Position numbers and translations under genes: made by a program. 64,000 nt of DNA. It comes from Mesorhizobium neociceri (GTDB taxonomy: Bacteria > Pseudomonadota > Alphaproteobacteria > Rhizobiales > Rhizobiaceae). This document shows, one piece after another, positions 1 to 64,000 of this stretch. Each line of letters begins with the position of its first letter. Position 1 is the stretch's first letter. The stretch covers positions 1 to 64,000 of the forward strand of contig NZ_JACDTY010000020.1 in the NCBI RefSeq assembly GCF_013520985.1, written 5' to 3'. The notes beneath the pieces were generated by a model. The model saw nothing but the letters and a program-made list of their open reading frames with translations, was not told where the DNA came from and did no database searches.

Positions 1-137
1 TGCCTGACGGCGCCGCAATCCAAGACACCTGCCCCATCAGGCAAGTCGCGTGAACCGCTTCGACGCAAAACAGAAGCGGACAGATCATGTGCTACCAAAA
101 CCGGACAACTTGATTAGCTACTGACACCCCTAAAACG

Positions 138-1349
138 TCAAACCGGACTTGGCGGTCTGCGCTCCCTCGCAATCCTGGCAGCGATCGCCTCGGCCTGGAT
201 GCGGGCGTTGGCGAAGCAGCCGCGGATGCTCGGCCGCATGCCGGTGAACCGCAGGCCCGGCAGTTTCGGGTCGTGGTCGGCGCCGTTGAACAGCGGCACG
301 CCCTTTTCGTCGAGCACGCCGAGCTTGCCTAACATGGTCTCGAGCCCGGTGCGGTAGCCGGTCGCCGCGATGACGATATCGGTCTGGATCGTCATGCCAT
401 TGTCGAAAATGACCGTGTCGCGGGTGAATTCCCGCACGGTCGGCACCACGATGATCCGGCCGCCCTTGATGGCGTCGACGGCGCCGTCATCGGTGGCGAT
501 AGCGGTGTAATCCGACGCCAGCCGGCTTGCCCCGCCCGAAGGCGTCGGCGGCAGGCCGAAGGCGGCGAGGTCACCGAACACCAGCCGCTGCGTCGCTGCC
601 ATCACCGCATCGGCGAGCCTGAACGGCAGCCGCGCCAGCATCGGCGAAAACCGGTGGACGGCGATCTGGCCGATGCGCTTGGGCAGCAGCGCCGGGCCGT
701 TGCGCGCCGACAGCCAGATCTGCCCAGTGTCGGCCCGCACCAGATGGTTGAGCGCGTCGAAACCGGAATTGCCGGCGCCCACGACCAGTATTTTTCGGCC
801 AGCATAGTCGTTGGCGTCACCGAACTCGGCCGAATGGATGATACGCCCGACAAAGGTCTTCATGCCCTTCCAGGCTGGAATGAAGGGCTGACGGTCGCGT
901 CCTGTCGCGATGACGACATGGCGCGCCAATCGCGGTCCGGCGCTTGTACGCACCAGCCAGTGGTCGCCCTCGAAGGCGATCTCCTCGACCGCGATGCTGA
1001 ACTCGACCGGCAGCCGGTGGATGGCGCGGAATTCGTTGAGATGGCGGATGACGGCGCTTCGGTGCGGAAAGGCAGGGGTGCCGGGCGGAAAGCTGACGCC
1101 CGGAAGTGCCGAGAGATCGCGATGCGTGTTGAGGTGAAGCTGTGCGTGGCGCCGGTGCCATGGCTCGGCCAGCCGGGCTTCCTTTTCCAACACCATCACT
1201 TGTACGCCGGCCTTGAGCAGCGCATGGGCTGTGGTCAGCCCGGCCCCGCCGGCGCCGATGACGATCACGCCGTTGAAAATCGCTTGCTGGCCGGCTTCAG
1301 CGTGCAAGATTCCCGTGTCCATGCCTTTATGTGTCGCCATCATGACCAT
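138..1349 (-). CDS. FAD/NAD(P)H-dependent flavin monooxygenase-like oxidoreductase
   Basis: Flavin-containing monooxygenase-like protein of about 403 aa. An N-terminal FAD-binding Rossmann motif (VIVIGAGGAGLTTA) is followed by a second dinucleotide motif in the middle (ILVVGAGNSGFDA), the arrangement that binds NAD(P)H in FMO, Baeyer-Villiger and YUCCA-type enzymes. The stretch VIAATGYRTGLETML near the C-terminus is the usual ATG(Y) motif of this superfamily. The substrate cannot be read from the sequence and no partner gene adjoins it. The open frame extends to a GTG at 1364. Several in-frame ATGs follow (1349, 1343, 1340, 1322); I used the first, but the conserved region starts only about 30 residues in, so the true start may be later. 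Confidence 0.85.
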   Translation of the reverse strand: MVMMATHKGMDTGILHAEAGQQAIFNGVIVIGAGGAGLTTAHALLKAGVQVMVLEKEARLAEPWHRRHAQLHLNTHRDLSALPGVSFPPGTPAFPHRSAVIRHLNEFRAIHRLPVEFSIAVEEIAFEGDHWLVRTSAGPRLARHVVIATGRDRQPFIPAWKGMKTFVGRIIHSAEFGDANDYAGRKILVVGAGNSGFDALNHLVRADTGQIWLSARNGPALLPKRIGQIAVHRFSPMLARLPFRLADAVMAATQRLVFGDLAAFGLPPTPSGGASRLASDYTAIATDDGAVDAIKGGRIIVVPTVREFTRDTVIFDNGMTIQTDIVIAATGYRTGLETMLGKLGVLDEKGVPLFNGADHDPKLPGLRFTGMRPSIRGCFANARIQAEAIAARIARERRPPSPV

Positions 1350-1495
1350 GACTTTTGATGCCACGCCAGTGTATCGGGCCTATGCCGCTCCCGAAGCGGA
1401 ACGGTTGCAGGCCGCTTCGGCCTTGCCGTCGGCAGTGTTGCACAGTATTGACTGAAATAAGGCGGCGCTGCCGCCAACGCAGCCACGAGGTGCCC

Positions 1496-1801
1496 ATGTC
1501 CGCGCGAATTTTCAGCCCAGCCAAAACCGCGATGCAGTCCGGCAAGGCCAAGACCGGCCATTGGGTGCTGGAATTCGACCCCGCGCAGCGCAAGAAGATC
1601 GACCCGCTGATGGGCTACACCACATCGGGCGACATGCTGAGCCAGATCCGGCTCACCTTCGACACCAGGGAAGAGGCGGTGGCCTATGCCGAAAAGCAGG
1701 GGCTGGCGTTTCGCGTCGAGGAGCCGAAAGAGACCAAGCGCCGGCAGATTTCCTATGCGGAAAATTTCCGCTATGACCGCAGGATACCCTGGACGCATTG
1801 A
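1496..1801 (+). CDS. NADH dehydrogenase (complex I) accessory subunit, NDUFS4/ETC_C1 family
   Basis: A 101-aa protein resembling the alphaproteobacterial homologue of the mitochondrial 18-kDa complex I accessory subunit NDUFS4. It has the typical run: a short basic N-terminus (SARIFSPAKTAMQSG), the WVLEFD segment, a GYTTSGDMLSQIRLTF region, then YAEKQG and the C-terminal YAENFRYDRRIPWTH. In alphaproteobacteria such genes usually sit apart from the nuo operon, as here. The frame is open further upstream, but the conserved start and the alternating composition favour the ATG at 1496. It precedes the tRNA-Arg gene. Confidence 0.88.
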   Translation: MSARIFSPAKTAMQSGKAKTGHWVLEFDPAQRKKIDPLMGYTTSGDMLSQIRLTFDTREEAVAYAEKQGLAFRVEEPKETKRRQISYAENFRYDRRIPWTH

Positions 1802-1835
1802 CCGGCGGACAGCGTCCGTCACAAAGACATCAGCC

Positions 1836-1882
1836 GGCCAAGATATCAAAGGGCCAAGATATCAAACGGCCAAGATATCAAA
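1836..1882. repeat. Three tandem copies of a 15-bp unit, 16-bp period
   Basis: The unit GGCCAAGATATCAAA occurs at 1836-1850, 1852-1866 and 1868-1882, separated by one variable base. Each copy holds the palindrome GATATC. The array lies directly upstream of the tRNA-Arg gene, so it could be part of its promoter region or a simple slippage repeat. Nothing in the sequence decides between these. Confidence 0.8.
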
Positions 1883-1899
1883 GGGCTTGGCCGGCCAGC

Positions 1900-1976
1900 G
1901 GTCCCGTAGCTCAGCTGGATAGAGCACCGGCCTTCTAAGCCGATGGTCACAGGTTCGAATCCTGTCGGGATCGCCA
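1900..1976 (+). tRNA. tRNA-Arg (anticodon TCT)
   Basis: A full cloverleaf can be folded by eye. The acceptor stem is GGTCCCG with CGGGATC (one G-U pair), the D stem GCTC/GAGC, the anticodon loop CTTCTAA (TCT, reading AGA), and the T arm ACAGG-TTCGAAT-CCTGT, followed by discriminator G and an encoded CCA. One C-A mismatch closes the anticodon stem. A shrunken copy of this gene lies at 4873-4918, so this tRNA marks the left edge of an accessory pocket. Confidence 0.95.
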
Positions 1977-2344
1977 ATAATTCAACGGTTTAGCTCAGGC
2001 GCCGCTCCAAAAGTTCCAACATCTCACCCTGTTTCCGCGAAGCGCGAAGTGGACGTCAGCACTATCCCTGCGTGCTGCCTGAAAAGCAGGTCGCCGGCAT
2101 ATATCGTTATGGTCTTGTAGAATGAGCGCATCGCTGGTAGGCTTTGGTCTGACATTGGCTAAGACTTTAGTCCGACGATTCTGACTGGATTTTTGGCTTA
2201 TGCCAGCTGGAACTTGGCGCTGGTTTTCGCCGTAGGTTGCCTCGGTTGAGTGGCGAGACGCGACGAATCATCGCAACGGTGCATCCAAAGGTCTGCTGGC
2301 GCGTTTGCCACGGCGCCGGATGAGTGCGAAAGTATGTGGAATCG
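1977..2344. other. Intergenic region between tRNA-Arg and arsR-type gene
   Basis: About 370 bp with no convincing gene. Around 2037-2095 it holds a stretch (core GAAGTGGACGTCAGCACTAT, then GTGCTGCCTGAAAAG) that is partly repeated at 4789-4848 and more weakly at 2766-2800. The region just before the arsR gene is AT-richer and probably contains its promoter. Confidence 0.6.
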
Positions 2345-2704
2345 ATGATTTCGAAAAAACTTGCCGTCAATGCCGAAACCGCCGCCGCCTTTCTCAACTT
2401 GATGGGAAATGAGAAGCGGCTTTTGATCATGAACCACTTGGCCGGCGGCGAACTTTCGGTCGGTGTTCTTGCCGAGAAAGTTCTGCTCAGCCAATCGGCC
2501 CTGTCGCAGCATCTTGCCAAGCTCCGCGCCTTCGGCCTTGTCGACACCCGTCGCGACGGCCAGATGGTCTACTATTTCTGCTCGTCCGGTGCGGCGCGCG
2601 AACTGCTTGCCATGCTGGATGGCTTCCTGGTGACCGAAAGACCGCTCACAGGCCCGGGCCCGCATTACGTCGCCGAAAGACTGCGCCGGGCACGAGCAGC
2701 CTGA
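2345..2704 (+). CDS. ArsR-family winged-helix transcriptional regulator
   Basis: Small repressor of about 119 aa. The classic ArsR/SmtB winged helix is visible: LMGNEKRLLIMNHLAGGELSVGVLAEKV, the recognition helix SQSALSQHLAKLRAFGLV, and the wing DTRRDGQMVYYF. I see no paired cysteines of the CxC type that mark arsenite or metal sensors, so the signal is unknown; it may belong to the redox or non-metal branch. A GTG at 2324 would add seven residues; I preferred the ATG. The last 110 bp of this gene are repeated at 4603-4712 beyond the FAD oxidase gene, suggesting that gene was acquired at this 3' end. Confidence 0.88.
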   Translation: MISKKLAVNAETAAAFLNLMGNEKRLLIMNHLAGGELSVGVLAEKVLLSQSALSQHLAKLRAFGLVDTRRDGQMVYYFCSSGAARELLAMLDGFLVTERPLTGPGPHYVAERLRRARAA

Positions 2705-2986
2705 GAACAGGCATCGGCCTGGATTGGTTGACCCTTCTGGCCGGGCTTCATTGCCGCTAACGCGCGAAGTCGATGGCGGCGCCATCCCGGCGCTGATCGC
2801 CAGTATTTTCGACGATTTTGTGCCCCTCCAGCGTTGGGTCGTCCATGCCGGCCAGACCGCACGTCGTTGGGCGCCAACATGGGCGCAGCGTCGGTCCGCG
2901 CCAAACTTGCGCGATTTCTAATATAAGAGCACAGTTCGAAGCGTTGGGGGGAGAACGGCTCACAAACAAAAAATCGGGAGGAAACC

Positions 2987-4426
2987 ATGAACAGCATGAG
3001 CCTCACCACGCTTGAACGCGGCAAGACGACCGTCGACGCTGCGGTCCTTGAAGCGCTTTCGGCACAATTGCGCGGCACACTGCTTCAGGCGGGCGACGCC
3101 GCCTACGACGAAGCACGCACCGTCTGGAATGCCACGGTCGACCGGCGCCCCGGTCTCATTGTGTGTTGTGTCGGCGCCTCCGACGTCATCAGTGCCGTGA
3201 ATTTCGCTCGGGAAAACAGGCTTCTCGTCTCCGTGCGCGGCGGCGGCCACAACATTGCTGGCAGTGCCGTTTGCGATGGCGGCCTGATGATCGATCTGTC
3301 GGCGATGAAGTCGGTGCGGGTCGATGTCGTGGCGCGACGGGCATGGGTCGGGCCTGGCGCCACGCTCGTCGATGTCGACCGGGAAACGCAGGCTTTTGGC
3401 CTGGTGGTGCCGACGGGTATCAACTCGACCACCGGCATATCAGGCTTGACGCTGGGTGGCGGCTTCGGCTGGATCACCCGCAAATTCGGCTTGACCATCG
3501 ACAATCTTGTTTCAGCCGATGTGGTCACCGCCGATGGCAAGTTGCTGCGTGCCAGCCAGAAGGACAATCCGGACCTGTTCTGGGCGCTGCGTGGCGGCGG
3601 CGGCAATTTCGGCATCGTCACCGCGTTCGAGTTCCAACTCCACCAGATGGGGCCGCAAGTTCTGTCGGGGCTGGTCGTCCATCCCTTCGCCGATGCCGAA
3701 AAGATGCTGCCGGAGTATCGAAAGGCGCTCGAAACCGCGCCCGACGAACTGACCTGCTGGGTGGTCATGCGGCAGGCGCCGCCGCTGCCGTTCCTGCCGA
3801 CCGAATGGCATGGCAAGGAGGTGCTGGTTTTGGCCATGTGCTATTGCGGCGACATCCAGGCGGGCGAAAAGGCGACGCAGAAGCTTCGCGCCATCGGCAC
3901 GCCGATTGCCGATGTCGTCGGCCCCAACCCGTTCACCGGCTGGCAGCAGGCCTTCGACCCGCTGCTGGCGCCCGGCGCCCGCAACTATTGGAAGAGCCAT
4001 GACCTGACCGAGCTTTCGGACGGCGCGATTGGTGCCACCACTGCGGCGATTACCAGGCTTCCAGGCCCCGAATGTGAAATTTTCATCGGTCATGTCGGTG
4101 GCGTGGCGGGCCGTGTGGCGGCAGATGCAACGGCGTTTCCGCAGCGCAACTCGCATTTCGTCATGAATGTCCACGCCCGCTGGCGCGAACCGGCAATGGA
4201 CAAGGCCTGCATCGATTGGGCTCGTGGTATCTACGAGGCGACCAAGCCCTATGCCGCCGGCACGGCTTACGTGAACTTCATGCCGGAGGACGAGGTCGAC
4301 CGGGTCGAAGCGGCCTATGGCGGCAACTATCGCCGGCTTCTGGAAATCAAGCAGCGCTACGACCCGCTGAACCTGTTCCGCATGAACCAGAATCTGCGGC
4401 CGAAGGAAAACCAGCGCGCCGCTTGA
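2987..4426 (+). CDS. FAD-linked oxidase, berberine-bridge (BBE)-like / PCMH-type
   Basis: A 479-aa flavoprotein oxidase. The PCMH-type FAD-binding domain is clear in the first half (VSVRGGGHNIAGSAVCDGG, then TGISGLTLGGGFGWITRKFGLTIDNL and the LFWALRGGGGNFGIVTAFEF motif). The C-terminal BBE segment NYRRLLEIKQRYDPLNLFRMNQN is also present. The His of RGGGHN is the usual covalent FAD anchor. I do not see the second anchoring Cys of bicovalent BBE enzymes, so the flavin is probably singly linked. A good ribosome site (GGGAGGAAACC) precedes the ATG. It lies between arsR and a duplicated arsR 3' end, so it may be the regulator's target or simply cargo. Substrate unknown; related enzymes oxidise sugars or aromatic alcohols. 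Confidence 0.88.
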   Translation: MNSMSLTTLERGKTTVDAAVLEALSAQLRGTLLQAGDAAYDEARTVWNATVDRRPGLIVCCVGASDVISAVNFARENRLLVSVRGGGHNIAGSAVCDGGLMIDLSAMKSVRVDVVARRAWVGPGATLVDVDRETQAFGLVVPTGINSTTGISGLTLGGGFGWITRKFGLTIDNLVSADVVTADGKLLRASQKDNPDLFWALRGGGGNFGIVTAFEFQLHQMGPQVLSGLVVHPFADAEKMLPEYRKALETAPDELTCWVVMRQAPPLPFLPTEWHGKEVLVLAMCYCGDIQAGEKATQKLRAIGTPIADVVGPNPFTGWQQAFDPLLAPGARNYWKSHDLTELSDGAIGATTAAITRLPGPECEIFIGHVGGVAGRVAADATAFPQRNSHFVMNVHARWREPAMDKACIDWARGIYEATKPYAAGTAYVNFMPEDEVDRVEAAYGGNYRRLLEIKQRYDPLNLFRMNQNLRPKENQRAA

Positions 4427-4602
4427 GGCGGCAGAGCGTGATCCCGAACCGGAGATCCGTGCCAGCGAATATCGGAATCGATTTTGCTCCATTGACCTTC
4501 GGTTTCGGAGCGGGTTGAGGCTGGCATCGGATAGTCCACTCGCACCCTCTGGCCGTGGCTTCTGGTTGTCGCCTATGATTGGCATATTAGGCGACCATCG
4601 TT

Positions 4603-4712
4603 CGCGCGAACTGCTTGCCATGCTGGATGGCTTCCTGGCGACCGAAAGACCGCTCACGGGGCCGGGCCCGCATTACGTCGCCGAAAAGCTGCGCCGGGCG
4701 CGAGCAGCCTGA
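4603..4712 (+). pseudogene. Duplicated 3' end of the arsR-type gene
   Basis: These 110 bp match 2595-2704, the last 36 codons and stop of the arsR gene, with about six mismatches and no gap. The encoded tails differ only by Val to Ala and Arg to Lys. There is no HTH and no start in register, so it cannot make a repressor. Weak similarity continues past the stop of both copies. With the intact gene it brackets the FAD oxidase as direct repeats. Confidence 0.85.
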
Positions 4713-4788
4713 CAATGGGCCACCGATTGGCGCCGGTCTGGCCGGGTGGCCGGCCTCAAGGCCCGGGTCTCAATGCCCCTGAAGCGCC

Positions 4789-4848
4789 AAGTCGACGTCA
4801 GTGCCATCCCGACGCTGCACGCTGCCTAAAGCGCTGCGATAAATTGTC
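4789..4848. repeat. Degenerate intergenic repeat, related to 2037-2095 and 2766-2800
   Basis: The core AAGTCGACGTCAGTGCCATC is followed by GCACGCTGCCTAAAG. It resembles AAGTGGACGTCAGCACTATC at about 2043 and AAGTCGATGGCGGCGCCATC at about 2767. The three copies lie after tRNA-Arg, after arsR and after the arsR fragment. They look like remains of an old duplication of this pocket rather than a functional site. Confidence 0.5.
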
Positions 4849-4872
4849 GGCCTGTTCAGGCAACAGGCCAAC

Positions 4873-4918
4873 GGTCCGGTAGCAGATTAGAGCGCTGGCC
4901 TTCCTGTCGGGATCGCCA
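4873..4918 (+). pseudogene. Collapsed copy of tRNA-Arg
   Basis: The sequence begins GGTCCGGTAGC and ends CCTGTCGGGATCGCCA, like the intact tRNA-Arg at 1900-1976, but is only 46 nt against 77. It has lost part of the D loop and about 25 nt from the anticodon loop to the T stem. Similarity continues beyond the CCA (AATAATTTCAA against AATAATTCAA). It is either an attR-type remnant of integration at the tRNA or an old duplicate. Confidence 0.8.
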
Positions 4919-4938
4919 ATAATTTCAAAGCGGTAGTA

Positions 4939-5012
4939 TGGAGGCCTGAGTGGGAATTGAACCCACTACGTCGGTTTTGCAGACCGATGCGTCACCGTCC
5001 CGCCCTCAGACC
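4939..5012 (-). tRNA. tRNA-Cys (anticodon GCA)
   Basis: On the minus strand a 74-nt cloverleaf folds: acceptor GGTCTGA with TCAGGCC, anticodon arm TCGGT-CTGCAAA-ACCGA, T arm GTGGG-TTCAATT-CCCAC, discriminator T and encoded CCA. Length and loop match bacterial tRNA-Cys. Position 8, normally an invariant U, is G here, and the D arm pairs only moderately. It may therefore be a divergent functional gene or a decaying one. Confidence 0.75.
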
Positions 5013-5140
5013 ATGACTCCTCCTGCATGGACCGCGACACATAGTCAACTTGGCCGGCCCCCGCTCGCAGGTTTCGAATCGGATCCGGCTGCCGCCGCCG
5101 GATGTTCGGAACGCGGCTCACCTTCAGGTGTTTATGGGAG

Positions 5141-5503
5141 ATGGCAGCGAAAACCCCGACCATCGCGCGTATCTGGCGCGGCAAGACCTTGCCCGACAAG
5201 GCCGGCGCCTATGAGCGCTACAACTACGAGGCCGGCATCAAGCCGTTGATCGAGAAAGCGCTTGGCGTGGAGACCTTTCGCGACGACACGCCGACGCATT
5301 CGGAATTCATCACCATCTCCTATTGGGAGAGCGTCGCGGCGATGGCGGCCTTCACCGGCGGCGATCCTAAAAGCATCCACCATCTCGACCGCGACAAGGA
5401 GTTCCTGATCGAATTGCCGAAGAGCGTTCAGGTGCTGCGCATCCGTTCCAGCCACGGCATGGTCGGCGGCGACAGCCATGGCACGATCGGGCCGCAGGAC
5501 TGA
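5141..5503 (+). CDS. Small dimeric alpha/beta-barrel (ABM/ferredoxin-like fold) protein
   Basis: Protein of about 120 aa resembling the antibiotic-biosynthesis-monooxygenase / stress-responsive dimeric alpha-beta barrel group: it opens with TIARIWRGKTLPDKAGAYERY and has the mid-chain FITISYWESVAAMAAFTGGD. Such proteins are often small oxygenases or heme-degradation-like enzymes, but many have no assigned reaction. The frame is open from 5102; the ATG at 5141 fits the family start. The next gene is a second member of the same fold, so the two may act together or come from an old duplication. Confidence 0.75.
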   Translation: MAAKTPTIARIWRGKTLPDKAGAYERYNYEAGIKPLIEKALGVETFRDDTPTHSEFITISYWESVAAMAAFTGGDPKSIHHLDRDKEFLIELPKSVQVLRIRSSHGMVGGDSHGTIGPQD

Positions 5504-5676
5504 GGGGCACTGGATGTTGGCCGGTTTTAACGCCAGAATCGTGCAAGCGGAGAGACATTGGCAAGGCGCTGCGGGCCGCCACTAGTGCTTCTTCAGCTTC
5601 GGATCTCCTTGATCTGGACCTTGTCCCCGCTAGATGCCAACATGGCCAAATTGTTCAATCCCGATATGAGCCGCGT

Positions 5677-6009
5677 TTGGTCGAGCAGGTAATTCTTCGA
5701 AGGTGGTGTGGGACGGTGCGCACTCAGATGGCTGCCGAATACTCGCGTTACGTGGCAGGGACTGGTGGCGACGAGCTTAGCGCGACCAAGGGCAATCTCG
5801 GTCACCAGATCACGCTGCGCGACCTTGGCGACGGCGTTACGGAGATCTGCGCTCTGAGTTGGTGGACCGATATGGAAGCGGTAAAGGCGTATGCGGGCGA
5901 ACAACCTGAGCGGGCCCACTACTATCCCGAGGACGATCACTACCTGATCAACAAGCCGGAATTCGTCGAGCATCACGTCGTCGTCTATGGCGACCTCGCC
6001 AGCGCGTAG
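5677..6009 (+). CDS. Small dimeric alpha/beta-barrel (ABM-like) protein
   Basis: A protein of about 110 aa with the same fold signature as its upstream neighbour: VILRRWCGTVRTQMAAEYSRY, then GVTEICALSWWTDMEAVKAYAGE and a C-terminal HHVVVYGDL. No ATG fits the expected N-terminus. The best start is the TTG at 5677, just before the first conserved strand, so this start is uncertain. Function unknown. The gene ends 16 bp from the convergent ABC permease gene. Confidence 0.72.
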   Translation: MVEQVILRRWCGTVRTQMAAEYSRYVAGTGGDELSATKGNLGHQITLRDLGDGVTEICALSWWTDMEAVKAYAGEQPERAHYYPEDDHYLINKPEFVEHHVVVYGDLASA

Positions 6010-6025
6010 GAGTTCGGTCGCCAGC

Positions 6026-6832
6026 CTACTGCCCGCCGCGCATTTTCACCACAACGCTTCGCGCCGCCAGCACCAGCACGGTGATGATGATCAGGATCAC
6101 CGAGAGCGCGGCGATCGCCGGGTCGATGTTGTCGCGCAGGCCCATCCACATCAGCCGGGGCAGGGTGATGGCGTTCACCGAGGTGATGAACAGCGTCACG
6201 CCGATCTCCTCCCAGGACAGAACGAAGGACAGCAGCGCGGCGGTGACGATGCCGAACTTGATGTTGGGCATGATGATGCGCGTGGCGCGCTCCCACACGC
6301 TGGCGCCAAGGCCGCGCGCGGCAAGGTCGATGCGGCGGTCGAGCTGGCTGAGCGAGACCAGGATCAGCACGGTGGCGAAGGGCACCGTCATCACCGAATG
6401 CGCCATGGCGACGCCAAGCCAGGTGTCGTAGCCGAAGAACGAGCTGACGCCGGAGATCGAAGTGAGCAGGAAGTAGAGCGTGATCGCCGAGACCACCGGC
6501 GGCACCACCATCGGCAACAGCACGAAGCCGACCAGGGCCGCGGTGAAGCGTGGCTGGAACATCCAGACGCCAAGGCTGAAGCAGAGTGCCAGCACGGTGG
6601 AGACGACGCTGCTGACGATGCCGATGCGGATCGACAGCAGGATGGCGTCGAGCCAGCGTGGGTCCTCGATCAGCGAGCGGTAGTGGCGCAGCGACAGTTC
6701 GCCCGTCGGCATCGCCAGCATGCGGCTCGGCGTCAGCGACACCGGGATGACCGCCAGCAGCGGCAGCAGCAGGAACAGCGCCACCAGCACGGCGAGGATC
6801 AGCGAGACGGGGCCGGGGCGATAGGTCGGCAT
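6026..6832 (-). CDS. ABC transporter permease, PotC-like (spermidine/putrescine family)
   Basis: Inner-membrane permease of 268 aa with about six hydrophobic spans. The EAA loop that docks the ATPase is visible (AARGLGASVWERATRIIMPNI). It is the last gene of a four-gene operon (ATPase, binding protein, permease, permease), and its start overlaps the upstream permease stop. Order and family are those of polyamine/2-aminoethylphosphonate-type importers; the real ligand cannot be read from sequence. Confidence 0.9.
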   Translation of the reverse strand: MPTYRPGPVSLILAVLVALFLLLPLLAVIPVSLTPSRMLAMPTGELSLRHYRSLIEDPRWLDAILLSIRIGIVSSVVSTVLALCFSLGVWMFQPRFTAALVGFVLLPMVVPPVVSAITLYFLLTSISGVSSFFGYDTWLGVAMAHSVMTVPFATVLILVSLSQLDRRIDLAARGLGASVWERATRIIMPNIKFGIVTAALLSFVLSWEEIGVTLFITSVNAITLPRLMWMGLRDNIDPAIAALSVILIIITVLVLAARSVVVKMRGGQ

Positions 6833-7665
6833 CAGATCAGCTGCTTCGGTCTGACATGGCGGAACAGCAGCGCCATCAGCGCGCCGACGAACAGAACCAG
6901 CACGACGCTGATCGCCGCACCCAGCCCCCAGTCAGGGCTTTGGAAGATGCGCAGATAGATCAGCTCGGCAATCATCACGCTGCGGCCGCCGCCGAGGATC
7001 GCCGGCGTGACGAAGAAACCGAGCGAGAAGACGAAGACGATCATCGCCGAACCGATGATGCCGGAGCGCGTTATCGGCACAAACACGGTCCAGAAGGTGC
7101 GCATGCGGCTGGAGCCGAGCCCGCGCGCCGCCAGCAGCACGCGCTCGTCGAGGCTGCGCATGGCCGATGCCAGCGGAAACACAGCGAAGGGAATGAGGAA
7201 ATGCGTCATGCCGACGATGACGCCGAACTCGTTGCGCACCAGCGCCAGCGGCTCGGAGATGAAGCCGATCGATTGCAGCCAGGTGTTGATCAGGCCGCGA
7301 TTGGAGAGCAGCGCTACCCAGCCGAAGGCGCGCGTCAGCACCGAGATCCAGAACGGGACGAGAATGCAGAACTCAGCGATTATGCGCTGCGCCGGGCTGC
7401 CGCGCACCCATACCATGGTGATCGCGTAGGCCGCCGCCACTGAAACCATGGTGACGATCAGCGCAATGCGCAGCGTGCGAATGAACACCGACTGCACCAG
7501 CGCATCGGTGGCGAGCGCGCCATACTGGCCGAGCCCCGGCGTCGGCAGCGTGACGCTCCATTTGACGACGCCGAGGAACGGCCAGGCATAGGCCAGCACA
7601 AGAAACAGGAGCAGCGGCGCCATCAACAGCGCCGCGCCCATCCTGTCGGAGAGGGTGCCTCTCAT
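6832..7665 (-). CDS. ABC transporter permease, PotB-like (spermidine/putrescine family)
   Basis: Inner-membrane permease of 277 aa that forms the heterodimeric channel with the next gene. It has a long first span (AALLMAPLLLFLVLAYAWPF), further spans, and the EAA loop AARGLGSSRMRTFWTVFVP. It starts 22 bp after the binding-protein gene and overlaps the second permease by one base, indicating co-translation. Confidence 0.9.
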   Translation of the reverse strand: MRGTLSDRMGAALLMAPLLLFLVLAYAWPFLGVVKWSVTLPTPGLGQYGALATDALVQSVFIRTLRIALIVTMVSVAAAYAITMVWVRGSPAQRIIAEFCILVPFWISVLTRAFGWVALLSNRGLINTWLQSIGFISEPLALVRNEFGVIVGMTHFLIPFAVFPLASAMRSLDERVLLAARGLGSSRMRTFWTVFVPITRSGIIGSAMIVFVFSLGFFVTPAILGGGRSVMIAELIYLRIFQSPDWGLGAAISVVLVLFVGALMALLFRHVRPKQLI

Positions 7666-7687
7666 CGAAGCGTCACACCCGGCCTGG

Positions 7688-8803
7688 TCAGGCCGAGATG
7701 ATCTTGGTGTATTCGTCGAGCGCTGCCCCGTAATTCTTGGCGTACCAGTCCATGTCGAGCGCGATCTGCTTCTTCATGTTTTCGGGATCGACCGGGTTGA
7801 TGCGCTTCTTGTCGGCGGGGATCAGCGCGTCGGTGGCCGGATTGGCCGGACCCTGTCCCAGCTTGTCGAACATCACCAGCTGCTTTTGCGGATCCTGAGC
7901 GCTGGCGATGAACTTCATCGCCGCGTCCTTGCCGCCGGGGTTGCCCTTGAGCACGGCAAGCGCGCCAGGCGAGATCAGGCCCTGGTCCCAGATGAACTTG
8001 ATCTTGCCGCCCGAGTCCTGCTCGATCAGCGAGGCGCGTGTCGACCAGACGATCGCCATCGAAGCCTCGCCATTGAGCAGCACGCTCTGGCTTTCGGCGC
8101 CACCGCCCCAATAGGCCACGACGTTTTCCTTGAAGGCGGCGATCTTGTCATGCGCGCGCTTCAGGTCGAGCGGGTAGAGCGAGGCTGGCGCGATGCCGTC
8201 GGCAAGAAGGGCTGCTTCCCAGCTCGACACGCCCCATTTGTAGAGCGAGCGCTTGCCCGGAAATTTCTTCACGTCGAAGAAATCGGCCATGCCGGTCGGG
8301 GCGTCCTTGCCGTATTTCTCCGAGTCATAGGCGATGACATAGGAGAAGAAATAGGTCGAGGCGGCGTATTCCCAGCCGAAGCCTTCGCGCATCTTCTTCT
8401 TGTCGACGATGGCGTAGTCGATCGGCTCGAGCGCGCCCTGGGCGCCGAGCGTGATGGCCGAGAACGGGTCGACGTCGACGAGATCCCAGGTCGGCGCGCC
8501 GCTCTTGAACTGCGCGGCAATCGCGCCTTCGGTCGGGCCCGAGCCGTCCATCTTGACGGTGATGCCGGTGTCCTTGGTGAAGGCCTGGCCATAGGCAGCG
8601 TCATAAGCGGTGAGTGCATCACCACCCCAATTGACCAGCACCAGTTCCTTGGCCTGCGCAAAGGCGCCGGTCGAGCGCAGCAGCATCGGCGTGCCGGCCA
8701 GCAGAAGGGCGGCAAGCTGCGTGAATTGCCGGCGCGAAATCTCGCCGCGTGCTGCCCTGGCGGACAGGCCGTCCATGGCTTGTTTTTTGGTTTCGTGTGT
8801 CAT
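7688..8803 (-). CDS. Periplasmic substrate-binding protein, PotD/family 1 type, Tat-exported
   Basis: A 371-aa extracellular solute-binding protein. Its N-terminus carries a twin-arginine signal (ISRRQFTQLAALLLAG, then STGAFAQA before the likely cleavage site), so it is probably exported folded by Tat. The mature part opens ELVLVNWGGDALTAYDAAYG, the usual PotD-family beginning. It delivers ligand to the two permeases encoded just downstream. The ligand is unknown; polyamines, amino acids or opines are all possible in this family. Confidence 0.9.
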   Translation of the reverse strand: MTHETKKQAMDGLSARAARGEISRRQFTQLAALLLAGTPMLLRSTGAFAQAKELVLVNWGGDALTAYDAAYGQAFTKDTGITVKMDGSGPTEGAIAAQFKSGAPTWDLVDVDPFSAITLGAQGALEPIDYAIVDKKKMREGFGWEYAASTYFFSYVIAYDSEKYGKDAPTGMADFFDVKKFPGKRSLYKWGVSSWEAALLADGIAPASLYPLDLKRAHDKIAAFKENVVAYWGGGAESQSVLLNGEASMAIVWSTRASLIEQDSGGKIKFIWDQGLISPGALAVLKGNPGGKDAAMKFIASAQDPQKQLVMFDKLGQGPANPATDALIPADKKRINPVDPENMKKQIALDMDWYAKNYGAALDEYTKIISA

Positions 8804-8884
8804 GTCAGTTCCCCTTTTTTGTTGTTGATAATTCCGGTAGTTGGCGCGAATTCCAGATTCATTGCTGGAAGCCCGCTTTGGTCG

Positions 8885-9976
8885 TCATCCTCCGTCCGGA
8901 AGGAGGAAACCTTTTTCCGCCGGCCAGGTCAGCCAGACGGAATTGCCTTTGATCAGCGCAGCGGCTGCAACCTCGTTCGGCACCGATACGGTAACCTTGG
9001 CGCCCTGGCGCGTTGTCAGGTCGAGCTTGGTCGCTGCTCCCAGATAGGTCGAGCCGACGGCCGTTGCAGCAATGCCGTTCTCGCCGGCGGCTGCTTCGCG
9101 CGCGATCGACATATGCTCGGGGCGGATCGCCAATATGGCATTGCCGTTGACTGCCTCGGCATTGCCGCGCAGCGTGATCGCGCGGTCTTCGCAAAGTGCG
9201 GTGGCGCCATCATCGGCGCGCTTCACGCCCTTCAGCGGCAGCATGTTGATCTCGCCCAAGAACTCGGCGACGAAGCGGTTGGCCGGCCGGTCGTAGACTT
9301 CGTCCGGCGCGCCCACCTGCAGCAATTTGCCATGGTTGAAGATGGCGACGCGCGACGACAGCGCCAGCGCCTCGCTCTGGTCGTGAGTGACGAAGACGAA
9401 AGTGGTGCCGGTTTCCTGGTGCAGCCGCTTCATCTCGGCCTGCATCTGGCCGCGCAGGCTCTTGTCCAGCGCCGAGAACGGCTCGTCGAGGAGCAGCACG
9501 CCAGGCTCGAACACCAAGGCACGTGCCAGCGCTACACGCTGCTGCTGGCCGCCGGAAAGCTGCGCCGGCAGTTTGGTCTCATGGCCCTTCAGGCCGACGC
9601 GCTCGATCATCTCGGCAACGCGGCGCTTGATCTCGGCAGCGGATTTCTTGCGCACCTTGAGCGGGAAGGCGATGTTGGCCTCGACCGACATATGCGGAAA
9701 CAGCGCATAACCCTGGAACACCATGCCGGCGGCGCGCTGCTCGGCCGGGCGCTCGGTGATGTCGACGCCGTCGCTGAAAAGCTTGCCGACGGTCGGCTGC
9801 ACGAAGCCGGCCAGGATCATAAGGAAGGTGGTTTTGCCGGAACCAGAGGGGCCGAGCAGCGTCAAAAACTCGCCGCGGCCGATATTGAGCGTCAGATCGT
9901 CCAGTGCACGGAACGAGCCGAAGCTCTTGCCGATCCCGATTGCCTTGATCTCTGCGGCCCGGCCGGGTTGCTGCAT
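8885..9976 (-). CDS. ABC transporter ATP-binding protein, PotA-like
   Basis: ATPase of about 363 aa that powers the PotBCD-like importer. Walker A GPSGSGKTT, signature [15 protein letters not shown], Walker B VLLLDEPFSALD and the switch VTHDQSEALALS are all present, and a C-terminal TOBE-like regulatory domain follows. The frame is open to 10069, but the ATG at 9976 has a clear ribosome site (AGGAAGAGG) and starts at the conserved region. It is the first gene of the operon, 81 bp before the binding-protein gene. Confidence 0.92.
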   Translation of the reverse strand: MQQPGRAAEIKAIGIGKSFGSFRALDDLTLNIGRGEFLTLLGPSGSGKTTFLMILAGFVQPTVGKLFSDGVDITERPAEQRAAGMVFQGYALFPHMSVEANIAFPLKVRKKSAAEIKRRVAEMIERVGLKGHETKLPAQLSGGQQQRVALARALVFEPGVLLLDEPFSALDKSLRGQMQAEMKRLHQETGTTFVFVTHDQSEALALSSRVAIFNHGKLLQVGAPDEVYDRPANRFVAEFLGEINMLPLKGVKRADDGATALCEDRAITLRGNAEAVNGNAILAIRPEHMSIAREAAAGENGIAATAVGSTYLGAATKLDLTTRQGAKVTVSVPNEVAAAALIKGNSVWLTWPAEKGFLLPDGG

Positions 9977-10079
9977 CCTGCCTCTTCCTTGGTCGTGGTC
10001 TGAGCGTAGGGCAGGGCGCCGGTTCACCGCAACCGAATAGTTTTCGCCTGATCGGCAAATTTGATTCACGGATGGCGCC

Positions 10080-10104
10080 TAATCTCCCCTCAAGGGGGAG
10101 ATTA
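10080..10104. terminator. Inverted repeat at the LysR stop, possible terminator or truncated RIME
   Basis: Arms TAATCTCCCC and GGGGAGATTA (10 bp each, 5-nt loop) form a perfect hairpin. It overlaps the stop codon of the LysR gene and precedes the ABC operon, both read on the minus strand. The CTCCCC/GGGGAG arms resemble the RIME element at 41303-41462, so it may be a shortened mosaic element serving as a terminator. There is no strong T run. Confidence 0.5.
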
Positions 10105-10986
10105 GCTAACTTCCGACAGTTTCGCTCTTAACCACCCCGCAAACGCCTCCAGCACTGGATGGCTCGCCTTGGCATGCTCGGACACCAGGAAATACGAACG
10201 CGGCGAGGGGATCGCGATGTCGAAGGGGCGCACCAGACGGCCTTCGCTCAGTGCCCGGCGGCTGGTCAGTTCGTCGCCCAGGGCAATGCCCTGGCCGGCG
10301 ATTGCCGCCGAAAAGACGAGGTTCATGTCCGAGAAGAAGATGCCGCCTTCGGTGTCGGGGTTTTCCACCTTGGACAGCGCCAGCCAGCGCGCCCAGTCCT
10401 CGGTATCGCCGAGGTGCAGAAGGTTGGCGCGCAGCACGTCGGACGGTTTGGAAAAGCCGCCGACCTTGTTGAGCAAGGTCGGACTGCAGAGCGGCGTGAA
10501 CGAGATTTCGCACAGCAAATCGACCGCCCGGTTCGGCCAGTTGCCAACGCCGAAGGCGATGAAGGCATCGGCGTCCGGATTGCTGACATCATCCAGCCGC
10601 CTCGGTGTCAGGATCGATAGCGCCACATCCGGATACATCTGCCGGAACTCGCCAATATGCGTGCACAGGAATAGCGAGGCGAAGCCCGGCGTGCACGAGA
10701 CGGCGAACGAGCCACCGACACCGGTACCGGCATTGCGCGCCACCGCGTCGCCGAGCACCGTCAGCGCTTTGCGCACATCGGCTGCGTAGCGCTGGCCGCG
10801 CGGTGTGAGCGCCACGCCCTTGCCGATGCGCTCAAGCAGATCGAAGCCGAGATCGCGTTCGAGCAGCCGCAGTTGATGGCTGACCGCGCTGCGGGTGAGG
10901 TGCAGTTCGTCGGCGGCGCGCCAGACGCTGCCGTGACGGGCAAAACTGTCGAGGGCGCGCAGCGCCTGTGTGGAGGGTATTCGCAA
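10102..10986 (-). CDS. LysR-family transcriptional regulator (GcvA-like)
   Basis: A 294-aa LysR regulator. The N-terminal HTH is plain (LRALDSFARHGSVWRAADELHLTRSAVSHQLRLLERDLG), followed by the two-lobed co-inducer domain, with GcvA-type wording such as FDLLERIGKGVALTPRGQRY. It is divergent from the M20 amidohydrolase gene, 82 bp away, the usual arrangement for a LysR protein and its target. It also lies just upstream of the polyamine-type transporter on the same strand and may control both. Confidence 0.92.
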   Translation of the reverse strand: MRIPSTQALRALDSFARHGSVWRAADELHLTRSAVSHQLRLLERDLGFDLLERIGKGVALTPRGQRYAADVRKALTVLGDAVARNAGTGVGGSFAVSCTPGFASLFLCTHIGEFRQMYPDVALSILTPRRLDDVSNPDADAFIAFGVGNWPNRAVDLLCEISFTPLCSPTLLNKVGGFSKPSDVLRANLLHLGDTEDWARWLALSKVENPDTEGGIFFSDMNLVFSAAIAGQGIALGDELTSRRALSEGRLVRPFDIAIPSPRSYFLVSEHAKASHPVLEAFAGWLRAKLSEVS

Positions 10987-11068
10987 GAGGCCTCAGGTGA
11001 ACCGAATTTGCACGAACCGGGAAAACATATCACTTTTTGGAAAGCCGTTTCACTGCTTTCTTGGTCGC

Positions 11069-12670
11069 ATGGAGAAACCGGTGACGACCTCGGCGCAAGC
11101 GACCGCGCTTGCCTGCATCGACGGCATCCAGCCATCGCTGTCGGCGTGGACGCGCACCATTTTCGATTTCGGCGAGACCGCATGGCGCGAATACCAGTCG
11201 GCGGCCTGGTATGTCGCGCGGCTGAAGCATGAGGGCTTTTCGGTCGAGGAGGGGTCGGCCGGCATGCCGACCGCCTTCTGCGCCCACTGGACGAACGGTC
11301 CCGGTCCGACCATCGGCATGTACGCCGAATATGACGCCGTGCCCGGCAACTGCCAGGATGCGGCGACGGTGAAGCGGCCGCGCCCGGGTCTTGGCAGCGA
11401 GGCCGGCGGCCATACCGATCCGCATTCGGGGCTTGGCGTCGCCAGCCTCGGCGGGCTTCTGGCCACCAAGGCGACGATGCAGCGCCACGGTATCGAGGGC
11501 ACGTTGCGCTTCACCGGCGAGCCGGCGGAGAAGGTGCGGGGCTCGAAGCCGATCCATGCGGCAAAAGGCTATTATGACGGCCTTGCCGGCATGATCTCCT
11601 TCCATCCCTTCTACATGCTGCCGCTCTGCAACACCGCGCGCTGGGACACGCATTGCGGCGCTGCCTATGCGATGATCTACCGCTTCATCTGCGATGAACC
11701 CGAAAACTGGTTTCGTGCCGGCGACGGCGCGCCGATCCCGCAGGCGCATTCGGCGGTGCGCGCGCCCGGCGCCAACGATGCACTGATGACCATGTACATG
11801 GCCTCCAAGGCGCTGCGCGATTCCATGCTGCCGCACCAAGGCGGCTGGTCGATCAGCGAGGCTATCCTGACGGCAGGGCAGGCGACCGCCGACAATCTGC
11901 CGGCGGGGCTCTCCGAGATCCAGTACATGATCCGCGTGCCAACCATTGCCATGGCCGAGCAGGTCACCGCCGTGCTCGACCGTAATGCGGCCGCGGCCGC
12001 CGCGATCAGCGGCTGCCGCTACGAGCGCCATTGGGTATCGAAGTCGCGGCCGGGTCTCGCCAACCACGCCTTGGCAGGGATTACTTTTGAAGCGCTGTCC
12101 GCGGTCGGCCCGCCGCACTGGGATGAGGCGGCGAAGACGATCGCCCGCGAGGTCCAGGTCAATGCCGGCGGCATCGCAAGCGAAAACCCGTTCATAGACG
12201 AGATGGAGCGGCTGATCACGCCGCAGGAGGCTGAGGCGATCCTGCGCCGCGACCTGCCGCCGTCGCAGATCAACTCGACCTCCGACGACTACACCGACAT
12301 GTCGTGGCACGCCCCGACGGCGCGCTTCTATGTCGCCCGCCCGGCGCTGCGTTCCGCGAACGGCCACGCCTATTCATCCTGGGCGATGAATGCGCTGGGT
12401 GGCATCTCGGCCACCATCGACCCGATGGTCATTTGCGCGGCCAAGACGGTTGCGCTTGCGGCGCTTCGCCTGCTTGAGGACAAAACCGCGCGCGATGCGG
12501 CGATGGACGAATTCGTCACCCGCACCGGCGGCGGCATCGGCGGCTCGAACTGGATCGCGCCGCTTTGCGACTACGAACCCCCAACCAATTTCCGCTGGCC
12601 GGAATATGTCACCACCGCGCGTGGGCGCGACTGGTGGATTCCGAGCGGCCAATCCAATCAAGCTGCATAG
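11069..12670 (+). CDS. M20-family amidohydrolase / peptidase (AbgB-like)
   Basis: A protein of about 533 aa in the M20 metallo-amidohydrolase family, closest in style to the AbgB group. Visible landmarks are GMYAEYDAVPG, EAGGHTDPHSGLG, GTLRFTGEPAEKVRGS and a C-terminal YSSWAMNALGG. The metal motif reads H-T-D-P-H where AbgB/M20D enzymes usually have H-x-C-G-H, and PAEK replaces the common PAEE, so metal binding or activity may differ. The frame is open to 10970, inside the divergent LysR gene; I placed the start at the ATG at 11069. It is followed by a dimethylargininase-like gene, suggesting degradation of an N-acyl or guanidino compound. Confidence 0.82.
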   Translation: MEKPVTTSAQATALACIDGIQPSLSAWTRTIFDFGETAWREYQSAAWYVARLKHEGFSVEEGSAGMPTAFCAHWTNGPGPTIGMYAEYDAVPGNCQDAATVKRPRPGLGSEAGGHTDPHSGLGVASLGGLLATKATMQRHGIEGTLRFTGEPAEKVRGSKPIHAAKGYYDGLAGMISFHPFYMLPLCNTARWDTHCGAAYAMIYRFICDEPENWFRAGDGAPIPQAHSAVRAPGANDALMTMYMASKALRDSMLPHQGGWSISEAILTAGQATADNLPAGLSEIQYMIRVPTIAMAEQVTAVLDRNAAAAAAISGCRYERHWVSKSRPGLANHALAGITFEALSAVGPPHWDEAAKTIAREVQVNAGGIASENPFIDEMERLITPQEAEAILRRDLPPSQINSTSDDYTDMSWHAPTARFYVARPALRSANGHAYSSWAMNALGGISATIDPMVICAAKTVALAALRLLEDKTARDAAMDEFVTRTGGGIGGSNWIAPLCDYEPPTNFRWPEYVTTARGRDWWIPSGQSNQAA

Positions 12671-12689
12671 TCAAATCGAGGAGAACCCC

Positions 12690-13622
12690 ATGACCGTCCA
12701 TGACCGCATCGTCGCCGAGCCGTTTTCACTGCAGCGCCGCAATCCCGCCGGCGGCACCAAGCCGCTGACATCATGGGGTTTTGCCAACGAGACCGACATG
12801 CTGACCGACGTTTTGCTCGGCTCACCCAATTTCCTGCGCCACCTTTCGACCAGCTCGCTGTCGCGCAAGCACCTGCGCGAGGCGCCGTGCAACGTCCAGA
12901 TTGCGCAGGCGCAGCACAAGGATCTTGTTGCCGCCTATGAGCATTTCGGCGTCAACATCCACTGGCATGAGCCGACGCCGGAACTGCCGATGCAGGTCTA
13001 TTCCCGCGATTCCAGCGTCATGACGCCCTATGGTGCCTTCATCACCGCCATGGCCAATTGGTGGCGGCGCGGCGAGAACTATGCCGCCATCCGCACTTAC
13101 GAAAAGCTCGGCATCCCGATCTACGACATGGTCACATCAGGCACCTTCGAGGGTGGCGACTTCAACGTCATCGAGGACGGCGTCGTGCTGATCGGCTGCG
13201 GCGGCGCCCGCACGCAGGAGGAGGGCGCCCGCCAGGTGCAGGCCTGGTTCGACAAGGAGGGCTGGGAAACCCGCATCGCCTTCATCGACGAATACTACGT
13301 CCATATCGACCTGATGGTGGTGCCGATCGCCGAAAAGCTGACCGCGGTCTGCCTCGCTTGCACCGAGCCCGGCATTGTCGACTGGCTGAAGGGCAAGGGC
13401 CACGAGATCATCGACGTGCCGTTCCAGGACACGATGGCGCTTGGCTGCAACTTCATGTCGCTCGGCAAGGACAGGGTGATCGCGCCGACGTCGAGCCAGT
13501 CGCTGATCGGCCAGCTCAAGGCGCGCGGCTTCGAGGTCGCGGCGATAGACATGAGCGAAATCTCCAAGACCGGCGGCGGCATCCATTGCATGGCGCAGGC
13601 GCTCAAGCGCGAGCCGGCGTAA
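12690..13622 (+). CDS. Dimethylargininase / arginine-deiminase-related hydrolase
   Basis: A 310-aa member of the guanidino-group-modifying superfamily (DDAH, amidinotransferase, arginine deiminase). Landmarks are SRDSSVMTPYGAFI, FEGGDF, the YYVHIDLMVVPI segment with a catalytic-type His, and C-terminal GGGIHCMAQAL, whose Cys (about residue 300) is the nucleophile in the family. The likely reaction hydrolyses methylated arginine or a related guanidine to citrulline plus an amine. A strong ribosome site (GAGGAGA) precedes the ATG. It lies 19 bp after the M20 gene, so the two form one operon under the divergent LysR regulator. Confidence 0.85.
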   Translation: MTVHDRIVAEPFSLQRRNPAGGTKPLTSWGFANETDMLTDVLLGSPNFLRHLSTSSLSRKHLREAPCNVQIAQAQHKDLVAAYEHFGVNIHWHEPTPELPMQVYSRDSSVMTPYGAFITAMANWWRRGENYAAIRTYEKLGIPIYDMVTSGTFEGGDFNVIEDGVVLIGCGGARTQEEGARQVQAWFDKEGWETRIAFIDEYYVHIDLMVVPIAEKLTAVCLACTEPGIVDWLKGKGHEIIDVPFQDTMALGCNFMSLGKDRVIAPTSSQSLIGQLKARGFEVAAIDMSEISKTGGGIHCMAQALKREPA

Positions 13623-13632
13623 GGGCACGAAT

Positions 13633-13665
13633 TTGACAACACAGGCCCGGTGGGAGAAATATACA
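13633..13665 (+). promoter_or_regulatory. Predicted sigma-70-type promoter of the small peptide gene
   Basis: A perfect -35 TTGACA at 13633-13638 is followed 17-21 bp later by an AT-rich GAAATATACA stretch that can serve as -10. It lies in the short gap after the dimethylargininase stop and points at the 29-codon peptide gene. That gives the peptide its own transcription start. Confidence 0.55.
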
Positions 13666-13687
13666 CTGTCACCAGAGGAGGGATTCT

Positions 13688-13777
13688 GTGAAAAAAGCTT
13701 ATGAAGAGCCGAGCCTAGCCAAGGCGGGAAAGCTCGCATCGCTGGTTGCCGCACCCTCGTCGAAGCCCGCCCCTTGA
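13688..13777 (+). CDS. Putative RiPP precursor peptide with lasso-type leader motif
   Basis: A 29-codon frame starts with GTG at 13688 behind a very strong ribosome site (GAGGAGGGA, 13676-13684). The peptide contains YEEPSLAKAG, a match to the YxxPxLxxxG leader motif that lasso-peptide RRE proteins recognise, and continues KLASLVAAPSSKPAP. The Thr usual near the leader end is replaced by Val or Ala. It has its own promoter upstream and a hairpin terminator downstream. No cyclase, protease or RRE gene is in this window, so it would be an orphan precursor, acted on elsewhere or serving another role. The motif match is seen; the RiPP function is inference. Confidence 0.6.
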   Translation: MKKAYEEPSLAKAGKLASLVAAPSSKPAP

Positions 13778-13840
13778 TCGCTACCGGCCGCTGACGGTCG
13801 AAATGTGGTTGTCCGACAACTGGACCGAATTGTTGATGGC

Positions 13841-13869
13841 AGCCCGCCGGCTTTGAACGGCGGGCTTTT
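13841..13869 (+). terminator. Rho-independent terminator after the small peptide gene
   Basis: AGCCCGCCG and CGGCGGGCT pair over 9 bp around a GCTTTGAA loop, and the stem runs into TTTT. This is a classic intrinsic terminator. It closes the peptide unit on the plus strand and faces the convergent GntR gene. Confidence 0.75.
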
Positions 13870-13920
13870 GCTTTGCGCCAGAGCGCTGTCGCGTAAAGCC
13901 ACTCGCGGCAGGTCAGCCGG

Positions 13921-14631
13921 CTAGTCCGGTCTGTCCGAACCTGAATTGAATTTGCGCCTGGCGTTTTCCAGATGCGCGCGCATCGCTTGCCCGGCGGCTT
14001 CCGGGTCATGGCGCTCGATCGCCTCGAACACAGCCTGGTGGCCGGCGAAACTCCTGCGGTTTTCGATCTCCGTATTGGCCACGTGGATGCGCTGGTTGAT
14101 CAGCCATTCGACCAGCGCTTCGTGCGCGGCGAGGAAGATCGGATTGCCGGGGATGACGGTCAGGACGCGGTGAAACGCGACATCGGTGACGGCGAAGGCT
14201 CGCGCCCGGGGAATGGCACGCTCGTTTTCGGCCAGTGCGACGGCCAACGCGTCGATCTGTTCGCGGGTCGCCATCTCCGCGGCGTGGCGCGCGATCGAGA
14301 CCTCGAGAAACAGCCGCAATTGCTCGAAATGGCCGATGCCGTCGGGCTGGTCCATCAACAGATGCGCCGTGCCGGTCAGTTGCTCCAGCATGTTCTTCGG
14401 CGTCGGCCGCGTCACCTTCGGCCGCTCGCCGCTGTTGATCTTCACCAGCCCCATCTTCTCCAGTGCAAACAACGCCTCGCGCACCGAAGGGCGGCCGACG
14501 TCGAACATCGACATCAGGTCGCGCTCGGACGGCAGCGAGGCGCCGACCGGATAGACCTCGTCGCGGATCATCGCCTCCAGCCGAAGGCGAACTTCATCCG
14601 ACAATTTTTTTCGAACCGGCATATTGTGCAT
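13921..14631 (-). CDS. GntR-family regulator, FadR/FCD subfamily (NanR-like)
   Basis: A 236-aa repressor-type protein. It has the GntR winged helix (LRLEAMIRDEVYPVGASLPSERDLMSMFDVGRPSVREALFALE...) followed by an alpha-helical FCD domain with typical metal or ligand His positions (AFHRVLTVIPGNPIF, GHQAVFEAIERHD). It is divergent from an Opp-type transporter operon ending in a NanA-like lyase, so a NanR-like role sensing a sugar acid is plausible but unproven. The ATG at 14631 has an AAGG ribosome site; a second ATG is at 14622. Confidence 0.88.
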   Translation of the reverse strand: MHNMPVRKKLSDEVRLRLEAMIRDEVYPVGASLPSERDLMSMFDVGRPSVREALFALEKMGLVKINSGERPKVTRPTPKNMLEQLTGTAHLLMDQPDGIGHFEQLRLFLEVSIARHAAEMATREQIDALAVALAENERAIPRARAFAVTDVAFHRVLTVIPGNPIFLAAHEALVEWLINQRIHVANTEIENRRSFAGHQAVFEAIERHDPEAAGQAMRAHLENARRKFNSGSDRPD

Positions 14632-14657
14632 GGTCTACCTTTTAAGCTATTAGACCA
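14631..14657. promoter_or_regulatory. Inverted repeat, candidate GntR operator
   Basis: TGGTCTA at 14631-14637 and TAGACCA at 14651-14657 are perfect inverse copies 13 bp apart. They sit at the GntR start codon in the region shared with the transporter operon. TGGT/ACCA half-sites are usual for FadR-type regulators. Autoregulation is inferred. Confidence 0.5.
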
Positions 14658-14818
14658 GTCGCTGCAAGCGAGGATCTTGCGCAACCGAAGGGATGGAGGT
14701 CGCCGTTTTGCCGATGGGCGCGGCGGTCGCGCGACAGACGAGGATCTGGCGCGAAATCGGCCTGGAGCAGGGGCATGGCCTCGATTTCGGCCGGCGAAAG
14801 CAACGGGAGGAAAATTCC

Positions 14819-16420
14819 ATGAGAAGACTGTTGATGAGCTTTCTGTCGGCGCTGGCGCTGACGTTTGCTGTCGGCGCCGCGAAGGCCGCGGATGGCGGCA
14901 CGTTCCGCTCGGCGATGCGCACCGGCTGCATCGAGATGGGCACGCTGCACACCACGTGCGGCCACAGGCTCGACGAGACGGTTCTGCAGGGTCTCGTCCA
15001 CATCAAATGGACGGGCGACGGCGTGCAGCCGATGCTGGCCGAGAGCTGGAAGACGCCCGACGGCGGCAAGACTTACATCTTCAACCTGCGCCACGGCGTC
15101 AAATGGCATGACGGCACGCCCTTCACCGCCAAGGATGTGGTGTTCAGCCTCAACCTCTATGCCAACCCCAAGGTCGGCTCGCCCTGGGCGCAGAAGCTGG
15201 GCGCGGTCGCCGGCTACAAGGCTTTCCAGGATGGCTCGGCCTCCTCGCTTGCCGGAGTAAAAGCACTCGATGACTTGACCGTCCAGATCGAGCTCGACAG
15301 CGCCAAGCCGCTCTGGGTCGAGCTGCAGCTTATCGCCATCAGCATCTTTCCCGAACACATTCTCGGCAACGTCGCACCCGCCGACATCAAGGGCAACGCC
15401 TTCTGGGTCAACCGCGTTGGCACCGGGCCGTTCATCTGGAAGAAATACGAGAGCGACCAGTATGTCGAGGTCGACCGCAACCCCGACTATTTCCTCGGCG
15501 CGCCGAAGCTCGACCGCATCATCTACCAGATCTACAAGGACGTACCGCCGATCATCGCCGCACTGGAGACGCAGGAGGTCGACGCCATGTCCTATGAAGG
15601 TGGCGGCGTGCCGATCTCCGAACTGCCGCGCCTGCAGAAGCTCGACTATCTGACGGTGCTGCCGAAATTCTCCGCCGGCCTGCCGACCTATTTGCAGTTC
15701 AACCTGGAGAACAAGCGCTTCGCCGATGTGCGCGTGCGCCAGGCGATGCTCTATGCCATCGACCGCAAGGCCATAATCGAGACGGTCAAGCAGGGCGCCG
15801 GCGAACTGTTGAACACGCTGTTCCCGCAGGACTGGGCGCGCGCCAAGGACCTCGAGCCCTACGACTACAATCCCGACAAGGCCAAGCAGCTGCTGACCGA
15901 CGCCGGTTGGGACGCCAGCCAGCCGGTCGATTTCATTTACTACTATTCCGATCAGATGAACGTCGACACCGTCACAGCCATCCAGAGCTATCTGGCCGCC
16001 GTTGGTGTCAACATCCAGCCGCGCCTGCTCGATCCGGCGGCGATCAACCAGGTCTACGCCGACGGCAGCTTCCAGATGGGCTTTTTCGCCAACGGCATGG
16101 GGCTCGATCCCTCGCTCGGCTCGCCGCTGGTCGTCTGTGGCGCCAAGCCGCTTGCCATGGGCTACTGCAACCCGAAGGTCGACGAACTCTTCAACAAGGG
16201 ACTGGAATCCAACGACCGCGCGGTGCGCGCCGTGAGCTACCAGGAGGCGTCGCGCATCCTCAACCAGGAACTGCCAAAAGCCTGGCTGTGGAACGAGGTG
16301 CGGCCGCTGGCCTTCAACAACCGCATCGTCGGCCTGGCCCAGCACTTCAAGGAACAGCCGCTCGTGATCTTCAATCACCCGGTCTACAACGAAGTCGAGA
16401 AGTGGGAAGTGGCGAAATAG
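14819..16420 (+). CDS. Oligopeptide/dipeptide-type ABC substrate-binding protein (SBP family 5)
   Basis: A 533-aa periplasmic binding protein. The signal peptide (RRLLMSFLSALALTFAVGAAKA, cleaved near residue 23) is followed by family-5 hallmarks: PMLAESWKTPDGGKTYIFNLR, HGVKWHDGTPFTAKDVVFSLN and DVRVRQAMLYAIDRKAI. Family members carry peptides, nickel, opines or oligosaccharides; the linked NanA-like gene suggests a sugar-acid ligand, but that is inference. The ATG at 14819 follows a GGGAGG ribosome site. It is the first gene of the operon. Confidence 0.92.
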   Translation: MRRLLMSFLSALALTFAVGAAKAADGGTFRSAMRTGCIEMGTLHTTCGHRLDETVLQGLVHIKWTGDGVQPMLAESWKTPDGGKTYIFNLRHGVKWHDGTPFTAKDVVFSLNLYANPKVGSPWAQKLGAVAGYKAFQDGSASSLAGVKALDDLTVQIELDSAKPLWVELQLIAISIFPEHILGNVAPADIKGNAFWVNRVGTGPFIWKKYESDQYVEVDRNPDYFLGAPKLDRIIYQIYKDVPPIIAALETQEVDAMSYEGGGVPISELPRLQKLDYLTVLPKFSAGLPTYLQFNLENKRFADVRVRQAMLYAIDRKAIIETVKQGAGELLNTLFPQDWARAKDLEPYDYNPDKAKQLLTDAGWDASQPVDFIYYYSDQMNVDTVTAIQSYLAAVGVNIQPRLLDPAAINQVYADGSFQMGFFANGMGLDPSLGSPLVVCGAKPLAMGYCNPKVDELFNKGLESNDRAVRAVSYQEASRILNQELPKAWLWNEVRPLAFNNRIVGLAQHFKEQPLVIFNHPVYNEVEKWEVAK

Positions 16421-16509
16421 CCACTGCCGATACCCTTGCCGGTCGTGGGGCTCCGCTGGAGGCTCACGATCCGATGTCTCAGAACCGCCTTCAGCTATAG
16501 GAGAGGCCG

Positions 16510-17466
16510 GTGCTCAGCTATCTCCTGCGAAAACTGCTGTTCAGCATTCCGGTGCTGTTCGGCGTTACCGTGATCGTCTTCGCCATCGCCCATGCCATGC
16601 CTGGCGACGCGGTGCTGGCGATGATCACGGCGGAGGCGCCGTCGAGCGAAGAGCTGATCGCCATGCGGCGCGGCGAGCTCGGCCTCGACCAGCCGGTCTA
16701 CATCCAGTATCTCAACTGGATCGGCCAGATCCTGCACGGCAATCTCGGCCGCTCCTTCGTCAATGGCCGCAGCGTCGGCGACATCATCGCAGAACGGCTG
16801 CCGATGACGCTGGAGCTGATGGGCGTGGCGCTGCTTGCTGCCTTCATCATCGGCACCACGCTCGGCGTGATCTCGGCGCTGCGACAATACAAGTTCACCG
16901 ACTATTCGCTGACACTCTCCGGTTTTGTCGGCGTCTCGATCCCGGATTTCTTCATGGGCCTGCTGCTGGTCTATGTCTTTGCGCTGGAGCTGCGCTGGCT
17001 GCCGTCGTCGGGCATTTCCACGGCCGGCGACAGTTTTTCGCTGCTCGACAATCTCAAGCACCTGATTCTGCCGGCGGCGGCGCTCGCTTTGTTTCGCGCC
17101 GCCATCTTCATGCGCTATGCTCGCGCCGGCATGCTCGAGGTGCTGAACCAGAGCTATATGCGCACGGCCAAGGCCAAGGGGTTGCGCCCCAGCACGATCA
17201 CGCTGCGCCATGGCCTGCGCAATGTGCTGATCCCGCTGGTCACCGTCTTCGGCCTGGCACTGCCGACCTTGTTCGGCGGTTCGGTGGTGATCGAGACCAT
17301 CTTCCAGTGGCCGGGCATCGGCCTGATGTTCATCGATTCCGTGGTCAACCGGGATAGCCCTGTGATCATGGGCTATGTGCTGATCACCGCCATCATCGTC
17401 ATGCTGGCGAACCTTGCCACCGACCTTGCCTACAGCGTGCTCGACCCCAGGGTGAGCTATGACTGA
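16510..17466 (+). CDS. ABC transporter permease, DppB-like
   Basis: A 318-aa inner-membrane permease starting with GTG behind GGAGAGG. It has the DppB/OppB-type first span (LLRKLLFSIPVLFGVTVIVFAIAH), several later spans and the EAA loop (RTAKAKGLRPSTITLRHGLRN). It pairs with the next gene, whose start overlaps its stop by 8 bp. Confidence 0.93.
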   Translation: MLSYLLRKLLFSIPVLFGVTVIVFAIAHAMPGDAVLAMITAEAPSSEELIAMRRGELGLDQPVYIQYLNWIGQILHGNLGRSFVNGRSVGDIIAERLPMTLELMGVALLAAFIIGTTLGVISALRQYKFTDYSLTLSGFVGVSIPDFFMGLLLVYVFALELRWLPSSGISTAGDSFSLLDNLKHLILPAAALALFRAAIFMRYARAGMLEVLNQSYMRTAKAKGLRPSTITLRHGLRNVLIPLVTVFGLALPTLFGGSVVIETIFQWPGIGLMFIDSVVNRDSPVIMGYVLITAIIVMLANLATDLAYSVLDPRVSYD

Positions 17467-18367
17467 CGCCACCGCCGCCGACATGACGATCGCCGTCGGC
17501 GCCTCGCGCGGTCTGTGGGGCGAGGCGGCGCGCCGCTTCCTGCAGCACCGGCTGGCGACGCTCGGCCTGATCATGCTCGCCACCATCGTGCTTGCCTGCG
17601 TGCTGGCGCCGCTGATTGCGCATTACGGGCCCAACGACATCGACCTCAGAGGCCGCAACCAGCCGCCTGGCGGCGTACATTGGCTGGGCACCGACGGCAC
17701 CGGCCGCGATATCTTTGCCCGCATCCTCTATGGCGGCCGCATCTCGCTGACGGTCGGCTTCGTCGCCGTGGCGATCTCGGCGGCGATCGGCATCTTCATC
17801 GGCTGCGTCGCCGGCTATTTCGGCGGCAAGGTCGACCTCGTGCTGATGGGCCTGATCGACATGGTGCTGACCTTTCCGCGCCTGGTCATCATCATCGCCT
17901 TCGTCGCCGTCGTTGGACCCAGCATCTTCAACACCATGGTGGTGATCGGGCTGCTCAGCTGGCCCTCGATCGCGCGGCTGACACGCGGGGAGATCCTGGC
18001 CTTGCGCAACCAGGAATTCATCCTTGCCGCGCGCTCGCTCGGCACCTCGCCATCGGCCATCATCCTCGAACACATCCTGCCCAATGTGCTGAGCCCGATC
18101 CTGGTGGCGATCACGCTCGACGTGGCGACAGTCATTCTATTCGAGGCGTCTCTGTCCTTCCTCGGGCTAGGCGCGCAGGCGCCGGCGGCAAGCTGGGGTA
18201 ACATGCTGCGCGACGCCCGCACGCTGTCGATCCTGGAGAGCCAGCCGTGGATGTGGATCCCGCCCGGCGCCATGATCGCCATGGCCGTGCTCAGCATCAA
18301 CTTCGTCGGCGACGGCCTGCGCGATGCGCTCGACCCGCAGCACATTATGGGCGGGGGCGGCAAATGA
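17459..18367 (+). CDS. ABC transporter permease, DppC-like
   Basis: A 302-aa inner-membrane permease and partner of the DppB-like subunit. It shows the OppC/DppC hallmark HWLGTDGTGRDIFARILYGGRISL, multiple hydrophobic spans and the EAA loop (LAARSLGTSPSAIILEHILPN). It overlaps the ATPase gene by an ATGA, indicating translational coupling. Confidence 0.93.
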   Translation: MTDATAADMTIAVGASRGLWGEAARRFLQHRLATLGLIMLATIVLACVLAPLIAHYGPNDIDLRGRNQPPGGVHWLGTDGTGRDIFARILYGGRISLTVGFVAVAISAAIGIFIGCVAGYFGGKVDLVLMGLIDMVLTFPRLVIIIAFVAVVGPSIFNTMVVIGLLSWPSIARLTRGEILALRNQEFILAARSLGTSPSAIILEHILPNVLSPILVAITLDVATVILFEASLSFLGLGAQAPAASWGNMLRDARTLSILESQPWMWIPPGAMIAMAVLSINFVGDGLRDALDPQHIMGGGGK

Positions 18368-20433
18368 TGGGCGCCGACGCACTTGCCGTTGAAAGGACGG
18401 CTGAGGGAACCGGACAGCAGTCGGTGCTTTCCGTGCAAGGGTTGAGCGTCGAGTTCGGTCCGCAAGGCAGTGCCGTCTATGCCGTCAACGATGTCTCCTT
18501 CGAACTTGCCGAAGGCGAGTCGCTGGCCATTGTCGGCGAGAGCGGCTCGGGAAAGTCGGTCACCGTGCAGACGCTGATGGGACTGATCCGCAAGCCGCCC
18601 GGCCGTGTGACGTCAGGTCGAGCACTCTTTCGCGGCCGCGACCTTCTGGCCATGCCCGATAGTGAGTTGCGCCAGATCCGCGGCCGCGACATCGCGATGA
18701 TCTTCCAGGACCCGATATCGTCGCTGAACCCGGTGCTGACCATCGGCCTGCAGCTGACCGAGGCGCTGCGCGAGCATCAGGGCTTGAGCGAGGCCGAGGC
18801 CGAACGCCAGGCGCTCGACATGCTGGATCTCGTCGGCATCGCCAACGGGCCGCAGCGCATGCGCGCCTTTCCGCATCAATTCTCCGGCGGCCAGTTGCAG
18901 CGTATCGGCATCGCCATGGCGCTGGTCTGCAAGCCGTCGATCTTGATCGCCGACGAGCCGACCACCGCGCTCGACGTCACCATCCAGGCGCAGATCGTCG
19001 AACTCGTCGGCCGCCTGCAGAAGCAGCTCGGCATGGCGATCATCTGGATCAGCCATGACCTCAGCCTGGTCGCCGGCTTCGTCGACCGCGTCGCGGTGAT
19101 GTATGCCGGCTCGATCGTCGAAAGCGCGCCGGTCGATGCGCTGTTTTCGGCAACGACGCATCCCTACACGATCGGCCTGTTGAACTCGATCCCGTCGCTG
19201 ACGGCTGACAACACCAGGCTGGTGCCGATCAAGGGCGCGCCGCCCAATGTCACGCTGCCGCCGACCTTCTGCGCCTTCGCGCCGCGCTGCCATTTTGCCG
19301 AGGCGCGCTGCCGTGAGGCGAAGCCGCTGCTGGAAGCGGTTGGCGGCGGCCACACCACCGCTTGCTGGCGCTGGCGGGAGGTCGACCATCTGTCACGCTC
19401 GACGACCACTGCTCAAAGTGTGAAGCCGGTTGGCGCGGCCGGGCAGGAAGCACTGCTCACCGTCACCGATCTCAAAGTGCATTTCCCGATCCGGCGCGGC
19501 GTTTTGCGGCGGCAGGTCGGTGCGGTGCACGCCGTCGACGGCGTCAGCTTCGAAGTGTTGCGCGGTGAGACGCTGGCGCTGGTCGGCGAAAGCGGCTGCG
19601 GCAAGTCGACGACCGGCCGTGCCGTGCTCGGTCTCGAACAGCCAAGCGCCGGCCGCATCGTCTTCGAGGGCAAGGACTATGCGGGTGCGACCGGCGAAGA
19701 GCTGAAGCTGCGCCGCCGCGACATGCAGATGGTGTTCCAGAACCCGTTCGGTTCGCTCAATCCGCGTATGACCGTCGGCCGCATTATCGGCGAAGGGCTG
19801 CGCGCGCAGAAGATCGGCACCCGCGCCACGCGCGATATCAGGGTCAGCGAGTTGCTGGCGCTGGTCGGCTTGAGGGAGGCGCTGCGCAACCGCTACCCGT
19901 TCGAGCTTTCCGGCGGCCAGCGCCAGCGCGTGGGCATTGCCCGCGCGATTGCCACCAATCCGAAATTCATCATTGCCGACGAGCCGATCTCGGCGCTCGA
20001 CGTCTCGATCCAGGCGCAGATCGTCAACCTGCTTGATGACCTGAAGACACGCCTCGGCCTGACCTATCTGTTCGTCGGCCACGATCTGTCGATGATCCGC
20101 TACCTCAGCGACCGCGTCGCGGTAATGTATCTCGGCCGCATCGTCGAGATCGGCGCCACGGCGGCGGTGTTCGGCACCCCGCTGCATCCCTATACGCGGG
20201 CGCTGCTGTCGGCCATTCCCGTGCCCGACCCGAAGGCCGGCGGCACGCGCCGACGCATCGTGCTTGGCGGCGGCGTGCCCGACCCGTCGAAGCCGCCGTC
20301 CGGCTGCCATTTCCATCCGCGCTGCCCGAAGGCGACCGACATTTGCGGCAAGGTCGATCCGCAACCGCGCGACTTAGGATCGATCGCTTCGGGCCGGCAC
20401 CTCGTCGCCTGCCACCACGCCGGTGAGGCTTAG
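18364..20433 (+). CDS. Fused two-domain ABC ATPase (DppD-DppF-like)
   Basis: A protein of about 689 aa containing both ATPases of an Opp/Dpp importer in one chain. The N-terminal half has Walker A GESGSGKS, signature [15 protein letters not shown] and Walker [13 protein letters not shown]. The C-terminal half has [24 protein letters not shown] and [12 protein letters not shown]. Each half ends with the oligopeptide-type C-terminal extension ([28 protein letters not shown]), whose cysteines could hold an Fe-S cluster as in some relatives. The start ATG at 18364 overlaps the upstream stop. Confidence 0.93.
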
Positions 20434-20565
20434 CCAATGGTTTTAGAACCAAGCCGGCTTCCACAAAAGATCATGCTGAAACAATGCCATAGCGCCGGAA
20501 CCGGAATCAGTGGTTCAGGCACCGATTTCCCCGAGACACTCCTGACAGCACCGAGGACTTAAGCA

Positions 20566-21462
20566 ATGACCAGAGAACTGGCGGGCATGTATGCCGCCTT
20601 GATGACCGGCCTCAGCGATTCCGGCGAGTTCGACCCGCAGCGCCAGCGCAACATCAACGACTACGTGCTGCGCCAGGGCCTGGCCGGCCTCTATGTCGGC
20701 GGCAGCAGTGGCGAGTCCGGCCTGCTGACGGTGGACGAATTGCTGGCCCAGCAGGAGGTGGTCTTCGCCGGCGCCGCGGGGTCGGGCGTCAATCTGATCG
20801 CCCATGTCGGCATGCCGAACCTGCGCGACTCCATCCGCCTCGCGCTGTACGCGAAAAAGCTCGGCTATCACGCGCTGTCGGCGCTGCCGCCGCATTCCTA
20901 TCCGTTCTCCGACGAGGAGGTATTCGGCTATTATCAGGCGCTGGCGGCGGCGACCGACCTGCCGCTGATTGTCTACGAAATCCCCTTGCGCACCGGCCGT
21001 CCTTTGCCGCTTGCCTTGCTGGTCAGGCTGCTCGATCTCAGCAATGTCGTCGGCATCAAATACACCTCCACCGACCTGTTCAAATATTCGCTGCTGCGCA
21101 AGCGGCAGCCGCAAAAGCTGTTCTTCTACGGCTTCGATGAGATGTACGCCGCCGCCGGCATGCTCGGCACCGAAGGCGGCATCGGCACGACCTACAATCT
21201 GCTCGGACGGCTCTATGTCGCGGTCGACCAGGCGGTGCGCGTGGGCGACCTGGCTCGGGCGAAAACCCTGCAGATGGTGTCGCAGGATTTCGTCGAGGTG
21301 CTGCTGGAAACCGGTGTGCTGCCGGGCATGAAAGCGGCCTTCCGCGTCATCGGCGTCGATTGCGGCCCGACCCGCGCGCCGATGGCGCCTGCTGTCGCCG
21401 ATGCCGAAGATCGCATGCGCGCCGTTCTCGCCCGCCCGGCGATCAAGGCGTGGCTGGCGTGA
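20566..21462 (+). CDS. DapA-superfamily aldolase, N-acetylneuraminate lyase-like
   Basis: A 298-aa class I aldolase of the DapA/NanA superfamily. GGSSGES is the substrate carboxylate loop, Tyr137 lies in VYEIPLRTG and the Schiff-base Lys165 in GIKYTSTD. Both residue numbers coincide with those of E. coli NanA. The reaction would be reversible cleavage of a 2-keto sugar acid to pyruvate and an aldehyde. Together with the GntR regulator and the transporter it suggests uptake and cleavage of a sialic-acid-like or other keto-sugar acid. No N-acetylmannosamine kinase or epimerase is in this window, so the exact substrate is open. Confidence 0.85.
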   Translation: MTRELAGMYAALMTGLSDSGEFDPQRQRNINDYVLRQGLAGLYVGGSSGESGLLTVDELLAQQEVVFAGAAGSGVNLIAHVGMPNLRDSIRLALYAKKLGYHALSALPPHSYPFSDEEVFGYYQALAAATDLPLIVYEIPLRTGRPLPLALLVRLLDLSNVVGIKYTSTDLFKYSLLRKRQPQKLFFYGFDEMYAAAGMLGTEGGIGTTYNLLGRLYVAVDQAVRVGDLARAKTLQMVSQDFVEVLLETGVLPGMKAAFRVIGVDCGPTRAPMAPAVADAEDRMRAVLARPAIKAWLA

Positions 21463-21471
21463 CAGGCAGTC

Positions 21472-22017
21472 TCACTCGGCCCTCTGCCGGAACTTCGAAT
21501 GACAGTTCGAGCAATCCTGCAAGATGAGATGCAGGATATGCTCCGCCGGCAGTTTGGCCGGATCGGCTTCCGCCGGGACCGGGCGCTTGCCGAGCAGGCT
21601 GCCGCCGCCCATTGCCAGACCGGTGCCCATGCGCATGTCGTCGGCGATGCTGCTGTCAGGCGCGTGCTCGGCCTTGGCGGCCAGCGTACCGGCCAGCGTC
21701 CCGATGTGATTTGCCAGCGCCTCAAATTCGGCACGCGCCGGATCGATTTCCAGCCTGGCTTGCGAAGGTGGTCCCAGCGATGCGCTCGGAAACTCGGCAA
21801 TCAGGGCAGGGCCGGTGCGTGCGCGAAGGGTTTGCGCCGCCGCCTTGAAGGCCGCGGCGTCATAGGCTTGTCTGCCGTCGAACATGCCGGCGATGGTTTT
21901 CGCCGCCGCCGCCATCTCCTTCATTGACGCCTGCCGCGCCACCACGATCAGTCTGTCGCCGGCAGAGGCGGCCAACGCGAAGGCACAGACCAGCGACAGC
22001 AACACCGCTCGCGCCAT
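21472..22017 (-). CDS. Cytochrome c'-like periplasmic monoheme protein
   Basis: A protein of about 181 aa with a signal peptide (ARAVLLSLVCAFALAASAG), a helical body and a C-terminal heme site CSNCH followed by KFR. This is the cytochrome c'/c-556 layout, which binds one heme c in the periplasm and often handles NO or electron transfer. The frame is open further upstream, but the ATG at 22017 directly precedes the signal peptide. A copper-type MerR operator lies about 150 bp upstream, with a 37-codon frame between them. Confidence 0.82.
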   Translation of the reverse strand: MARAVLLSLVCAFALAASAGDRLIVVARQASMKEMAAAAKTIAGMFDGRQAYDAAAFKAAAQTLRARTGPALIAEFPSASLGPPSQARLEIDPARAEFEALANHIGTLAGTLAAKAEHAPDSSIADDMRMGTGLAMGGGSLLGKRPVPAEADPAKLPAEHILHLILQDCSNCHSKFRQRAE

Positions 22018-22022
22018 CCATC

Positions 22023-22136
22023 TCACGGCGCGACGTCCATGCCGGCCAATCTGTCGATGACCGGGCAGCGGGATGTCGCCGGCATGTCGGATTCTTCGGT
22101 CGCGATGCCGCTGCTCATGGGGCCGATGTCCATCAT
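22023..22136 (-). CDS. Small Met-rich ORF upstream of the cytochrome gene
   Basis: A 37-codon frame starting ATGATG at 22136 and ending 5 bp before the cytochrome start. It is the first frame downstream of the CueR-like promoter on this strand. The peptide has six Met and one Cys (MMDIGPMSSG ... TSRCPVIDRLAGMDVAP), compatible with metal binding but not matching a family I know. There is no clear ribosome site, so it may be a leader or not translated at all. Confidence 0.35.
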   Translation of the reverse strand: MMDIGPMSSGIATEESDMPATSRCPVIDRLAGMDVAP

Positions 22137-22164
22137 TGAAGCTGTTTACTTTGCAACGCGTAGC

Positions 22165-22187
22165 CCTTCCAGCTACTGGAAGGTCAA
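22165..22187 (-). promoter_or_regulatory. CueR/HmrR-type (MerR-family) copper promoter-operator
   Basis: The dyad CCTTCCAGCTACTGGAAGG (22165-22183) matches the CCTTCC-N7-GGAAGG operator of copper-sensing MerR regulators. On the minus strand it begins within a TTGACC -35 box (22182-22187), and a long, roughly 19-bp spacer would lead to a weak -10 (TACGCG). The over-long spacer with the dyad inside is the hallmark of MerR-regulated promoters. It reads towards the small ORF and the cytochrome gene. No MerR-type regulator gene is in the window. Confidence 0.65.
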
Positions 22188-22504
22188 CGGAATAAAGCAG
22201 CCGATCAACGGGCAATCGGCTTGGGCCCGCAGCAAGCTGACGCAGCGTTTCCTTGACTTGGATCACAAAAACGGGCAGCAAGGCGGGTGAGGGAGAGCAT
22301 TTCTACCGTGGCGCAGACCATGGAGGGCTCTTTTTTCGTATCAGGCGCCGTATAACCGGTGGCTGATGGAGGGATTGGTTAACCAACTTTGTCCATCTTT
22401 TGATTCAATCGGCAACAGACGCGAAAGGTGCAGGGGGCACCAGCGAACTGTGGATGTCACGGATGCGAGGGTCGCAAGCCTGCATGCCGATTGAGAGTGG
22501 TTGT

Positions 22505-24192
<1,688 letters not shown>

Positions 24193-24256
24193 TTTCCCCC
24201 TCGGTCAGCCTATGACTGAGACGGGCGGTCGGCTCTGAATTCACCACGAGGACATC

Positions 24257-25042
24257 ATGACAATACGCGCTGTCGTTTGGGGCGAGAACATCCATGAGCG
24301 GACCAATGAGGTGGTCGCCGCCCTCTATCCCGAGGGCATGCACACGACCATTGCCAAGGCGCTGAACACCGACAAGGCGATCTCCGCCTCGACCGCCACA
24401 CTCGAACAGCCCGAGCATGGCCTGCCGGCCGATCGTCTGGCCGAGACAGACGTGCTGGTCTGGTGGGGCCACAAGGACCATGGCGCGGTTGCCGACGAAG
24501 TCGTCGAGCGCGTCGCTCGCCGTGTCTTTGAAGGCATGGGGCTGATCGTTCTGCATTCCGGCCATTTCTCGAAAATCTTCAAGCGGCTGATGGGCACGCC
24601 CTGCACGCTGAAATGGCGCGAGGCGGGCGAGCGCGAGCGGCTCTGGGTGACCAGCCCCAGCCATCCGATCGCCGAAGGTGTCGGCGAATTTTTCGAGCTC
24701 GAGAACGAAGAAATGTATGGCGAGCAGTTCGCCGTGCCGGAGCCGCTGGAGACAGTCTTCATCTCCTGGTTCCAGGGCGGCGAGGTGTTTCGTTCGGGGC
24801 TGACCTATCGGCGCGGCGCCGGCAACGTCTTCTACTTCCGCCCGGGCCATGAGACCTATCCGACCTATCACGACGCCACTGTGCACAAGGTGCTGCGCAA
24901 TGCGGTGACGTGGGCGCACAACCCGCAAGGCACCAGGTCAGCCATTCTCGACGCGCCGAATGTGCCGGTCGACAAGGCGCTGGAGCCGATCGTCGAGCGC
25001 GGCGGCAAGCTGCACGCCTCGGGCGAGGCGGGTTTCCGCTAA
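24257..25042 (+). CDS. ThuA-domain protein
   Basis: A 261-aa protein of the ThuA family, which has a class I glutamine-amidotransferase-like fold. Family features include the [13 protein letters not shown] start, [26 protein letters not shown] and [17 protein letters not shown]. In rhizobia thuA and thuB are needed for trehalose/maltitol catabolism through keto-sugars. Here it is followed by a Gfo/Idh/MocA dehydrogenase, the same pairing, but no thuEFGK transporter lies in the window, so trehalose is not assured. Confidence 0.85.
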
Positions 25043-25145
25043 AACAAAATCCAAGAAAAAGGCGTAGCGGCTTCCCCACGGAGTCGCCTAGGCCGCATTC
25101 GTCCCCTATTATTGAATCGAACCAATTTCGCTCGGAGTACAGAAA

Positions 25146-26204
25146 ATGCGGCTTTTGATATTGGGTACCGGCTGGATGGCGCAGGAGCATGCCCGCCGCT
25201 TTGGCGCCATCGACGGCGTCGAGATCGTCGGCGCTGTCGATGTCGATGAAAAGCGCGTCGGCGAATTCGCCGACGGCTTCAAGATCCCGAAGCGCTTCAC
25301 ATCGCTGGAGGCAGCGCTCGACTGGGGCGGCTTCGATGCGGTGGCCAACGTCACGCCGGACCGTATCCACCATCCGACGACCATGGCGCTGATTGCGGCC
25401 GGCAAGCCGGTGCTGTGCGAAAAGCCGCTGGCCGAAAATTTCGGCAAGGCGAGCGAGATGGCTGACGCCGCCGAGGCGGCCGGCATCGTCAACATGGTCA
25501 ACCTCACCTATCGCAATGTCGCTCCCTTGCAGAAGGCGCGGCAGATGGTGCTGGCCGGCGAAATCGGCACCGTCCGCCATGTCGAAGCCTCCTATCTGCA
25601 GAGCTGGCTGGTGTCGAAATTCTGGGGCGACTGGCGCACCGACCCGAAATGGCTGTGGCGGCTGTCGCGCAGCCACGGTTCCAATGGCGTGCTCGGCGAT
25701 GTCGGCATCCACATCCTCGATTTCGCCAGCTATGGCGCGGCCCTCGACATCGACCACGTGTTCTGCCGGCTGCGCGCCTTCGACAAGGCGCCGGGCAACC
25801 GCATCGGCGAGTATGACCTCGACGCCAATGACAGTTTTGCCATGACGCTGGATTTTTCCAACGGCGCCTTCGGCGTCGTCCATGCCAGCCGCTGGGCGAC
25901 CGGCCACATGAACGAATTGCGCCTGCGTATCTATGGCGACAAGGGCGGCGTCGAGGTCGTGCACAATCTCGAAGGCTCGGAGCTGAAAGCGTGCCTGGGC
26001 GAGAACATCGAAACTGCCAAATGGCAGGCGATCGACGCCGGCACGGTACCGACCAACTACCAGCGCTTCGTTGACGCGGTCGCAAGCGGCGTGCAGGCTG
26101 AACCCTCTTTCCACCACGCTGCCGAACTGCAAAAGGTACTGGATCTGGCTGTCGTGTCGGACGAGAAGCGTACCGAGTTAAGGGCCAGCGCCGACACGCA
26201 GTAA
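25146..26204 (+). CDS. Gfo/Idh/MocA-family oxidoreductase (ThuB-like)
   Basis: A 352-aa NAD(P)-dependent dehydrogenase. The N-terminal Rossmann motif LLILGTGWMAQEHARRF is followed by the family's LCEKPLAENF with the active Lys, and GDVGIHILDFASYG carries the usual D-x-x-x-H pair. Its position 103 bp after the ThuA gene fits a thuAB-type operon oxidising a sugar or polyol. Ribosome site GGAGTACAGAAA precedes the ATG. Confidence 0.85.
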   Translation: MRLLILGTGWMAQEHARRFGAIDGVEIVGAVDVDEKRVGEFADGFKIPKRFTSLEAALDWGGFDAVANVTPDRIHHPTTMALIAAGKPVLCEKPLAENFGKASEMADAAEAAGIVNMVNLTYRNVAPLQKARQMVLAGEIGTVRHVEASYLQSWLVSKFWGDWRTDPKWLWRLSRSHGSNGVLGDVGIHILDFASYGAALDIDHVFCRLRAFDKAPGNRIGEYDLDANDSFAMTLDFSNGAFGVVHASRWATGHMNELRLRIYGDKGGVEVVHNLEGSELKACLGENIETAKWQAIDAGTVPTNYQRFVDAVASGVQAEPSFHHAAELQKVLDLAVVSDEKRTELRASADTQ

Positions 26205-26229
26205 CGTTCTTCGAGGGGAGGAGCCCGCC

Positions 26230-26631
26230 ATGGTCACGCGCCGCGCGCAATGTCTCTGCGGCCAGCTGTCAGCCGTCTGTTCGGGCGAGCCGGTGCGTAT
26301 CTCGGTATGCCATTGCCTGGACTGCAAGCGCCGCACCGGCAGCGCCTTCAGCTACAATGTCCGCTTTGCGGAAGGCGATGTGTCGATCGAGGGACGAGAG
26401 GCGCATTTCACCCGCACCGGCGACCAGGGCGGCCGCGTCGCCTACAGCTTCTGCCCGGATTGCGGCGCCAGCGTTCACTACCGGATAGACACGCAGCCTG
26501 GAGTGATCGCCATTCCCGTCGGCGCCTTCGCCGACCCGTCTTTCCCGCCGCCCTTCCAATCCTTCTACCACGACAGCCGGCGCTGCGAGTGGGTGGAGAT
26601 CAAAGCCGAGCCCTTGGCGACGTTCGGCTGA
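26230..26631 (+). CDS. GFA-family zinc protein (glutathione-dependent formaldehyde-activating-like)
   Basis: A 133-aa Gfa-fold protein. The zinc-binding cysteines are in place: CLCGQL, CHCLDCKRRTGS and FCPDCGA. The founding Gfa was proposed to join glutathione and formaldehyde, but most family members have unknown function. It starts 25 bp after the ThuB-like gene and may share its transcript. Confidence 0.85.
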   Translation: MVTRRAQCLCGQLSAVCSGEPVRISVCHCLDCKRRTGSAFSYNVRFAEGDVSIEGREAHFTRTGDQGGRVAYSFCPDCGASVHYRIDTQPGVIAIPVGAFADPSFPPPFQSFYHDSRRCEWVEIKAEPLATFG

Positions 26632-26686
26632 AGACGCGCTTGTTCGACAAAGCGGAACCGTCTGCACGTTCCGCGCATTTCGGAGC

Positions 26687-27502
26687 ATGAACAAGACGAG
26701 TTCCGACAACGATCAGGGCGAGTTAGGCTGGACGATCAAGCGCGGAGACGGTCCTGTCGTCGGGACAGCCATCCACAGCGGCACCGATGTGGACAGCGCA
26801 TGCCGAGCGCTCATGTGTCTCTCCGATCCCGACCGGCTTCGAGAAGAGGACCCGTTTACCGAGCGCTTCATCGCGGATTTCCCGACCCAGATCATCGTTC
26901 ATCGGTCGCGCTTCCATGTCGATCTGAACCGTGCGCGTGACGCTGCGATCTACCTGTCCCCGGATCAGTCCTGGGGTCTGAAAGTCTGGCGAGAGCAGCC
27001 GGGAGAGGCCATCGTGGAGGGGTCTCTCGCCTTTCACGACGCTTTCTATCGCGAGTTGAAGCGTGTCCTTGCCGATATCGAAAAGCGTTACGGCAGGTTC
27101 GTTCTCATCGACGTCCACAGCTACAATCACCGGCGCGACGGGCCGCAAGCTTTGCCGACGTCTCGCGACCTCGCGCCCGACATCAACATCGGTACATCTT
27201 CCATGGACAGCGATCGCTGGGCGCCGGTCGTCGACGCTTTCATCGAGGCGCTTCGCGGCCACCATATCAACGGCGAGCCGATCGATGTGCGCGAAAACGT
27301 GTCCTTCCAGGGCAAGGGCGAACAGACGCGTTTCGTCCATGCCAATTTTCCAGAGACCGGTTGTGCCATCGCGGTCGAGTTCAAGAAGATTTTCATGGAC
27401 GAATGGAGCGGCGAACCCGACTGGGCAGCAATCGACCAGCTGCGCGCCATACTTGCGTCGACTGTGCCCGTTCTGGCTAAGGCGCTGCGGGCCATGCGAT
27501 GA
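26687..27502 (+). CDS. N-formylglutamate amidohydrolase-family protein
   Basis: A 271-aa protein of the N-formylglutamate amidohydrolase family, which hydrolyses N-formyl-glutamate or related N-acyl amino acids with zinc. HSGTD near the start, a central LIDVHSYNHRRDG and the C-terminal AVEFKKIFMDEW are the family landmarks. No hut genes are nearby, so it is not the histidine-pathway enzyme. Instead it overlaps a QEGLA-motif metallopeptidase gene by an ATGA and opens a three-gene operon ending in an ATP-grasp ligase, suggesting it trims or releases a glutamyl product. Confidence 0.8.
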   Translation: MNKTSSDNDQGELGWTIKRGDGPVVGTAIHSGTDVDSACRALMCLSDPDRLREEDPFTERFIADFPTQIIVHRSRFHVDLNRARDAAIYLSPDQSWGLKVWREQPGEAIVEGSLAFHDAFYRELKRVLADIEKRYGRFVLIDVHSYNHRRDGPQALPTSRDLAPDINIGTSSMDSDRWAPVVDAFIEALRGHHINGEPIDVRENVSFQGKGEQTRFVHANFPETGCAIAVEFKKIFMDEWSGEPDWAAIDQLRAILASTVPVLAKALRAMR

Positions 27503-29361
27503 AGCCGAAGCTTGTCGAGTTCACCTCTCCATTGGCGCAAATCGAAGCGGATCTGGAGGCGCTTTTCCGCGACGGCAAGCCGATCCGCCGCGAGTTCGGC
27601 AACGGCAACCGTTTGCACATCGATCGTCCGCTGCCCTTTCTATGTGTCCATGTCGGGTCGCATCAGGATGCAGCATTCCATGCCGTGTCCGCCAACGCAT
27701 CCTATCTGATCGCCGCCGACATCGGCCTCGCCGGCGAAGTCGCGCGGCTGGTGGCGCGCCGGCTACGCGATCACTGCGGCGCATTCCTCTTGCTGGACAT
27801 CGGCGAGTTGGCCGAAGACCGGTTCCTGACCGACGATGTTCCGTTCCTGCCGCCTTTCGAGGTTGCGCTGGCCTGCGGCCACACGGCGGCGGAGCAGGCC
27901 GCACGCAAGCGCTTCGCCAATGCCGCGTCGGCACGCGAAGCCAAATACCGCACGCCGCGCGTGGATGAACTCAGTCCCACCACATTGGCCGAAGCGCGGC
28001 TCTGGGATGAGCCCGGTGATGTGGCGTGCCTGACGGTGCGCTTCGCACCGATCTACAGGGTGCCAGGCACCAAGCGCGTCTACTCCGAACTGCACGACCT
28101 CGTCGTCGCCAACATGGTCGATTCCGCCCTACAGGCCGTCAGCGCCTTCCTGAAGGCATCGAGTCTGGAGCAGCCGGCGACCCATCGTTCCCTTGGCCGC
28201 CGCGCCTATATCGACGCCGTGGGGCGCGCCGACCGTGCGCTCGACACTGTCGCGTCGACGTTCGATTTCCTGCTTGCCGTCACACCGATCAATGCCGAAC
28301 CAGCCTGGCGGGAATTCCAGGCAGGCGGTTTCGACCGTGTGCCCGCACTGCTTTACCGGCCGCTCGAGCTTGAGGTCGCCGACCAGAAGCGCAAACTCTA
28401 TTCGATCTCCCTCGATCATCTGGAGGATACGCTTCTGACCAGGCTGCTTTCCGAAAAGCAGCAGGAACTCGATCTCCAGCTGTCTATGCTCGCAGGCCGC
28501 GAAACGCCGCGCTTCGTCGAACTCGGACGAGCTCTCTACGGCAGCGTCGAACCGAGCCTGGCGGCGAGGGCGCGCACCATTCTCGAAAGGCTGCCGCGGG
28601 TTGCCTCAGCCACCCGTCAGACGGGCTTGGACGCCGATGCCATTGCTGCAGCCGCGCGCGACATGATCGCCGGATACCGGGCCGCCTATCCCGACTTCGA
28701 CGCGTCCGTGGAGATCCGCGGTGACCTGCCGGCCGGCCTGCTGGTCTCGCGAAACCGGTTGCTGGTGTCGCGCGATACCAACCTCCCATCGGAACGTCTG
28801 ACGGCGCTGCTAAGCCACGAGATCGGTGTTCATCTGCTGACCTATTTCAATGGTGCCGCGCAGGGGCTCGCCATCTTCTGCAGCGGGCTCGCCGGCTATG
28901 AAGGCATGCAGGAGGGACTGGCCGTGCTGGCGGAGTATCTGGTCGGTGGCATGACCGCAGCGCGGCTGCGGCTGATCGCGGCGAGAGTCATCGCCTGTCA
29001 GGCGATGCTCGGCGGCGCAAATTTCGAGGAAGCCTTCCGCATTCTTCGCACTGATCTCGATGATCGCGAGGCCTTCAACGTCGTCCTGCGCGTCTATCGA
29101 GGCGGCGGCCTTGCCAAAGACGCCATCTATCTGCGCGGCCTGTTGCAGATCCTCGATCACTTGAGGGATGGCGGCAGCCTCACTCCGTTCTGGATCGGCA
29201 AGATCTCCGCCGCGCATTTCGGCGCGATCCAGGAACTCAACGCGCGCGGCCTGCTGCGGGCGCCGCGCCTCGAACCTGCGTTCCTCTCGTCCGACGCGGC
29301 GCGTCCGCGCCTCCGGAAAGCGATGGCGGGAATCGATCCGATCGATATGGTTGAAAGCTGA
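27499..29361 (+). CDS. QEGLA-motif (DUF1704, MATCAP-like) metallopeptidase
   Basis: A 620-aa protein whose C-terminal half matches the family named after the motif QEGLA (here MQEGLAVLAEYLVGG). A zinc-peptidase motif HEIGVH sits at residues 440-445, with the QEGLA Glu at about 472 as probable third ligand. Eukaryotic relatives (MATCAP) are carboxypeptidases that remove the C-terminal Tyr from tubulin. The bacterial members were labelled flavohemoglobin expression modulators, with little biochemistry. The N-terminal 250 residues are divergent and may bind substrate. It is translationally coupled to the amidohydrolase upstream and 12 bp from the ATP-grasp gene. Confidence 0.85.
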   Translation: MKPKLVEFTSPLAQIEADLEALFRDGKPIRREFGNGNRLHIDRPLPFLCVHVGSHQDAAFHAVSANASYLIAADIGLAGEVARLVARRLRDHCGAFLLLDIGELAEDRFLTDDVPFLPPFEVALACGHTAAEQAARKRFANAASAREAKYRTPRVDELSPTTLAEARLWDEPGDVACLTVRFAPIYRVPGTKRVYSELHDLVVANMVDSALQAVSAFLKASSLEQPATHRSLGRRAYIDAVGRADRALDTVASTFDFLLAVTPINAEPAWREFQAGGFDRVPALLYRPLELEVADQKRKLYSISLDHLEDTLLTRLLSEKQQELDLQLSMLAGRETPRFVELGRALYGSVEPSLAARARTILERLPRVASATRQTGLDADAIAAAARDMIAGYRAAYPDFDASVEIRGDLPAGLLVSRNRLLVSRDTNLPSERLTALLSHEIGVHLLTYFNGAAQGLAIFCSGLAGYEGMQEGLAVLAEYLVGGMTAARLRLIAARVIACQAMLGGANFEEAFRILRTDLDDREAFNVVLRVYRGGGLAKDAIYLRGLLQILDHLRDGGSLTPFWIGKISAAHFGAIQELNARGLLRAPRLEPAFLSSDAARPRLRKAMAGIDPIDMVES

Positions 29362-29373
29362 GGGGCCTCTACA

Positions 29374-30420
29374 ATGCGCATTGCGTTCTTCGTCAATTCC
29401 ATTGAAACCGAGACGCCGGGCTACACGACGACGGCGTTGGCGCTGGCTGCCGTCCAGCGCAGCCATTCCGTCGTCTATGTCGAGCCGGGCGATTTCATCT
29501 TGCGTCCCGATGATGATCTGGCTGTCAGCGTCGCGGTTCTGCCCGATGCTCCCTACAAGACATCAGGCAAGCTTCATGCTGCCCTGCAGGATGCCGCGAA
29601 GCAGAAGAAGACGGTCGCCATCAGCGACATCGACGTTCTGTTTCTGCGCAACGACCCGTCGCTGGATGGCACCGGCCGGCCATGGGCAGCCAATGCAGGC
29701 ATCATGTTCGGTCGGCTCGCAGCTGAACGCGGCACGATCGTCGTCAACGATCCCGACGGTCTGGCGCAGGCACAGAGCAAGCTCTATTTGCAGTCTTTTC
29801 CCGAGGCGGTCAGGCCGGCGAGCCTGATATCGCGCAGCATCGCCGAGATCCGCGCCTTTATCGACAAACGGCCGAAGGGCTGCATCGTCAAACCGCTGCA
29901 AGGGTCGGGCGGCAAGAACGTCTTTCACATTGCCAAGCCCACCGATTCCAACCTCAACCAGATTTTCGAGGCGGCCAGCGGTGACGGCTATCTCATCGCG
30001 CAGGTCTACCTTCCGGAAGCCAAGGCCGGTGACGTGCGCCTGTTCCTGATGAACGGCCTGCCGCTGGTGCGCGACGGCAAATACGCAGCCTTTCGCCGCG
30101 TTCCAGCCAAGGGCGACGTCCGCTCCAACATCCATGCCGCCGGAACGGCCCGCAAGGTCAAGGTAACGGCAACGATGCTGGGCATTGCCGAAATGGTGCG
30201 CCCCAAATTGATCGGCGACGGCATGTTCCTGGTCGGTCTTGACATCGTCGGCGACAAACTTCTGGAGATCAACGTCTTCACGCCGGGCGGGCTGACCCGG
30301 CTCGCCGACATGTACGCGACCGATTTTGCCGCGAGCGTCGTCGCTGCCCTGGAAGAGAAGCGAACGCTGCGGCAAGCCTATGGCAAGGCCATGACAAATT
30401 CGCGGCTGGCGACGCTTTGA
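29374..30420 (+). CDS. Glutathione-synthase-like ATP-grasp ligase
   Basis: A 348-aa ATP-grasp protein of GshB layout. The start RIAFFVNSIETE resembles the GshB pre-ATP-grasp domain; the ATP-grasp core follows (CIVKPLQGSGGKNVFHI, YLIAQVYLPEAKAGDVRLFLMNG, LLEINVFTPGG). It should ligate an amino acid to a carboxylate, as glutathione synthetase does. A housekeeping gshB normally sits elsewhere, next to other genes. Here its partners are an N-formylglutamate-amidohydrolase-like enzyme and a carboxypeptidase-like protein, so it may make a different gamma-glutamyl or peptide product. GAGGGG lies 8 bp before the ATG. Confidence 0.85.
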   Translation: MRIAFFVNSIETETPGYTTTALALAAVQRSHSVVYVEPGDFILRPDDDLAVSVAVLPDAPYKTSGKLHAALQDAAKQKKTVAISDIDVLFLRNDPSLDGTGRPWAANAGIMFGRLAAERGTIVVNDPDGLAQAQSKLYLQSFPEAVRPASLISRSIAEIRAFIDKRPKGCIVKPLQGSGGKNVFHIAKPTDSNLNQIFEAASGDGYLIAQVYLPEAKAGDVRLFLMNGLPLVRDGKYAAFRRVPAKGDVRSNIHAAGTARKVKVTATMLGIAEMVRPKLIGDGMFLVGLDIVGDKLLEINVFTPGGLTRLADMYATDFAASVVAALEEKRTLRQAYGKAMTNSRLATL

Positions 30421-30712
30421 GGAGTGGTGGTAGCCGCGATCTGACCCGAAGCAGACATCCGCAGGTGAAGGCGTGCATGACTGCTTTGCGCCTATGTCGG
30501 CCGTAGAAGCAAGCTTTGCCGTCGCCCGAAAGTTGACATCGTCGGCGAACACGCTGTAGGGCGCGGTTGCGTGATTTCCCGACCATGCGGTGGGCCGAAT
30601 TGAATGTCCCATTTTGTCGCGAAAGAGGACACTCTGAAACCTGGATTGAAGAACCACAGTCTGCCGTGGCCTACCGGCCGCAGCGTTGCTGTGGAGCGAG
30701 GGCTGCACGTAA
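30421..30712. other. Intergenic region, no supported gene
   Basis: About 290 bp after the ATP-grasp gene. A plus-strand frame from 30604 (63 codons) has no good ribosome site and runs into the antisense of the next gene. I do not support it. No hairpin terminator is obvious. Confidence 0.5.
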
Positions 30713-30967
30713 TTATGTCATTCTCCGAACGACCCAGAGCGACCGGCCCGTATGAGCGATTCCGGACACGAGTCGAAGGCGGGGATCATCTTTGAGCCGG
30801 TCAGCCTCAACCACATCAAGAAGGAGGATCCGCTGATCGGTCTCGTTTGCGTTCGGCGTAATCCAGCAGCGCCGATCCTCGCAGCAGAGCCCGGCTTCCG
30901 GATGCTCCTGGAGGTATTCAATCGCATATTCGGCGTCCACTTTTCTCGGTCCCGCGTCCACGGACAT
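30713..30967 (-). CDS. Small conserved-looking hypothetical protein
   Basis: An 84-aa protein that I do not recognise. It is preceded by a very strong ribosome site (GAGGAGGAGAAG) at good spacing from the ATG at 30967, the main reason to call it. The chain is mixed and charged, with CCEDRRCW in the middle and no signal or membrane segment. It stands alone between the ATP-grasp gene and the cyclase unit. Confidence 0.55.
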   Translation of the reverse strand: MSVDAGPRKVDAEYAIEYLQEHPEAGLCCEDRRCWITPNANETDQRILLLDVVEADRLKDDPRLRLVSGIAHTGRSLWVVRRMT

Positions 30968-31388
30968 TTGCTCTTCTCCTCCTCATCTGCGATCGGCTAG
31001 GAACTATACTTGATTATGGCGGTGCGCGGCGCCATCACTGGAGCGCCTAAGAAGAGTCGGGCAGACGGTCGCGTCGGAAAAAGACCGAGAGCCGCGGACG
31101 CGCCTACAGGGATCAAAGACTGACCCTCGCAGCCGAGGATGGTCGCACCATCTCCAGACCTTGCGAAAACCCCCGCAAACGTCGCGTTCGACGCCCTTGG
31201 GGACGATGCCGATGTATCGGGAGGAAAGTCCGCCGCCAGGCGGTCCATGGATCTGACCGTCGTCACCCGCGGGCTTTCTCCGTCGCGCGAAGCTCCTGCA
31301 GCGCAAGCTCGCGCCTGGCCCTCGCATTGGACGCGACGCTCAGCTTGCCTCCTTGCGTCCATTGGGAGGGGGCGTTGTGAACCAAGCC
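30968..31388. other. Intergenic region, no supported gene
   Basis: About 420 bp. Overlapping frames exist on both strands (for example minus strand 30997-31362), but none has a recognisable domain or convincing start. The region may hold the promoter of the small gene to its left. Confidence 0.45.
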
Positions 31389-33923
31389 CTACTGCCCGGG
31401 CTTGTGGGAAAGCCGATCCAGCGCATCTCGAAGCGCAGTGGCGGCACCGCCACGCTCGTCGGCGGACATCAGCTCCGGTTCAAGTTCCAGCCTGAAGTGC
31501 GGCAGCTCGGTTCGAACGGCGCGAGAAGCGCCCGCTAGATTGGCCTTCAGATCGATGACGCGGTAGGTGGCGACGGGATAGGCGATCCCCTTGACCTGGA
31601 CGTGCCCCATCTCCTCACAATCGATCGTGTCCTTCACTTGCGCAAACGTCTCGTAGGAAATGAGGATGGCCCCCGGTGCCGCCTCCTGTTCCAGGCGCGA
31701 GGCGAGATTCACGGCGCCGCCGATTATCGTATAGTCCATCCGGTCCTCGCTGCCGAAATTACCGACGGTGCAGTAGTCGGTATGGATGCCGATGCGGCAG
31801 CGCAGCGGTGTTTCGATCCCCATGTCCCGCCATACTTCGGTAAGCTCGCTGATCCGCTTTTGCATGGCAAGCGCCATCTGTACGCAAGCCAGCGCGTCCT
31901 CCTTGACGCCGCGCGTCTCAGGGTCGCCGAAAAACATCAGGATCGCGTCGCCGACGTACTTGTCGATTGTGGCACCATGATCCGACGCGATTTTCGACAT
32001 TTCCGTCAGGTAGTGATTGAGGAGCTGGGTGAGATCCTCGGACTCCATCTTGTCGGTGGTCTCGGTAAAGCCGGCGATGTCGGAGAAGCATATGGTCAGC
32101 TTCTTGCGCTGACTGGCGATTCTAACGTCTTGGCGGCCGGTGAATATCGAGCTGTACACTTGGGGCGCCAGATATTTGGCCAGCTTGCTGGAAAGCGCCT
32201 CTAGGGCAGTGGACTTCTCGGCGAGGTTCTCCTCCCTTTGCTTCAGCTCGGTGATGTCCGAATAGACGGCGACCGTGCCGCCGGCGCTGATCCGCCGCTC
32301 GCTTATCATGATCCATCGTCCGTCGCCCCGCCGCTGCGCCCAGGGTTCGCCAGGGTTGCGGTGCCGCCACAGGCGCTCGGCAACCCACTCATCGACCCGC
32401 CCCTCGGCATCCCTGATGTAGCCGCGCTCGGCGGATCGGCGAATGATCTCCTCGAATGCCGTGCCAGGGGTTAGCTCGGCCTCCAGACCGGCGTATAGCA
32501 GTTCGCGGTAGCGGCTGTTGCTAAGGACAAGCCAGTCCTCTCTGTCATAGAGAGCGAAACCTTCGGAAATGCTTTCGATGGCATCGACTAGCCGCTGACG
32601 CGCTTCTGCAACGTCGCGCAGGTTCTTTTCCTCGACCTCGACAGCGGTATCCCGGAAGAGGCTCAGTGCCTCGGCCATGCGCCCGATTTCGTCGCTGCCC
32701 GCGGCCGGCAGCGGCGCACGAAGATCGCCGCCCGCGATCGCGAGCATGCCCTGGCTCACCGCTCCCAGACGGGCGAGAAGGCTGCGGTCGACATAGAGCC
32801 AGACGACCAGAACCGAGCTCAACAGGCTGAGAAAGGCGGAGCCGAGGACAACTCCGGTGCCGTAGCGCTGGACGAGCGCGGCTTCGCGACCGGAGGCAGC
32901 GATCTCGCGGTCCGCTGCTGCGACAAGACGGTCGACGGCAGCGGTGAGACTGCGCGACAGCCGATTGTTTTCGGCCAGAAGCTTTTCGCCCTGCGCGAGG
33001 ACCGCAAGCTCCTCCTCCCGTGCCTTCGGGATGCTGTTCTCACCATCGGTTAGCGCCTTGAACTCGTCCACCCGCTGCCGGAAACGGGTCTGCAGCTTTT
33101 CGTCGATCTCCGAGGAAGCCGTTTCCAGAGCGGCAAGCGAGCGGCGCAGCGGAAACAGGATCAACGCCAGGTCGCCCCGCGTCGGCGCGGTCGCGGCCTT
33201 CACCAGCGCGTCGTTGACCGCCGAGATCTCCAGCAGCGCCTTCTGCTGGGGGATGTAAGCCGCAATCGCCTGGACCAGGTCGGCCATTGCCGCTGCGCGT
33301 CGATCGGGCGACAGCGACGTATCGGCCGCGACCGCCCGCCATTGCGGGAGCCTAGAATCCATCACCAGGATGCCGGTGGCCAGAAGGCGGTGGCTTCCGG
33401 TGGTCGTCGCGGCGAGGCGGTTCAGGAGCTCCTCCTTGCGGGCGACCACATCGAGCCGGGCGACAACCAGAGAGTCGAGCTCCTTCAGGTTGCGCCTCAG
33501 AACAACCGCGGCTTCCTCGATCTCAGCCAAAGGCACTGTGCCCAGCGTGGCATCCCTGAGGTCCGTGCGCAGGGCCTCGAGGCGGGACATCTCGAGCGCG
33601 ACGGCAGCCGAGACCTCGCTGTGCTGAGCCCTGCTTGTCGCCGCCAGCACCGATGGCGCGGCGGCAGCGACCCGTTCGGCCTGGCGCGACAGCTGGAGGG
33701 AGGCCAACGCCGACGGCACCCGATCCGTGGTAATTCGGTCGACGACGTCGCCGACTTGGAGGAAGGCATAAAGCGCCGCAGCGGTTGCCAGCACCGCAAG
33801 GGCGCTGATCCCGAAAAAGGCAAGCAACAGCCGGCCGCGTATGCCGAGGCGTTCAAGCATCGCGGTGAGTCGCAACAATCCAGCCACACTGGTCTGCATC
33901 AGACTAGACGTCTCAGGCGGCAC
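31389..33923 (-). CDS. Transmembrane class III adenylate/guanylate cyclase with HAMP and PAS domains
   Basis: A receptor cyclase of up to 844 aa. Order: first membrane span (about 30-52), a roughly 300-residue helical periplasmic sensor like those of TorS-type kinases, second span ([21 protein letters not shown]), HAMP ([21 protein letters not shown]...), a PAS-type domain ([21 protein letters not shown]), then the cyclase domain ([63 protein letters not shown]). The two metal Asp residues and the Lys/Asp-type base pocket look intact. It follows a periplasmic binding-protein gene by 18 bp, suggesting that protein presents a ligand to the sensor. The start is unclear: GTG at 33923 or ATG at 33899. 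Confidence 0.87.
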
Positions 33924-33941
33924 GCCGGCGTTCGGCGAACC

Positions 33942-35036
33942 CTATTCAACCGGCACGTACTCCCCGCCCCGCCAGACGTACCAAACCCAGCTCTGCCTCG
34001 TGAGGTCGCCCTTGTCGTCGAAATCGACCCGGCCAATGACGGTGTCGAATTCCTGTTCGTGCAGTGTCGCGATGACCGCCTTCGGCTCCAGCGAACCTGC
34101 CTTCGCGACCGCCTGGGCCCAGACCTGGACCGCGCAATAGCTCAACAGCGTGTAACCCGCGGGCTCGAAGTTCTCCACACGGAACTGCTCCACGATCGCG
34201 GCCGCGCCGGCATTTCGCCGCGGGTCCGCCGGGAAGGTGAATAGGGTTCCCTCCGCCGCTGAGCCTGCGATCAGGGCAAATTCCTCGGTAGCCAAGGCAT
34301 CTCCGGATATGAGCTGAACCATGTAGCCGCGGCCGTGTGCAGCGCGAGCAATCAGCGCAACCTCGGCATGATACCCACCCACATACAAGGCTGAGACGCC
34401 GGCGGTCTGCAACGCAGCGACCTCGGCTGAATAGTCATCCTTCCCGGGCGTGTATGCGTCGTAAACAGCTTCAGTCACGCCCCGTTTGTTCAGCTGCTTC
34501 CTGGTCTCGTCGGCGAGACCCTTCCCATAGGTCGAATTGTCGTGAAGGATTGCAATCTTCTTGTTGCCCCAGCGATCGGCAAGGTAGTTGCCGGCGATGA
34601 AACCTTGTGCGTCGTCGCGGCCAATGGTGCGGAAGACATTGCCACGGCCCTGTTCGGTCAGCTGCGGATTGGTCGAGCCTGGGGATATTTCGACGACGCC
34701 CGCCTCCTCGTACACTTTTGATGCGGGGATCGAGGCCCCGGAGCAATAATGCCCGACGACGAGCACTACCCCGTCAGCCACCAGCTTCTGGGCGGCCGCG
34801 ACCGCTTGCTCGGGATCGCAGAAATCGTCGACCGAGATGAGCCTGACCTTCTGGCCGAGCACGCCGCCCGCCGCGTTGACGTCGGCCACCGCCATCTCCG
34901 CGCCGCGCTGTCCCTGCTCGCCGATCCAGGCAAGCCGTCCTGTCATCGCAGCCGAGACCCCGATCAGCACCTCAGACCGCGCGGAACTGAACATGGCCGC
35001 GAGAACTAGGATCGCTATGGCGATGATGCGGTGCAT
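33942..35036 (-). CDS. Periplasmic binding protein, branched-chain amino acid (LivJ) type
   Basis: A 364-aa type I periplasmic binding protein with signal peptide (HRIIAIAILVLAAMFSSARS). Family features include VLIGVSAAMTGRLAWIGEQGQRGAEMAVADVNAAGGVLGQ and later GHYCSGASIPASKVYEEAGVVEISPGS. No Liv permease or ATPase gene is adjacent; instead a transmembrane cyclase gene follows 18 bp downstream. A sensing rather than transport role is therefore likely. Confidence 0.9.
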   Translation of the reverse strand: MHRIIAIAILVLAAMFSSARSEVLIGVSAAMTGRLAWIGEQGQRGAEMAVADVNAAGGVLGQKVRLISVDDFCDPEQAVAAAQKLVADGVVLVVGHYCSGASIPASKVYEEAGVVEISPGSTNPQLTEQGRGNVFRTIGRDDAQGFIAGNYLADRWGNKKIAILHDNSTYGKGLADETRKQLNKRGVTEAVYDAYTPGKDDYSAEVAALQTAGVSALYVGGYHAEVALIARAAHGRGYMVQLISGDALATEEFALIAGSAAEGTLFTFPADPRRNAGAAAIVEQFRVENFEPAGYTLLSYCAVQVWAQAVAKAGSLEPKAVIATLHEQEFDTVIGRVDFDDKGDLTRQSWVWYVWRGGEYVPVE

Positions 35037-35454
35037 GTGTGCACCCCCTGTGGACAGTATCTTACGCTAATCCCGTCAGAGCCGACAGCCCCTGCGGCAA
35101 GCGCGAGTGTCTCGGATGCTATTACAGTGCAATTGCGAAGCGATCCTTCACTTGATTGGCGTGTCATAACTCCGTTCGCTGAGGTCGGAATCGCGCGCCA
35201 AATCCAGGCATTCCACTGGCCGGAGTGAACATCGTGATTGGGTCAGGTAGTGACGATGCTAACGCCGAGCATAATGTCCGCTCTGAAGATTCGCATTCTG
35301 AAGCTGCCAGTCCGCTACGGCCCAAACTGGACGCTCCTTGTCTGCGCTAAGCGTCGGCAGATAGCGCTTAGCGGCCTTTCAGACGACCGGCTTCGAAATA
35401 TCTGTTGCCACCCGTCTCGGCCATTGGCGGCAGCCCGCTATTCGAGCTCCGACT
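35037..35454. other. Intergenic region with one hairpin
   Basis: About 420 bp between two minus-strand units, with no supported gene. CGCTAAGCG (35345-35353) and CGCTTAGCG (35365-35373) form a 9-bp perfect hairpin about 80 bp past the ATPase stop. It lacks a T run on the minus strand. The right part should contain the promoter of the binding-protein/cyclase pair. Confidence 0.5.
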
Positions 35455-36213
35455 CTAATGCCTCAAAATCTTGCTCAGAAAAGCGCGGCTGCGGTCGGTC
35501 TTGGGGGCGGAGAAGAACTCCTCCGGCGTGCCGCTTTCGACGATGGCGCCGGCATCCATGAACACCACGCGCTGGGCGACCTTGCGGGCAAAGCCCATTT
35601 CGTGCGTCACCACCATCATGGTCATGCCTTCCTCGGCCACCGCCACCATGACGTCGAGCACTTCGGAAATCATCTCGGGGTCGAGCGCCGAGGTCGGCTC
35701 GTCGAACAGCATGATTTTCGGCCGCATGCCGAGACAGCGCGCGATCGCCACGCGCTGCTGCTGGCCGCCGGAGAGCTGTGAGGGATAGGCATCGACCTTG
35801 TCGGCAAGGCCGACCTTGGCCAGCAGTTCGCGCCCAGCCTGCTCGGCCTCGGCGCGCGCGATCTTGCGCACATGGATCGGCGCCAGCGTTACATTTTCCA
35901 GCGCCGTCTTGTGTGGGTATAGGTTGAACGACTGGAAGACGAAACCGATCTCGGTGCGCAGTTGCGTCATGTTGGTGGCGGGATCGCCGAGGCGCTGGCC
36001 GTCGACGATGAGGTCGCCATCCTTGATCGCCTCCAGGCCGTTGATGCAGCGGATCAGCGTGCTCTTGCCGGAGCCGCTCGGGCCGCAGACGACGACCACT
36101 TCGCGCGGCTCGACGCTCAGCGTGATGTCCTTCAGCACGTTGAGCGTGCCGAACCATTTGCTGACACCGCGAAAGTCGATCATGCCGGTTTTGGTCGGGC
36201 TTGGCGTGCTCAT
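35455..36213 (-). CDS. Polar amino-acid ABC transporter ATPase (GlnQ/ArtP-like)
   Basis: A 252-aa ATPase. Walker [10 protein letters not shown], signature [15 protein letters not shown], Walker [13 protein letters not shown] and [14 protein letters not shown] are the polar-amino-acid-family hallmarks. The frame is open to 36267, but the ATG at 36213 begins the conserved protein. It is the last gene of a cluster running binding protein, permease, permease, ATPase. Confidence 0.92.
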
Positions 36214-36238
36214 GTTCGTGCGCCCTTTGGGTTCGATG

Positions 36239-36913
36239 TCACAGCTGCACCTCGCCATGGGCAGCACCCATGCGGCGCTCGAGCCGGCGGGCGAGCATGA
36301 TCAGCGGGTAGCAGACGATGAAATAGCCGACGCCGACCAGAAAGAAGACCAGCAGGCCATTGGGCACACGCTGCACCACCAGCCAGCCAACGCGGGTGAG
36401 ATCGGTCAGCCCGATGGCCGAGACGACGGAAGAGTCCTTGATCAGCAGCACATATTGCCCGACCAGCGGCGGCAGCACGATGCGCATCGCTTGCGGCAGC
36501 ACCACCTGGCGCATGCGCTGCCAACGCGACAGGCCGGATGCAAGGGCTGCCTCGACCTGGCCAGTCGGCACCGAGCGGATGCCGGCGGCGACGATCTCGC
36601 AGATGAAGCAGGCGGCCAGGTTGGTGAGCGCGATGATGCCGGCGGTGAAGGCGTCGAGCTCGATGCCGAATTCCGGCAGGATGAAGAAGATCAGGAAGAT
36701 CTGAACCAGGAACGGTGTGCCGCGGATCAGGTCGACCCAGGCGCCGATCACGCTCGAGATCAGCCGGTTGCCACCGGTGCGCAAGATGCCGAGGCCGAAG
36801 CCGAGCGCCGTGCCCAGCACCAGGCTGATCAGCGACAGCATCACCGTCATGCCGAGGCCGCGCACGGCGAGGGGATAGCTGCCGGCGAGGCTTTGCAGCT
36901 GCTGCCAGATCAT
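36239..36913 (-). CDS. Amino-acid ABC transporter permease (HisM/GlnP family)
   Basis: A 224-aa permease of the polar amino-acid family. The conserved entrance [21 protein letters not shown], the [17 protein letters not shown] region and the EAA loop ([23 protein letters not shown]) are visible. Its ATG at 36913 overlaps the stop of the preceding permease. Confidence 0.92.
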
Positions 36914-37587
36914 GTGCTGCTCCTTGCCGGCTGCAGGCCGAGCCAGCGACTGGACAGCCCCGCCAGTCCTTTGAGGCAATAGTAGAGCAGCAGGTAGAAG
37001 GCGGCGATGGTGATGAAACCTTCCGCCGGCATGAAGCGGTCAGATGCGAGCAGCTGGCCGGCGCGCGTCAGTTCGGAAACCGAGATCAGCGACAAGAGTG
37101 CCGAATCCTTGACCAGCACGATCGCCTGGCCGAGCAGCGGCGGGATCGTCACCTTGAAGGCTTGCGGCAGGATGACCAGGCGCATGCGCTGGACATAGGT
37201 CATCCCCGAGGCGACGCCGGCCTCGACCTGGCCGCGCGGGATCGACAGGATGCCGGCGCGAATGATTTCAGCGACATAGGCGCCGCTGTTCAGCGACAAA
37301 GCGAGGATGCCGACGACGAGCTCGGGCAGGACGAAGCCGAGACGCGGCAGGCCGAAATAGAGGAAGTAGAGCTGCGCCAGCAACGGGGTGGCGCGCACGG
37401 CGTCGATATAGGCCTTGGCCGGAATGCGAAACAGCTGGGCGCGCTGCAGGTTCATGGCGGCGAGCACGATGCCGACCGCGAGCGCGCCGGCAAAGGACAG
37501 CGCCGACAGCCAGACGGTCGTGATCAGACCCTGGCCGAACAGCGGCAGATATTCGACGATAGTGCGGAAGCTGAAGTTTTCGAGCAT
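36910..37587 (-). CDS. Amino-acid ABC transporter permease (HisQ/GlnP family)
   Basis: A 225-aa permease and partner of the next gene. It has the family motifs GQGLITTVWLSALSFAGALAVG, RATPLLAQLYFLYFGLP and EAA loop (GVASGMTYVQRMRLVILPQAFKV). The frame stays open to 37695 only because the heptamer array at 37615-37660 translates as repeating RYSLFAI-type text. The true start is the ATG at 37587. Confidence 0.92.
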   Translation of the reverse strand: MLENFSFRTIVEYLPLFGQGLITTVWLSALSFAGALAVGIVLAAMNLQRAQLFRIPAKAYIDAVRATPLLAQLYFLYFGLPRLGFVLPELVVGILALSLNSGAYVAEIIRAGILSIPRGQVEAGVASGMTYVQRMRLVILPQAFKVTIPPLLGQAIVLVKDSALLSLISVSELTRAGQLLASDRFMPAEGFITIAAFYLLLYYCLKGLAGLSSRWLGLQPARSST

Positions 37588-37614
37588 GGGCGCACGGCGG
37601 GGAAAGAGGGAAGG

Positions 37615-37728
37615 GCGAATAGCGAGTAGCGAGTAGCGAATAGCGAATAGCGAATAGCGAAGTCGGGAGCAGCAAAGCCTGGCCGGAACGGCCATTCCCT
37701 ATTCGCTACTCCCTATTCGCTACTCGCT
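37615..37728. repeat. Heptanucleotide tandem array (GCGAATA/GCGAGTA) with inverted arm
   Basis: 37615-37660 is 6.6 copies of GCGAATA or GCGAGTA. 37698-37728 carries the reverse complements (TATTCGC, TACTCGC, TACTCCC). Together they can form a long imperfect hairpin in the transcript between the binding-protein gene and the first permease gene. The same design occurs at 24064-24192. Confidence 0.85.
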
Positions 37729-37734
37729 AATTCC

Positions 37735-38523
37735 TTAGTGATCCTTCTTCCAGGCGTCGGAATTCACCCAGTAGTCGAGGTTCTTCTGCAGGCGGCCGTC
37801 GATCGTGACCTGGTTGAGGAACAGGTTCATCCAGATCAACAGGTCCGGCTCGTCATAGCGGGTGGCGAAGGCAAGCGGCTCCTTCGACAGGAGATCCGGC
37901 ATGATGGTGAAGGTGCCGGCGGGATAAGCAGTCGACTGACCCGTGACCGCCGAGACGTCGTTGACGCCGCAATCGGCCTGGCCGTTGTTGACGGCGTCGA
38001 GCAGCAGCGGACCGCCGCCCTTGTAGCTCTTGATGTCGGCATCCGGGAAGGCGTTCTTGGCTTCCTTTTCGCCGGTGGCGCCCAACAGCACGGCGATCTT
38101 GGTGCCCTTGGCCTTGCAGTCCTCGGTGGTCTTGAACTTGCTGTCGGCCTTGGTGAACACGGTGCTGCCCGTATACATGTAGGGCGTCGTGAAGGCGACC
38201 TTCATGCCGCGTGCCAGCGTCGGCGTCATGTCGGCGACCAGCAGGTCGGCCTTGCCCGAGAGCAGCGCCGGGATCAGCCCGTCCCAGTCATAGTCGAGGA
38301 AGGTGATCTTGACGCCCATTTCCTTGGCCATCAGCTCGGCGAGTTCGACCGAACTGCCGGTGCGTTCGCCATTGGCGCCGACCAGCGAGAAGGGCGGTCC
38401 TTGCGTCTGCACCGCGACGCGCAATTCGCCGCGCTTGGTGATCTCGTCGAGCGTTCCGGCGCTGGCCGCCGTTGCAAGGCCCGCAAGTGCAAGTCCGGCG
38501 ATAAAAAGTCTGGCAATCTTCAT
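37735..38523 (-). CDS. Polar amino-acid periplasmic binding protein (SBP family 3)
   Basis: A 262-aa binding protein with signal peptide (KIARLFIAGLALAGLATAASA). Family-3 features: ITKRGELRVAVQTQGPPFSL, WDGLIPALLSGKADLLVADMT and VAFTTPYMYTGSTVF. It feeds the two permeases encoded downstream, separated from them by the repeat hairpin. Upstream genes for a lysine/saccharopine-type dehydrogenase and an Lrp regulator hint at a basic amino-acid ligand. Confidence 0.92.
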   Translation of the reverse strand: MKIARLFIAGLALAGLATAASAGTLDEITKRGELRVAVQTQGPPFSLVGANGERTGSSVELAELMAKEMGVKITFLDYDWDGLIPALLSGKADLLVADMTPTLARGMKVAFTTPYMYTGSTVFTKADSKFKTTEDCKAKGTKIAVLLGATGEKEAKNAFPDADIKSYKGGGPLLLDAVNNGQADCGVNDVSAVTGQSTAYPAGTFTIMPDLLSKEPLAFATRYDEPDLLIWMNLFLNQVTIDGRLQKNLDYWVNSDAWKKDH

Positions 38524-38627
38524 GTGGCATTCCTCCCTGTTGTAGCTGTTGTTTTGCCCGCGGAGTCCCTTGGGCTCTTTTTGAGCGGCAGCACCGTTTG
38601 CCGGCGGCAGCCACCGTTCGAAAATCC

Positions 38628-39791
38628 TCAGTCCCAGGCCACCGTTTCGGCAACCCTGATGCCGCGCCTGCCCAGTTCGTCGAAGAAGCTGGTGTCGGGC
38701 ACATGCTGCAGCGGGTTCAAAAGCCCTGGCGTGGTGATCTCGCGCCGCGCCAGCATCTGCGCCACGATGCTGGCGGGGTAGCCGACGCCGAGGCTCATGC
38801 CGAACAGGCCGGAGCCGAGGTCGCGTTCGATGATCAGGTCCGACGTCACCGTCTTGGCGCGACCGCCCTCAAGGCCTGAAAAGACATTGCGCATCACGCA
38901 AAGGTCCTTCTCGTCGGCGCCATACTGCAGTTGCGGGCCAAGCAGCCGGCCGAGAAATTCGCGCGGGCTGGCGCTAGTGCCGGGCACCTTGTCTTCGGAG
39001 AGGAAACCGAGCTCCTTCAGCGGCGCCCAGAACGCCGACCAGCCCGGCCAGCGCAGCGTGTAGCGACCCGAGCGCTGCAGCCCCTTGGCAGCGGCCAGCA
39101 TCTCGACATAGTGCAGCGCGTCGCCATTGGGGAAAGCTTCCAGCCGGCCGAGCCCCGCGACCTCGATCTCGTGGATGAAGCGGTTGTCGTGCTGCTGGCC
39201 CGCCGACACTTCGACGCGTTTGCCGTCCTCGATCATCACGCTGTCGCGGTTCTGGCTGACCAGAACCATGTCGAAGTTCCAGCTCACCTTGTAGCAGAGG
39301 GGCTTGGCCATCGCCTTAGGCTCGGGGATGCCGCCACAATAGGAATCGATTGAAGAAATTGTGTCGAACTGCTTTGCGGCGCGCGCGTAAAGCACGAGGT
39401 CGATGCCGGGGTCGAGCCCGCATTCGGTCATGATCGAAACGCCGGCCTTTTGCGCCTCCGGCGCCAGATCGGCAATCGCCTTGCCGTAGTTGGTGGTGAC
39501 CAGCGGCGTGCGCGTCGCGATCGCCGCCTGCACCGCCTCGCGCATCAGCGGCTGCGGCAGGAGATCGATGACGGCGTCGACGTCGGCCACAACAGTGGCA
39601 AGCGCCGGACCGATCGGTCCTTCAGGCACCACGAAACGCACGCGGGAAAGATCGGTCAGGCCGGTAAGCCGGGCAGGGCCGTCGGCTGCTGTGTCGACAC
39701 AGACGATTTCCTCGACGCCGGCGCTGGCGACGAGATCGGCGATGGCCGCGCGGCCCTGCAGGCCGAGGCCGCCGAGAACCGCTATTCTCAT
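38628..39791 (-). CDS. Saccharopine/lysine-6-dehydrogenase-family oxidoreductase
   Basis: A 387-aa NAD(P)-dependent dehydrogenase. The start RIAVLGGLGLQGRAAIADLV is the Rossmann motif; VVADVDAVIDLLPQPL and MTECGLDPGIDLVLYARA are typical of the saccharopine dehydrogenase / lysine 6-dehydrogenase family. The probable reaction is oxidative deamination of lysine or a similar amino acid. Its ATG at 39791 overlaps the Lrp regulator stop, and an amino-acid transporter follows 104 bp on, forming a regulated uptake-and-breakdown operon. Confidence 0.85.
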   Translation of the reverse strand: MRIAVLGGLGLQGRAAIADLVASAGVEEIVCVDTAADGPARLTGLTDLSRVRFVVPEGPIGPALATVVADVDAVIDLLPQPLMREAVQAAIATRTPLVTTNYGKAIADLAPEAQKAGVSIMTECGLDPGIDLVLYARAAKQFDTISSIDSYCGGIPEPKAMAKPLCYKVSWNFDMVLVSQNRDSVMIEDGKRVEVSAGQQHDNRFIHEIEVAGLGRLEAFPNGDALHYVEMLAAAKGLQRSGRYTLRWPGWSAFWAPLKELGFLSEDKVPGTSASPREFLGRLLGPQLQYGADEKDLCVMRNVFSGLEGGRAKTVTSDLIIERDLGSGLFGMSLGVGYPASIVAQMLARREITTPGLLNPLQHVPDTSFFDELGRRGIRVAETVAWD

Positions 39792-40297
39792 GTCGGTTCC
39801 TTGCGCGCTGGGATGTCTTCCGACCAGCAGCCTTCGGGAAGGCTGACCCATTTGTTGCAGGAGGCCATGACGACGAAGGTCTCGCTGCGCACCACTTCGC
39901 CGGGAATGCCGGCGCCCGGGATCAATTCGCTGGTGATGCGGTAGAGGTCGGCGACATCGCCGGCGACGGTCACGTCGACGATGATATCGAAGCGTCCGGT
40001 AACCACGGAGGCCGAGTTGACGAAAGGCAGTTCGGCAATGCGCTGCGCCAGCTCGCGGGCGCGGCCTCGGCCTTGGGCATTGATGCCGACAATGGCCGAG
40101 ATCAGCTCCGGGCGCTCGGTCAAATTCAGCAGCCCGACGATCTTCAAAAGGTTGCGATCGAGCAGATTGCGCAGCCGCGAGCGCACCGTCGGCACCGAGA
40201 TCGCCATCGTCTCGGCGATCCGGTTGATGCCGGGCTGGGCATCCTGCGACAACAGCTTGACCAGCCGTCGATCGGTTTGATCGAGATGCTCACGCAA
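39788..40297 (-). CDS. Lrp/AsnC-family transcriptional regulator
   Basis: A regulator of about 169 aa. The N-terminal HTH (LDQTDRRLVKLLSQDAQPGINRIAETMAISVPTVRSRLRNLLD) and C-terminal RAM ligand domain (AIVGINAQGRGR..., SASVVTGRFDIIVDVTV) are complete. The frame is open to an ATG at 40333, but that start lies inside a palindromic candidate operator. The family start (HLDQTDRR) fits better with the TTG at 40297, though its ribosome site is weak. It is translationally coupled to the dehydrogenase gene and probably senses its substrate. Confidence 0.87.
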   Translation of the reverse strand: MREHLDQTDRRLVKLLSQDAQPGINRIAETMAISVPTVRSRLRNLLDRNLLKIVGLLNLTERPELISAIVGINAQGRGRARELAQRIAELPFVNSASVVTGRFDIIVDVTVAGDVADLYRITSELIPGAGIPGEVVRSETFVVMASCNKWVSLPEGCWSEDIPARKEPT

Positions 40298-40324
40298 GGC
40301 TATACTTTCATAAAGGAGAAAAAT

Positions 40325-40341
40325 GGAAGACAATTTCTTCC
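40325..40341. promoter_or_regulatory. Palindrome, candidate Lrp-type operator
   Basis: GGAAGACAATTTCTTCC has perfect 6-bp arms around an AT-rich centre, resembling Lrp-family sites. It lies in the AT-rich leader just upstream of the regulator's likely start, so autoregulation is plausible. Confidence 0.45.
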
Positions 40342-40476
40342 TGATATGAAAATAGCCTATGAGAAATTTTTAATAACAGCAAGAGCGGAATTATCGCTCG
40401 CTGTTGTGCCAGCTTCGAGAAGATGGCGATCTCCCCCGAGGGCGAGGTCACCTGTCATCGACGCATTCGTCAGTCG

Positions 40477-41208
40477 CTACGCTGATCGGCTGGCCCGGAA
40501 GATCGCCACAGCAGCCGCCGTCAGCGCCGCATTGCCGGAGGCCACGGTGCCATCCGGCAGCCCCTTGCCGTCCTCCAGCCCGACGCGCGTCGACCAGTTG
40601 CGCTCCGCCGCACGGCGCACGAACGGCCAGACCGTGGCGTCGGCGCCATGCAGCAGGATCGCCCGCCGGATGCCGGCGCGCTCCAGCACCTTTTCGATTC
40701 CGTCCGAAACGGCAAACGCCTCGTCCAGCGTCTGCTCGGAAATCTCAATCAGGATACGCAGAACGCGCCCGCCATGGTCGAGGCTGACCAAACGCTCGGC
40801 GTCGGCGACTGAAGCCAGACCGGCTTCGATGCCGATGCCACGCTGCCGCAGGCTCTCCATGACGATCGGGGCTGCCGTCTCGCTGAGATTGACTGAGGCA
40901 TAGTCCGGCAATTCGTGCCAGCCGGCGATGGCGACCAGCGTGCTGACATCGTCGTTCTCGATCCAGGCGCCGGTGGAGACGCCGATCAGCGTGCCGGGGC
41001 AGGCGCGGCGCAGCGCAGCAATCGTCGGATCCATCGCTGCCGGCGAAAGGCTCTCTCGCTTGTCGGCTCCGCGGGCATGGACATGCAGCTCGGCCGCACC
41101 GGCTGCGACAGAGGCCACGCCATCGCGCGCCATGGCGTCTGCGTCGAGCGGCAGCGTGGGATGAAAATCGGCGGAGCGCGCGCCGTTGATACAGGCCTGG
41201 ACGATCAT
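40477..41208 (-). CDS. Beta-keto acid cleavage enzyme (BKACE, DUF849)
   Basis: A 243-aa TIM-barrel protein of the BKACE family, typified by 3-keto-5-aminohexanoate cleavage enzyme of lysine fermentation. IVQACINGARS, AELHVHARGADKRESLSP (with the zinc His pair) and SVNLSE match the family. These enzymes react a beta-keto acid with acetyl-CoA to give acetoacetate plus a CoA ester. The substrate range is wide, so lysine breakdown is suggested only by the neighbouring dehydrogenase operon on the same strand. Confidence 0.85.
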   Translation of the reverse strand: MIVQACINGARSADFHPTLPLDADAMARDGVASVAAGAAELHVHARGADKRESLSPAAMDPTIAALRRACPGTLIGVSTGAWIENDDVSTLVAIAGWHELPDYASVNLSETAAPIVMESLRQRGIGIEAGLASVADAERLVSLDHGGRVLRILIEISEQTLDEAFAVSDGIEKVLERAGIRRAILLHGADATVWPFVRRAAERNWSTRVGLEDGKGLPDGTVASGNAALTAAAVAIFRASRSA

Positions 41209-41302
41209 GGCGGTGGTTCCTGTTTGCGACGAGCCTAACGCAGGGCGGAGAAAACCGGAATCGCGTTAGCGAAGTCTCCTGACAGGTAGGCCGCGATCCG
41301 TC

Positions 41303-41462
41303 GCGCCCCCCTCTGTCCTGCCGGACATCTCCCCCACGAGGGGGGAGATCGGCAGCTTTGGCGCCGGCCATCTTTCTGCAACGTTGATGATTGGCGAAAG
41401 CGGGCGCGACATCTGATCTCCCCACAAGTGGGGGAGATGGCCGGCAGGCCAGAGGGGGGCGC
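41303..41462. repeat. RIME-type palindromic mosaic element
   Basis: The left arm GCGCCCCCCTCTGTCCTGCC...GGGGGAGAT and the right arm (41416-41462) are near-perfect inverse copies around a 66-bp centre. This is the well-known rhizobial intergenic mosaic design. It fills the 307-bp gap between the BKACE and TPR genes. Confidence 0.8.
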
Positions 41463-41515
41463 CGTAGAGTGCCAGCTTGGCAGGCGCCTGTGTTAATGCG
41501 CCAAGCGTCTCGTCA

Positions 41516-43804
41516 TCACGGAGCGAGCGCTTTCAAGGCCATCGTGGCGGCGCGGTATTCGACGAAATCCTTTGGACAGTCGCTGACGGCAAGCCGGTAA
41601 AGCCGCAGAGCGTCTTCGGTGTGTCCTTGCAGTCGGTCGAGCTCCGCAGTGTAGAGATTGGCCTCGCAGACCTGGCCGGTTTTTGTGGCCGGGTCCGGAT
41701 TGTCGGCGGCGGCCAGCGCCTCCACCGGTGTCTGTTCGCCAAGCAGCATGCGCACCACCGGCGCCGGCCATTTCGTCATATCGAGCTTGTCTGTGGCCTC
41801 CCGCAGATGGCTCGGCGCGCCGGCGCGACGTTCGGCAAGGTCGAGCCAGATGGCGGAATAGGCATCGTCAGGTTCAAGGGCGGCCGTTCTGCGAAAATCG
41901 CTTTGCGCTTCAGTCGCCGCGCCGAAATAGAAATAGACAAAGCCGCGGTCTTGATAAGCAGAGGCGAAACTTGGATCGAGGCTGATCGCCTGACCATAGT
42001 CAATGATCGCCTTGCCGTTGTCGCCCTTGGCCAGCCAGACCCTGGCCCTGTCGCTATGGAACGCTGCGTTCCTGGCGTCGAGACTGATTGCGCGGTTGAG
42101 GTCGTCGATGGCGTGGTCGTAGTCTGCCTTCCTGTACCAGGCGACACCCCGACTGGCATATACCAAGGCGTCGGCCGGATCGAGCTTGGCCGCTTGGGCG
42201 AAGTCGTCGAAGGCACGCTCATAGTCCCCCTTGTCAGCCCAGGCGATGCCTCTGTTGAGGTAGGGATTGACCAAATTCGGATCGAGGGCGATTGCATGGT
42301 TGTAATCGGCGATGGCGCGATCGGGGTAGCCCTTGCGCGCCCAAGCCAATCCTCGATTGGAGAACGGCATGGCGAGTTTCGGATTGAGCCTGATCGTCTG
42401 CTCGAAATCTGCAAGGGCGCGATCGTTATCGCCCTTTGCCGCCCACACCAGGCCTCTGTTGTTGTAGGCGTCGCTGTAGTTCGGGTTGATCGCGATGGCC
42501 TGATCATAGTCGGCAATGGCGCCGTCATTGTCGCCGGCGCCGGATCGGGCGTAAGCTCGCGCATAGTACGCGACGGTGAGTTTCGGATCGAGGCTGATGG
42601 CGGTGTCGAAATCCGCCAGCGCGCGGTCATGGTCGCCCTTGCTCGACCAGGCGAGGCCTCTGTTGTAGCGGACGGTGGCATCCCTTGGATCGACCGCGAT
42701 GACCTCGTTGAAGTCCGCAATGGCGCCGTCATAGTCGCCCTTTTCCGAGCGGGCATTGCCGCGCCGGTAGTGGGCATGCGAATTCTTTGGATCGAGACGG
42801 ATCACGCTCTCATAGTCGGCCAGCGCCCGCACGCTGTCGCCCTTGCTGCTCCATGCATCGGCCCGGTCGTTAAGCGAAGCGGCGTCGTTCGGGTCGAGCC
42901 TGAGCGCCTGGTCGAAATCGGCGATGGCGCGTTCTTTGTCGCCTTTTTCTGCCCAGGTCAGGCCACGGTTGTGAAAAGCCCTGCCGTCATTGGGATTGAG
43001 GTCGATCGCCTTGTCATAGTCGGCAAGGGCAAGCTCGCTTTCGCCTTTGTAGGAATGGGCGGCGCCACGGCTGTAGTAGTGTTTGCCATCCTTCGGATCG
43101 AGGTCGATCGCCTTGCCGTAGTCGGCAATGGCCTTGTCGAACTCCTCCTTGGCTATCCACGCAAGTCCTCGAAAGCTGTAGGCGTCGATGTAGTTCGGAT
43201 CGAGGCTGATTGTCCGGTTGTAGTCTTCGATGGCGCGCTCGAAATCGCCCTTCTTGTACCAGGTGGTCCCGCGGCTTGTGTAGATCCTGACATCTGTCGG
43301 ATCGAGCTCGATCGCCTTGTCATAGTCGGCAAGGGCAAGGTCATCCTCATCGTTATAGGAATGGGCGGAGCCACGGTTGTAGTAGTATTCGCCATTTTGC
43401 GGATCGAGATCGATCGCCTTGTTCAGGTCGGCGATGCCCTTGTCGTAGTCGCCCTTCAAGACCCAACTGAGGCCGCGTCTGGAATAGCCGCTGGCGACCG
43501 TCGGATCGATATCGATATACGCGCTGTAGTCGGCGATGGCGCGATCGTAATCCTGGCGCTGCGCCCGCGCATTGCCGCGCTTGAAAAAGGCGGTGGCCCG
43601 GTTGGCCGGCGGCTCGGTCATGTCCTCGATCATGCGGGTGCAGGCGGCTATCCGCACCGCCGGCTCGACCTCATAGTCGCTGACGCAATCGCTGCTGGCG
43701 GCGAGCGCGGGCAGGGCTGGGACAAGCAAGACCGCAACGCCGGCCAGCGACCGCCAGAAAAGCCACTTCCGAACCAGCCCGGTCAACTCGCCCCCCCACG
43801 TCAT
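41516..43804 (-). CDS. Exported tetratricopeptide repeat (TPR) protein, 17 repeats
   Basis: A 762-aa protein. A signal peptide or N-terminal anchor (FWRSLAGVAVLLVPALPALAA) is followed by 17 consecutive 34-residue TPRs of the form RGLAWxxKGDxDRAIADYDxAIxLDPN, then a 120-residue C-terminal tail without repeats. The repeats are close enough to give a 102-bp DNA periodicity, which invites copy-number change. Likely a periplasmic scaffold; the partner is unknown. The frame is open to 43999 but the ATG at 43804 directly precedes the hydrophobic segment. Confidence 0.85.
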   Translation of the reverse strand: MTWGGELTGLVRKWLFWRSLAGVAVLLVPALPALAASSDCVSDYEVEPAVRIAACTRMIEDMTEPPANRATAFFKRGNARAQRQDYDRAIADYSAYIDIDPTVASGYSRRGLSWVLKGDYDKGIADLNKAIDLDPQNGEYYYNRGSAHSYNDEDDLALADYDKAIELDPTDVRIYTSRGTTWYKKGDFERAIEDYNRTISLDPNYIDAYSFRGLAWIAKEEFDKAIADYGKAIDLDPKDGKHYYSRGAAHSYKGESELALADYDKAIDLNPNDGRAFHNRGLTWAEKGDKERAIADFDQALRLDPNDAASLNDRADAWSSKGDSVRALADYESVIRLDPKNSHAHYRRGNARSEKGDYDGAIADFNEVIAVDPRDATVRYNRGLAWSSKGDHDRALADFDTAISLDPKLTVAYYARAYARSGAGDNDGAIADYDQAIAINPNYSDAYNNRGLVWAAKGDNDRALADFEQTIRLNPKLAMPFSNRGLAWARKGYPDRAIADYNHAIALDPNLVNPYLNRGIAWADKGDYERAFDDFAQAAKLDPADALVYASRGVAWYRKADYDHAIDDLNRAISLDARNAAFHSDRARVWLAKGDNGKAIIDYGQAISLDPSFASAYQDRGFVYFYFGAATEAQSDFRRTAALEPDDAYSAIWLDLAERRAGAPSHLREATDKLDMTKWPAPVVRMLLGEQTPVEALAAADNPDPATKTGQVCEANLYTAELDRLQGHTEDALRLYRLAVSDCPKDFVEYRAATMALKALAP

Positions 43805-43887
43805 AGACGGTCTCGCAGCGACAGCGCGCCGCGCAGACTGACTGTAATCGATGGGAATTTTTGGGCAATGGCGCCGCTCGGGCTGTC

Positions 43888-44358
43888 TCAGTCTTCGTCG
43901 GTCCAGATCAGACGCAGCAGGCGCAGCAGCGTTGCGCGCTCTTTTTTTGTCAGCCGCTGCAGGAACCGGTCCTCGTGGTTGCGAACCTGCCCCCGCCATG
44001 CCGGCATGGCGGCTTTGGCTGCCTTGGTCAAAGCGAGCACCTGCATGCGTCTGTCCTGCGCATGGTCGTCGCGTTCGACCAGGCCGCGCTCCTCGAGTTC
44101 GGCAAGCAGCGGTGCCATGTTGGCGCTTTTCATGCCGAGCAGACGGCAGAGTTCGGCAGCGCTGATGCCGGGTCGCTCGTCGATGAGTGCCAGCATGCCG
44201 TAGGTGACGGGGCGCAGCGCCGCATCGGCCAGCTCGACCGTGAAATCATTGAGCGCCAGGGCCGAAGCGCGCCGGAGATTGTAGCCGATCTGCGCGTCGA
44301 GCCTGTCTTCGGGCGCGACCCCCTTGCCGGAACCGGTGCGATTTGCAGTCTCGTTCAT
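43888..44358 (-). CDS. MarR-family transcriptional regulator
   Basis: A 156-aa MarR protein: GYNLRRASALALNDFTVELADAALRPVTYGMLALIDERPGISAAELCRLLGMKSANMAPLLAELEERGLVERDDHAQDRRMQVLALT is the standard winged helix. It is divergent from the hydroxycinnamate hydratase/CoA-ligase genes, with two operator-like palindromes between. This fits the FerR/CouR-type repressors that are released by hydroxycinnamoyl-CoA. Confidence 0.88.
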   Translation of the reverse strand: MNETANRTGSGKGVAPEDRLDAQIGYNLRRASALALNDFTVELADAALRPVTYGMLALIDERPGISAAELCRLLGMKSANMAPLLAELEERGLVERDDHAQDRRMQVLALTKAAKAAMPAWRGQVRNHEDRFLQRLTKKERATLLRLLRLIWTDED

Positions 44359-44404
44359 GCTGCAATCGATCGCCGTGATCAAAACCCTTGTCAAGCAAAA
44401 AAGA

Positions 44405-44442
44405 CTATGCAACATAGCGATTATAAAAGCTATGTAGCATAG
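44405..44442. promoter_or_regulatory. Twin palindromes, candidate MarR operators
   Basis: CTATGCAACATAG (44405-44417) and CTATGTAGCATAG (44430-44442) are palindromes with CTATG/CATAG arms, centred 25 bp apart, each followed by CGATTA. They lie between the divergent MarR and hydratase genes, where a dimeric MarR repressor would control both. Confidence 0.7.
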
Positions 44443-44510
44443 CGATTAATGCGAGGAGGAGCACGGCTCTTCGCTTGCCATGCACGACCGCAAACCGGAG
44501 GAGAGTTGCC

Positions 44511-45326
44511 ATGACCGAAGAGACCGTAGCCTTCGACATCGAGGACGGCATCGCCTGGGTGCGCTTCAACAGGCCTGAAAAGCGCAACTGCATGAACCCG
44601 GCGCTCAACCGGCGCATGATGGAGGTGCTCGATCAGCTGGAATACCGCGACGATGTCGGCGTGCTGGTGTTGTCGGGCGAAGGCAATGCCTGGTCGGCGG
44701 GCATGGACCTCAAGGAGTATTTTCGCGAGACCGAAGCCAAGGGCCTCGGCGCCGTCCGCAAGGCACAAGGCGAAGCCTATGGCTGGTGGCGGCGGCTGCG
44801 CTGGTATCGCAAGCCGACCATCGCCATGGTCAATGGCTGGTGCTTTGGCGGCGGCTATGGCCCGCTGTTTGCCTGCGATCTCGCTTTCGCCGCCGACGAG
44901 GCGCAATTCGCTTTGTCCGAAATCAATTGGGGTATCCTGCCCGGCGGCGGCGCCACCAAGGTGGTGGTCGATCTCCTGTCGATGCGCGACGCCATGTACC
45001 ACGCACTGACCGGCGAACTCATCGACGGCAGGAAGGCGGCGGCCTGGAAGCTGGTCAATGAAAGTCTGCCGCTGGAAAAGCTGAAAGCGCGCGTCACCGA
45101 AGTGGCGAACATTTTGCTGAAGAAAAACCCGGTCGCTCTGAAGGCGACCAAGGACGCTATCCGCCGCGTCGGCGAGATGACCTACGACAATGCCGAGGAC
45201 TATCTGGTGCGCGCGCAGGAGGCGGCCAATTCCTACGACAATGACGGCCGCAAGGAAGGCATCCGCCAGTTCATCGACGAGAAGAGCTACAAGCCCGGCC
45301 TCGGCGCCTACGACAAGGCAAGGTGA
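44511..45326 (+). CDS. p-Hydroxycinnamoyl-CoA (feruloyl-CoA) hydratase/lyase
   Basis: A 271-aa crotonase-family enzyme. VRFNRPEKRNCMNPALNRRM, LSGEGNAWSAGMDLKEYFRE (oxyanion loop) and VNGWCFGGGYGPLFACDLAFAAD with WGILPGGG are highly characteristic of feruloyl-CoA hydratase/lyase. It converts feruloyl- or coumaroyl-CoA to the aromatic aldehyde plus acetyl-CoA. The CoA ligase follows 27 bp downstream. GGAGGAGAG precedes the ATG at 44511. Confidence 0.9.
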   Translation: MTEETVAFDIEDGIAWVRFNRPEKRNCMNPALNRRMMEVLDQLEYRDDVGVLVLSGEGNAWSAGMDLKEYFRETEAKGLGAVRKAQGEAYGWWRRLRWYRKPTIAMVNGWCFGGGYGPLFACDLAFAADEAQFALSEINWGILPGGGATKVVVDLLSMRDAMYHALTGELIDGRKAAAWKLVNESLPLEKLKARVTEVANILLKKNPVALKATKDAIRRVGEMTYDNAEDYLVRAQEAANSYDNDGRKEGIRQFIDEKSYKPGLGAYDKAR

Positions 45327-45353
45327 GACATTCGATCGGGGAGGAGATGCGAG

Positions 45354-46847
45354 ATGCCGGCCTGGACGACGCCTGATCCAGTGGCCTTGCATGCCGCGAC
45401 GCAGCCGGACCGCATCGCTTGCGTCGACCTCGCTTCCGGCCGGCGCTGGACATACAGCAGGCTCGATGAAGCCATCCAGCGCGCTGCCGCCGTGCTCGAA
45501 AGCGGCTACGGCATCGGGCCGGGTCAGCGCATCGCCACCGTCGCCCGCAACAGCGCCGACCTGCTGATCCTGCAGCAGGCCGCCATGCGGCTCGGCGCCG
45601 TCTTCGTGCCGGTGAACTGGCGCCTCGCTGCGCCTGAGCAACAGGCGATCCTTGCCGATTGTGATCCCGCGCTGCTGCTGCACGATGCTGCGTTTGAAAT
45701 GGTGCCGCCCAAGGACTGCATGACGGTCAAGGTCGCTGATTTTGCGGCGGCGGTGGAAGCGCAGGCGCCGGCGCCGCGCCGGCCTTTGCCGCCGGCCGAT
45801 CAGCCATCGATCATCCTCTACACATCGGGCACGTCGGGTCGCCCCAAGGGCGTCATCATCACCGAGGCCAACGCCTTCGCCACCGCCGTGAATTTCGGCC
45901 TGCTGGGGCGGGTCGGCAATGCAAGCGTCTTCCTCTGCGACGCGCCGATGTTCCATGTCATCGGCCTCATCACCAGCCTGCGCCCGCCTTTGCTGCAAGG
46001 CGGCACCGTGCTGATCTCGCCCGGCTTCGAGGCCGCTGTCACCAACCGCCGCCTGGCGGACCCCGAGCTCGGCGTCACCCACTATTTCTGCGTGCCGCAA
46101 ATGGCCAAAATGCTGCGTGACGATGCCGCGTTCTCGCCAGCAAGCTGGACCACGCTGACCGCCATCTTCACCGGCGGCGCGCCCAATCCCGCTGCCGACA
46201 TCCTCTGGTGGCTGGAGCAGGGCGTGCGCATGGTCGACGGCTTCGGCATGACCGAGGCCGGCACCGTGCTTGGCATGCCGGTCGAGGCCGGCCAGATCGC
46301 CCGCAAGGCGGGCTCCGCCGGGCTGCCGGCGCCGTCGCTGTCCCTGCGCATGGTCGACGAAGATGGCCACGACGCCGCAGCCGGCGAGGCGGGCGAAATA
46401 TGGCTCAGCGGACCCAATGTCACGCCGGGCTACTGGAACCGGCCGGACGAGACCGCGCAGGCCTTCACATCGGATGGCTGGTTCCGCACCGGCGACATTG
46501 CGCGCCGGGACGAAGACGGCTTCGTCACCCTTGTCGACCGCCGCAAGGACATGTTCATTTCGGGTGGCGAGAACGTCTATCCGGCCGAGGTCGAGATGGC
46601 GCTGCTCGATCACCCCGACATTGCCGAAGCAGCCGTCATTGGCATCGCCGACGAGCGCTGGGGCGAGGTCGGCCGCGCCTTCGTCGTATTGAAATCCGGT
46701 CGTGCTCTCGACCCGGCATCGCTTGCGGCGCACTGTGCCGCTCGCATCGCCCGCTACAAAGTGCCGAAGGAATTTCTGCCCATCGAGGCGCTGCCGCGCA
46801 CCGCCTCCGGCAAGATCCAGAAACACATTTTGCGCGGCTGGCGGTGA
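45354..46847 (+). CDS. Feruloyl-CoA synthetase-like AMP-forming acyl-CoA ligase
   Basis: A 497-aa ANL-superfamily ligase. The P-loop IILYTSGTSGRPKGV, the A5-like VDGFGMTEAG and the GWFRTGDIARRDEDGF, DRRKDMFISGGENVYPAEVE and C-terminal SGKIQKH (catalytic Lys) motifs are all present. Next to the hydratase/lyase it should activate ferulate, p-coumarate or caffeate with ATP and CoA. Both genes are probably repressed by the divergent MarR protein. Confidence 0.87.
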   Translation: MPAWTTPDPVALHAATQPDRIACVDLASGRRWTYSRLDEAIQRAAAVLESGYGIGPGQRIATVARNSADLLILQQAAMRLGAVFVPVNWRLAAPEQQAILADCDPALLLHDAAFEMVPPKDCMTVKVADFAAAVEAQAPAPRRPLPPADQPSIILYTSGTSGRPKGVIITEANAFATAVNFGLLGRVGNASVFLCDAPMFHVIGLITSLRPPLLQGGTVLISPGFEAAVTNRRLADPELGVTHYFCVPQMAKMLRDDAAFSPASWTTLTAIFTGGAPNPAADILWWLEQGVRMVDGFGMTEAGTVLGMPVEAGQIARKAGSAGLPAPSLSLRMVDEDGHDAAAGEAGEIWLSGPNVTPGYWNRPDETAQAFTSDGWFRTGDIARRDEDGFVTLVDRRKDMFISGGENVYPAEVEMALLDHPDIAEAAVIGIADERWGEVGRAFVVLKSGRALDPASLAAHCAARIARYKVPKEFLPIEALPRTASGKIQKHILRGWR

Positions 46848-46869
46848 GCTGGAGCATCACCGCCATCCT

Positions 46870-48192
46870 TCATTGCATGCGCGCTTTGGCCACGTCGGCC
46901 GGCGTGATGGCGGATTGCTTGCCGCCGAAATGCGCCAGCACATAGTTGCCGAGCGCCGCGATCTCGACATCCGAATAGGCATTGGCGAAAGCCGGCATCG
47001 CCTGCTTGCCGAGCGGCGTCGTCATATGCGCGCCCTTCAGGATGACCTGGATGAGGTTGGTGCCATCGGGATCGTTGACCGTGCGGCTGCCGCGCAGGGC
47101 CGCATAGGGTGTCTGCAGCCCTTCGCCGTTCCAGCCGTGACAGCTGGCACAGGCGCCCTGGAACAGCTTCAGGCCGAGCCCGCTTTGCGCCACCGAATCC
47201 GCAGAGGGCGCGTAGGCGATGGACGTCGTCAGTGTTGCCGGCGGCTCCGCTTCGACGATCGCCTTGTCGCTGCTTGTCTGAGGCGGCACGGTTTTCACGT
47301 AGGCGACGATCGCCTTGATGTCTTCCGGCGTCAAATGGCGCAGGCTGTAGTCGACGGCTTCGCCCATGCTGCCGGTGGCCGAACCGCGCCCGTCCGCATG
47401 GCCCTTGGACAGATAGTCGAACAGTTGTTCGTCGCTCCAGCTGCCGATGCCGGTCGTCTTGTCCGAGCTGATATTATAGGCCTTCCAGCCCTGCAATTCG
47501 GCGCCGGCGAACTTCTTGCCGTTGTCCAATCCATAAAGCAGGTTGCGTGGCGTGTGGCATTCGCCGCAATGCGCCATGGCTTCGACCAGATAGGCGCCGC
47601 GGTTCCATTCTGCGCTCTGCTTTTCGTCTTGCGACAGCGGACCGTCGGGAACGAACAACAGGTTCCAGAACCGCAGGACATAACGCTGGTTGAACGGGAA
47701 GCTCAGATCGTTCTTCGGCGCCTCGGCGTGCACCGGCGGCAGGCTGAACAGATAGGCTTTGATCGCCAGCGCATCTTCCGTGGTCATCCTGGCATAGGCG
47801 GCATAGGAAAAGGCCGGGTAGAGATTGCGGCCCTGGCTGTCGATGCCTTGATGCAGCGCGCGCACGAATTCCGCGTCGCTCCAGTTGCCGATGCCGGTTT
47901 CCTTGTCGGCGGTGATGTTGGGGGAATAGACGGTGCCGAACGGCAGCTTGAAGGCAAGGCCGCCGGCATAGGGTTGGCCGCCTGATGTTGTGTGGCAGGC
48001 GGCGCAATCGGCCGCGCGCGTCAGATATTCGCCGCGCTCGATCAGCGCCTGGCCGGTCGGCAGTTTTGCCGCCGCCACGGAGACGTCCGGCAGCGGCGCC
48101 GGCTTGAACAGGAAGATCGCAACGCCGGCGGCGATGACCACCACGATAGCAAGGAGGATGCGGACCAAGAGGATGCGGACCAATCTTCTCAT
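46870..48192 (-). CDS. Triheme cytochrome c subunit of a membrane dehydrogenase
   Basis: A 440-aa protein with an N-terminal membrane anchor (ILLVRILLAIVVVIAAGVAIFLF) and three heme c motifs: CAACH, CGECH and CASCH. The layout is that of the alcohol/aldehyde dehydrogenase cytochrome subunit (AdhB/IorC-like). It lies 10 bp after the molybdenum subunit gene, so it likely passes electrons from that enzyme to the respiratory chain in the periplasm. Confidence 0.9.
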   Translation of the reverse strand: MRRLVRILLVRILLAIVVVIAAGVAIFLFKPAPLPDVSVAAAKLPTGQALIERGEYLTRAADCAACHTTSGGQPYAGGLAFKLPFGTVYSPNITADKETGIGNWSDAEFVRALHQGIDSQGRNLYPAFSYAAYARMTTEDALAIKAYLFSLPPVHAEAPKNDLSFPFNQRYVLRFWNLLFVPDGPLSQDEKQSAEWNRGAYLVEAMAHCGECHTPRNLLYGLDNGKKFAGAELQGWKAYNISSDKTTGIGSWSDEQLFDYLSKGHADGRGSATGSMGEAVDYSLRHLTPEDIKAIVAYVKTVPPQTSSDKAIVEAEPPATLTTSIAYAPSADSVAQSGLGLKLFQGACASCHGWNGEGLQTPYAALRGSRTVNDPDGTNLIQVILKGAHMTTPLGKQAMPAFANAYSDVEIAALGNYVLAHFGGKQSAITPADVAKARMQ

Positions 48193-48202
48193 GGCTTGGC
48201 CC

Positions 48203-50503
48203 TCACAGCGCTTCGGCTTCGGTTTCGACGCCGGTCTCCGGGCGCTCCTTGCTGTTCACCAACGCCGCCAGCAGGGGCGCTGCCAGCGGCGGCACCATCG
48301 AGACGCTGGTCTTGTCGGCGCCGTCGCTCTTCAGCTGGTTGCGGTCGATGGGCAGGCTGCGCAGGCGTTTTCCCGTTGCCGCAAAGATCGCGTTGGCAAG
48401 GGCAGGGCCGGCCGAAACCGTTGCCGTCTCGCCGATACCGCCAGGCGATTCCAGGCTCTTGACGTGATAGACCTCGATCTTCGGCGCCTCATTGTTGCGC
48501 AGGATGCGGTAGTCGTGAAAATTGCTCTGGTCGACGCGGCCATTGCTGAAGGTGATGCCGCTGTAGAGCGCCGCCGACAGGCCGAAGATCAATCCGCCTT
48601 CGATCTGTGCCTCGACCGTGTTGGGATTGATGGCGATGCCGCAATCGACGGCGACCACCGCGCGCTGCAGCGTGATTTCGCCGGCCGCTGAAACCGAGAT
48701 CTCCAGCACCGCGGCCATGTAGCTGCCGAAGGCATCGTGCAGGGAAATGCCGCGGCCGCTGCCGGCTGGAAGCGGCGAGCCCCAGCCGGATTTCTCGGCC
48801 GCAAGCTCGAGAACGCCCGCGGCCCGCGGCTGGTTTTTGGTCAGCGCCCGGCGATACTCCACAGGATCCCTGCCCACCGCATGGGCGAGTTCGTCCATGA
48901 AACTTTCGACCACGAAGACATTGTGCGTCGGTCCGACGCCGCGCCACCAGGTGATCGGCACCGGCGGATCCTCGCGCACCCAGTCGACCTGGATGACGGG
49001 CAGGTCATAAGGTGGTTTGGCGGCACCCTCGACGGCATCGTCGTCCAGCTTGTCCTGCGGCCAGCCGCCCGGAATGTAGTTGCCGAGCACCGAGCCGCCG
49101 GCGACATGATCGATCCACACCGCCGGCAGGCCGTCGGCGCCGAGACCGGCTGATATCCGGTCGTAATAGGTGGGCCGGTAAAGATCGTGCTGGATGTCTT
49201 CTTCGCGCGTCCAGATGACCTTGACCGGGTAGCTCACCTGTTTGGCGATCGCCACCGCCTGGCCGACGGATTCGGCGACCAGCCGGCGGCCGAAACCGCC
49301 GCCGATCAGGTGATTGTGCACGATGATCTTGTCTAGCGGGAAGCCCGTGACCTGTGCCGCCCAGCCTTGCGCCTGTGTGGGCACCTGGGTGCCGACCCAG
49401 ATCTCGCATTCATCGGCGCGCACATGCACGACGCAGTTGATCGGCTCCATCGGCGCATGCGCGAGGAACGGCAGCTCATAGCTTGCCTCGACCGTCTTGA
49501 CGGCGGCTTTCAGCGCGCCGGCGACGTCGCCTTCCTGGCGCGCCATGATCGGCGTCTTCTGCTGGGACGCAGCCTTCAGCGTGGCCATCATATCGGCGCT
49601 TGAAAGCTTGGCGTTGACGCCTTCGTTCCAGGTGATGCTAAGCGCCTCGAGACCCTTCTTGGCGGCCCAGAAATGATCGCCGATCACGGCGACCGCATTG
49701 TCCAGCTTCACAATATCGCGCACACCGGGAATGGCGCGCGCCGCGGTCTCGTCGACATCGCCGAGCTTGCCGCCAATGACCGGACAGGCGGCGACCGTCG
49801 CCACCTTCATGTCGGGCACGCGCACATCGATGCCGTAGATCACTGCGCCGTTGACCTTGCCTGCAGTGTCGACCCGGCGCAGCGACTTGCCGATCAGTTC
49901 GAAATCCTTGGGATCCTTGAGCTTGACGTCGCTCGGCACCGGTTGCTTGCCGGCTGCGTCGGCGAGCGCGCCATAGGCCAGCTGCCGGCCTGTCGGCTGA
50001 TGCGTGACCACGCCAAGCTTGGCGCTGCATTCCGAAACCGGAACCGACCATTGCACGGCTGCTGCCGCAACCAGCATCGTGCGGGCTACGGCACCTGCCT
50101 TGCGCAGCGATTCCCAGGTTGCCCGCATCGACGTCGAGCCGCCGGTCGCCTGACCGCCCAGCAGCGCAGTCGTATAAAGCTTCTCGTTGGGCGGCGCGTC
50201 GACGACCTTCACCTGATCGAGGCCGACTTCCAGTTCCTCGGCAATCAGTGTCGCTTCGCCGGTATGGGTCCCTTGTCCCATTTCGATGTTGGGCAGGATT
50301 AAGGTGATCTTGCCGTCGCTGTCGATGCGGATGAAGGCATCGGGTGAAAAGGCGGCGGTGACGTCGCCCTCGACGGGCTCGGCCGCGGCAAAACCGGGCC
50401 TGATGCCGGCGCCCAGCATGCTGAAGCCGAGCAGAAGGCCGCTGCCTTGCAGGAAGGCGCGGCGCGAGGTGGCTTTTTGGGTGGAGGAGGACGGCTTGCT
50501 CAT
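48203..50503 (-). CDS. Molybdopterin-binding aldehyde/isoquinoline oxidoreductase large subunit (IorB-like)
   Basis: A 766-aa xanthine-oxidase-family large subunit. A Tat signal (TSRRAFLQGSGLLLGFSML) shows periplasmic export. Later regions (PNIEMGQGTHTGEATLIAEEL, NHLIGGGFGRRL, VDCGIAINPNTVEAQIEGGLIFGLSAAL, ESPGGIGETATVSAGPALANAIFAATG) are typical of IorB, with the catalytic Glu in GGIGET. It forms a three-subunit enzyme with the 2Fe-2S protein upstream and the cytochrome c downstream. It is convergent with the feruloyl-CoA pathway genes, and may oxidise the aldehyde they make. Confidence 0.9.
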   Translation of the reverse strand: MSKPSSSTQKATSRRAFLQGSGLLLGFSMLGAGIRPGFAAAEPVEGDVTAAFSPDAFIRIDSDGKITLILPNIEMGQGTHTGEATLIAEELEVGLDQVKVVDAPPNEKLYTTALLGGQATGGSTSMRATWESLRKAGAVARTMLVAAAAVQWSVPVSECSAKLGVVTHQPTGRQLAYGALADAAGKQPVPSDVKLKDPKDFELIGKSLRRVDTAGKVNGAVIYGIDVRVPDMKVATVAACPVIGGKLGDVDETAARAIPGVRDIVKLDNAVAVIGDHFWAAKKGLEALSITWNEGVNAKLSSADMMATLKAASQQKTPIMARQEGDVAGALKAAVKTVEASYELPFLAHAPMEPINCVVHVRADECEIWVGTQVPTQAQGWAAQVTGFPLDKIIVHNHLIGGGFGRRLVAESVGQAVAIAKQVSYPVKVIWTREEDIQHDLYRPTYYDRISAGLGADGLPAVWIDHVAGGSVLGNYIPGGWPQDKLDDDAVEGAAKPPYDLPVIQVDWVREDPPVPITWWRGVGPTHNVFVVESFMDELAHAVGRDPVEYRRALTKNQPRAAGVLELAAEKSGWGSPLPAGSGRGISLHDAFGSYMAAVLEISVSAAGEITLQRAVVAVDCGIAINPNTVEAQIEGGLIFGLSAALYSGITFSNGRVDQSNFHDYRILRNNEAPKIEVYHVKSLESPGGIGETATVSAGPALANAIFAATGKRLRSLPIDRNQLKSDGADKTSVSMVPPLAAPLLAALVNSKERPETGVETEAEAL

Positions 50504-50518
50504 GGCTGGCTATCTCCC

Positions 50519-50971
50519 TCAGGCCTTCGCGGCCTGTTTTATGGCCGCTCGTATGCGTGTGTAGGTGCCGCACCGGCAGATATTGCCGGACATCGCCGCA
50601 TCGATATCGCTGTCGCTCGGGTCGGGGTTGCGATCCAGCAACGCCGTGGCCGACATGATCTGGCCGGACTGGCAATAGCCGCACTGGATGACTTCGAGGT
50701 CGAGCCAGGCCTGTTGCACTTTCTTGCCCGATTGCGTCGCACCGATCGCCTCGACGGTGGTGACATGGCGCGAGCCGACCGATGCAACCGGCAGCACACA
50801 GGAGCGCACCGGTTGTCCGTCAAGCTGCACCGTGCAGGCGCCGCATTGGGCTATGCCGCAACCGAACTTCGTGCCGGTCAGGCCGATGACATCGCGCAAT
50901 ACCCACAGCAACGGCATATCGTCCGGCACGTCGACACTGCGATCCTCGCCGTTTACATTGAGCGCAATCAT
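50519..50971 (-). CDS. 2Fe-2S subunit of the molybdenum aldehyde oxidoreductase (IorA-like)
   Basis: A 150-aa small subunit with two [2Fe-2S] sites: the plant-type cluster [20 protein letters not shown]...C and the C-terminal [15 protein letters not shown] ... [13 protein letters not shown]. The ATG at 50971 starts the conserved region; the frame is open further upstream. It is the first gene of the three-subunit operon. Confidence 0.92.
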
Positions 50972-51141
50972 GGTCTCTCCTCGGTTATCCGCATCCCCGT
51001 GGATAATGCAGTAGGCACAAGTTCGCCGGTCGTGTCTAATCAAATGGTAGTTGTTCTCGGCAACGCAAAGGGTGTGCGAACCGCACGCGCCTGCGCCATG
51101 GTGCCCCTGATCTTTGCTGGATTGCCTGAAAGGATTTTGCG

Positions 51142-51564
51142 ATGGCTGAGTTGAAGGTCAGGACCCGCGTCACCGGCGCGACGGCAACGTTGCAGCCCGG
51201 CGGCCTGCCCGCCGTCACAACGCCGACCGGCGGCGCGGTCGATGTCGTCACCGGGGTCAGCGCGCCGGGCTTCAACCCGCTCGACCTACTCTACGCCTCG
51301 CTCGCCGCCTGCATGGTGCTGAGCGCCCGCATCGCCGCCAGTCGTCTTGGGGTTGCCGCCGAGCTTGGCGAAGTACGCGCCGAGGTCAGCGGCGAGAAGG
51401 CCAAGGACGAACCGTCGCGTGTCGAAAAATTCAACATCAGGCTCGACATTGCGGGGGATCTCGACGCTGCGACGAAGCAGAGGATCGTCGAGGATGCGGA
51501 ATCGATCTGCACGGTCTCCAACACCCTGCGCGCCGCGCCGGAACTGCATGCGACGCTTGGGTGA
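51142..51564 (+). CDS. OsmC/Ohr-family protein
   Basis: A 140-aa OsmC-fold protein; [27 protein letters not shown] carries one reactive Cys, and a second Cys occurs near the C-terminus in [10 protein letters not shown]. These two Cys are the peroxidase pair of the family, which reduces organic hydroperoxides. An AAGGA ribosome site precedes the ATG. It is followed by an AhpD-like gene, consistent with oxidative-stress defence. Confidence 0.87.
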
Positions 51565-51605
51565 GTGCAGAACGCCTCGCGCTGCCACCAACCAAGGACC
51601 ATCCC

Positions 51606-52130
51606 ATGGCCATGATCCCGCCGATCGACTACGCCTCGGCATCGCAAGACATCCGCGCCGAGCACGACAGGGAGCTTGGCCTGCGCGGGCGCATGACCAA
51701 CATGAAGCGGATCCTGCTGCATTCGCCCGCGGCGCACCGCATCTATGCCGAATGGTTCACGCTGCGCGATCTGTTGAAGCCCTCACTCGACGACCGCGCT
51801 GTCTGGCTGTTGTCGCTGGCGATCTCGCAAGTCTGCCGCGCCGAGATTCCGGTCACCTTCTTCCGCCGCGCGCTGATCGATAGCGGCCTTGATCCGGAGG
51901 CGATCGAACCCCGCGCCGACGAGGCGTTGCTGATCGAATTCGGCAAGGCAGTCGCCGCCGATGCCAATGCCGTTCCCGACGATGTCTGGGCGGCACTAAA
52001 AGCCCGCTACGACGACACACTGTTGGTCAACCTCGTCGCTTTCGCCGGCATCATGGTGGCGACCTGCGTTTTCACCAACGCGGTGCGGGTCGACCTCGAT
52101 CCGGAGTTGGAGGTGTATCGGAAGTGGTGA
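51606..52130 (+). CDS. Carboxymuconolactone decarboxylase/AhpD-like protein
   Basis: A protein of about 174 aa of the CMD/AhpD fold: LLHSPAAHRIYAEWFTLRDLL and a helical ISQVCRAEIPVTFFRRALIDSG core. The classic CxxC of AhpD is not evident (only single Cys residues), so disulfide-reductase activity is doubtful. A GTG at 51561 overlapping the OsmC stop would lengthen it by 15 residues. Confidence 0.7.
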   Translation: MAMIPPIDYASASQDIRAEHDRELGLRGRMTNMKRILLHSPAAHRIYAEWFTLRDLLKPSLDDRAVWLLSLAISQVCRAEIPVTFFRRALIDSGLDPEAIEPRADEALLIEFGKAVAADANAVPDDVWAALKARYDDTLLVNLVAFAGIMVATCVFTNAVRVDLDPELEVYRKW

Positions 52131-52142
52131 CGCACGGTTTTC

Positions 52143-52306
52143 CCTTCTCCCCTTGTGGGAGAAGGTGGCCGAGCGAAGCTCGGTCGGATGAGGGGTGTTC
52201 CAGCTTGGCGACACGTTCGAAATTGCCACCGCCCCATTCCGTCGCGCACCCCTCATCCGTCTCGGCGCTAACGCGCCGATCCACCTTCTCCCACAAGGGG
52301 AGAAGG
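52143..52306. repeat. RIME-type palindromic mosaic element
   Basis: CCTTCTCCCCTTGTGGGAGA...GGATGAGGGGTG (52143-52197) is inverted at 52247-52306 (CACCCCTCATCC...AGAAGG), with minor differences. It fills the gap between the AhpD-like and 2OG-oxygenase genes. The short inner palindromes GAGCGAAGCTC and GGCGCTAACGCGCC are typical. Confidence 0.8.
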
Positions 52307-52385
52307 TCACGCCCCACCTCCGCAGGAATCGGGTGGCCTGCACCTCTCGTTCGCCCCACTTTGCCCACAAGCAAAGGAGGCATCC

Positions 52386-53129
52386 ATGACCATCCATTCG
52401 ATAGGCGCCAAACGGGCAACCCACTCGGCCGAAGCGCGCGTGGCGACGCAGGACTGGAGCGCACTGATCGGCGAGCTGAACAGCCATGGCAGCGCCGTCA
52501 TGCCGGCGCTGCTTTCGCCCGAGGAGTGCGCCGAGATCGCCTCGCTCTATCCGCATGAGGAGCATTTCCGTAGCCATGTGGTGATGGCGCGCCATGGCTT
52601 CGGCAAGGGCGAGTACCGCTATTTCCGCTACCCGCTGCCGGATCTGATTGGCGCCTTGCGCACCGCGCTCTATCCGCGCCTTGCATCAGTCGCCAACGAC
52701 TGGAACGAGCGCATGGGCACGGCACAGCGCTATCCCGACGACCACGCGGCCTTCCTCCAACTTTGCCACGAAAACGGCCAGACGCGGCCGACGCCGCTTC
52801 TGCTCCAGTATGGCCCCGGCGACTTCAACTGCCTGCACCAGGATCTCTATGGCGATCTCGCTTTTCCCTTGCAGGTGGCGATCCTGTTGTCCGAGCCGGG
52901 TGAGGATTTCACCGGCGGCGAATTCGTGCTGACCGAACAGCGCCCGCGCATGCAAAGCCGCGCCGAAGTGGTGCCGCTGATCCAGGGCGACGCGGTGATC
53001 TTCGCTGTACACAATCGCCCGGTGCAAGGCACGAAAGGGCACTATCGCGTCAATCTCCGGCACGGCGTCAGCCGTCTGCGCTCAGGCAGGCGGCATACCG
53101 TTGGCATTATCTTCCACGACGCGAAGTAA
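52386..53129 (+). CDS. 2-Oxoglutarate/Fe(II)-dependent oxygenase superfamily protein
   Basis: A 247-aa cupin-fold oxygenase. The HxD iron motif is in NCLHQDLYGD, the distal region GDAVIFAVHNRPVQGTKGHYRVNLRHGVSRLR supplies the second His and the 2OG-binding Arg. It resembles prolyl-4-hydroxylase/AlkB-like proteins found next to alkylation-repair genes, but no such neighbour is here. Substrate unknown. Confidence 0.82.
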   Translation: MTIHSIGAKRATHSAEARVATQDWSALIGELNSHGSAVMPALLSPEECAEIASLYPHEEHFRSHVVMARHGFGKGEYRYFRYPLPDLIGALRTALYPRLASVANDWNERMGTAQRYPDDHAAFLQLCHENGQTRPTPLLLQYGPGDFNCLHQDLYGDLAFPLQVAILLSEPGEDFTGGEFVLTEQRPRMQSRAEVVPLIQGDAVIFAVHNRPVQGTKGHYRVNLRHGVSRLRSGRRHTVGIIFHDAK

Positions 53130-53187
53130 TGTCACCCGCTTCTGCGCAGTTCTGTCGTCCCGCTGGCTGCCCGAGATTGGCGCAGGC

Positions 53188-53502
53188 TCACACTTCGTCG
53201 ACGTCGAACAGCAGCATCGTCAGGTCGTCGTCCCCTGGGGCGAGTATCCGCCGGTCAGCGGCGCAGGCGATGCCGATTTCGGTGGCAAATGCGCTCTGCA
53301 TATCGGCGAGGCTGTCGAAATACAGCGTCCCTACCAGATACGGCATCTCGCCCGCTGAGCGCTTGATGATAGGCCGCCTGCTGATGTCGTAGCGCCGCAG
53401 ACCGGGAAGCTTCTTGGCCAGCGGCACATGAATCTCGAAATAGTGCCGGTCGAAAGCCTCAGGACAGGCCGGGGTTTTGTAGATCACGAGCATCTTGGCC
53501 AT
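53188..53502 (-). CDS. EthD-family small protein
   Basis: A protein of about 104 aa with the EthD fold: AKMLVIYKTPACPEAFDRHYFEIHVPLAKKLPGLRRYDISRRP. It forms dimeric alpha/beta barrels, sometimes with heme or as ether-degradation helpers; the role here is unknown. ATG at 53502 is chosen over the upstream one at 53544 because the family begins at MAKMLVIY. Confidence 0.8.
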   Translation of the reverse strand: MAKMLVIYKTPACPEAFDRHYFEIHVPLAKKLPGLRRYDISRRPIIKRSAGEMPYLVGTLYFDSLADMQSAFATEIGIACAADRRILAPGDDDLTMLLFDVDEV

Positions 53503-53729
53503 CTTCGTATTCCTGTCCTGTTGGTGTTGCCGGTTGGGGGCCATGCAGGCCGCCGCGCCAATGTCGTTTCGCGAGGGCGGATTTCGACGATCCCTGGATT
53601 ATTGTTTTCGTGACGGGCGACGGGGTCCGCGCCACCATCTGCGGCGCTTGTGCCTCTTCCCCCGCGACCCTCATTCGCGTATGGCCCCGGGCAAATCCCT
53701 CAATTTCGCATCAGCTCCCGGACCGCCCA

Positions 53730-55352
53730 ATGATCCGTCTTGAAAATATCGGCAAGCAAAACGGCCGCCAGATCGTCTTCATCGAGGCCTCGGCCGCCCT
53801 GCAGAAGGGCGAGAAGGTCGGCCTTGTCGGGCCGAACGGCGCCGGCAAGACAACCTTGTTTCGCATGATCAATGGTGAGGAGCAGCCCGACGAGGGCCAG
53901 GTCCAAGTCGATCGCGGCGTCACCATCGGCTATTTCAGCCAGGATGTCGGCGACATGGCAGGCCATAGCGCGGTCGCCGAAGTGATGAACGGCGCCGGGC
54001 CGGTCAGCGACGTGGCGGCCGAAATGGCCGAACTCGAGGCGGCCATGGCCGATCCCGAGCAGGCCGATCGGATGGACGAGATCATCGAACAATATGGCGA
54101 GGCGCAGCACCGTTTCGAGGAACTCGATGGCTATGCGCTCGACGGCCGCGCCCGCGAGGTGCTCGACGGTCTCGGCTTTTCGCAGGAGATGATGGACGGC
54201 GATGTCGGCAAGCTCTCGGGCGGCTGGAAGATGCGTGTCGCGTTGGCGCGCATCCTTTTGATGCGGCCCGACGTCATGCTGCTCGACGAGCCGTCGAACC
54301 ATCTCGATCTCGAAAGCCTGATCTGGCTGGAGCAGTTTTTGAAGGGATATGAGGGCGCGCTGCTGATGACCTCGCACGACCGCGAGTTCATGAACCGCAT
54401 CGTCAACAAGATCGTCGAGATCGACGCCGGTTCGCTCACCGCCTATTCCGGCAATTATGAATTCTACCAGCAGCAGCGGGCGATCGCCGACAAGCAGCAG
54501 CAGGCGCAGTTCGAGCGCCAGCAGGCGATGCTGGCCAAGGAGATCGCCTTCATCGAGCGCTTCAAGGCGCGTGCTTCGCATGCTGCACAGGTGCAGAGTC
54601 GGGTGAAGAAGCTCGACAAGATCGACCGCGTCGAGCCGCCCAAGCGCCGCCAGATCGTGAATTTCGACTTCCAGCCGGCGCCGCGTTGCGGCGAGGATGT
54701 CGTGACGCTGAAGAATGTCCACAAGGGCTACGGCAGCCGCACCATCTATGAAGGGCTCGACTTCCAGGTCCGCCGCCGCGAGCGCTGGTGCATCATGGGC
54801 GTCAACGGCGCCGGCAAGTCGACGCTGCTGAAGCTGGTCGCCGGTGCTTCCGACCCCGACACCGGCACGGTCGCGCGGGGGCCGAGTGTGAAAATGGGCT
54901 ATTTCGCCCAGCACGCCATGGAAGTGCTGGAGGGCGAGCGCACAGTGTTCCAGACGCTGGAGGACAATTTTCCTCAGGCCGGCCAGGCGCCGCTTCGGGC
55001 GCTCGCCGGCTGCTTCGGCTTTTCCGGCGACGAGATAGAGAAGAAATGCCGCGTGCTGTCGGGCGGCGAGAAGGCGCGGCTGGTGATGGCGCTGATGCTG
55101 TTCGATCCGCCCAATCTTCTGGTGCTGGACGAGCCGACCAACCATCTCGACATCGCCACCAAGGAGATGCTGATCACGGCGCTCTCCCAGTACGAAGGCA
55201 CCATGCTGTTCGTCTCGCACGACCGCCATTTCCTGGCCGCACTCTCCAATCGCGTGCTGGAACTGACGCCGGAAGGCATCCACACCTATGGCGGCGGCTA
55301 CACCGAATATGTCGAGCGCACGGGGCAGGAAGCGCCGGGGTTGCGAGGGTAG
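53730..55352 (+). CDS. ABC-F family ATPase (translation factor type)
   Basis: A 540-aa protein with two ABC domains and no membrane part. Domain 1 has GPNGAGKTT and LSGGWKMRVALARIL; domain 2 has GVNGAGKST and LSGGEKARLVMALML; both Walker B motifs end LDEPSNHLD/LDEPTNHLD. The charged interdomain linker (about 245-320, EFYQQQRAIADKQQQAQFE) is the ABC-F arm. These proteins act on ribosomes to ease stalled translation or antibiotic inhibition. Its last 382 bp are repeated at 57464-57845, beyond the CHAT island. The frame is open from 53610; the ATG at 53730 starts the conserved chain. Confidence 0.93.
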   Translation: MIRLENIGKQNGRQIVFIEASAALQKGEKVGLVGPNGAGKTTLFRMINGEEQPDEGQVQVDRGVTIGYFSQDVGDMAGHSAVAEVMNGAGPVSDVAAEMAELEAAMADPEQADRMDEIIEQYGEAQHRFEELDGYALDGRAREVLDGLGFSQEMMDGDVGKLSGGWKMRVALARILLMRPDVMLLDEPSNHLDLESLIWLEQFLKGYEGALLMTSHDREFMNRIVNKIVEIDAGSLTAYSGNYEFYQQQRAIADKQQQAQFERQQAMLAKEIAFIERFKARASHAAQVQSRVKKLDKIDRVEPPKRRQIVNFDFQPAPRCGEDVVTLKNVHKGYGSRTIYEGLDFQVRRRERWCIMGVNGAGKSTLLKLVAGASDPDTGTVARGPSVKMGYFAQHAMEVLEGERTVFQTLEDNFPQAGQAPLRALAGCFGFSGDEIEKKCRVLSGGEKARLVMALMLFDPPNLLVLDEPTNHLDIATKEMLITALSQYEGTMLFVSHDRHFLAALSNRVLELTPEGIHTYGGGYTEYVERTGQEAPGLRG

Positions 55353-55454
55353 GGGGATCAGGAAGGTGGTCCCTACAATCTATTCAATAACGACCTAAGA
55401 TTATCGAAAGCGTCTGCTTCATCTGGAGCTCGCTCGCCGGGGCTGAGCCCACAG

Positions 55455-55811
55455 CTAGCTCGTTGCCCGGTTGGCAAGCTGATCGAACGCAACTCCCCAA
55501 AAAAAGCCATTCTGAAAGGCGAGAGTAAAGTGTGCAAACGACATACGTGCCTTATTCAATCCGGCCGTATAATATAGTTGTGGAAATACGACCATGCTGA
55601 CGATAAGAGCAATGAAGGCGTCACTCCATGTAAAAGACCCTGCAGCTTGAGATAGAAAATCATAGGCTGCCTTAGCGACAGCGCCGAGTACCACTCCAAA
55701 ATACAACACAACCTGTCTACGGTTTTCTACGCCCTGGGCACCCATCACCGGGTAGGCGCCCCAAAGGGAGAAGTAATTCTCTATTCTCTGTGTGAAGTTA
55801 ACTTCAGCCAA
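55455..55811 (-). CDS. Small membrane protein coupled to the CHAT gene
   Basis: A protein of about 118 aa that I do not recognise. It has at least two hydrophobic stretches, QVVLYFGVVLGAVAKAAYDFL and AFIALIVSMVVFPQLYYTAGL, and probably a third weak one near AFQNGFFWGVAF. The frame is open to an ATG at 55856, but a TTG at 55811 sits 6 bp after a perfect GGAGG and overlaps the CHAT stop by 8 bp, strong signs of translational coupling. Low GC like its partner and unlike the surrounding genes. A membrane-acting effector or anchor for the CHAT protein is the natural reading (inference). Confidence 0.65.
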   Translation of the reverse strand: MAEVNFTQRIENYFSLWGAYPVMGAQGVENRRQVVLYFGVVLGAVAKAAYDFLSQAAGSFTWSDAFIALIVSMVVFPQLYYTAGLNKARMSFAHFTLAFQNGFFWGVAFDQLANRATS

Positions 55812-57258
55812 GCCAAACCTCCATATCGCGCGTGCCCACGACTTGTTCTGCATCAAAGAGTTTGCCTAGCGGCCCATCCGAACTTCCCTTTCGGAGAAGC
55901 CGCTCGAAAAGAGGCCGATATCTCTCGGGGTTTATCTTGGCCTGAGGCGCCGCTACACCCATTGCGCCGCAGTCTAGGAGCGCTTCAGTCAGAGATCTGA
56001 AGTCACCAGTCTGAGCGGATTCGCAACAGAAGAGATAAACCATCGGCGCATTGGATAATATCTTGTCGCGTATATTGTAAAAATCGTCCTCTGATACAGT
56101 GGAGCCTTCAGGCGGTGGAGCCGGCAGATATATAACTTGAGCGTCGGCGTGTGCTACTATAATCACAACATTCTTGCTGGCGCTTAAGGCTTGCAGGATG
56201 CTTTCCTTCGAAGATGATCTCACAATGGGGTAGTCGAGGCGGATTGCACTGCCAACCCATTGATCCGCAATTCCTTCCCACAGGTTCCAATGCTCGCTGG
56301 ATTTAAACACAGCGGACTGCTCGTCCTCGCTGTTAGGAATTGCCGAAATGACCTGCGTATTGGATGGAGAGATTGGTTCTCTAGTCAAAATTTTTGAAAT
56401 ATTATCAGAAAGCTTTTTAGTATTTTTATCATAAGATCGCACGACAATATCGCCTGTTAATATAGATTTAAAGTTTATATTTTGGAATTCTCCATCAACA
56501 ACGGCAATTAGACTTTTATTGCTAAAGAAGTGTCGAAGTGGCTTGGCTATCTTCTTTAGAAACGTCTCTATGGCCGTCGAGCTGTTCGCCCAGGTCGGAA
56601 GTTTAATATACATGCTCCCGTGGCGCCCGGAACCAAAGTGGATGTAGGTGACCCCGCCGTGCTGATGCACGGAGACGATCCCCTGGGAGTCTCGATCGAG
56701 CAGGGTGCTCCAATTTGTTCGAAGAAACTTGGCTGCGTCCGCGGTCGTTTTTGAGGCCTCATCGGACAGTTTTGGAGGGATGATGCTCACCTCCACCTCG
56801 CTGTATCGATTCGCAATGAACCCGAGGGTCGCGATGGACTTCCACCCCCACTTTAGCGCGGACGTGACCTGATCCACTGCTCTCTTGGATGCAGCCTGCA
56901 AATTGTCGCGTTGGGTCTTGAACCGAGAGAAGGCCTCTTCCGAGATCGTACGCAATGCGCTTCGGCTCACAAAACCACAAAAGGACGGAAATTCATTTGC
57001 GGCTTCGAGTGGCAAAAGCTCCGGCGGCGTATCATGTTCGGATTTGCCGAAAGCAATCCACTGATCAGACAGATAGTCGACTTCTGCCGCGATCCGTTTT
57101 TCATCCTCTCTTGCGACCCTTTCCCGCTCCGCCCTCTCTTTTTTCGCGGCTTCATCCTCAGCGGCCTTCAGTTGCCGCCAAGTTAGCTTCGGCTCTTGTA
57201 TTTCTACTTCGATTTCGGGCGACCGCGTCCGCGTCCGTGGCACTTCGCGAGTAACCAT
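55804..57258 (-). CDS. CHAT-domain (caspase-like) protein
   Basis: A protein of about 484 aa. The N-terminus is polar and coiled-coil-like (LTWRQLKAAEDEAAKKERAE...). The C-terminal part looks like a CHAT/caspase fold: VVIIVAHADAQ with the likely catalytic His (about 370), then APMVYLFCCESAQTGDFRSLTEALLDCGAMGVAAP with the likely Cys (about 412) in the CES motif. CHAT domains act as proteases in gasdermin-like and craspase-type defence. No TPRs are fused. The AT-rich composition contrasts with the flanks, pointing to transfer. An ATG at 57258 fits the GAGGGG ribosome site better than the one at 57264. Confidence 0.75.
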   Translation of the reverse strand: MVTREVPRTRTRSPEIEVEIQEPKLTWRQLKAAEDEAAKKERAERERVAREDEKRIAAEVDYLSDQWIAFGKSEHDTPPELLPLEAANEFPSFCGFVSRSALRTISEEAFSRFKTQRDNLQAASKRAVDQVTSALKWGWKSIATLGFIANRYSEVEVSIIPPKLSDEASKTTADAAKFLRTNWSTLLDRDSQGIVSVHQHGGVTYIHFGSGRHGSMYIKLPTWANSSTAIETFLKKIAKPLRHFFSNKSLIAVVDGEFQNINFKSILTGDIVVRSYDKNTKKLSDNISKILTREPISPSNTQVISAIPNSEDEQSAVFKSSEHWNLWEGIADQWVGSAIRLDYPIVRSSSKESILQALSASKNVVIIVAHADAQVIYLPAPPPEGSTVSEDDFYNIRDKILSNAPMVYLFCCESAQTGDFRSLTEALLDCGAMGVAAPQAKINPERYRPLFERLLRKGSSDGPLGKLFDAEQVVGTRDMEVWLG

Positions 57259-57463
57259 CGGCATCCCCTCTATTCAGCGAAACATAATATACAATCTTTA
57301 AGATCGGTCTACGTGTGAAATCGAGCCGCTGAGTCGATGTCACATGCCTAGTCCGTAGCTTTGTCTGCATGCGAGCGGATCGCCCGGCAGTCAGATCAAT
57401 GTATGGCTGCCAAGTCTCCTAATGCTGGTCACAACTCGTTACAGTAGTGGGACGCCGTTCTAT

Positions 57464-57845
57464 TCCGCAGTCCGGCCAGGCGCCGCTGCGGGCGCTCGCC
57501 GGCTGCTTCGGCTTTTCCGGCGACGAGATAGAGAAGAAATGCCGCGTGCTGTCGGGCGGCGAGAAGGCACGGCTGGTGATGGCGCTGATGCTGTTCGATC
57601 CGCCCAATCTTCTGGTGCTGGACGAGCCGACCAACCATCTCGACATCGCCACCAAGGAGATGCTGATCACGGCGCTCTCCCAGTACGAAGGCACCATGTT
57701 GTTCGTCTCGCACGACCGGCATTTCCTGGCCGCGCTGTCGAACCGCGTGCTGGAACTGACGCCGGAAGGCATCCACACCTATGGCGGCGGCTATACGGAA
57801 TATGTCGAGCGTACGGGGCAGGAAGCACCGGGGCTGAGGGGGTAG
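57464..57845 (+). pseudogene. Duplicated 3' end of the ABC-F gene
   Basis: These 382 bp match 54971-55352 without gaps at about 95%. The encoded residues are identical after the first two codons, so nearly all of roughly 17 differences are silent. It codes only the second ABC domain's signature, Walker B and tail and lacks Walker A, so it is not a functional ABC-F gene. Similarity ends exactly at the shared TAG stop. It marks the right edge of the CHAT island. Confidence 0.9.
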
Positions 57846-57956
57846 CCCCGCGCTCGGCAGAGACACGTCGCGCCCCCGCTGGTTCCCCTCGCTCATTGTC
57901 GATCGGGTCAGCCTGCGAGAAGCCACATTTCCACTGCGAAAACTCGCCGGTGTCGC

Positions 57957-58062
57957 CTAGAGCAATTCCAGGAAAGTGTGAAGCGGTTTTCCGTCCGGAA
58001 TTGCGTCAAAACAAGGAGATAGAGCGGTTCTGCGATTCCGTGAAACGATGAACCGCTCTAGG
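57957..58062. repeat. Common intergenic palindromic repeat split by the IS
   Basis: CTAGAGCAATTCC...GGAATTGCGTC is followed by AGAGCGGTTC and its inverse GAACCGCTCT (58021-58030, 58050-58059). Related sequence occurs near 61018 and weakly near 63861. The IS481 element has inserted at the CTAG end of this copy. Confidence 0.6.
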
Positions 58063-59105
58063 TGTTTAGTCCCGGCATTTGCTGGAGCGGATCAAGCTTG
58101 AAGCGCTCGGGCTGTGTGGCCCAACCTTGCAGATGAACTCATAGGGCGTGAGGCCTTTGAGGGTCTTGAGCCTGCGGCCGAAGTTGTAGGCCGAGATGAA
58201 GTCGGCGAGGTGCTGGCGGAGCTGGTCGTGGCTCTCGTAGTAGAAGCGCCTGACGGTCGCATCCTTGATGGTTCGGTTCATCCTCTCTACCTGGCCGTTG
58301 GTCCATGGGTGCCTCACCTTGGTCGTGCGGTGCTCGATGTCATTCCTGGCGCAGGTGAGCTCGAAGGCATGGGCCCAGACAGTCTCGCCATTATCGAGAG
58401 CCTCCTTGATGAGTGGCACGGCCGACCCGCCGGCGCCGGGCGTGGTGAACTGGATGCCGTTGTCGGTGAGCACGGTGTGGATCTTGTAGGGAACGGCCGC
58501 GATCAGGCGCAGCAGGAAACCCTTGGAGACGGCCGTGGTGGCCTTCTCGTGCAGTTCGACGAAAGCGAACTTCGAGGTGCGATCGATGGCGACGAACATG
58601 TGCAGCTTGCCCTGTTCGGTGCGCACCTCGGCGACGTCGATGTGGAAGTAGCCGATCGGGTAGCTCTTGAACTTCTTCTTCGCCGGCTTGTCGCCTTCTA
58701 CGTCCGGGAGCCGGCCGATGCCATGGCGTTGCAGACAGCGATGCAATGAAGACCGCGTCAGGTGCGGGATCGTTGGTTGTAGGGCATAGAGGCAGTCATC
58801 GAGCGGCAACAGCGTGTAGCACCGAAAGGCGACGATGACGGCCTCCTCCTCGGGCGAGAGCACCGTCGATCTCGGCTCTCTCGGACCGGTCGGCAGATCG
58901 GCGACCGAAGCTCGCCTCTTCCACTTCGCAACCGTCTTCTGGTTGATCCCGTAGCGTTTGGCCAGCGCCCTCAGGCTCTCTTGACTATGCTGTATCGCTC
59001 GACGGACCGCCTCTGTCGTCGTGGCGCTCCCGTGTAGAATTTGGCCCATAGTGCATCCCTTGATTCGGAGGATAAGGATGCCCCATCAAAGCTTGGGATC
59101 AAACA
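58063..59105. mobile_element. IS481-family insertion sequence, 1043 bp, with 6-bp target duplication
   Basis: The left end TGTTTAGTCCCGGCATTTGC is imperfectly inverted at the right end (its complement reads TGTTTGATCCCAAGCTTTG). TCTAGG flanks both ends (58057-58062 and 59106-59111) as a target duplication. One transposase gene fills the element and its stop codon lies in the left terminal repeat, so the copy looks complete. Confidence 0.88.
58066..59049 (-). CDS. IS481-family transposase
   Basis: A 327-aa transposase. An N-terminal HTH (SLRALAKRYGINQKTVAKWKRR) precedes the rve/DDE integrase core: FHIDVAEVR (first Asp), VLTDNGIQFT (second Asp) and HPWTNGQVERMNRTIKD (Glu). All three catalytic acids are present. 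The gene fills the whole insertion sequence. Confidence 0.93.
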   Translation of the reverse strand: MGQILHGSATTTEAVRRAIQHSQESLRALAKRYGINQKTVAKWKRRASVADLPTGPREPRSTVLSPEEEAVIVAFRCYTLLPLDDCLYALQPTIPHLTRSSLHRCLQRHGIGRLPDVEGDKPAKKKFKSYPIGYFHIDVAEVRTEQGKLHMFVAIDRTSKFAFVELHEKATTAVSKGFLLRLIAAVPYKIHTVLTDNGIQFTTPGAGGSAVPLIKEALDNGETVWAHAFELTCARNDIEHRTTKVRHPWTNGQVERMNRTIKDATVRRFYYESHDQLRQHLADFISAYNFGRRLKTLKGLTPYEFICKVGPHSPSASSLIRSSKCRD

Positions 59106-59106
59106 T

Positions 59107-60624
59107 CTAGGGTTGCTCATATGCTGCGAGTGCCTTGGCGACGCCGGCAATGACGTGCTCAACATCGCTCGCGTGTTCGAAGGCGATTCCGGTTTGCGCA
59201 AACTCCAGTGGCGAATAATCAGGCGCTATCCGCTTGACCTCTGCCATGATGCGCTGGGCTTCTCCGAGATCGCCGAGTTGAGCGTGGCACGCCGCCAGCC
59301 TTGTCAGCCGCCAGGGGGTCTTCAAGGGGAGCTTGGACATGCTGACGAGCGCGGCCTTGTAGTCTCCAACCGAGTATAGCGCGATGGCGCGATCGGCGTG
59401 GTACCAGTCTGGATGGATTGGGTTGATCCGTATTGCGCCGTCAAATGCCGCAAGAGCCTCAAGAGGCCTGCCTCGCATCGTGAGTAAGTATCCCATTTGC
59501 GCGATTGTGTCGGCGTCATATGGGTTTAGCTGAAGTGAGCGTTGAAGGTGATGTTCAGCCGCTTCGAACCGGCGGGCAAAGAGGAAAGCCTGGGCGAGTA
59601 CGCGATGACAGCGTGGCTCTTCCGGCGCCAAGGTCACCGCACACTCCGCGCGGTCGATCACTGAACCAAGCAACGCCGGGGATGCCTCGGCACAGCCACC
59701 GATAAGGAGATCGGCGAGCGCGATGTAAGAATGCGCCAAGGCATAGGTCGGGTCCTTTTCGACCGCAGCCTGGAAAAGACCGCGCGCGGCCTCATTGTCA
59801 TCATCGCCGTAACCGCGCAGCCGGACCAGTCCACGCAGGAAAAGCTCGTATGCGGCCAGGCTGTCGGGAGGTTTTGGGGTTGCTTGCTTGACACCTGCGT
59901 CGTCGAGCCGAGCGACCAGCCGGTTCACCACACGGTGGGCGATTTCTTCCTGCATGTCGAAGATCTCGCCGCCGGACGCGGAAAAGGTTTCGCTCCAGAG
60001 GACTCCACCCGTCGAAGCAATAATGAGACTGACGGTGACCCGCATGCCGTCTGCGCGGGTCGTCGCCCTGCCGCGGACCAGATAGGTTGCGCCAAGGCTG
60101 TCGCCAATGGCACGCCAATCGGAAGCGGAACCCGAGACAAATTCAAATCCGGAATTGCGTGCCAGCACGACGACCGTTCCGAAGCGAGCCAACGCATTGA
60201 CAATGTCCTCGGCGAAACCGTCGATCAAAGGGGTGTCTTCCGGCGCACCTTCATTGCTGAAACGCAGCACCGCAACACTCGGATATCCAGAGCACTCTTG
60301 CTTTGGCGCCTCGAGAAGAGAGAGGATGTAGCCGCGTTTGGCGACCGTGCGGATAATGGTTTGGCTTTCGTCGTGCAGCGCCTTTCGCAACTCCCTGACC
60401 GCCTGCGTCAGTGAGTCCTCGGTCACAAAGACATCGGGCCACACCGCGGACATCAGTTCCGACTTGGTCGCGACGCGCCCGACATTCCTGCTGAGATAGG
60501 TCAGCAGGTCAAACGCCTTGGAGCGCAGAGCAACAGGTTTGCCGTCGCACAGCAGCAAACCGCGGGCAAGATCAAGCTCGCAACTGCCAAGTGCCAGTAC
60601 GTGCCCTGGGTTTTCTCGCGACAT
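59107..60624 (-). CDS. Winged-helix (CadC/OmpR-type) regulator with TolB-like and TPR regions
   Basis: A protein of about 505 aa. The N-terminus is an OmpR/PhoB-type DNA-binding domain (CELDLARGLLLCDGKPVALRSKAFDLLTYLSRN...LTQAVRELRKALHDESQTIIRTVAKRGYIL). Next is a TolB-like segment (SVAVLRFSNEG, DGFAEDIVNALARF, YLVRGRATTRADGMRV), then several TPR-like helices. No membrane span and no cyclase domain are present, unlike many rhizobial relatives. The TAG stop lies inside the IS481 target duplication, so the IS landed directly at its 3' end without shortening it. A small gene overlaps its 5' end. Confidence 0.85.
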   Translation of the reverse strand: MSRENPGHVLALGSCELDLARGLLLCDGKPVALRSKAFDLLTYLSRNVGRVATKSELMSAVWPDVFVTEDSLTQAVRELRKALHDESQTIIRTVAKRGYILSLLEAPKQECSGYPSVAVLRFSNEGAPEDTPLIDGFAEDIVNALARFGTVVVLARNSGFEFVSGSASDWRAIGDSLGATYLVRGRATTRADGMRVTVSLIIASTGGVLWSETFSASGGEIFDMQEEIAHRVVNRLVARLDDAGVKQATPKPPDSLAAYELFLRGLVRLRGYGDDDNEAARGLFQAAVEKDPTYALAHSYIALADLLIGGCAEASPALLGSVIDRAECAVTLAPEEPRCHRVLAQAFLFARRFEAAEHHLQRSLQLNPYDADTIAQMGYLLTMRGRPLEALAAFDGAIRINPIHPDWYHADRAIALYSVGDYKAALVSMSKLPLKTPWRLTRLAACHAQLGDLGEAQRIMAEVKRIAPDYSPLEFAQTGIAFEHASDVEHVIAGVAKALAAYEQP

Positions 60625-60877
60625 TGAATGCCGATCTGACCAGCTCGACCAAACGCTGCCTGATTGGGGTCTCAATCGGCGCGGACGTCAAGGGATCAGG
60701 AGAATTTGATCCGACTTCACCTTGGCTGGAGGTCATGCGCCTCTCCACGGCGATGATCTCGAGCATTTCGAACATTGTTCCAGGCATGGGCGCACAAGGG
60801 GACCCAGCCATGACGCTGGATGCAAATTCCAGGAGTTCCTGCCGGGCGGCTTGGCGCGTGTTCTCATTCGGTGACAT
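60572..60877 (-). CDS. Small hypothetical protein overlapping the regulator start
   Basis: A 101-aa protein of unknown function. A strong ribosome site (GGAGGAGG, 6 bp before the ATG at 60877) supports it, and its 3' end overlaps the regulator start by 53 bp in another frame, suggesting coupled translation. The chain is mostly helical and charged, without a signal or motif I know (MSPNENTRQAARQELLEFAS start). It may tune expression of the regulator. Confidence 0.55.
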   Translation of the reverse strand: MSPNENTRQAARQELLEFASSVMAGSPCAPMPGTMFEMLEIIAVERRMTSSQGEVGSNSPDPLTSAPIETPIRQRLVELVRSAFNVARKPRARTGTWQLRA

Positions 60878-61014
60878 GGTCGACCTCCTCCAGTTCGCCC
60901 TTGAGAACAATGAAGCCAAAGGACTGGCGCGTACCGGAAGATTTCTGAAATTCTGCTGAATCTTTCTGTCGATCCATATGTCGAGCACAGGGGACAGGAA
61001 GCGCCGGCTGCGGA

Positions 61015-61063
61015 GCTAGAGCCATTTCAGGAAACGGTTCTTCCGTCCGCAATTGCGTCAAGC
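61015..61063. repeat. Copy of the AGAGC...GGAA intergenic repeat
   Basis: CTAGAGCCATTTCAGGAAACGG and CGTCCGCAATTGCGTCAAGCAGG resemble the element at 57957-58018. It lies just after the GGDEF-EAL gene stop, where the hairpin could aid termination. Confidence 0.5.
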
Positions 61064-61071
61064 AGGGTTTG

Positions 61072-63705
61072 TCAGCTCGCCGCCAGCCATTTGCGTGACT
61101 GGGCGAATGTCTTGAAGGCTTTTGCGTCCATCGGGTAGCCGAAAAGGAAGCCTTGCAGGATATCGCAGCCCAGCTCTTTCAGGATCTGCGCGTGCTCCAT
61201 CGTCTCAACGCCCTCGGCGATCACTTCGATACCAAGCGACTTGCCGATGTCGATGATGGACGACACCAGCTGCCGCTGCGCGGTTGAGCTGGTGATGGGT
61301 GTGACCAGCTGGCGATCGATCTTGAGGCGACGCGGCCGCAACTTCAAGAGCGAGACGATCGAGGCATGCCCGGTGCCGAAATCGTCGATCTCGATGTCGA
61401 TGCCGAGCTCCTTGATGTGTTCGATGTTCCAGCTGACCAGTTCGTCGTTTTCGTCGAGGAAAATCGACTCCACCAGTTCGAACGACACGGTTCCTTGCCT
61501 GATGGGAAGCTTGCGCAAACCCTTGATCAGGTCCCTGTCTTCCAGGCGCCTGGCGGAAACGTTGACCGACACGCGCGGGATGTTGAGGTGGCTGTGCGAC
61601 CAACGCTCGAAATTATCAAGCGCCTGCTCCAGGACAGTGCGGTCGATAAGCGCCACGACATTGAGTTCTTCAGCCACCTTGATGTAGGCGTCGGGGGTCA
61701 GCATGCCGCGTTGTGGATGATCCCAACGCGACAGCGCCTCGACGCCGACGATCTCCAGCGTCTTGGCGTCGAACTGCGGCTGGTAGTAGACGACGAACTC
61801 GTTCCGCTCGAGACCGCCCAGAATTTCGTCGGCGGTTTGCTTGGTCCGCACGATCTCGCTCTGCAGCTCTTCGTTGAAAAACTCGTAACGGTTGCGGCCA
61901 CGGCCTTTCGCCCGATACAGCGCGAGATCGGCATTGACGAGCAGCTGCTTGGCATCGACGCCGCTGTTGGCCGCAATGCCGATGCTTACGCCGAACCGGC
62001 ACTGGTGACCCAGATAGTCGATCGGCTGGCGCATCGCATCGATGATGTGGTCGGCAAGCGCGGCAAGCTCCTTGTCGTCGCGTTCATGGCTCAGCACGAA
62101 AAACTCGTCGCCGCCGATGCGCGCAACGAAATCGGCCGGACCGACGCTGGCCTTGATGACTTTCGAAGCATGCACCAGCAGTGCATCGCCCGCCGCATGG
62201 CCGAGCGTGTCGTTGATCTGCTTGAAGCGGTCAAGGTCGAGATGCAGCAATGCTGCGCGGCCCTCGGCTTCGCGGTTTTCGGCTAGCATCTCGTCCAGAT
62301 ACCGACGGTTGGGCAGACCGGTCAGCGAATCGTGCAGCGCGACATGCTCGATGCGGGCCTTGGCCATGTTCAGTTCGGCATTTTTCGATTCTGAAAGGCG
62401 ACGTTCGCGCACGAGATTCTCGTTGAGCAGCACGTCCCAGGTCACGTCCCATTCAGCGCCGATCATTTTTGATCCGCCGTTGATGTCCTGGAAGAAACTG
62501 GCGCGTGTGCGGACATGGCGAATGGTGCCATCTGGGCGCAGGAGCCGATACTGCGAAGAGTAGGGGCCCTGTGTCGCGGCAGCCGAATCGAAGTCCGCTT
62601 TCGCCCGCTCGAAGTCTTCAGGGTGGATCGACAGCGCCCAGTCGTTGTAGCCGCGGGTCTTTCCGTCGGCGGGTTTGCCATAGATTTCGTTGATGCGGTC
62701 GTCCCATACGAGCTCGTTGCTGACGATGTCGTGCTCCCACACGCCTATCCCTGAGGCTTCCAATGCCAGCTCCAGCCGCCGGGACAGGCGCCTCAACTCG
62801 GCGTCATTTTTCTGTCGCTCACCGAAAAGACGTCCTGCCACGAGGATCGGCAGCACCACCAGCGCGCCGGCGAGCGCCATGAGCGTCCGCAGCAGCCACT
62901 CATTTTTCGGACCGGTCGGCCAGCCGCCCTTCGGTATGGCCGAAATTTGCCAGGAGCCTGAAGGCAGTTGCACCTCTGCCGTCACTGGATTGCTGGCCAC
63001 GACATTGTCGCCGCCGAAGAACAGTTCGCCACCGCCCCCAAGCGCATCCTTGCCGATGAGCGCGACATCGATGTCGAGCTCAGGGTCGGTCAGTCCGCTC
63101 GCGCTGTAGAGCCGATCGATATCGATCACGGCCGAGACAATCCCCCAAAACCGGTCGCCGCCACCCGCCGTCGGCACGAAGACGGGGATGCGGCCGATGA
63201 AACCTCGCCCGCCTTGTGCCAATTTGACCGGCCCGGCGAGCACCAGCGCGCGCTGGTCACGAGCGCGAAGCGCAGCCATGCGTTGCGCCTCGGTCTTGCG
63301 GTAGTCCAGACCGATGGCTTTCTCATTGCCTTCCAGCGGGTATATCAGCGTGATGACGAGATCGGGCGCGCCGGCGATATCGCGCAGTTGCGATTTTTGC
63401 TCGAACAAATTACGGGCGAGCGCCGCAAATCTCTGCTGGCCCATATAGGGCTCGGTAACGACCGCTGAAACGAGACCCTGAACCAGCTGGAGATTGCCGG
63501 TTATGTTGCCTTCGAGCTTGGCACGTATGATGTTGACCTTGGCCAGGACGTCAGCGCGCGCGAGCTGATCGGAGACCTCTCTGTTCCTCTGGTCGGCAAC
63601 CAGGGCACAGACGAGAAGCACAACAAAGGCAATCGCCGCCGGCAAGTTGGCGGAAGAAAAAATGGCCCGTTTCAACCGGCCGGGATTGAACCTCGCTCCT
63701 GCCAA
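61072..63705 (-). CDS. CHASE-PAS-GGDEF-EAL cyclic-di-GMP protein
   Basis: An 877-aa membrane signalling protein. A first span (ANLPAAIAFVVLLVCALVA) precedes a CHASE-type periplasmic sensor (LVQGLVSAVVTEPYMGQQRFAALARNLF ... VSAVIDIDRLYSASGL), then a second span (WLLRTLMALAGALVVLPILVAGRLF), a PAS domain (SGIGVWEHDIVSNELVWDDRINEIYG), a GGDEF domain with intact RIGGDEFFVL and an EAL domain with VGVEALSRW and the LLKLRPRRLKID/IDDFGTG active residues. It could both make and break c-di-GMP. It stands alone. Confidence 0.93.
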   Translation of the reverse strand: MAGARFNPGRLKRAIFSSANLPAAIAFVVLLVCALVADQRNREVSDQLARADVLAKVNIIRAKLEGNITGNLQLVQGLVSAVVTEPYMGQQRFAALARNLFEQKSQLRDIAGAPDLVITLIYPLEGNEKAIGLDYRKTEAQRMAALRARDQRALVLAGPVKLAQGGRGFIGRIPVFVPTAGGGDRFWGIVSAVIDIDRLYSASGLTDPELDIDVALIGKDALGGGGELFFGGDNVVASNPVTAEVQLPSGSWQISAIPKGGWPTGPKNEWLLRTLMALAGALVVLPILVAGRLFGERQKNDAELRRLSRRLELALEASGIGVWEHDIVSNELVWDDRINEIYGKPADGKTRGYNDWALSIHPEDFERAKADFDSAAATQGPYSSQYRLLRPDGTIRHVRTRASFFQDINGGSKMIGAEWDVTWDVLLNENLVRERRLSESKNAELNMAKARIEHVALHDSLTGLPNRRYLDEMLAENREAEGRAALLHLDLDRFKQINDTLGHAAGDALLVHASKVIKASVGPADFVARIGGDEFFVLSHERDDKELAALADHIIDAMRQPIDYLGHQCRFGVSIGIAANSGVDAKQLLVNADLALYRAKGRGRNRYEFFNEELQSEIVRTKQTADEILGGLERNEFVVYYQPQFDAKTLEIVGVEALSRWDHPQRGMLTPDAYIKVAEELNVVALIDRTVLEQALDNFERWSHSHLNIPRVSVNVSARRLEDRDLIKGLRKLPIRQGTVSFELVESIFLDENDELVSWNIEHIKELGIDIEIDDFGTGHASIVSLLKLRPRRLKIDRQLVTPITSSTAQRQLVSSIIDIGKSLGIEVIAEGVETMEHAQILKELGCDILQGFLFGYPMDAKAFKTFAQSRKWLAAS

Positions 63706-64000
63706 TTCGATTTGGGTACCTTTCCAGTAGTCCGTTCGCCGACCATAGTAGCTAAAGTTTAAATTTGAACTTCAAGACGGTCCTGAGACTATACGTCGAG
63801 ATCTTGGTTGTCAGCATAGGGGGCGAAAGCTGAGTGCCATGCGACGAAAACAAAGGTCCAGAGCGGTTTCCTGAACAATGAATTGCGCAAGCAGCATCGG
63901 GCGGCCGCTCGCAACTTTCACATCTGAAGTCGCAAAAAGCCGCCTGATCTTGCTGCGCAGGGCCCGTCCGGGAGCTTATTTTCCCGCCATCTGATCGGCC
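63706..64000. other. Intergenic region at window end
   Basis: About 295 bp. The left part is AT-rich and probably carries the promoter of the GGDEF-EAL gene. A fragment of the AGAGCGGTTTCC...AATTGCG repeat lies at 63861-63888. No gene is visible before the window ends. Confidence 0.5.

Follow-up and report, generated by a model that had tools for sequence, protein, structure and literature searches.

An overlapping gene pair for a CHAT/caspase-like protease and a small membrane protein in Mesorhizobium neociceri, a candidate mobile two-gene module

Introduction

The locus analyzed here raises the question of what a CHAT/caspase-like protein does beside a small membrane protein whose gene overlaps its own, and of how the two genes reached this genome. 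The window, that is, the whole stretch of DNA analyzed, comprises 64,000 nucleotides of Mesorhizobium neociceri (contig NZ_JACDTY010000020.1). A preliminary description of the window had proposed the pair as a candidate defence or cell-death module within a mobile defence island. We compared the window with the loci of three other genomes that encode a full-length protease, L002 (Bradyrhizobium zhengyangense, G757), L003 (G450), and L012 (G547), all from one genus, and with L014, a locus where the module is absent.

Results

The protease and its predicted fold

The CHAT/caspase-like protein (484 aa) is encoded on the minus strand at 55804..57258. An alternative ATG at 57264 would yield 486 aa; judging by its sequence, the upstream GAGGGG fits the ATG at 57258 better. 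The two motifs on which the preliminary description had based its assignment were both found on this strand. VAHAD contains His370 and FCCESA contains Cys411/412 (numbering of the 484-aa form), and the presumed dyad is His370 and Cys412, whose spacing of 42 residues agrees with CHAT and clan CD peptidases. The His and Cys are invariant in 11/11 aligned family members and are also present in the L012 protein. Structure prediction, which had been proposed as a check, combined with Foldseek, resulted in a predicted caspase/CHAT-like fold, and the best match of the model was the separase protease domain (E 1.4e-6).

In the Pfam scans, seven of the 11 aligned members matched PF12770 (CHAT) at E<=1, with a best value of 0.00059. 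The window protein did not match PF12770, and neither did the L012 protein at E<=0.1. The scans of the window protein found no TPR at E<=1 and no SAVED domain; its N-terminus is helical in the model. From residue ~163, the window protease has the two-domain caspase region common to Csx29 and separase, so a separate sensor, if any, would have to lie in the first ~155 residues, which are helical. The N-terminal half, previously left unassigned as a whole, thus divides into this helical part, for which the description stands, and the Csx29/separase-like caspase region, for which it does not.

Between the 640-aa proteases of L002 and L003, dN/dS was 0.37 for residues 1-330 and 0.13 for the remainder, and the value for the membrane protein was 0.09. 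At the level of sequence, the module is under purifying selection between these two loci, and the faster-evolving protease N-terminus would suit a sensing role.

Gene overlap and co-conservation

The TGA of the CHAT gene (55806-55804) overlaps the TTG start of the membrane gene at 55811, which gives an 8-nt overlap at 55804..55811 on the minus strand. A GGAGG ribosome-binding site (55818..55822, minus strand) lies six bases ahead of this TTG, within the CHAT gene, at its codons for MEVW. The overlap and the placement of GGAGG were thus confirmed at 55804-55822, as first described, and the arrangement is the same in 4/4 genomic loci, where the overlap reads ATGGAGNNNTGGCTTGGCT followed by GA or AA and the GGAG is kept. 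A longer frame of 133 aa, starting at TTG 55856, was present in the ORF list; since the overlapping start is conserved in 4/4 loci, we took TTG 55811 as the start of the membrane gene.

Whether the two genes are conserved together had been posed as a further check. In L002, L003, and L012 (3/3), the membrane gene lies directly downstream of the full-length protease gene, with the 8-nt overlap and GGAG before the TTG. The pair is scarce. A single-sequence search of genome_contigs with the window protease gave none, and an alignment search then gave two loci. The protease was found in one of 199 relatives, the window's own genome, with no match in the 198 others, and in two of 397 genomes of the order (the window's own and G450). 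It was also found in six of 265 genomes of G450's genus, three of these being weak, unlike matches, and in three of 391 genomes of G450's family, including one weak, unlike match. The membrane-family alignment detected the window's own genome alone among 299 genomes of the phylum, and likewise among 220 of the class. Among the membrane-family matches listed (120 of 560), two of the eight other CHAT database matches had a counterpart on a contig of equal length (6245 and 2595) and may therefore be paired with it. Generic CHAT matches in G606, G755, and G729 were set aside, as they covered 62-78 profile positions in 3.2-kb loci without the FQ.GFFW partner. The record of L003 is named 'Frankia sp. 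RB7'; its genome falls in the genus of Bradyrhizobium zhengyangense, and the name looks wrong.

From these comparisons of sequence, the two genes form a real, rare, co-conserved protease-membrane pair, whose partner family is undescribed in the libraries searched.

The membrane partner and its family

The small membrane protein (55455..55811, minus strand) has 118 aa and a TTG start. Three longer helices are predicted; two are clearly hydrophobic, and the third, with AFQNGFFW, is less so. Its structure model was weak (pLDDT 65) and provided no usable fold match. A single-sequence search returned 12 matches including the query, and of the 7,996 candidates scored with an alignment of 15 sequences, 560 matched at E<=0.01, the window included. 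Among the matches listed (120 of 560), an organism was named for three: Acidobacteria, Pyrinomonadaceae, and 'Frankia sp. RB7'. Twenty diverse members chosen from the family keep F14, L16, G39, V40, G43, I70, F76, P77, and the FQ.GFFW block, and a Kyte-Doolittle scan of them predicted two clearly hydrophobic segments in 17 and one in three.

For the window partner, no Pfam family was found, and no Pfam family matched more than four of the 20 members at E<=1 (best E 0.0037). Against PHROGs, the family gave weak matches alone, with holin phrog_6384 at E 0.077. The PDB contains bacterial gasdermins; a profile of 14 partners gave 0 matches to PDB sequences at E<=5, so no solved gasdermin was matched.

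Proteins that share the C-terminal block are encoded on three viral contigs (L086, L087, and L088), and hhalign aligned the viral proteins of L086 and L088 to the membrane family at E 1.1e-10 and E 2.4e-8, respectively. The match lies at the contig start in L086 and L087, so the preceding sequence is out of view. In L088 (7554-8306), a 251-aa protein ends in the block, with no CHAT gene among the neighboring ORFs read, and the protease alignment found nothing in viral_contigs. The membrane family yielded 560 matches with an alignment query and the protease nine with a single-sequence query, the window counted in both; although the searches differed in kind, the membrane family may have other partners.

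The insert and its flanking gene-tail copies

The two genes were the only ones recognized in an inserted cargo at 55353..57462, whose GC content of 50.7% contrasts with the 62.8% of the window; the low GC reported at first is therefore borne out, and the lowest-GC 2110-bp stretch clear of the insert reached 58.8% (200-bp steps). The module lies just past the stop of an intact ABC-F type ATPase gene (53610..55352, plus strand). The last 383 bp of this gene (54970..55352, plus strand) recur beyond the insert as a truncated tail copy (57463..57845, plus strand, 383 bp), with 17 mismatches and no gap (95.6% identity), which agrees with the duplicated gene end seen previously. In L003, the last 388 bp of the gene before the module are copied on the far side at 92.8%, and the copy extends 32 bp beyond the stop. 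A tail copy of ~385 bp is thus found on the far side in 2/4 loci, and L002 had no flanking repeat of this kind. The two lytic transglycosylase genes at L012 were considered as a tail duplication and rejected, as the same two genes are in tandem in several of 70 genomes (for example G658, G524, and G733); at L012, the module accordingly seems simply to have been inserted between them.

The window tail copies differ by 15 synonymous codon differences and one nonsynonymous (dN/dS 0.02), and those of L003 by 14 and nine (dN/dS 0.16). In a decaying copy, drift would favor nonsynonymous differences; this synonymous excess indicates that both copies most likely functioned as genes in separate lineages while they diverged and were brought together later, and hence that horizontal transfer probably delivered the module. 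Together with the differing sites, this supports the word 'mobile' in the preliminary description. As judged from the copies, integration of tail plus cargo by homologous recombination in the gene would fit as the mechanism.

At L014, the insert is absent downstream of the ABC-F gene, which is followed by ~55 bp and then by sequence that starts at 59106 in the window. At the 17 tail differences, L014 has the base of the upstream copy 11 times and that of the downstream copy four times. The 29 relatives were mixed, with L022, L026, L030, L038, and L041 favoring the downstream copy, and relatives were mixed for the L003 copies as well. By eye, the bases past the stop of the downstream copy resemble those after the gene in L014 and look native. 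The ABC-F gene is widespread, with some match in 59 of 61 genomes.

In the 98,328-bp contig, the tail duplication was the only same-strand repeat of at least 100 bp and at least 80% identity within 10 kb. Two control stretches of 400 kb had eight and one such repeats, and one of these was at least 300 bp and at least 90% identical; this control (800 kb) is small, and its contrast with 2/4 module loci was noticed after the fact. That control repeat, L091 (G000:C11:33454-38022, same genome), consists of two AraC-like ORFs (520 bp, 95.8%) that flank kinase and response-regulator (two-component) genes, named by eye.

Several further observations concern the same gene end. Past the next gene of the window (59107-60675), at 60976-61007, there is a 32-bp remnant of the ABC-F tail (91%), which points to an earlier insertion at this gene end. 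In L073 (G019:C247, 2615-7057), the ABC-F gene is followed by other cargo (465-aa and 221-aa ORFs) and then by a 159-bp tail fragment (84%), that is, the same target gene with a different insert. Short tail remnants (76-81%) lie downstream of the gene in L036 (3357-3409) and L038 (4025-4092), in 1.5 kb of flank. An IS transposase gene (rve domain, 58066-59049) separates the tail copy from the next gene in the window and is absent at the L014 equivalent. The Rfam search was empty, and the promoter and terminator scan stayed at chance level.

Surroundings of the four loci and the defence question

The module follows the ABC-F gene in the window. In both L003 and L002 it lies downstream of livF, with an SDR gene also preceding it in L003 but not in L002, and in L012 it lies between the two lytic transglycosylase genes (names in L002, L003, and L012 by eye). 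The liv region and the module are common to L002 and L003 at 87-88% identity; these two may go back to one insertion, which leaves at least three sites.

For the defence question, we confronted the proteins with PADLOC 2.0.0. No family matched either window protein at E<=1; the 118-aa membrane form gave one chance-level match (0.03), and one of 11 family members matched LeoA at 1e-5. Of eight window neighbors, five had no match at E<=0.001 and three matched common domains (ABC ATPase, 2OG, and TPR). The ABC-F gene matched 21 PADLOC models (best mad3, 7.9e-53), which we read as cross-matches between ATPases. The defence island proposed for the window is weakened by these results. At L012, a KAP NTPase gene (12241-14343; PF07693, 1e-29) that is PifA-like (PADLOC, 3.8e-24) adjoins the lytic transglycosylase gene beyond the module, so the proposal finds a defence-type neighbor at one of four loci. 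The window and L003 each have a Trans_reg_C/TPR regulator beyond the module, the two being 30% identical; this regulator type could hint at signaling rather than killing, although in L014 the gene occupies that place in the absence of the module. The PifA-like neighbor and the common regulator type thus pull the module's role in opposite directions. Phage defence would be a plausible role for the pair.

Discussion

Our tentative reading, possible rather than probable, is a horizontally moving two-gene module in which a translationally coupled CHAT protease and a membrane protein act jointly at the inner membrane, the protease triggering its partner. The predicted fold, the conserved dyad residues, the gene overlap, the co-conservation, and the horizontal arrival support the module itself; joint action at the membrane and the triggering of the partner are the inferred part. 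In the mechanism that we envisage, the protease consists of a helical N-terminus followed by the two-domain separase/Csx29-like caspase region, and translational coupling would make both proteins together. The faster-evolving N-terminus would sense a trigger and the protease would become active. It would then cut or re-arrange the conserved N-terminal segment of the partner (YFSL...P..G), presumed to be cytosolic, and the membrane helices would, as an effector possibly directed against phages, arrest growth or permeabilise the membrane. That the protease acts on, or through, its coupled partner is our best guess; the partner's role as the substrate is itself a guess, and it could be an anchor instead.

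The strongest rival develops this last point and, although doubtful in itself, is nearly as likely as the main reading. Here, the membrane protein would be a receptor or anchor that detects envelope stress or the entry of a phage and keeps the protease at the membrane, and the protease would cut another protein, such as an anti-sigma factor, with a transcriptional response as the result. However, no third gene was recognized in the window insert, the regulator of the window is also in place in L014, where the module is absent, and in the ORFs that we read at L002 and L012 we noticed no regulator.

An accessory function outside defence (envelope upkeep or stress response), merely rare and mobile, is unlikely. 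The window neighbors, several of them named by eye, look metabolic or regulatory, which is in its favor, as are the searches of mobile elements: the tested proteins had no matches in plasmid or phage records, the window protease having been searched in plasmid records and a relative in plasmid and phage records. Against it stand the PifA-like gene near the module at L012 and the scattered occurrence of the protease, since conflict systems are the more usual setting for caspase-like proteases that scatter between genomes. A toxin-antitoxin-like addiction unit that keeps the mobile segment, with a toxic membrane protein restrained by the protease, would account for the small membrane protein, the overlapping genes, and the scattered sites, but it is highly improbable, as a large protease with its dyad retained would be an unusual antitoxin.

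The reading of a protease that triggers its coupled partner can also be extended to a minimal two-gene abortive-infection module, in which a Csx29/separase-like protease would act, without CRISPR or gasdermin, on new three-helix membrane effectors (YFSL...AFQNGFFW). Such a module would spread without its own recombinase, through a host 3' gene-end copy of ~385 bp that rebuilds the gene on integration. In this full form, we consider it improbable.

If the protease does act on its partner, the pair would represent a further route from a caspase-like switch to the bacterial membrane, beside gasdermins and CRISPR-linked proteases, and one whose compactness lends itself to testing. The membrane family, nameless in the libraries searched despite hundreds of database matches, would gain its first functional handle. 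The gene-tail copies would, in turn, indicate a simple way for small cargo to enter genomes without an integrase. Among the matches listed in the literature search (titles and abstract openings), none dealt with a CHAT protease that has a small membrane protein as its partner, or with a tail-duplicating insertion, and the search found no paper on DdvA. The literature cited comprises PMC10028731, PMC9729208, and PMC9612521.

Among known systems, the separase protease domain (5fby, 5fc2) is the best Foldseek match, although it belongs to a eukaryotic enzyme with 9-12% identity to the window protease. Csx29, the TPR-CHAT protease of type III-E CRISPR (Craspase), is 8-14% identical; it has TPR, whereas the window protease has no TPR match and is accompanied by a coupled membrane protein. 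The SAVED-CHAT protease (8tl0) differs by its SAVED domain, not found in the window protease. In DdvA, a transmembrane anti-sigma factor (8rot, 8rw5), the membrane part belongs to the same protein, while in the window it is a separate one. As described in the literature, bacterial gasdermin operons resemble the window pair in that a caspase-like/CHAT protease gene adjoins the gene of a membrane-acting protein; the window partner, however, has 118 aa and hydrophobic helices, and its sequence matched no solved structure. We take the pair as a variant of the CHAT kind whose membrane partner family is undescribed in the libraries searched.
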